IMG/VR virus record: IMGVR_UViG_3300038686_000003
Span: 1-23,402 of that record
Length of the DNA stretch: 23,402 bases
Source of the DNA: a virus
Strand: one strand, 5' to 3'
Shown here: one piece after another, positions 1 to 23,402 of the stretch
Layout: each line of letters begins with the position of its first letter
Position numbering within the stretch: position 1 is the stretch's first letter
The notes under the pieces: generated by a model
What the model was told of the DNA's origin: nothing
The model's input: the letters and a program-made list of their open reading frames with translations, nothing else
The model's database searches: none
Translations under genes and position numbers: made by a program

Positions 1-43
1 TTTATGAGGTGTATTCACGAAAGAGACTTATATATCATTCACC

Positions 44-96
44 TGATACCTGTCTTTTAATGATAAACCGTTTGGAATTTGGATGATAGGTGTCTT
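44..96. repeat. Imperfect direct repeat pair TGATAnnTGTCTT
   Basis: TGATACCTGTCTT at 44-56 recurs as TGATAGGTGTCTT at 84-96, 40 bp apart or about four helical turns. The two differ only at the central CC/GG. The spacing on one helix face would suit a dimeric DNA-binding protein, but this is inference. No gene is visible in 1-170. Confidence 0.4.
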
Positions 97-170
97 CATT
101 TCATTTTCAGTTTCCAATAAAAATTTGCCCAAAATCGGACACAACAAAACAAAGATTAACATTTCTGCAC

Positions 171-240
171 AAAACTACACAAAACTATACAAAACTATAC
201 AAAACTAACCAAAACTGCACAAAACTGCACAAAACTGCAC
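171..240. repeat. Seven 10-bp tandem repeats with phased A-tracts
   Basis: Seven consecutive 10-bp units begin AAAACT and end in ACAC, ATAC, AACC or GCAC. The last three are identical (AAAACTGCAC). Partial units flank the block at 165-170 and 241-244. Each unit places an AAAA tract exactly 10 bp from the next, which is established to bend DNA intrinsically. The block lies in gene-free DNA left of the phage late operon. Likely roles are an origin, a regulatory bend or a nucleoid-protein site; none can be chosen from sequence. Confidence 0.85.
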
Positions 241-325
241 AAAATGATAAAATTTAACTATAAAAGTCGGAAAGCCATGATGATAGTGGTTTCTATAAGA
301 TAATTCTATTGAAATGGACCTCAAG

Positions 326-437
326 TGTCACAACTGTCACAACTCAAAAAACCGGCAGTTGTGACAGATGTTGATCTGGAAACCAGCGTTATAAACTGAT
401 TTCCAGGAAGTGTCACAACTGTCACAACTGTCACAGC
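326..437. repeat. Left half of TGTCACAAC repeat array
   Basis: The 9-bp word TGTCACAAC occurs in tandem at 326-334 and 335-343, inverted (GTTGTGACA) at 358-366, then at 411-419 and 420-428, with a variant TGTCACAGC at 429-437. Copies 334-344 and 357-367 form an 11-bp perfect inverted repeat around a 12-bp loop. Between 358 and 419 a second dyad, CTGGAAACCAG (376-386) and CTGATTTCCAG (396-406), has one mismatch. The arrangement resembles an iteron or operator array. No coding potential is credible here. Confidence 0.85.
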
Positions 438-640
438 CGATTTTGTATATATAGGGAAAAAAAATTTTTTTTTCAAGGATGCGAAAAAATGATCCAGGAT
501 ATAGATAATGGCTTTTATATATACGTTATTAAATGGTTCTGAAAATAAAACCAACTAGAATACCCTGTTTTGAGAGAAAAATTCTTTTATTCAAGGACGC
601 AAAAAAAACATTTTTCTATATATAGTATATGTCTTTTTGC
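438..640. other. AT-rich core between the two repeat clusters
   Basis: About 200 bases without a gene. TATATATAG at 446-454 is mirrored by CTATATATA at 616-624. An A8T9 run at 457-473 and an A8 run at 601-608 sit just inside these boxes. The word TTCAAGGATGCG (472-483) recurs in direct orientation as TTCAAGGACGCA (590-601). Easily melted DNA between binding-site arrays would fit an origin or a bidirectional control region, but this is inference. Confidence 0.5.
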
Positions 641-742
641 TTGTGACAGTTGTGACACTTGGTGTAGATGCTTTGTTATCAACGGTTTATCTGTCACAAT
701 ATCTGTCACAACCCCCTTTTTTGGCTTGTGACAGTTGTGACA
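641..742. repeat. Right half of TGTCACAAC repeat array (inverted)
   Basis: TTGTGACA at 641-648 and GTTGTGACA at 649-657 are in tandem, followed by TGTCACAAT (692-700) and TGTCACAAC (704-712), then TTGTGACA (726-733) and GTTGTGACA (734-742). The order reverse-reverse, forward-forward, reverse-reverse is close to the mirror image of the cluster at 326-437. CTGTCACAA (703-711) and TTGTGACAG (726-734) can form a 9-bp hairpin. Confidence 0.85.
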
Positions 743-774
743 GTTGGAGAGACTACATTTTATAGCGAATCTTA

Positions 775-854
775 CCCAATTGTAATTGGGCGTGAGAAAA
801 CTTTCTGTAATTATTGAGAAAACTTTTCATTGAATTTTGTTGCACTATGTGCAA
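775..854. repeat. Short palindromes and paired GAGAAAACTTT repeats
   Basis: CCCAATT/AATTGGG form a palindrome at 775-790. GAGAAAACTTT occurs at 794-804 and again at 816-826, 22 bp apart. TTGCAC-TAT-GTGCAA is a perfect palindrome at 840-854. They lie just beyond the 3' end of the minus-strand operon and could be operators or weak RNA hairpins. Neither palindrome is followed by a T-run on either strand, so an intrinsic terminator is not supported. Confidence 0.4.
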
Positions 855-872
855 AAATAATCTTTCAATATT

Positions 873-1470
873 TCATTCCATGGCTGTTATTATCGTAAAA
901 AACAAGTGGGCTATATAAGGAACAATTGCATTACCTAGGGCTTTAAGGCGGTCCAATTCGTGGGGAATCCCATCAGCTTCTCTACAAAGCAGGGATTTAT
1001 CGGCTTCCCTAAATTCAACCTGAGTAGCTCCACGACGGATAAAGTGAATGGACTGCCATCTTTTGATTGCTTCGTCAATTTTTTCTTGATTGACTCGATT
1101 TTCAAATTCTGATGGATGTATATACTTGCTATCGGTGTAGGCAATAATCCAGACTCTATCTCTCCTGTGCGGGGCATCAAGGGCACAAGCCGGAATAACA
1201 AGCGTTTCGCAGGTGTAGCCTGAAGCTTCCCAGATCAGCAAGCGTCTGGTCGAGTGCCATATCGATGATTCCAAGAACATTTTCGCAAAGCACATAGGTT
1301 GGTTTGACAGTTCGTATAATCTCAAGCATTTTCGGCCAGAGATAACGATCATCTTTTTTGCCGCGTCGTTTCCCGGCGACGGAAAATGGCTGGCAAGGGA
1401 ATCCGCCGGAAATAATGTCAACTGGTTCAAGTACTACCCCTGCCTCCTTCTTTATTTTATTTTTTCTTCA
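873..1470 (-). pseudogene. Broken cytosine-C5 DNA methyltransferase remnant
   Basis: Pieces of a phage-type C5-cytosine methyltransferase are spread over different frames. From the stop at 1470, one frame reads [14 protein letters not shown] (motif IV, catalytic Cys of PCQ) and then a motif VI-like CENV. At 1229-1231 a GGG run carries one base too many, and the rest continues in another frame: [25 protein letters not shown] (motif VIII-like) and LKALGNAIVPYIA (motif X-like). The N-terminal S-adenosylmethionine site (motif I, FSGIGG type) is absent, because the sequence upstream belongs to the 74-residue ORF. A strong AAGGAGG lies at 1443-1449, but no ATG, GTG or TTG follows in the first frame. 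The third frame also encodes a methyltransferase-like NPCFVEKLMGFPTNW at about 950-1000. The gene looks truncated and frameshifted, so an active enzyme is unlikely unless the indel is a sequencing error. Confidence 0.8.
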
Positions 1471-1676
1471 AACAGCTTCATTAATGCCAATAGGGCTTTT
1501 GATTGCTTTTTTATGTACAGCTTTGCCGCTGCCATATCAGTGACATTATTGTCAATATATTGCTCCAATTCATTAAAATCCATTTGGGAAAGGTCCGCCA
1601 TTTTGATTTTCCAGTCTATTATATTGTTTTTTTTTAATAAAACCGTTTCCCTGTCACTTTGATTAATTGGAATCAT
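1452..1676 (-). CDS. Small hypothetical protein (74 aa)
   Basis: I do not recognise this protein. It is short, acidic-to-neutral and mostly predicted helical, with a Lys/Leu-rich C-terminal half ending MKLFEEKIK and no membrane segment or cysteine motif. I start it at ATG 1676 because AGAGGTG lies just upstream. A TTG at 1679 in the same frame is too close to that SD. It overlaps the end of the preceding gene by 14 bp, so it is translationally linked to the tail-tip genes. It is the last intact gene of the operon and could be a tail accessory protein or chaperone, which is inference from position only. Confidence 0.6.
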
Positions 1677-2031
1677 CAATCACCTCTCTTTGTTCTATTG
1701 TTATCTCTCCTGGGTCTGATAATGAGGGTATTTTCACGGTAAACAAGTGGTCTCCTCTGAGATCAAAGGAAGGTAGAGAAACATCCTCGCCCTCATAAAA
1801 TCCCTGGGCAGATACAACACCACCAACACAATAAACAATCACCTCCTTATATAGAGAGGTATCCCTTTCTATTGTAATACTATCTGCCGGGATATTGAAA
1901 TACTTAAACCCGTCATCCAGGTCACCAACAGGAGTGTAAAATTTGAATGAATCCCAACTCAATACATTTCCATTCAGCTCTAAATTTGGAATGGAAAAAA
2001 CTACAGTAGAACCTTTTTTCCCTATCGTCAT
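1663..2031 (-). CDS. Hypothetical beta-rich tail-end protein (122 aa)
   Basis: No family is recognised. The sequence alternates hydrophobic and polar residues (for example STVVFSIPNLEL and EVIVYCVGGVV), suggesting a beta-sandwich, with an acidic C-terminus. It follows the fibre-like gene with an ATGA overlap (its ATG is 2031-2029, the preceding stop TGA is 2030-2028) and has an AGGGAGA ribosome site. An in-frame ATG at 2055 exists but lacks an SD and would lie deep in the upstream gene. The position suggests an adhesin accessory, fibre chaperone or host-interaction protein of the tail tip; this is inference. Confidence 0.6.
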   Translation of the reverse strand: MTIGKKGSTVVFSIPNLELNGNVLSWDSFKFYTPVGDLDDGFKYFNIPADSITIERDTSLYKEVIVYCVGGVVSAQGFYEGEDVSLPSFDLRGDHLFTVKIPSLSDPGEITIEQREVIDDSN

Positions 2032-2618
2032 GCTTTTCTCCCTATTGCAATCCAATTGAGATCATATAAAACTCCCTTTTTTTCTATTATAAAACCGGTG
2101 GTCGATACAATAGCCAATATCGTAAGACTTAAAGCATTACCACTACCTATAGTGATCCTGGGGGTTTCGGAATAAGCGTAATCAAAATTGATTGTTTGTG
2201 TTCCTGTTCCTGACGCTATTGTTGCTTTTCCTGATTGTATATAAGGGCTATCAGTCTGGTTTGAATCCGTATCTCTCCAAAGAGCACCAAGCCGGGCTCT
2301 TAGTATAGTTCCCGCGTTCAAGTTTGATGCATTTTGATAATAGCTGCCTTCCTGGCCGTCAAGTTTGTCCGCATCTAAGCCGCTGCTTGCACCGTCAACA
2401 GTCAATAGTAATGTGAGAATTTCGGATGGTTCCAGTTGACAAACCCGATTCCACTGAGTGCCGTCCCAGCTTTCAATCCACCAGCTATTACCCACAATGT
2501 GAAGAAAGCTTTCATATAATACCGGGTCGTCTGGATAGTCAGTAGATGCATATAGCGTTACGCTTTTGTTCCAGGTCTGATATCCGATTAAATCGTCTTT
2601 TTGCTTTGTATTTGACAT
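2028..2618 (-). CDS. Tail fibre / receptor-binding protein (196 aa)
   Basis: Probable small tail fibre. Residues about 80-110 read SGLDADKLDGQEGSYY and then NLNAGTILRARLG, the LDG-x-x-GSYY / NLNAGTI signature common in trimeric phage tail fibres. The N-terminal part (W/Y-rich, IESWDGTQWNRV) may attach it to the tail tip. The C-terminal 60 residues look like a beta-rich terminal domain ending NWIAIGRKA, as in short fibre tips. I start at ATG 2618 (AGGGAG 8 bases upstream), because the longer reading to 2756 runs back through the end of the preceding gene. Fibres of well-studied phages are usually longer, so this may be a simplified adhesin. Receptor unknown. Confidence 0.7.
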   Translation of the reverse strand: MSNTKQKDDLIGYQTWNKSVTLYASTDYPDDPVLYESFLHIVGNSWWIESWDGTQWNRVCQLEPSEILTLLLTVDGASSGLDADKLDGQEGSYYQNASNLNAGTILRARLGALWRDTDSNQTDSPYIQSGKATIASGTGTQTINFDYAYSETPRITIGSGNALSLTILAIVSTTGFIIEKKGVLYDLNWIAIGRKA

Positions 2619-2628
2619 ATTAAACTCC

Positions 2629-4131
2629 CTAAAACAACCGTTTCCCCGGGTCAATTCCGTTCCCGAAAAACCCCGTCGCCTCATCAGCAACATAAAAATA
2701 CTGCCGGGCGTAGTCATCGGCCTCATTCCAGGTTCCCGGCAGTTCGTTTTCGTCACCGAGAACGATGACGCCTCCTGAGAGAGAGGATAAATCCCTGAGA
2801 GTCAAAACGATATATTTGAACTTAAAATCAACGCTCAGTCTCCTAATTTGATATTTTCGGAATCCCTTTGCAACCGCCTTTGAATGGCTAAAACCAACAG
2901 TGCTGCCAATGTCAACCGCCGATTTTATGTATTTGAGCGGTAATGAGACTGTTGTGATCCGTTCCCGGTCCGAATGGACAATAGCATGGTTTTGTACTAC
3001 GTCATAAGCGGTTGAATGATCGGCGATGTAAATAAAGTTAAGGTTGTCAAAAAACTCCCCCCAATTTTGGATCGAAGATTCCCTGGAATGTTCCGGTTGT
3101 TTTTGGTAATAATCTTTATGAAAGTGATAATGGTGATTGTATTGGATTCGGTTTCTTATGGGGTCCGGATTTTCATCTATTTCAATATCGTCGATTTGCG
3201 ATTCCTGTAAAAACAGGTCTTCGGTTTGATTGACCCACTTAAACATTGATAGTGCAAGGAGCTTTGCTTTGGTAAAGAAGAAATCGCAATCAAAGCATAT
3301 ACAGAAATTTTCCAGGAAATTTTCAACCATGATTTTTTTGACAATTGCCCCGTCAAACCGGTAAAACCTGGCTTGCATTTCGGTTTGTATTTCGCTGAGG
3401 TCGCTGTATTCAATCTGGGTATAGTTGTCGAGTATAAACTTAAATACTTCTATAGGGTCTGTGATTAACTGATTTTGAGCGTCTATCAACCCTCTACAGT
3501 TAATATAAAGGGTTTCTTCGTCACTGGTAATATTAAGGTAAGCCCGGCCGTTTTCGTTGGTCAAGGTAAACCCCGTCAATTCAGTGCCGTTTTGATCGTA
3601 TACATTATCGATACTATATATATTATGGTCTGCAATCAGGAATTTCGCGGTATCTATTCTGTAAACCGGGATTGCCCCGCCCGGCCCGTAAACCTCACCT
3701 ATTATTATATTAATAGGTTTTCCTGATGCGCTTGTAGGCGCGTTGTCATATTCGGATTTTTTGATTTCCTTTAGGATAACATTCTTTAATCCTACAAGTA
3801 AATCGTTAATTTCCACATGGAAATATTCACCCCTAACCCCACATTTTTGCATAACTCCGGTGTACAAAGGGGTGTCATCGTTGAATATTTCAACTTTTTT
3901 CCTGGCAAAAAAGCGGTTAGGCCCGGAAAGAATATCCCGGAATTTTCTATTGTGGTCCCGGCAAGTCAGGGATAGTCCCGAAACTTCAAAGGACTTTTTT
4001 TCGCCGAAGCTTCGAGACAGGTTTGATATCGAATCAATCAGACCCTCCCAGTTCCCGTTTTCATCCTGGAAATCTTTTTCTGCAAGCAGTACGGGATTAT
4101 CGGGGTCAAAATAAAGTTTCGCCTTGATCAT
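2629..4131 (-). CDS. Tail tip / baseplate hub protein (500 aa)
   Basis: Large structural protein in the position of the tail hub (Tal / gp27-like), after the tape measure and a distal-tail-type protein. The N-terminal 110 residues (ending in DDTPLYTGVMQKCGV) contain a pattern typical of siphophage tail hub proteins that describe a local ring interface (FEVSGLSLTCRDHNRKFRDIL). The middle is beta-rich and the C-terminal third has another barrel-like stretch around LKYIKSAVDIGSTVGFSH. No peptidase or glycosidase motif is visible. Its ATG overlaps the preceding stop as ATGA. Function is assigned from gene order plus general resemblance, not a diagnostic motif. Confidence 0.6.
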   Translation of the reverse strand: MIKAKLYFDPDNPVLLAEKDFQDENGNWEGLIDSISNLSRSFGEKKSFEVSGLSLTCRDHNRKFRDILSGPNRFFARKKVEIFNDDTPLYTGVMQKCGVRGEYFHVEINDLLVGLKNVILKEIKKSEYDNAPTSASGKPINIIIGEVYGPGGAIPVYRIDTAKFLIADHNIYSIDNVYDQNGTELTGFTLTNENGRAYLNITSDEETLYINCRGLIDAQNQLITDPIEVFKFILDNYTQIEYSDLSEIQTEMQARFYRFDGAIVKKIMVENFLENFCICFDCDFFFTKAKLLALSMFKWVNQTEDLFLQESQIDDIEIDENPDPIRNRIQYNHHYHFHKDYYQKQPEHSRESSIQNWGEFFDNLNFIYIADHSTAYDVVQNHAIVHSDRERITTVSLPLKYIKSAVDIGSTVGFSHSKAVAKGFRKYQIRRLSVDFKFKYIVLTLRDLSSLSGGVIVLGDENELPGTWNEADDYARQYFYVADEATGFFGNGIDPGKRLF

Positions 4132-4841
4132 AAGGGGACCCCATTTTCAGTGAAAACTCCATCCACTTTCCATTCGTTAACACCGGTACAATCCGGTGTT
4201 GATTGCTTCCAGGTGCCATAGTACATTTTATTATCGATATAGTGGTAATAACAGATATTTTTCTTTTTGGCGATTTCCTCGAAAGTCCTGGCTTCTTCTT
4301 TTGTAAGGTCTTTATAAGGCGGTGTAATCACTTTCCGGGCATATTCCATATCGCCCCGGTAAGTATGCCCGCCTTTGGCGGTTTTTTCCGGGAACTTAAT
4401 TTCCTGGCCGGAGGTGAAACTATATGAATAAGGTGTTGGCTGGAATTTCTTTTGAGCCAGGAATATTTTTCCCACCTGGCTATTTTCCCCCTGGGTTTTT
4501 TGCATTTTCAATCGATAGTGAGTGTTTCGAAACTGCATTTCCAGGAAACTGACAGCCGGATCGATAGGGATTGATTGCAGCGGGGGGGTGGCAAAACCGT
4601 CATTGCTGGTTTCAAATAATACAGTATCCCCGGTTTCAAAATTATGATTAATAAGGTGTACAAGTTCAACCAGGGTGGCGGTGGTGTAGGTAAAGGTAAT
4701 AGTCGATTCGGATATATCCGCCGACCACCACACATATCCCGGCCGTTCGTCAACTACCGCCAATACATCATACTTTGAGTGAGTGTTTGTGCCTGTAACC
4801 TCTGCAAAAAGGGCCGCATCGACGTAATACAGCTTATCCAT
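4128..4841 (-). CDS. Distal tail (Dit-like) protein (237 aa)
   Basis: The first gene after the tape measure is usually the distal tail protein that joins the tube to the tail tip. This one is beta-rich with many aromatic residues. Its first half (YTTATLVELVHLINHNFETGDTV) resembles a jelly-roll or galectin-like domain. The second half (EEARTFEEIAKKKNICYYHYIDNKMYYGTW) resembles the C-terminal domain of phage minor tail proteins. It begins inside the last codons of the tape measure (8-bp overlap) behind GGGAGGTGG. The Dit assignment rests mainly on position. A carbohydrate-binding tail protein is an alternative. Confidence 0.5.
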   Translation of the reverse strand: MDKLYYVDAALFAEVTGTNTHSKYDVLAVVDERPGYVWWSADISESTITFTYTTATLVELVHLINHNFETGDTVLFETSNDGFATPPLQSIPIDPAVSFLEMQFRNTHYRLKMQKTQGENSQVGKIFLAQKKFQPTPYSYSFTSGQEIKFPEKTAKGGHTYRGDMEYARKVITPPYKDLTKEEARTFEEIAKKKNICYYHYIDNKMYYGTWKQSTPDCTGVNEWKVDGVFTENGVPL

Positions 4842-7800
4842 GACCTACCACCTCCCTGGCAACATCCTTGAACGCCCCCCTGATGCCGTGGCGATTTCTT
4901 TTGATTCCGTCAACAATTTCATGAATAATATCATTATTTTCGTTATCTCCCTCGACGGTCACGGAGATGTAATAATTATTCGTTTCGTTATGTCTATATT
5001 TTGGAGTATGTGTTGAATGTCGATATTGATTTTTCGGGGTAATTCTCACGTGTTCTTCCCCGTCTTCGCCAGCCAGGAAAAAAGTCGGTTTCCTAACCTC
5101 ACCGTCAAACCCCGAAGCCGCCGCAATCGGTTTTATCCAGGATAGTGTGCTTTCATTCCACACCTCCCCCTTTTCCAGGTGGCTGTACCACTGTTTCATA
5201 GATGCTGCAAACCTATCGTATTGCCCCTTATAATCATCGGTTATTGCATCCTTATAGCTTTGAATTTTATTTAGAAAATTTTTCATATAACTTTCATCGC
5301 TTAAGATAAGGGCTCTATTGTCCGCCCACTGCCGGGCCATGGCTTTGAATTCAGTGGTTTTTTGGATTTTTTCCTCTTCGGTATATACGCCCCAGCCAGA
5401 GCCGAATCCACTTTGATTTGCCAGCGCCTGGGATTGTTTCACGATAATTTGATTGAGGGTCATGAGCACACCATCCGCGCTCATTTTATAACCACCGGTT
5501 GCGCTTGTCATATTTTGCATCACAAGGGAATATATATCTTGCATATTTGTCATCTCTGCCGGGATTTCAATGCCGATTTGAGAAACGATATCAAGCAGGT
5601 AGTCCTTAAACATCAACGTATCGGCATTCATGCCGGTCAAGATTTCGTTGTATTTGCCTTGCAGTTCCGGCATTTCAGAACTGGATGCCGTTGCCATGGC
5701 AACCTGTACATCTTTCAATTTTTTTTCCCAATCCCAGGTAGACTGTTGAAAACCGGCAAAAACACTCTGAATCACAGGTAATGCGTCTTGGAACTCAGTG
5801 TCCAGCATTCTAAGGGTGGGCTTGATATTCTTGATATCCTGATCGGTTTCAATAACTGCCATTTGAAACTTGAACCATTCATTCAAGATAGTATTGCCTG
5901 ATACCACCTGTGTATTGGTGGTATCCAATGACCTGAGCGCCCCTTCAACGTCCTGAATATTCCCCACGATATCTTGCAGCCCCCCGCCCCATTTCCCGGT
6001 CTCACCGGCAATCGAATCCATTGACGTTCTAACTTGCCCGGTCAAGTTTGATACCGCGTAGGGAATATCACCGCCAAGCAATTTAACGATTTCTTCTAAT
6101 AGCACTCTTTGTTTTTCACTATCGCTCATGGATTGGGCATTGAGCGCCCCTTCTGTAGCCGCTTTTTCGATCAGCGCGGCGGTTTCACCTTCGATAGCAA
6201 AACCGTATGATTCGGCGTATTTGATGAGCTGCGATAGTTCCGGACCCAGGATACGCAGTGCGTCTTTTTCTTTGGCACCGGCAGCAATGAGGGCGCCAAA
6301 TTGGCTGACGGCTTCATGGCCAAAAGATTTAAATAACTCTTCATTGAGGTAAGCGGAATCCCCTAATGAGGTCATCATTTGTTTTGTGGCCTCGATATTT
6401 TGAAAGAGGGTTTGATTTTGAGAGATAAAATCCGACAGGTCAATCATTTCCTGGATAGCCCCGGATACCTGGACCCCTTCCGCCTGGGCTTTTTCTTTAA
6501 GTGTAGTAAAACTATCCCCCATAAAACTAACAATTTCCAGGAAAGAATATCCCTCTTTTTCAAAAGCGCCAAAAACGCTCAATATATTCGCTTCCAGGAA
6601 ACCGGCATTTTCCGCAAATGACCCGGTCATGGTGTCCAGGTATGTATTGAGGGCCGTAACATGAGCGTTGAGTTTTTCCAACACATAATCGTTTATTTCG
6701 GCAATATTAAGCCCCATATCTCTATTCTGCCGGATAATCTGCAACATGTAAAAAGACCCTTCTTTCCCGTATTCACGGGCTTTCTGGGCTAATATTTCAA
6801 AGGATTCCCCCATTGCCTGGTTTGCTTCTTGTTGAGATAGGACACCGGCCATTACGTCGCATTGAATATCGCGGATGCGGTCGGCAAATTGATCGAAGGT
6901 TTCAAAAGACAATGACTCTTGTAATATGTCTGTCAGAAAAAGTGAGGTAGCGGCATGAGTTGAGCCTATTTCTTCGGCCAGTTGGTGAATGGAGTCGTTA
7001 AGCTGCTTATTCAAATTCATCCAGGAATTTTCCCGATCAATGGCTTCCTGGATACCGTCACCGGTGAATAAGGATATAATTCCCCCAATCACCGTTTTGG
7101 CAATAGCGCCGATTCCTGAAATAGCAGACAATCCCCCTGACAGGATATCAAAAAAAGATGCCCCCTCCTTTGTCATTGACTCAATGCCGCCCAAAATAGA
7201 GTCAAGCCCCCCCGTTATGTTGCTGATAGCAGAATTAATCGCACTAACGGCCCCCTCTGAAATAATCCCAAATTGACCGAGAACCCCGATAAACTGAGAA
7301 AAAACCCCTATCCCCTCCAGGGCTATCCCGTAAAGGAATTCAAGGGACTCCATGAAATTCATGGTCATATCTTTGGCCGCTTCAATGGATTTTCGGGTCA
7401 AGTCCGTGCTTTCTTGCATATTTCCCATTCCGGGGACATAGATATCGGAGTTAAGCTCTCCAAATTTTTCGATCTTTTCATTAAATATGGACTGGTTTTC
7501 CTGATTCAACTTAACCTGGGTCCAGACTTTTTCAAGTTCAGGCGGTATTGCCTTCCCGGCAAATTGATAACTCTCTATAAGTGCTTTCACCTCTTTGGAA
7601 ATATTTTCAACAGCATCTTTATTTGATATCCAGGTTTCCCCGGACATATTAATCGCCGAAATTAGTATCCTGGTTTTCTTTTCCAGGTCTTCATTGACGT
7701 TGGATACTAACTTTAATTTTTCAGCATATTTTTCTATTTCAATTCTCTCTTTTTGAGAAGCAATCCGGGCGGCCTCTTTTGCCTTTGTCAGGGCCTCTTC

Positions 7801-9282
7801 TTTCTTTTTGGCCTCTTCTGCTTTTTTGTTGGCCTCTTCGGTTTTCTTGATATTCTCTTGTATCTGCTGGTTGGACTTAAGAAACCCGTCCACAATTTTT
7901 CTTAGTTCGGGGGATAGTTTTTCGTAAGCTTCCTTATTTTGAAATATAGCTGCTGCCGATTTGTGTAACGAAGCGGTTTTGGTTCCTAATTCCGCCGAAA
8001 TATCCTTGATTTGCTGGGTATATTTAGCGTTTTGAACACTTGAATCTGTTAAGCCGGTTCTAACACGAGCCAGGGAATATTCCAGCTTCATTTCCCATTC
8101 GTGCAGTTGAGCGGTGGCTTTTTGCAGCCCGGTAATATCGTTGATGAAATCACCGATCGCCCAACCGGCCCCGAAGGCGGCAAAACCGGCCCCTACTTTT
8201 GCCACCATCGAATTCAACCCCCCCAGTTTCCCAACCAGGTCCTTTACCCCACCCACCAGGTTCATAATCCCTTTGCCGAAATCAAGGACCTTTTTGACTA
8301 CAAAAATTTGCAAAATCAATTTTCCTACTGCTATTATTTCATCTTTATATTTCCAGAGCGCCTTCCCCACCTCAATAATATGTGTAAGAAAATTTCCTAT
8401 AGCCTCCCCTGCTTTTTTAGCAAATGCCTCTATTTTATCCCGGTTTTCTTTGGTCCAGGCGGCCAGGTCTTTCATATAGGGGATAATGGCATCGATAATC
8501 GCCGTTCCAACAACCTCCTGGATATCTTTCCATATGGCGGAAAAACCCCGGCTCATATTGGCGAATTGATCGGCGGTGCGTATGGCATCGCGATGGGCGT
8601 CTGCTGTCCCCTTCATAATCAGGTTAACCCGCGCCATGACTTTTTCCTGCTCAGTGGCGGCCTTAATGCCGCCCCTGACACCCATTGTAAGCAACTCCTG
8701 GTTAAGGGTGTTTTGAGTCAGGATAACCCCGTACTTTTTCATGGTTTCGTGGTTTCCCACCAGCGCGGAATTGAGGTCAAGAATAACTTCCGGTTCAGCA
8801 CGATTATAAAAACTGCTAAGGTCGATGGTAAGAGCGGTCAATTGTTGACTCAATTCCCTGGCCGAATTTCGAGCAAAACCGATTGGGACAAACGTGTCCT
8901 GAAAGCTCCCCATCCAATCCCTGAGATCGGTTTTTGAGCGATTCAGGTCATCAGACAATTTTGAAATAAAAGCCGTGGCGGCCGGGGCTTCCGTTTTGAA
9001 TACCGCCAGAAACTTTGAACTGATTTCCTGGGCATCAGATGCACGTGAAACAAAATCTCCAATCGGCCCGGAAAGCATATGGTATGCTTTTTGAGCAAAT
9101 TCAAGGGCCTGGTTAAGCTTGAATGTTTTGTCAAAAAGCGCATCCATCCCCTTCCCGGCCTTTTTACTACCGGCAGCGCCCTTGCCGCCTATTTGATCAA
9201 ATTTTGACCCGACTTTTTCGAGAGTAGCGGTGCCATCCTTTGCATTGACTTTCAATGTGTAAGTAATGACACCATTTGACAT
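4834..9282 (-). CDS. Tail tape measure protein (1482 aa)
   Basis: Longest gene of the window, placed directly after the tail chaperone pair. It sets tail length by spanning the tube lumen during assembly and later helps DNA pass the host envelope. The N-terminus (MSNGVITYTLKVNAKDGTATLEKVG) is typical of tape measures. A K/E/A-rich coiled coil lies near residues 470-520 and strongly hydrophobic Gly/Ile-rich segments near 645-740, as expected for a membrane-penetrating part. The C-terminus has GFDGEVRKPTFFLAGEDGEE, the family's usual glycine-rich end motif. With the rule of thumb of about 0.15 nm per residue the tail would be near 220 nm. ATG 9282 follows GGGAG. No lytic transglycosylase or peptidase domain is evident. 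Confidence 0.92.
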   Translation of the reverse strand: MSNGVITYTLKVNAKDGTATLEKVGSKFDQIGGKGAAGSKKAGKGMDALFDKTFKLNQALEFAQKAYHMLSGPIGDFVSRASDAQEISSKFLAVFKTEAPAATAFISKLSDDLNRSKTDLRDWMGSFQDTFVPIGFARNSARELSQQLTALTIDLSSFYNRAEPEVILDLNSALVGNHETMKKYGVILTQNTLNQELLTMGVRGGIKAATEQEKVMARVNLIMKGTADAHRDAIRTADQFANMSRGFSAIWKDIQEVVGTAIIDAIIPYMKDLAAWTKENRDKIEAFAKKAGEAIGNFLTHIIEVGKALWKYKDEIIAVGKLILQIFVVKKVLDFGKGIMNLVGGVKDLVGKLGGLNSMVAKVGAGFAAFGAGWAIGDFINDITGLQKATAQLHEWEMKLEYSLARVRTGLTDSSVQNAKYTQQIKDISAELGTKTASLHKSAAAIFQNKEAYEKLSPELRKIVDGFLKSNQQIQENIKKTEEANKKAEEAKKKEEALTKAKEAARIASQKERIEIEKYAEKLKLVSNVNEDLEKKTRILISAINMSGETWISNKDAVENISKEVKALIESYQFAGKAIPPELEKVWTQVKLNQENQSIFNEKIEKFGELNSDIYVPGMGNMQESTDLTRKSIEAAKDMTMNFMESLEFLYGIALEGIGVFSQFIGVLGQFGIISEGAVSAINSAISNITGGLDSILGGIESMTKEGASFFDILSGGLSAISGIGAIAKTVIGGIISLFTGDGIQEAIDRENSWMNLNKQLNDSIHQLAEEIGSTHAATSLFLTDILQESLSFETFDQFADRIRDIQCDVMAGVLSQQEANQAMGESFEILAQKAREYGKEGSFYMLQIIRQNRDMGLNIAEINDYVLEKLNAHVTALNTYLDTMTGSFAENAGFLEANILSVFGAFEKEGYSFLEIVSFMGDSFTTLKEKAQAEGVQVSGAIQEMIDLSDFISQNQTLFQNIEATKQMMTSLGDSAYLNEELFKSFGHEAVSQFGALIAAGAKEKDALRILGPELSQLIKYAESYGFAIEGETAALIEKAATEGALNAQSMSDSEKQRVLLEEIVKLLGGDIPYAVSNLTGQVRTSMDSIAGETGKWGGGLQDIVGNIQDVEGALRSLDTTNTQVVSGNTILNEWFKFQMAVIETDQDIKNIKPTLRMLDTEFQDALPVIQSVFAGFQQSTWDWEKKLKDVQVAMATASSSEMPELQGKYNEILTGMNADTLMFKDYLLDIVSQIGIEIPAEMTNMQDIYSLVMQNMTSATGGYKMSADGVLMTLNQIIVKQSQALANQSGFGSGWGVYTEEEKIQKTTEFKAMARQWADNRALILSDESYMKNFLNKIQSYKDAITDDYKGQYDRFAASMKQWYSHLEKGEVWNESTLSWIKPIAAASGFDGEVRKPTFFLAGEDGEEHVRITPKNQYRHSTHTPKYRHNETNNYYISVTVEGDNENNDIIHEIVDGIKRNRHGIRGAFKDVAREVVGHG

Positions 9283-9284
9283 TT

Positions 9285-9596
9285 CTACTCCCTTTCCTTT
9301 TTATATTTTTCTTCTATCATCTTATTTTGAATCCTGGTAATTTCCCGTTTGATAGCCGGGATAAAATAACTGTCAAACCCCACCAGGAATGCTTCCAGGC
9401 CCAATTCCAACCGTTCAAGCTGTAACATTAAAAATTCCGCATAGGGCAGATAGCCCATAAAATCATTACCGGTAATTTTTTCATTTCGCAGCTTGCATCC
9501 CTGGCAGGCGTTTGCAGACATTTCGAGTTTTTCACAGTTATTTTCCCCTGGGCAGCCAGATTCCCCTTTATAAATAAACCTGACTGCCTTGATTAG
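9285..9596 (-). CDS. Frameshift-made C-terminal extension of tail chaperone (gpT-like)
   Basis: This reading frame is probably expressed only by -1 frameshifting from the upstream chaperone gene. It is open from C9596 to the stop at 9285 (103 residues), in phase with the slippery heptamer at 9602-9596. The fusion would be about 350 residues, the counterpart of lambda gpGT. An internal ATG at 9521 could start a 78-residue protein, but AACTGTGAAAAACTCGAA upstream contains no SD. Four cysteines (extension residues 15, 21, 31, 34; pattern CPG...C...CQGC) suggest a metal site, and the first two exist only in the frameshifted product. The rest is helical (LMLQLERLELGLEAFL) and presumably binds the tape measure, whose gene starts 3 bp after this frame ends. 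Confidence 0.8.
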   Translation of the reverse strand, partial: LIKAVRFIYKGESGCPGENNCEKLEMSANACQGCKLRNEKITGNDFMGYLPYAEFLMLQLERLELGLEAFLVGFDSYFIPAIKREITRIQNKMIEEKYKKERE

Positions 9597-9602
9597 TTTT
9601 TT
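9551..9602 (-). promoter_or_regulatory. Programmed -1 ribosomal frameshift signal
   Basis: The heptamer A_AAA_AAC (9602-9596) is in the correct phase for tandem -1 slippage (zero-frame codons AAA AAC, then TAA at 9595-9593). After a 7-nt spacer, GGCAGUCAG (9588-9580) pairs with CUGGCUGCC (9559-9551) in a 9-bp stem with one G-U pair and a 20-nt loop. Slippery site, spacer and hairpin all match the established bacterial and phage pattern. Efficiency cannot be read from sequence. Confidence 0.88.
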
Positions 9603-10336
9603 TGTTGAAATTCCAGTTCATCATCAGTGGTGGAAAGCAGCGCTTTCACCGCGTTGATTTTATGGAGAGCCGGTACATCAATAGTGATTTCAGCCGGAGG
9701 TTTTCCCAAATCGTTTTGATATCCATGGGCTTCAATAATCAGCTCATCATACAACTCACAAAGGGCACAGGCAGCGGGCCTGGATTGAAATTTCAGCTTG
9801 TTTTTTTTCATATGTTGTGTAAACGCGGTAATTCGCTGGAAATTTGTAATGTCGTTTAACGTGGGTGTTTTAAAGCAATGGCCTTGCACCAGGGTTATCT
9901 CGGCCTGGTCAGCGACGGTATAAACAATTTCATGTTCACTGTCAATGAGAGCTTCCTTGCCAAAATGTTTTTTTATTTCGGTCCAGTCCGTCGCTTTTAC
10001 TTTTTGAGCTTCTTGTGCAATAAGAATTTTATGCTTTGGGGGTACTTTTTCTTTCCATTTTTTTTGTTCACTAAAGGGATACCCCTTAACCTCTTTGATA
10101 ATAAGCTCCCAGAGGTACACATTTCTTTTGGCGGATTCTTCGGGCGTTTCGACTTCTTTTTTGAAACCGAAGTGAGATACAAACCAATCCGGGTATTTCA
10201 ATTCCAGGCAGCGCAGATTTTCTTTACTGGGCTGTGCAACTACATGCGTAAATATACCCTTCTGGGTTTCCCATGTAGGAGCAATATCTTTATCCACAAA
10301 AAATTTAAATTCTGAATTATTATTATTATTGGTCAA
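9593..10336 (-). CDS. Tail assembly chaperone (gpG-like, 247 aa)
   Basis: Sits between tail tube and tape measure, the position of the lambda gpG-type chaperone that coats the tape measure during tail assembly. It is soluble and mostly helical with no membrane segment. It begins with an Asn run after a TTG start at 10336. The strong ribosome site AAGGAGGTG lies 7 bases upstream and no ATG is available for about 170 codons, so TTG is the likely start. A CALC pair lies near residue 194. The gene ends in a slippery A-run followed at once by TAA, and a -1 slip joins it to the frame ending at 9285. Sequence identity to known G proteins is not obvious. The frameshift architecture is the main evidence. 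Confidence 0.75.
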   Translation of the reverse strand: MTNNNNNSEFKFFVDKDIAPTWETQKGIFTHVVAQPSKENLRCLELKYPDWFVSHFGFKKEVETPEESAKRNVYLWELIIKEVKGYPFSEQKKWKEKVPPKHKILIAQEAQKVKATDWTEIKKHFGKEALIDSEHEIVYTVADQAEITLVQGHCFKTPTLNDITNFQRITAFTQHMKKNKLKFQSRPAACALCELYDELIIEAHGYQNDLGKPPAEITIDVPALHKINAVKALLSTTDDELEFQQKN

Positions 10337-10350
10337 TTTGACACCTCCTT

Positions 10351-11397
10351 TTAAGCTTCAAAGTCAAGATATGAAGGAATATTATTGGTTATTACCACCT
10401 TATGCGGGGCTTCCAGGGTTTCGTCATACAAATTGGTAAAGTCAAGATCATAGATAAATGAGTCCTCTTGTTCTCCCAATTTTGAAACCTTAATCACAGC
10501 CTTTGGGACTATGATTTCAACCTTATGATAATAGGTGGATTCGATCAAATCACCTATACCGGTGATTGTGACGGCAGTTTCGGTATTATTGAGCATATCG
10601 TCATGCAGGCTGTCATCTTCAGCCTCGACACGCATTTTCAATTCGTTTGACCTTTTCTTGACAAAGGCCCTGCCCCGGCATTGAGGGGGATTACTGGTTA
10701 TCCAGTTCAACGTAGGACTTCCGGGATGATAGCCGTGTTTTTCGTTGATTTCACTGATTTGCTTAAAACTAATACTCTGTATCTTAGCATTAAGGGAAGA
10801 TGCACCGTACATAATGTTTAGGTCACTAAATGAGATAAAGCTGGTGCCGGTTAGGGCGGGCATTGAAATAGCCACTTTCTCAAAAAAACCGGACCCCAAT
10901 AATTCGGCTGAAGCTTCAATATCCTGTTCTAATTGCCCTGAAAATTCAAAGCTTTTAACCATGATATCCCTGTATTTATACTGCCAGTTGGTGGATATTT
11001 GATCCACAAACGTGGTGACCGGAAGTTGTCTGCCTACAGTAGGATCGTCTATTTTCATTTCCTTACAGGTATGCTCATACACATTGGGAGCTCCCACGTC
11101 ATCAGGTTGTATTGTGACTACATCACCCAGGCCAAAGGCAGCAAGAAATCCAATGATAAACGATGAACCGTCAAATTTTAAATTGGCACCGGAAGTACAG
11201 GTAGTATTTCTGACCATCGTGGGGTGTTCATGGCCTTTTCCAACCTGGTCAGCATTTGTTTTCTTATTACAGGTGAAATCGAAAATACTGCCGTCATATG
11301 GATGAGCATGCGTAAGTGTGGTTAAAGCCGTACCATATGCGTCTTGTTGATTGGTTGAAAAGGCACCGCGTAAGCCTGCTTTGCGTGGTACAAACAT
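10351..11397 (-). CDS. Major tail tube protein (348 aa)
   Basis: Probable tail tube subunit. The central stretch FEFSGQLEQDIEASAELLGSGFFEK resembles siphophage tail tube proteins of the Phage_tube type, in which strands alternate with a long insertion. The protein is beta-rich, without signal peptide or transmembrane segments. It immediately precedes the chaperone/tape-measure pair, as expected. ATG 11397 directly follows the stop of the 63-residue gene, with GGAGGG upstream. At 348 residues it is longer than lambda gpV but normal for this family. Repeated hexamers would stack to form the tail. Confidence 0.75.
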   Translation of the reverse strand: MFVPRKAGLRGAFSTNQQDAYGTALTTLTHAHPYDGSIFDFTCNKKTNADQVGKGHEHPTMVRNTTCTSGANLKFDGSSFIIGFLAAFGLGDVVTIQPDDVGAPNVYEHTCKEMKIDDPTVGRQLPVTTFVDQISTNWQYKYRDIMVKSFEFSGQLEQDIEASAELLGSGFFEKVAISMPALTGTSFISFSDLNIMYGASSLNAKIQSISFKQISEINEKHGYHPGSPTLNWITSNPPQCRGRAFVKKRSNELKMRVEAEDDSLHDDMLNNTETAVTITGIGDLIESTYYHKVEIIVPKAVIKVSKLGEQEDSFIYDLDFTNLYDETLEAPHKVVITNNIPSYLDFEA

Positions 11398-11589
11398 TTA
11401 GCCCTCCTTTTTTTCTTCCCCGGTTTCCGGGGGTTTTTGTTCCTTGATTTCAAAGAAATCATCCAGAAAGGGCAAGTCGGTCTTTTCCGCCCACCAGGGC
11501 GGCTGACCGATAAAAATCACTGAATTTTGCCCTTTCACGATTCGTGAGGGTCTTTTTTTTCCTCGTTTCAATTTAACTTCAATACTCAT
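11398..11589 (-). CDS. Small basic/acidic hypothetical protein (63 aa)
   Basis: Unrecognised small protein between the tail-terminator-like and tail-tube genes. The first third is very basic (KLKRGKKRPSRIVKG), the middle has a Trp pair (QPPWWAEKTDLPF) and the end is acidic and Pro/Lys-rich. I start at ATG 11589 because GGAGA lies 6 bases upstream. A longer reading to 11700 would overlap the preceding gene for over 90 bases with no ribosome site. It may be a minor neck or tail-tube partner. Small tail genes in this slot are common but poorly characterised. Confidence 0.6.
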   Translation of the reverse strand: MSIEVKLKRGKKRPSRIVKGQNSVIFIGQPPWWAEKTDLPFLDDFFEIKEQKPPETGEEKKEG

Positions 11590-11602
11590 TTTATGTCTCC
11601 TT

Positions 11603-12076
11603 TTAAAAGGTTTTTTTCTTAAATTTGACTTTATACGGGAGCGCGTGTTCATGGAAAAACGCCTCCCGCTCTTTGTTGAATTTTGTCTTAAAATCAACAC
11701 CTTCTGTCATTTCATCATAATTGATTTCAAGGCTTTCCAGGTTATTTTCACCAAAGACAAAAAGACTTTCTTCAACGTCATCGATCATCTTGATAATGCC
11801 AATATTCGGCAATGTGTTCCCGATAATAGATAGTTCCTGATCGAAATTTTTCATCACGCAAACCACGTCAACTTTAGCGTTCAATTGTTTTGCCCTCAAT
11901 GCTATTAGTTTATTTTGCCGGGAAAACGGGGAAATCAAGATACAATATTTATCGAAGGATGGAAATTGCGGCGGGTCAGTGGGGTGTTTACGGATTGTCA
12001 CATTTTCAATATATGTCAAATTAGCGTCTGTTTGCAGGTGTGTTTTGATTTCTTTCAACAGTCCAATATAGTCCAT
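11603..12076 (-). CDS. Tail terminator/completion-like protein (157 aa)
   Basis: Second of two tandem proteins with a tail-terminator-like pattern: an N-terminal helix (MDYIGLLKEIKTHLQ), a strand pair (KYCILISPF, AKVDVVCVMKN), a helix with an acidic run (IIKMIDDVEESL) and a final strand (LESLEINYDEM). Proteins of this shape form a hexameric ring that caps the tail tube and joins it to the head. ATG 12076 lies 2 bases after the preceding stop. An in-frame TTG at 12088 sits only 3 bases from an AAGGGGG and is possible. The C-terminus is very basic. Confidence in the fold is moderate because identity is low. Confidence 0.5.
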   Translation of the reverse strand: MDYIGLLKEIKTHLQTDANLTYIENVTIRKHPTDPPQFPSFDKYCILISPFSRQNKLIALRAKQLNAKVDVVCVMKNFDQELSIIGNTLPNIGIIKMIDDVEESLFVFGENNLESLEINYDEMTEGVDFKTKFNKEREAFFHEHALPYKVKFKKKTF

Positions 12077-12078
12077 GA

Positions 12079-12516
12079 TTATTTCCAATATCCCCCTTCA
12101 ATGCTGATATTCTGAAAATAAACGGAATTCTGTTCATGCATAGAAAAGTCCGATCCGATATCCCCAAAAGAAAGATTGAAAGCAAGAAATCCATCCGGGT
12201 AGACTGTTGAAGATAACCTCATGTTTGCTTTCAAAGCTTTGAATACCTTCCCCCCGGCAGTTTCAACTTTTTCCTTAATGGTAACCTCGTTATCATCCCG
12301 CCCAATGATACCTAAAATTGAAACCTGGGCATTCTGTTTGACGGGTTGCTTCAATGATTCCCCGGCTTCAATTAGTATAAGATCATCCGCATTGATCAGG
12401 ATGTAAAGCGTGGCGGCTTCCGGCCTGGTTTCGCCGGTGGCAATGGCCTGGACTTCCGGGAATTGTGAACCGGCATCTATCAGGGCCGCTTTGATTACGT
12501 TTTCAAACTCACTCAT
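12079..12516 (-). CDS. Neck / tail terminator-like protein (145 aa)
   Basis: Probable head-tail joining or tail-terminator protein. It has an N-terminal helix (MSEFENVIKAALIDAG), strands carrying YILINADDLIL and AQVSILGIIG, a central helix (KEKVETAGGKVFKALKA) and a C-terminal strand (GFLAFNLSFGDIG). This alpha-beta-alpha-beta layout resembles gpU/gp17-type ring proteins. It starts at ATG 12516, sharing bases with the preceding stop as TAATG, so it is translationally coupled to the gp10-like gene. Gene order (capsid, connector, gp10-like, terminator, tube) supports the assignment. Confidence 0.5.
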   Translation of the reverse strand: MSEFENVIKAALIDAGSQFPEVQAIATGETRPEAATLYILINADDLILIEAGESLKQPVKQNAQVSILGIIGRDDNEVTIKEKVETAGGKVFKALKANMRLSSTVYPDGFLAFNLSFGDIGSDFSMHEQNSVYFQNISIEGGYWK

Positions 12517-13055
12517 TATTCCGCCTTTATATTTTCGACTTCACGGTCAAAAAACTCCTGTGCCCGTTTGCTGGCAGCCTCGATTCCCCACTTAAGAAAG
12601 GGCTGGGGCTTTTGACCTTTGGTGGACTTTGCGAATACGAATTTCTTCCGGGCCATTTTCCATCCGATTTTATCTTTAGGCCAGGGCGTCCAGGGAACTT
12701 TGGGCCACACCAAAACCTTTGCTTTTTTTGGAAAAATCCTTTTTTTCTTAGGTCCGTACAGCCCGGTCCCTTCGTGAATATCCCTGGCGTAATCATGACC
12801 GGTTTTAGGATTTCGTGCCGTGGCTGACAGTATCCCCTTAATTGTTCCCTTTCTACTTTCCACCCGTGAAGTAATTCCACCATGACCGCCCCGGCCGCCC
12901 GTGAGCCTGCCCGTCAAACCGGGGGCTTTTTCAATTGCCACCTGACGGGCAAGCTCTATTATTTTGCCCATTGCCCGCCGCCCGGCAGCATGCAAACGGG
13001 CAGGGGCTTCTTTTACACCTTTTTCTTTCCTTGTAAAAACGATAGTTTGTTTCAT
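12516..13055 (-). CDS. HK97 gp10-like tail completion protein (179 aa)
   Basis: Matches the general pattern of HK97 gp10-like morphogenesis proteins: a basic protein whose N-terminal helix (AARLHAAGRRAMGKIIELARQVAIEKAP) is followed by a Gly-rich turn (GLTGRLTGGRGGHGG), a strand with IEGT-like residues (YARDIHEGTGLYGPKKKRIFP) and a C-terminal helix (PQPFLKWGIEAASKRAQEFF). The LT-rich and EFGT-like elements (here IHEGT) are characteristic. Such proteins sit at the head-tail joint. ATG 13055 overlaps the previous stop as ATGA. The Pro/Trp-rich insert VLVWPKVPWTPWPKDK near residue 110 is unusual. Confidence 0.72.
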   Translation of the reverse strand: MKQTIVFTRKEKGVKEAPARLHAAGRRAMGKIIELARQVAIEKAPGLTGRLTGGRGGHGGITSRVESRKGTIKGILSATARNPKTGHDYARDIHEGTGLYGPKKKRIFPKKAKVLVWPKVPWTPWPKDKIGWKMARKKFVFAKSTKGQKPQPFLKWGIEAASKRAQEFFDREVENIKAE

Positions 13056-13498
13056 GTCGTAGTTACCGCTGTTACCACCGATGAATTGCTAACGTATTTC
13101 CTTACGCACTTATAGGCGCGTACAAAAAAAGGTTTTTTAATTTCCTCAATTTCCTGTGGAGACGCAATTCGAAAATTACCCTCTCCGAATTTCTGGCTAA
13201 AAGCGGATTGCACGATACCTTCCCGGCCTATTCTGATGTTCAATTTGGGAATCATGGCATACATCAGCAGTTCAGCTTCAGCCCGCATAAAGGCACTGAG
13301 CTGCTTATCTTCATCCGGTGTCCACTCAGCGGGGTCTTTTCCTTTGATTACTTCCGTTTCATCATACTTTGAATCCGACGTCATTTCCCGCAAGAGGTCT
13401 TCCGCATCATCCAAATGCGAATCAATCAGACCAGCAGGGAAATCACTTCCCTGCTGGCCGTGCCGTGTAAGGAAAAAAGCTTCATCAATCAGAGGCAT
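13052..13498 (-). CDS. Head-tail connector-like protein (148 aa)
   Basis: The first gene after the major capsid gene is normally the adaptor that docks on the portal. This one is mainly helical (DAEDLLREMTSDS, DKQLSAFMRAEAELLMYAMIPKL) with an acidic middle, consistent with gp6/gp15-type connectors but without a diagnostic motif. It starts at ATG 13498 after AAAGGTAA, 12 bases beyond the capsid stop, and its stop overlaps the next start. The C-terminal tail is a low-complexity Val/Thr run (SSVVTAVTTT). Function is inferred from position. Confidence 0.5.
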   Translation of the reverse strand: MPLIDEAFFLTRHGQQGSDFPAGLIDSHLDDAEDLLREMTSDSKYDETEVIKGKDPAEWTPDEDKQLSAFMRAEAELLMYAMIPKLNIRIGREGIVQSAFSQKFGEGNFRIASPQEIEEIKKPFFVRAYKCVRKYVSNSSVVTAVTTT

Positions 13499-13510
13499 TG
13501 TTATTTACCT

Positions 13511-14653
13511 TTATTTTCCTTTGGTCAATGTCATCCAGTCAGGGAATCCATTGCTGCTAAAAGCGGCATCATCTTTTAATACAACTTTCGCATTACGGAA
13601 AAGGTTCATATAACAAATGTATTCGGAAATCACCACTTCAATCACTTGCCGGGAGATGATTTTATCCTTTTCGATCATCAGAGCTTGTTTCACGTATTCA
13701 GCCACACAGTTTTTACTGTTAATCAAAAGAAGTTTTTCCGCGGCAATACCATCGGCAATGACAGCCTCACCAGGCAGTGCATTATAACCGTTGATTTTCA
13801 GGATATGCAGGGGCTTGCCTTCGAATCTCTTTTTGAATTCATCAAGCTCGGTGATTTCATTCACCTTTTCTTCATCGCCAACCATGATATTAGCCGGTCT
13901 TTTTAACCGACTCAGGCGGATGCAGGCCCTCTTGATATCCTTGAAGGTAATCCCGCTATTGATGTCATCAACCCCGATTACAGCCGCACTGCTGGCAACG
14001 GCTTCATCTTTGGAATTCTGAGCACCATCGCCATTCATGATTACATCCAGCACCATATCCAGTTTACCATCCCACACTACACCCATATAGCCCTTCAGGA
14101 ATTCGGCCAGTACCGGGATAGTAACATCATAGATGATTTCATAGGGAAGGTTAACTTTTTTCCCGAACTTTCCGAACTTTTTTGTCTTATCACCAACAGT
14201 GATGGTATCTTCTTCAAATGTACCGCCGGGAGCGACTTCCTTACCCTTTTTGTGACTGGATTTGATGTTTTCAGTTGATATTATAGGCTGGGTAATCACC
14301 TTTGATTTACGGTTAAGGGAGTATGCTATCAGCAGTTTGTGCAGTGGATCAGTGTACACTGCCGTGTGAATCGCTCCCAGTAGTGTTTCATACCATAGCC
14401 ATTTAAAATCTTCATTATCCTCTGCCAGTTCAACCATATTGGAAACGGTTGTCTGTGAGAGATTTACCCCCATGTCGTAGTAATAACGCTCAAGTTGTAG
14501 ATCCAGGTTGTGAGAGTGGTATTCAGGAAAATCGCTCCTTAACATCATACGAAGGGTGACATGTTCACCTCCGGACCTCCTTTCTTCCATAAGGTTGTGA
14601 AGAATGGAAATCTTCATTTGTTGTGGGACTTTTATTTGAATTTTTGGTTTCAT
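13511..14653 (-). CDS. Major capsid protein (380 aa)
   Basis: Probable HK97-fold capsid subunit. Support comes from position (after protease/scaffold and decoration genes, before the connector), from length and from layout. There is a helical, charged N-terminal stretch (residues about 1-80), an E-loop-like basic region (SSHKKGKEVAPGGTFEEDTITVGDKTKKFGKFGKKV, described here by its ends at about residues 130-170), a long central helix (YEIIYDVTIPVLAEFLKGYMG) and a P/A-domain section (RPANIMVGDEEKVNEI, LHILKINGYNALPGE). The ribosome site AGGAGA precedes ATG 14653. No obvious protease-cleavage site could be placed, although a protease is encoded nearby. Confidence 0.8.
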   Translation of the reverse strand: MKPKIQIKVPQQMKISILHNLMEERRSGGEHVTLRMMLRSDFPEYHSHNLDLQLERYYYDMGVNLSQTTVSNMVELAEDNEDFKWLWYETLLGAIHTAVYTDPLHKLLIAYSLNRKSKVITQPIISTENIKSSHKKGKEVAPGGTFEEDTITVGDKTKKFGKFGKKVNLPYEIIYDVTIPVLAEFLKGYMGVVWDGKLDMVLDVIMNGDGAQNSKDEAVASSAAVIGVDDINSGITFKDIKRACIRLSRLKRPANIMVGDEEKVNEITELDEFKKRFEGKPLHILKINGYNALPGEAVIADGIAAEKLLLINSKNCVAEYVKQALMIEKDKIISRQVIEVVISEYICYMNLFRNAKVVLKDDAAFSSNGFPDWMTLTKGK

Positions 14654-14689
14654 TGGTGTCTCCTATTATGTATCATTCTATCGATACGC

Positions 14690-15079
14690 TTACTTTATTA
14701 ACGCATCAAAGGTATCGTCTGCCCCTGATGCGGATGTCAGAGCAACACCTCTATCCAGGATAGGGTCATCGGTTCCGGGTACAAAAGGAATATACCTTTG
14801 CTCACCGGAGCTACCGGCAGTGCCTAACTTAATCCTATTACCTGGGGTCACGGCGGCGGCGGCAATAACTGTCCGCTCCTGGTTATAGGGTACAAGTATG
14901 GTCCCGTTTCCCGGATACTCTTCAGGTAAAGAAATTAGTATCCCAACGGGGGTATCACCAGGACCAGCCTTACCAACCTTTCGTACATCCGTAATTTTCA
15001 CTATGCTTCCCGTTTCTTCTTTGGAATCAAGGGTAAGCTGTGTGGTGAAACCGTTTAAATTATCTCTTATTAAGCTCAT
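14690..15079 (-). CDS. Capsid decoration protein (DUF2190-like, 129 aa)
   Basis: Small beta-rich protein directly upstream of the capsid gene, the usual slot of a decoration or head-stabilising protein (lambda gpD position). The pattern TPVGILISLP, ILVPYNQERTVIAAAAVTPGNRIKLG and GVALTSASGADDTFDALI matches the DUF2190/decoration style, in which short repeats of hydrophobic strands end with an AS-G-A-D motif. ATG 15079 follows AGGAG. It would bind the capsid exterior to stabilise the DNA-filled head. The family name is from memory of the pattern and could not be checked. Confidence 0.65.
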   Translation of the reverse strand: MSLIRDNLNGFTTQLTLDSKEETGSIVKITDVRKVGKAGPGDTPVGILISLPEEYPGNGTILVPYNQERTVIAAAAVTPGNRIKLGTAGSSGEQRYIPFVPGTDDPILDRGVALTSASGADDTFDALIK

Positions 15080-15117
15080 TTTTTTCTCCTAAAGTTATTT
15101 AATCCGACCAGGTTGTC

Positions 15118-15588
15118 TTATATGGAAAGTGGTTTTAGAGTCACTTTCTCTTCAACTTGAGCTTCCGGGGGAACTTCAATAGAGGAACGATGACTAATAT
15201 TGGTACTTCCACAGGTTGCACATGTTAAAGGGGGGATTATCTTTTCATACTCTTTTTCCCTTTCTTCTTTCCATTTTGTCAACTGGTCATAAGTAGCGTT
15301 CTGGATGAGTTGTTTTTCCATATCTCCCAGTACTTTATTATCACCGGTGCCCCTGGTTAGCCTGGTAAACTTTTCAACTTCAGCCCTTAGATCAGTCATA
15401 ACCTTTTCGTTCAACTCTTTTTGCGGTTGTAAGGTTTTCACCTGGCCCTCAAGGGTATTGACCTGGCCTTTCAGGGTTGTATTTTCAGTGATAATAGTCG
15501 TGATGGCATCCTTAACTTGAGTCAAGGTTGCACACTCTTTTCCGGCCTCTTTCATCATTGAAATAATGGCCTGTATTTCAGGGTCCAT
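15118..15588 (-). CDS. Nested capsid scaffold protein (156 aa, internal start)
   Basis: In-frame internal gene within the prohead protease. ATG 15588 (residue 252 of the protease) is preceded by a near-perfect AAGGAGGT (15600-15593) at ideal spacing, and the same bases encode EKEV of the protease. The product begins MDPEIQAIISMMKEAGKEC and contains a long coiled coil (TLKGQVNTLEGQVKTL, DLRAEVEKF) typical of scaffolds. It ends with a CATCG pair and a basic tail that could dock on the capsid. This is the same logic as lambda C/Nu3, where the scaffold is made from a start inside the protease gene. Confidence 0.75.
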   Translation of the reverse strand: MDPEIQAIISMMKEAGKECATLTQVKDAITTIITENTTLKGQVNTLEGQVKTLQPQKELNEKVMTDLRAEVEKFTRLTRGTGDNKVLGDMEKQLIQNATYDQLTKWKEEREKEYEKIIPPLTCATCGSTNISHRSSIEVPPEAQVEEKVTLKPLSI

Positions 15589-16341
15589 ATTAACCTCCTT
15601 TTCTTCCCGGGAAGGTGTGGAATGCGAAATACCGCCCAGGTAGAATGTATTTTTTGATATTGATTTGTAGTGCTCTAATTTTTCCTCTAAGGCTTTGGCT
15701 GATGAGTCTGCCCCGTACCACACCAGGGACAATTCAAGCCATTCAATAATCTCTGTGACCAACCAGCGCACGATCTCCCCCTCAACCTCAATACCCATCG
15801 CATCATAGAAATCATCAAAACTCATTTTGTGGCTTTGCTCTATTGCCTCAAGCAATGTGTATGAGCAGCGATTAGCCGCCCCTGTTTCAACGTTCCTGGC
15901 AATTTTTGAGTCAACCTGGCTGTCAACACAAAGGGTGGAATCAATCCCGGAAAGGCCGTTTTTTATTTCCGAGTAACGGAAATTAGTCGTATAACCAATG
16001 ATTGAATCCACAGACCACCAGTGATCCTTGAAAAGCGATAGCTTATCCGGGAAAAGCTCTACACTTTTCTTTAAAACACCAGGCACTCCATAATCGAAAA
16101 GCCCCCAATAATTCCAGACTAAAGTCTCTGAAAGACCACGAAAGTCTTTAGTAATAAAACCTTCCGGCACTTCAACTAATGACGTGTTTTTCTTTTCTTC
16201 TTTCTCTTCATCCCCGGTAGGTTGAGTATTAGATTGCTGCTTTTGGAAGATAGTCTTTTTCAGGGGAACAATCGAAATATCCTGAGGGACAATCAACACG
16301 TTCCCTCTCATATAGTCTTTTATATTTAAAGTTTTTCTCAT
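15118..16341 (-). CDS. Prohead protease fused to scaffold domain (U35 type, 407 aa)
   Basis: Residues about 60-220 match the HK97-type (U35/Caudovirus) prohead protease: VPGVLKKSVELFPDKLSLFKDHWWSVDSIIGYT holds the likely catalytic His (about residue 107), NRCSYTLLEA the likely Ser (about 160), and LELSLVWYGADSSAKA the conserved E-V/L-S-L-V motif near 202-215. A 60-residue Lys/Glu/Gln-rich N-terminal region precedes it. The C-terminal third is the coiled-coil scaffold. The protease would trim scaffold and capsid during head maturation. I start at ATG 16341 (AGAGGTG upstream), which overlaps the portal stop as ATGA. The longer reading to 16374 lies inside the portal gene. Confidence 0.8.
   Translation of the reverse strand: MRKTLNIKDYMRGNVLIVPQDISIVPLKKTIFQKQQSNTQPTGDEEKEEKKNTSLVEVPEGFITKDFRGLSETLVWNYWGLFDYGVPGVLKKSVELFPDKLSLFKDHWWSVDSIIGYTTNFRYSEIKNGLSGIDSTLCVDSQVDSKIARNVETGAANRCSYTLLEAIEQSHKMSFDDFYDAMGIEVEGEIVRWLVTEIIEWLELSLVWYGADSSAKALEEKLEHYKSISKNTFYLGGISHSTPSREEKEVNMDPEIQAIISMMKEAGKECATLTQVKDAITTIITENTTLKGQVNTLEGQVKTLQPQKELNEKVMTDLRAEVEKFTRLTRGTGDNKVLGDMEKQLIQNATYDQLTKWKEEREKEYEKIIPPLTCATCGSTNISHRSSIEVPPEAQVEEKVTLKPLSI
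15593..15600 (-). promoter_or_regulatory. Internal ribosome binding site for nested scaffold
   Basis: AAGGAGGT on the minus strand, a full match to the anti-SD core, lies 4 bases upstream of the in-frame ATG at 15588. It is among the strongest SD sequences in the window, and it sits inside a coding region, which argues that it is selected. Confidence 0.75.
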
Positions 16342-18767
16342 TTTAGCACCTCTAATATTGCTTTTAAAATGCACTTACAAAGCACATGAAAGGGCGGAAT
16401 TCCCTTTCCTTTTGCCAGCAGTTCCGTAATATCTTCCCCGGCTTCATCGATGGATACATTTGAATTTTTCAGGACTTCCGCAGCATCTTTCATGTCGTCA
16501 TTGTCAATCAGGTGCATTAAAGCGTTATAGACATTATATGATTTAGTGACCGGGATTCTTTTCCCGTGGAGCTTCCGGCAGATTTCACAGGTTGACATAT
16601 CCAGGACGGCCACTATTTCCGCATACTCGAAACCGGCCTCAATCAACTGGGTAAGATAGCTATAGGTTCGCAGCCGGTTCAAAGAAGAGTTGACAATACG
16701 TTTCATCTGCGCTTCGATATCGCCCTTGAGCGCCCGTCCAAACAGCCGCTTGAATTCCTTCTTTGCGTCATCGGTAAACTGCGAAAATTCGACCTCTCCC
16801 CGCTCGAATAATTTCGTAACATACTCTTTGATTTGAGACCCGAAATCCTGGTTATCCAGGTAGCCGGAGAAATAATAATTATCAAGCTTTTCAAACAGTT
16901 CGCAGGCTTTCATGTCGCCTTCACCGAACCGGAATTCTACCTCCGGTTTAGTCCCACCGAAAACGGTCAAATCATCCAGCTTGAAATACTTCCCCGCATC
17001 GATAACAAGCGTTTTGGATGTTTCACGAAACCAGGAGTCATTTTTGATGTTCTTGTATGACTCATGTTCCTTGATGTGCCCCTTGATTTTTTCCAGTAAC
17101 TTTTCCGGTCCCCCTTCAGCGGAAATTTCCTCTAAATTTTTCTGGACATATTCAAGGGTCCAGTCCGTAACATCCTCTCCCAATTGGTCCCAATAGGGCA
17201 GGGTTTCTCTCAGGTAACCCTCGATAAGCTGCCGCATCTTTTTCTCCGCGGCTTCAGCTATTTTCTTATCATCATCCTTATGGGACACCTTGAACCGGTC
17301 CAGGTCGATTTGATTTCGTTGTAGTAGGTATCTCTGTTTCTGTGAATTCCAGGCAAAGATTTTTTCAACCTTTCCTCGCTTCATGGAAACGGCTTCCGGG
17401 GAGTCTTGAGTGATTTGCTGGTAGAGTAACTCGACATCATACCAGTCACCATATCCCAATTCTTGAGCACCTTCATCCGGGCTGATCATTCCCTTTGATA
17501 CTTTATCCCATACGGTGGCAATGTCGTACCTGGAAGCTAAGGCTTCTACGTTTGGGTTTAATCTAAAGTCCTTATTAAACTGTAATGATAGTTCTTCCGG
17601 GAAAAGGCTATTCAATTCCAGGTGGAGTCGGTAGGTTTTCTCTTGCCGTCGTTTGATTAGCCGTCGCAGGTTGGAAGCCATTTGAATATACATGTTATAG
17701 ATGACCGTTGAATAGGTTTCCGTGGTGCTGTAGGGCCTGCCGTGTAATGCGGAATGGGTTTTACTGCCGGAAAAGACCTGTTCTTCAATGACTTGCAGGA
17801 TTTCCTTGACCCCCCGGTAATCGGTAGTCAAGGCATGATTCCCCCACTCCCACCCCTCCGGGATTACCAGCAGCCCTTCAGCGTAATTTTCATTAATGGA
17901 TTTTGCAACGTTCTTGAGATGTTCTTGATTTCTCAGGGCATAATCATCATCCGACTCACCGGCATTTCTTTGTAAGGGCTTCACCTTCACGATATTGAGA
18001 CCCAGCAGCCCTAATTTTTTCAACGCATAACGTAAATTCTTGAACGCATCCTTTTGCAGGATGAGCGGTTCAAGAGCACTCAACAGCGGCGGCAGTGCAT
18101 AAGGGGAATTATCGATGGTCTGTAATGAATAGTACGAATAAGTCACCGGGTTGAGTTGAACAAGGCCCAGCAAAGACGAACCGGAGGTGGTAGGAAAGTC
18201 GGTCTGTTGATAGGGCATATATTCGTCATCGATATAGCGAAAACGAATCGTATCCATCGGCACGGTGACAACTTTTTTCACCCCCCGGAAATTCGGTAAT
18301 AAGACGTCTTCACTGGAAATCCCGCCATGCCGGGTCCCCTGGTTGGCATAGTGGTTGAATAACCCGTCAACCCCGGCTGAATGCTTATATATCTCATAGG
18401 CCGCCTCATTGATCAAGTCCATCGATGCATCGATAACACTTGAATTAGGGTCCTGGATCACAATCTTATGACCCGTGTTGACCATATTCTGAGTATTTGA
18501 AACAACCTGCGAGAGATCAGGATTGACGGCGGTCACAAGGGTGATATGCTTCAGCACTTCAAAAGGCACTGCCGGGTTGATATAGTCATAGTGAGCGGAA
18601 AGAGAATTGAGACCGGAAAGAAAAGTCCCGGTTTCCACCGAAGACCGCCCCCCTTCCGGTAATACATCGATACTCACGGAGTCCTGCCGGGATTTCTTGA
18701 ACGAAAAAGAAGGCAGCTTCCAATTTTTCGTATTCCAGAGGGTCCTTTCACCTAAATTAATGCGCAT
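16338..18767 (-). CDS. Portal protein fused to Mu F-like domain (809 aa)
   Basis: N-terminal residues about 40-460 form a portal of the DNA-packaging dodecamer: SALEPLILQKDAFKNLRYAL, LLVIPEGWEWGNHAL and a long helix-rich stem (RRLIKRRQEKTYRLHLEL) are portal-like. The C-terminal part, from about residue 640, is the Mu gpF / SPP1 gp7-type minor head domain, ending with STCEICRKLHGK (Cys near 727 and 730) and PPFHVLCKC (Cys near 797 and 799), a likely metal site. These are two separate genes in many phages. I start at ATG 18767 (GGAGGTAG upstream). The reading from 18833 would lie inside the terminase gene. It overlaps that gene by 11 bp. Confidence 0.82.
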   Translation of the reverse strand: MRINLGERTLWNTKNWKLPSFSFKKSRQDSVSIDVLPEGGRSSVETGTFLSGLNSLSAHYDYINPAVPFEVLKHITLVTAVNPDLSQVVSNTQNMVNTGHKIVIQDPNSSVIDASMDLINEAAYEIYKHSAGVDGLFNHYANQGTRHGGISSEDVLLPNFRGVKKVVTVPMDTIRFRYIDDEYMPYQQTDFPTTSGSSLLGLVQLNPVTYSYYSLQTIDNSPYALPPLLSALEPLILQKDAFKNLRYALKKLGLLGLNIVKVKPLQRNAGESDDDYALRNQEHLKNVAKSINENYAEGLLVIPEGWEWGNHALTTDYRGVKEILQVIEEQVFSGSKTHSALHGRPYSTTETYSTVIYNMYIQMASNLRRLIKRRQEKTYRLHLELNSLFPEELSLQFNKDFRLNPNVEALASRYDIATVWDKVSKGMISPDEGAQELGYGDWYDVELLYQQITQDSPEAVSMKRGKVEKIFAWNSQKQRYLLQRNQIDLDRFKVSHKDDDKKIAEAAEKKMRQLIEGYLRETLPYWDQLGEDVTDWTLEYVQKNLEEISAEGGPEKLLEKIKGHIKEHESYKNIKNDSWFRETSKTLVIDAGKYFKLDDLTVFGGTKPEVEFRFGEGDMKACELFEKLDNYYFSGYLDNQDFGSQIKEYVTKLFERGEVEFSQFTDDAKKEFKRLFGRALKGDIEAQMKRIVNSSLNRLRTYSYLTQLIEAGFEYAEIVAVLDMSTCEICRKLHGKRIPVTKSYNVYNALMHLIDNDDMKDAAEVLKNSNVSIDEAGEDITELLAKGKGIPPFHVLCKCILKAILEVLK

Positions 18768-20382
18768 AGAAGCTACCTCCCGCCGCATAGAGCGGCAGCC
18801 CAAAGGGTTTAACCACCGGCAATTTTGAAGCAATGCGCATCGAATTTAACGCCATACCGAAATGGTTGTCAATTTTATGCACGTAACTCTCAACCATGCT
18901 GCCGTTGGCCCTTTCTTTCCTCTCTTTTTTCAGGTTTTTCAAATGATCCCTGAATTCGGTCATACCTTCACTGTTCTTTTTAGGAAGTAGAATTTTTTGT
19001 TTCTGCAATAAGCTTGTGGTTTTATCCAGGCTTTCATCTCGATTGACACTCACTGTTAATACTTTTTTGTCCTCATCCATATCCTCATCGTAATGCTCAT
19101 CCCCCGTGAGAACACTTCCTTTTACAGAGTCTATGAAATACTGGATATAAGCAAACCCTTTATGAGTTTGAGCCCAATCTTTAGCCTTTCCCTTATTTGG
19201 TGTGGCATCTCCCACCGCGCACCAGACATTATGCAGGGTCATCAATTCATCAAGCCGCTTCCATTTCATGGTCTTTTCAAACCAATGTACAACCAGTTCA
19301 TTACCCACCATATGACCGATAACAATATACAGCCAGTCCCCCTGGTCGTATCCCAGGTAACTACAGGACGCAAAAGGAATTAACCCGTGAACACCGTGGC
19401 ATTCATTCAAAACTTGATCGGTAATCGGTTCTAATTTCCCGGCAAAAGGCAGCCCCGCCACCGACTGATGGACCCGTTTGGTGTCGTCAATATCTTCCGC
19501 TTGATTCAATAGCTGATAAGCCTGGTCGCCGGAGCTTTTGAATCCCGGCGGTATCCAGGTCCAGTATAACTGCGATAGATGATATCCCCTGCGTTCTTTA
19601 TTCTTTGGTTTTCTTGGCACCCATTTTGCCTTCCTGGGGTCCAACTCTTTCTTGCACCGGTAACACCCTAAATAGCCGCCCTTCCCTTTCTTAAGCGGAA
19701 AAAGGTTTTTCGGAAAGTGCTCAATCACATCGTTCCAGGTATTGCACTTCGGACACTTCATGAGCCGGAAATGCTGATCGCTTTTTTGAAACTCAAGGTC
19801 AATGCCAAAACCGGGCAGAGTCGGCTTTGATAACATGTGCAATTGCGGAAAACGTGAGCGCATCAGCCGGTCTTTTGCTTCCTTTGCCAGGACCTGATTG
19901 GAGATGTCAAACTCATCAAAAATAAGGGTGTCCGCGTCTGTCTCAGACACATCTGAAAGTGTGTTGAGTCCACACATATGAACCGAAGTACCGGTTTTCA
20001 ACTCTTTTAGATGGTGGGAATCAGTGATCCGTTTTAATGTGGGCATTTGATCGATGATTTTATCGATGCGGTTAGGAGTGAAGTTCTTGAAAAAATCCTT
20101 TGAAGGTGCGTAATAGATACCCTTAGCGGACTTAATCCTTGCTCTCCAAAAAATATATAAGATTGCCCAGGTGGTAATCCCTATCTGTACACCTTTCCTG
20201 AATACTTTATGAGGGTGCATATCCCTGTATATATCCTCTAATTCTTCAAACCCATTAAAAGAAAAAGTGACATTCTTTAATTTTAGATTTTGAGATAATA
20301 CCCAATCAACGAAGATATTACTCCTTTCCTCACTATCGATGCGCCTGATCAATAATTCAAGACCGGTTCCCGTTTCGCTCAT
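18757..20382 (-). CDS. Terminase large subunit, GpA-like (541 aa)
   Basis: ATPase-nuclease motor that cuts and packages DNA. FRKGVQIGITTW (residues about 61-72) is a P-loop-like Walker A in which the usual Gly-Lys is replaced, and DTLIFDEFD (about 151-159) is Walker B. A four-cysteine zinc ribbon (about C210, C213, C240, C243) is typical of the lambda gpA family. The nuclease domain has LGYDQGD (about residue 344), VGDAT (about 390) and an Asp near the C-terminus in YVHKIDNHFG. ATG 20382 overlaps the small-subunit stop as ATGA. The length is slightly shorter than the usual 600-650 residues of GpA proteins. Confidence 0.87.
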   Translation of the reverse strand: MSETGTGLELLIRRIDSEERSNIFVDWVLSQNLKLKNVTFSFNGFEELEDIYRDMHPHKVFRKGVQIGITTWAILYIFWRARIKSAKGIYYAPSKDFFKNFTPNRIDKIIDQMPTLKRITDSHHLKELKTGTSVHMCGLNTLSDVSETDADTLIFDEFDISNQVLAKEAKDRLMRSRFPQLHMLSKPTLPGFGIDLEFQKSDQHFRLMKCPKCNTWNDVIEHFPKNLFPLKKGKGGYLGCYRCKKELDPRKAKWVPRKPKNKERRGYHLSQLYWTWIPPGFKSSGDQAYQLLNQAEDIDDTKRVHQSVAGLPFAGKLEPITDQVLNECHGVHGLIPFASCSYLGYDQGDWLYIVIGHMVGNELVVHWFEKTMKWKRLDELMTLHNVWCAVGDATPNKGKAKDWAQTHKGFAYIQYFIDSVKGSVLTGDEHYDEDMDEDKKVLTVSVNRDESLDKTTSLLQKQKILLPKKNSEGMTEFRDHLKNLKKERKERANGSMVESYVHKIDNHFGMALNSMRIASKLPVVKPFGLPLYAAGGSFYAH

Positions 20383-20900
20383 TTTTTAGCCTTTTTCTTT
20401 TTAAGGTAAGAGGTAAGCTCGTTCTTTTTCTTTAGCAGCAGCTTTTTAAACTCCTCATCCTGCATAAAAAACTCTATAACCTCATTATCCTTGATCATTT
20501 TCCACTCAATCCTTTTTTCCTGGACATCCTTAAGCCTCGATATTTCTTTTGACAACCCGGTCAAAGAGTGATTAAGCTGCGATATAGCATTAATGTCCTT
20601 CACTTGATCAGCCGGGATATTGTCCAGGATTGAATTGATTTTCTTGAACATACGGACCAGGGACTTGAAAATCTCTATTTCCAGGTCAATGTCAAGCTCT
20701 GCCTTTTCAAATGATTTTTTTTGGTACTCTTCAGCCGCCGCCTCAAAATCGGTTTTGTATTTCTGGTAGCGGCGATACAACCGGCAGTAAGTCAATCCCG
20801 GAAATCCATCCTGATTAAGTACTACAAGTACCTGGGAGAGGTTGCCGCATTTGGCATATTCCTTAATAGCCGCCCGGATTAATCCCCATTCATCAAGCAT
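20379..20900 (-). CDS. Terminase small subunit (173 aa)
   Basis: Lies directly upstream of the large subunit with coupled ATGA stop/start. The N-terminal 45 residues (RAAIKEYAKCGNLSQVLVVLNQ, then YCRLYRRYQKY) look like a helix-turn-helix DNA-binding domain. The middle is helical and could drive oligomerisation. The C-terminus is a Lys-rich tail that probably contacts the large subunit. It would recognise the packaging site. The SD before ATG 20900 is weak (GGTTGAAA). Function relies on neighbourhood plus the HTH-like start. Confidence 0.72.
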   Translation of the reverse strand: MLDEWGLIRAAIKEYAKCGNLSQVLVVLNQDGFPGLTYCRLYRRYQKYKTDFEAAAEEYQKKSFEKAELDIDLEIEIFKSLVRMFKKINSILDNIPADQVKDINAISQLNHSLTGLSKEISRLKDVQEKRIEWKMIKDNEVIEFFMQDEEFKKLLLKKKNELTSYLKKKKAKK

Positions 20901-20935
20901 TTTTCAACCAGTCTTTTATTGTGTTTTCAGCCCAG

Positions 20936-21130
20936 TTAATCAAGATTCTTCGTCTTTTTATTTTCCTGATGAAACGGACAATAATTTTCTTTATCTTTAC
21001 CATTTTTATTCCTTAAGTTAACCGCAAGCTGGATCATCTGATCCGTACGTTTTTGAAGTTTCATGAATAAGTACACAACCGCCGATACCAATCCACCACA
21101 AGCGGCATACAGTAATTGTTCCGTGCTCAT
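20936..21130 (-). CDS. Single-TM small protein, holin candidate (64 aa)
   Basis: One transmembrane segment (about residues 6-24, YAACGGLVSAVVYLFMKLQ) is followed by a basic, then polar tail with a CPFH pair. A short one-TM protein next to terminase genes and after a hydrolase is a common holin position, and a holin would set lysis timing by opening the inner membrane. There is no diagnostic motif. The start at 21130 has an AGGTAGG just upstream. It is the fourth gene of the proposed lysis cassette. Confidence 0.5.
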   Translation of the reverse strand: MSTEQLLYAACGGLVSAVVYLFMKLQKRTDQMIQLAVNLRNKNGKDKENYCPFHQENKKTKNLD

Positions 21131-21134
21131 TTTC

Positions 21135-21806
21135 CTACCTTAACACAGCTTTAAGGATAACAACCGCCAGCGCCCCGGCAATCGACCCGATACCCACGTT
21201 TTTAACGTTTTTCCAGAACCGATTCACCCGGTATACCCGGTCCAGGTCCTCTATGCCCTTTGTTAGTTTTTCCTCGATCTTACTCCACCCTTGTACCTGG
21301 CCTTGCAATTCGTCAACGGCACCGCTAATTAATGAAACTTGCTTCACCAGGTTATCCTTGACCGAACCAAAAAGCTTCAGGGCTTGATCTTTTTCGTCAT
21401 TCAATTTGATACACAGGACGTAGCTTTCTTCTAATTCCCGGTATCCATCCTGGCAATCCGGGAGGGTCTTAAAGTTGTCTGGATTTACCGGCCCTGGACG
21501 TTCGTCGAATTTCTTTTGTAGATCACTCACATTACCCAGGACACCGTCAAGCTTTGTCATGATTCCTTTGTTCTTATCATCCCCATATAAAGCCAGGTGT
21601 AATTCCCCCTGACCTTTAAGAAGGGCATCCTCGACCGTCTTTGAAGTAGCAATATCTTGCTTAATTCCTTTCAGGTCAGCATCAAGGGTGCTTTTGATGG
21701 ACCGTAAATCCTTACTGGCAGAGCAGCTATTCTGAGCAAAGAGAAACAATAGCCCCAACAGCACCACCACCGCTATTACCAGGATAATATTGATTTTATT
21801 CTTCAT
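21135..21806 (-). CDS. Membrane-anchored coiled-coil protein with two TM ends (223 aa)
   Basis: Hydrophobic N-terminal segment (residues about 5-24, ending LFAQNSCSA) and a C-terminal hydrophobic segment (about 202-220, GIGSIAGALAVVILKAV) flank a long helical, charged region (DLKGIKQDIATSK, LQGQVQGWSKIEEKL). With both ends in the membrane the middle would lie in the periplasm, a shape reminiscent of spanin-type or holin-associated proteins, but no lipobox is present. The start at 21806 has AGAGGTG. It overlaps the preceding gene by 11 bp. No family recognised. Confidence 0.55.
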   Translation of the reverse strand: MKNKINIILVIAVVVLLGLLFLFAQNSCSASKDLRSIKSTLDADLKGIKQDIATSKTVEDALLKGQGELHLALYGDDKNKGIMTKLDGVLGNVSDLQKKFDERPGPVNPDNFKTLPDCQDGYRELEESYVLCIKLNDEKDQALKLFGSVKDNLVKQVSLISGAVDELQGQVQGWSKIEEKLTKGIEDLDRVYRVNRFWKNVKNVGIGSIAGALAVVILKAVLR

Positions 21807-22221
21807 GTTTCACCTCTTTGATTGCTGCCTTAATACTCAAAAACCTGGGCCTCATTTTTATTAATTTCAACGCTACATCCTGGGCCTCATCCGGTGGCAC
21901 ATAACAACAGCTATTGAAATTCGATAACATCAAAAGAATATCGATAACGGATTGCATTTCTTCCAGGAAACACAAGGTTTTGCTTAACTCTTGATATTTC
22001 TTCATCCAGTACTGCGACTCAAGAGCTATGTTATCCATGCGAGCCAGACAAGCCTCATAATCGCTTTTTGACTTGCATGATTCCCTTTGAAGTGTGTCAA
22101 TGACACCCTCATAATGATTTTTCTCTTTAAAGGTATCAACCAGGTTCCATCCTGCCGCCAAAACTAAAATGACAGCCAACACAATACCGGTAATACTAAA
22201 TTTCCAAAATTTTCCTTTCAT
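21796..22221 (-). CDS. Membrane-anchored helical protein, i-spanin-like (141 aa)
   Basis: One N-terminal membrane anchor (about residues 8-27, ITGIVLAVILVLAAGWNLV) is followed by a charged helical region with several cysteines (SCKSKSDYEACLARM, NSCCYVPP). The type II topology and the position between a secreted hydrolase and other membrane proteins resemble inner-membrane spanins (Rz), but the extra Cys residues are unusual and no Rz1 partner is visible. I start at ATG 22221 (GGAGGTAACC upstream), because the TTG at 22233 lies inside the preceding gene, which ends at 22224. Confidence 0.5.
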   Translation of the reverse strand: MKGKFWKFSITGIVLAVILVLAAGWNLVDTFKEKNHYEGVIDTLQRESCKSKSDYEACLARMDNIALESQYWMKKYQELSKTLCFLEEMQSVIDILLMLSNFNSCCYVPPDEAQDVALKLIKMRPRFLSIKAAIKEVKHEE

Positions 22222-22223
22222 GG

Positions 22224-23357
22224 TTACCTCCAAAAATAGACTGTAAGGAAACTAAAGATCAACCTTAGCTCCTCTAAAAACTGCACTTTCTCAAGGTACT
22301 TCCGGTAATTCTCCGGGTACTCTCCAAAAAATTCCCGGACAGCTTCTACCACCCCCATGATTGAGTCAAGCGGGTCCGTGCGCTTTTTCCCGTATACCAC
22401 TTCAACGCTCAATTTCCCAGCCCATGCGGCTTTGTATTTTAAATCGAATAGGCATTTGACAATCGTTTTTACTTTCGACTTTGTGGGCCGGGGTTTACGC
22501 ACCCCGTCCTTTGAAATTAGCAGGTTTCGAGTGCCCCCCGGTGGCGGGTTCTCTCCCAGCATTTCTTTGAGGTTGATTAAATTCATGCCATGGCATGGTG
22601 AGATGCACCTGTCCTTGAACCACTGCCCCCACTCCTGACCCAACTCTTTCATGACAATATTGCGAAACTTCCGGTATAACTCAGCATAGCGCGGGTCTTT
22701 TTCTTTGAGCGGGTACTCGACACCCAGGATGATGTCATGGGCCGGTACATCCTTCCTGATAAGGTAGATGAACGTGTCCGCTAAGAACTCAGGCGTACAC
22801 AGGTTGAGCCGGGGTTCATTGACTAACTCATAACCCATCACCCTATCTTTGTCTATTCTCAGGAAAGCATCAATATACTTGTGTCTTGCCTCTCTGGCAT
22901 TCTCCCCGTAAAAGTAAGATTCGCCAAAGGCAGCCCACGGATTAGAGGGATTCTTACGGATTCCACAGTGATCGAAAAGAGAAATCCAGACCTTTACGCC
23001 GTTCTTGTTATAAGTCGTGATAATCTCTTTCCAATTACGCTCAAAGGAATCAAGGACCTCGATGGAACCGGAAACCACATTGAAAGGACGCAGCTTTTGC
23101 AGGGAATCTTCACTGTCGATCCAGAACGAAAACTCACGGACATTCCCTGCGTATCGGCCAATATATTCCGCCATTTTCTCCACCTGCCAGGTGTCCAGGG
23201 TGCCGTCATCATCGAAGTACGAAATGATATAATCCCCCCTGAGCATGGAGTAACCACCCAAAGGAGAGTAAAATATCTTTACCCGGTCAGCGGCAAAGGA
23301 AAAGACAGTGAAAGCTAAAACCAAAACAACAAAAAAGAACTTACGCAAATTACCCAT
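22224..23357 (-). CDS. Secreted GH5-like glycoside hydrolase, possible lysis enzyme (377 aa)
   Basis: A Sec signal peptide (residues 1-23, FFFVVLVLAFTVFSFAA) is followed by a TIM-barrel-like body. YELVNEPRL (about 176-184) carries the Asn-Glu-Pro of clan-A glycosidases, with the Glu near residue 181 as general acid/base. VKVWISLFDHCG (about 121-132) and SPCHGMNL (about 253-260) look like barrel strands with active-site polar residues. The nucleophile is probably the Glu near 319 (LSVEVVYGK), which is a guess. The C-terminal 15 residues are hydrophobic and may anchor it. ATG 23357 follows AAGGAG. It heads the cassette before membrane proteins and terminases, where an endolysin is expected. The substrate (peptidoglycan glycan or surface polysaccharide) cannot be told. 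Confidence 0.7.
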   Translation of the reverse strand: MGNLRKFFFVVLVLAFTVFSFAADRVKIFYSPLGGYSMLRGDYIISYFDDDGTLDTWQVEKMAEYIGRYAGNVREFSFWIDSEDSLQKLRPFNVVSGSIEVLDSFERNWKEIITTYNKNGVKVWISLFDHCGIRKNPSNPWAAFGESYFYGENAREARHKYIDAFLRIDKDRVMGYELVNEPRLNLCTPEFLADTFIYLIRKDVPAHDIILGVEYPLKEKDPRYAELYRKFRNIVMKELGQEWGQWFKDRCISPCHGMNLINLKEMLGENPPPGGTRNLLISKDGVRKPRPTKSKVKTIVKCLFDLKYKAAWAGKLSVEVVYGKKRTDPLDSIMGVVEAVREFFGEYPENYRKYLEKVQFLEELRLIFSFLTVYFWR

Positions 23358-23402
23358 AGTTTGCTCCTTAATTTCATAAGTTCTTTTGAATCCCCTTATT
23401 GG

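Follow-up and report, generated by a model that had tools for sequence, protein, structure and literature searches.

A probable lambda G/GT-type programmed −1 frameshift in the tail assembly chaperone genes of an uncultured tailed phage and four relatives

The 23,402-base IMG/VR virus record analyzed here (IMGVR_UViG_3300038686_000003, henceforth the window) is a metagenomic contig of an uncultured tailed virus. Between its tail tube and tape measure genes lie two overlapping reading frames, G and T, which, judging from their sequences, very probably form a programmed −1 ribosomal frameshift pair of the lambda G/GT type, yielding a minority 351-aa GT protein for tail assembly. The window contains a frameshift signal and an open −1 frame, and both the slippery site and the −1 frame are conserved in five loci.

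Results

Slip site and reading frames

The head and tail genes of the window are located on the minus strand, with the gene order tail tube, G, T, tape measure (Table 1). At minus-strand positions 9602–9596, the zero frame (CAA AAA AAC) divides the heptamer AAAAAAC in the X_XXY_YYZ manner, and the stop codon TAA of that frame comes directly after it. The −1 frame continues for 103 sense codons up to a TAG at 9287–9285, and the ATG of the tape measure gene follows at 9282 after a gap of 2 nt. All four elements agree with the initial annotation, which had described an in-phase A_AAA_AAC, a TAA immediately 3′ of it, a −1 frame open for 103 codons to 9285 and a tape measure gene starting 3 bp further on. 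The region in which the two frames can be joined spans 22 nt in the window. The encoded tape measure protein (1482 aa) is similar to annotated tape measures in tblastn searches, for example that of Methanoculleus virus Blf4.

By itself, the heptamer is not rare in the window genes: A_AAA_AAC or G_GGA_AAC occurs in phase six times (the slip site and five others), and in-phase XXXYYYZ sites make up 0.55% of codons. A second in-phase A_AAA_AAC in G (9806–9800, minus strand), probably a chance match, was considered as a shift site and rejected because only 14 codons of −1 frame follow before it closes. It is the combination of position, stop codon, hairpin and open −1 frame, and its recurrence in four relatives, that goes beyond chance.

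Table 1. Features of the G/T region and flanking genes in the window.
Feature	Position	Strand	Remarks
Tail tube protein gene, upstream of G	10351..11397	−	Pfam Phage_tube_2, E 2e-6
G, zero-frame tail assembly chaperone gene	9593..10336	−	247 aa; TTG start with AAGGAGG ribosome site
Duplicated domain, first copy in G	10007..10252	−	hhalign of G halves: probability 93%, E 3e-7
Duplicated domain, second copy in G	9638..9886	−	hhalign
Slippery heptamer A_AAA_AAC	9596..9602	−	Zero-frame phase; XXXYYYZ pattern at same place in four relatives
Zero-frame stop TAA	9593..9595	−	Directly 3′ of heptamer
Stimulatory hairpin (putative)	9551..9588	−	13-bp stem (9588–9576 with 9563–9551) plus 3 inner pairs
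T, −1-frame extension	9285..9596	−	103 codons plus TAG; G + T = 351-aa fusion
C-x5-C-x9-C-x2-C cluster in T	9495..9554	−	Invariant in 5/5 T sequences; possibly zinc-binding
Tape measure gene	4834..9282	−	tblastn to annotated tape measure proteins; starts 2 nt after T stop codon

Related loci

Five loci were compared: the window, two mosaic relatives and two distant phages. The mosaic relatives are L002, found by a scan with the major capsid protein, and L004, found with a T alignment; the distant phages, L016 and L017 (about 60% GC), were found with a DNA pattern for the cysteine motif of T. For these last two, independent evidence accordingly comes from the heptamers, frames and stem and not from the motif. 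No relatives emerged when IMG/VR was scanned with the single sequences of G, T and the tape measure protein, or when genomes were scanned with the terminase or the T alignment, and tblastn of L004 G and of T against cultured phages revealed no homologues. A Leptospira plasmid gave a portal match but was set aside for tail comparison, as this element has contractile-tail-type genes.

L002 is about 93% identical to the window over most head genes and diverges from about window position 12107 downstream, in the tail region; this mosaic junction lies at about 9807 in L002. The terminase gene is also partly diverged between the two (72% at 19136–19935). Identity of the window G to the G proteins of L002 and L004 is about 30%.

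All four homologous loci are laid out like the window, and each has an in-phase heptamer at the equivalent position. Three of the five loci (window, L016, L017) carry A_AAA_AAC, and L002 and L004 carry G_GGA_AAC. In the latter two, G terminates in G_GGA_AAC TGA, while in L016 and L017 the A_AAA_AAC lies within G, 21 nt before TGA.

Conservation of the −1 frame

The T sequences of the four relatives align with that of the window from the first codon, at 21–33% identity. The first 25 T codons all lie upstream of an internal ATG at 9521; over this stretch, none of 2000 shuffles reaches the score of any pair, and scores are far lower in the zero-frame control. Between L016 and L017, the first 36 codons of the −1 frame differ at 3, 3 and 14 sites in codon positions 1, 2 and 3, respectively. 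The T proteins are similar from the slip site onward, ahead of any ATG, and not just from ATG 9521.

These data bear on the possibility that T is a separate protein whose translation starts at ATG 9521, either by reinitiation past the stop codon of G or by coupling. This ATG does lie in the −1 frame, and a methionine is present near that position in four of the five T sequences. However, no Shine-Dalgarno sequence was found for it, as the initial annotation had stated, and T conservation begins about 25 codons further upstream, taking in two of the four invariant cysteines. L004 moreover has no equivalent of this ATG, and a start codon in its T comes no earlier than codon 65, so that independent initiation cannot make the conserved part of T. 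In the same locus, a −1-frame TGA directly precedes the heptamer and the zero-frame TGA directly follows it, and therefore only GGGAAAC can join the two frames. We consider a separately initiated T very improbable.

Slippage of RNA polymerase on the run of seven A residues, generating mRNAs of altered length that join the frames without ribosomal slippage, is suggested by the A7 at the window site, yet appears to be of similarly slight probability. It is unlikely as a common mechanism because two relatives, L002 and L004, use GGGAAAC at the same site, where there is no long homopolymer; in addition, an in-phase heptamer with a downstream hairpin at ribosomal spacing suits ribosomal slippage. 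Lastly, because the window is a metagenomic contig and a homopolymer lies at the slip site, one might suspect that G and T are truly one frame, separated by gene decay or by an indel introduced in sequencing or assembly. The probability of this is close to negligible given that the frame changes at the same place in five contigs, with differing heptamers and stop codons, and that both frames are conserved as protein.

Hairpin downstream of the slip site

Seven nucleotides (TAATCAA) separate the heptamer of the window from the putative hairpin. The previously described spacer length and hairpin position were confirmed, whereas the stem comprises 13 bp plus three inner pairs rather than 9 bp. 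Its predicted folding energy is −19.3 kcal/mol (z = −3.71); none of 200 shuffled sequences is as stable, and this level is reached by 0.7% of 50-nt segments on the coding strand. No Rfam match was obtained.

L016 (GGCAUCCGA/UCGGAUGCC) and L017 (GACAUCCGA/UCGGAUGUC) have in common a 9-bp stem, 8 nt downstream of the heptamer. At one position of this stem a G-C pair is replaced by A-U, pairing being kept. As both substitutions alter the −1-frame amino acid (G to D and A to V), this single covarying pair in two sequences suggests selection at the RNA level. The stability of both stems is unremarkable for GC-rich DNA, being reached by 12–20% of segments. Only weak long-range pairing was found after the slip site of L002, where the hairpin significance test was negative, and the same test revealed no structure above background in L004; neither locus has a hairpin as strong as that of the window. 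Conservation of the predicted hairpin across the five loci is thus partial, since L016 and L017 share a stem, pairing in L002 is weak and L004 has nothing above background. In the comparison with relatives proposed in the initial annotation, the slippery pattern is present at the same place in four of four, whereas the stem is only partly kept (in L016 and L017 but not in L004). One might speculate that a strong hairpin offsets a weaker slippery site.

Architecture of G and T

The two halves of G are homologous to each other in the window, L002 and L004 (hhalign), and each half matches the single-domain G of L016 and L017 (E 5e-5 and 2e-5). In plain BLASTP, the halves of L004 G gave no match to each other. 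G in the window group has thus probably arisen by tandem duplication (9638–10252, minus strand, in the window), with the slip site located after the second copy. The T sequences share the motif C-P-G-E-x2-C-x8-A-C-x-G-C, invariant across the five loci.

Neither G nor T of the window has a significant family match of its own, T being without a Pfam match. G of L017 matches the tail assembly chaperone family phrog_344 with E 0.0098. Both structure models are of low confidence. A fold search with the low-confidence G model against viral models gave no match below E 0.001; among the named top matches, all above that value, tail and tape measure chaperones are frequent. G also matched the Scapp and Loki GT fusions in full-length fold comparison, but with an rmsd above 20 Å, and nothing beyond the names was taken from these matches. 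A fold search against the PDB returned nothing meaningful.

Other features of the window

Two overlapping minus-strand ORFs in different frames (873–1430 and 935–1201) resemble pieces of a C5 cytosine methylase, as if frame-disrupted; the first has a Pfam DNA_methylase match of E 2e-4, just below the cut-off, and the second is similar by eye only. An 831-aa ORF (16338–18833, minus strand) appears to encode a portal protein fused to a C-terminal minor head/head morphogenesis domain. Another minus-strand ORF (22224–23357, 377 aa) has a signal-peptide-like start and a VNEP motif and looks like a glycoside hydrolase by eye only, with no Pfam or PHROG match. No tRNA genes were found in the window.

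Discussion

Proposed mechanism

An in-phase heptamer followed by a hairpin at ribosomal spacing fits ribosomal slippage, and we propose the following model for the G/T pair. Most ribosomes would end G at TAA 9595–9593. A minority, held up by the hairpin while AAA occupies the P site and AAC the A site, would undergo tandem slippage of the Lys and Asn tRNAs on A_AAA_AAC, one base back from AAA-AAC to AAA-AAA, and would then read the 103 further codons, giving the 351-aa GT. Asn having already been decoded, tandem slippage should give the junction QQK-N-LIK (ALLSTTDDELEFQQK-NLIK). The QQK-K-LIK junction proposed in the initial annotation would result from slippage in the P site only.

By analogy with lambda, G would coat or bind the tape measure protein, and GT, the rarer form, would recruit tail tube subunits through its T part (review, PMC5009743). 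We infer that slippage occurs and that the hairpin contributes to it; by the same analogy, the slip rate would set the G:GT ratio needed in tail assembly. Shifts of 6–7% have been measured for two tail chaperone frameshift genes tested elsewhere (PMC3711429).

The lower slipperiness of A_AAA_AAC compared with A_AAA_AAG in E. coli (PMC5009743) counts against a frameshift at the window site. A proven bacterial insertion-sequence frameshift with A_AAA_AAC has no established stimulator (PMC4066793). Downstream RNA structure, common but not universal in systems of the lambda G/GT type, is present in the window, and L016 and L017 have a stem.

Comparison with known systems

The slippery heptamer of lambda is GGGAAAG. 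The window shares with lambda the gene order, the −1 direction and a chaperone with a rarer extended form, and differs from it in the heptamer and in proteins that are not detectably similar (PMC5009743). The earlier description of a lambda G/GT arrangement with another slippery sequence is thus supported by the relatives, with the qualification that A_AAA_AAC is not new at this gene. Indeed, frameshifting of this type is ordinary in tailed phages, and both heptamers have been reported at this gene before.

In Acinetobacter phage Loki, the tail assembly chaperone frameshift pair gp12/gp13 carries AAAAAAC next to a stop codon, and the same motif is found in IME_AB3 (PMC5313236). According to its record, Loki resembles the window in having TAA directly after AAAAAAC, a hairpin 8 nt downstream and a −1 frame beginning LIE. 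In contrast to the window, its G (146 aa) is not duplicated, its T is without the four-cysteine cluster, an extra gene precedes the tape measure gene, and there is no detectable sequence homology. The same two heptamers as in our five loci occur in the pre-tape-measure chaperone of Caulobacter phages, AAAAAAC in gp93/gp94 of the phiCbK-like phages and GGGAAAC in Colossus (PMC3556154), these being unrelated phages by the searches run. Burkholderia phage KL1 gp18/gp19 has GGGAAAC immediately upstream of the TGA stop codon of its chaperone gene (PMC3483164), like L002 and L004, and differs from the window in having an extra tail gene before the tape measure gene. The g-t shift sites of haloviruses HCTV-1 and HCTV-2 are G_GGA_AAC and A_AAA_AAC, respectively (PMC5009743); these viruses, which have archaeal hosts, were compared with the five loci by their shift sites.

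Implications

The system is less usual only in its duplicated G and in its four-cysteine T domain. As a tentative possibility, somewhat short of an even chance, the five loci may represent a subfamily in which a metal-stabilized, tube-recruiting four-cysteine T is added by frameshift to a G that is duplicated in the window's group, with the slippery site (A_AAA_AAC or G_GGA_AAC) and the hairpin strength having been swapped among related phages while the shift is kept.

For annotation, G and T are best recorded as one joined product. The very probable frameshift extends a well-known recoding event to uncultured phages of an uncharacterized group, while the four-cysteine T domain offers a handle on the possible recruitment of the tail tube protein by GT.
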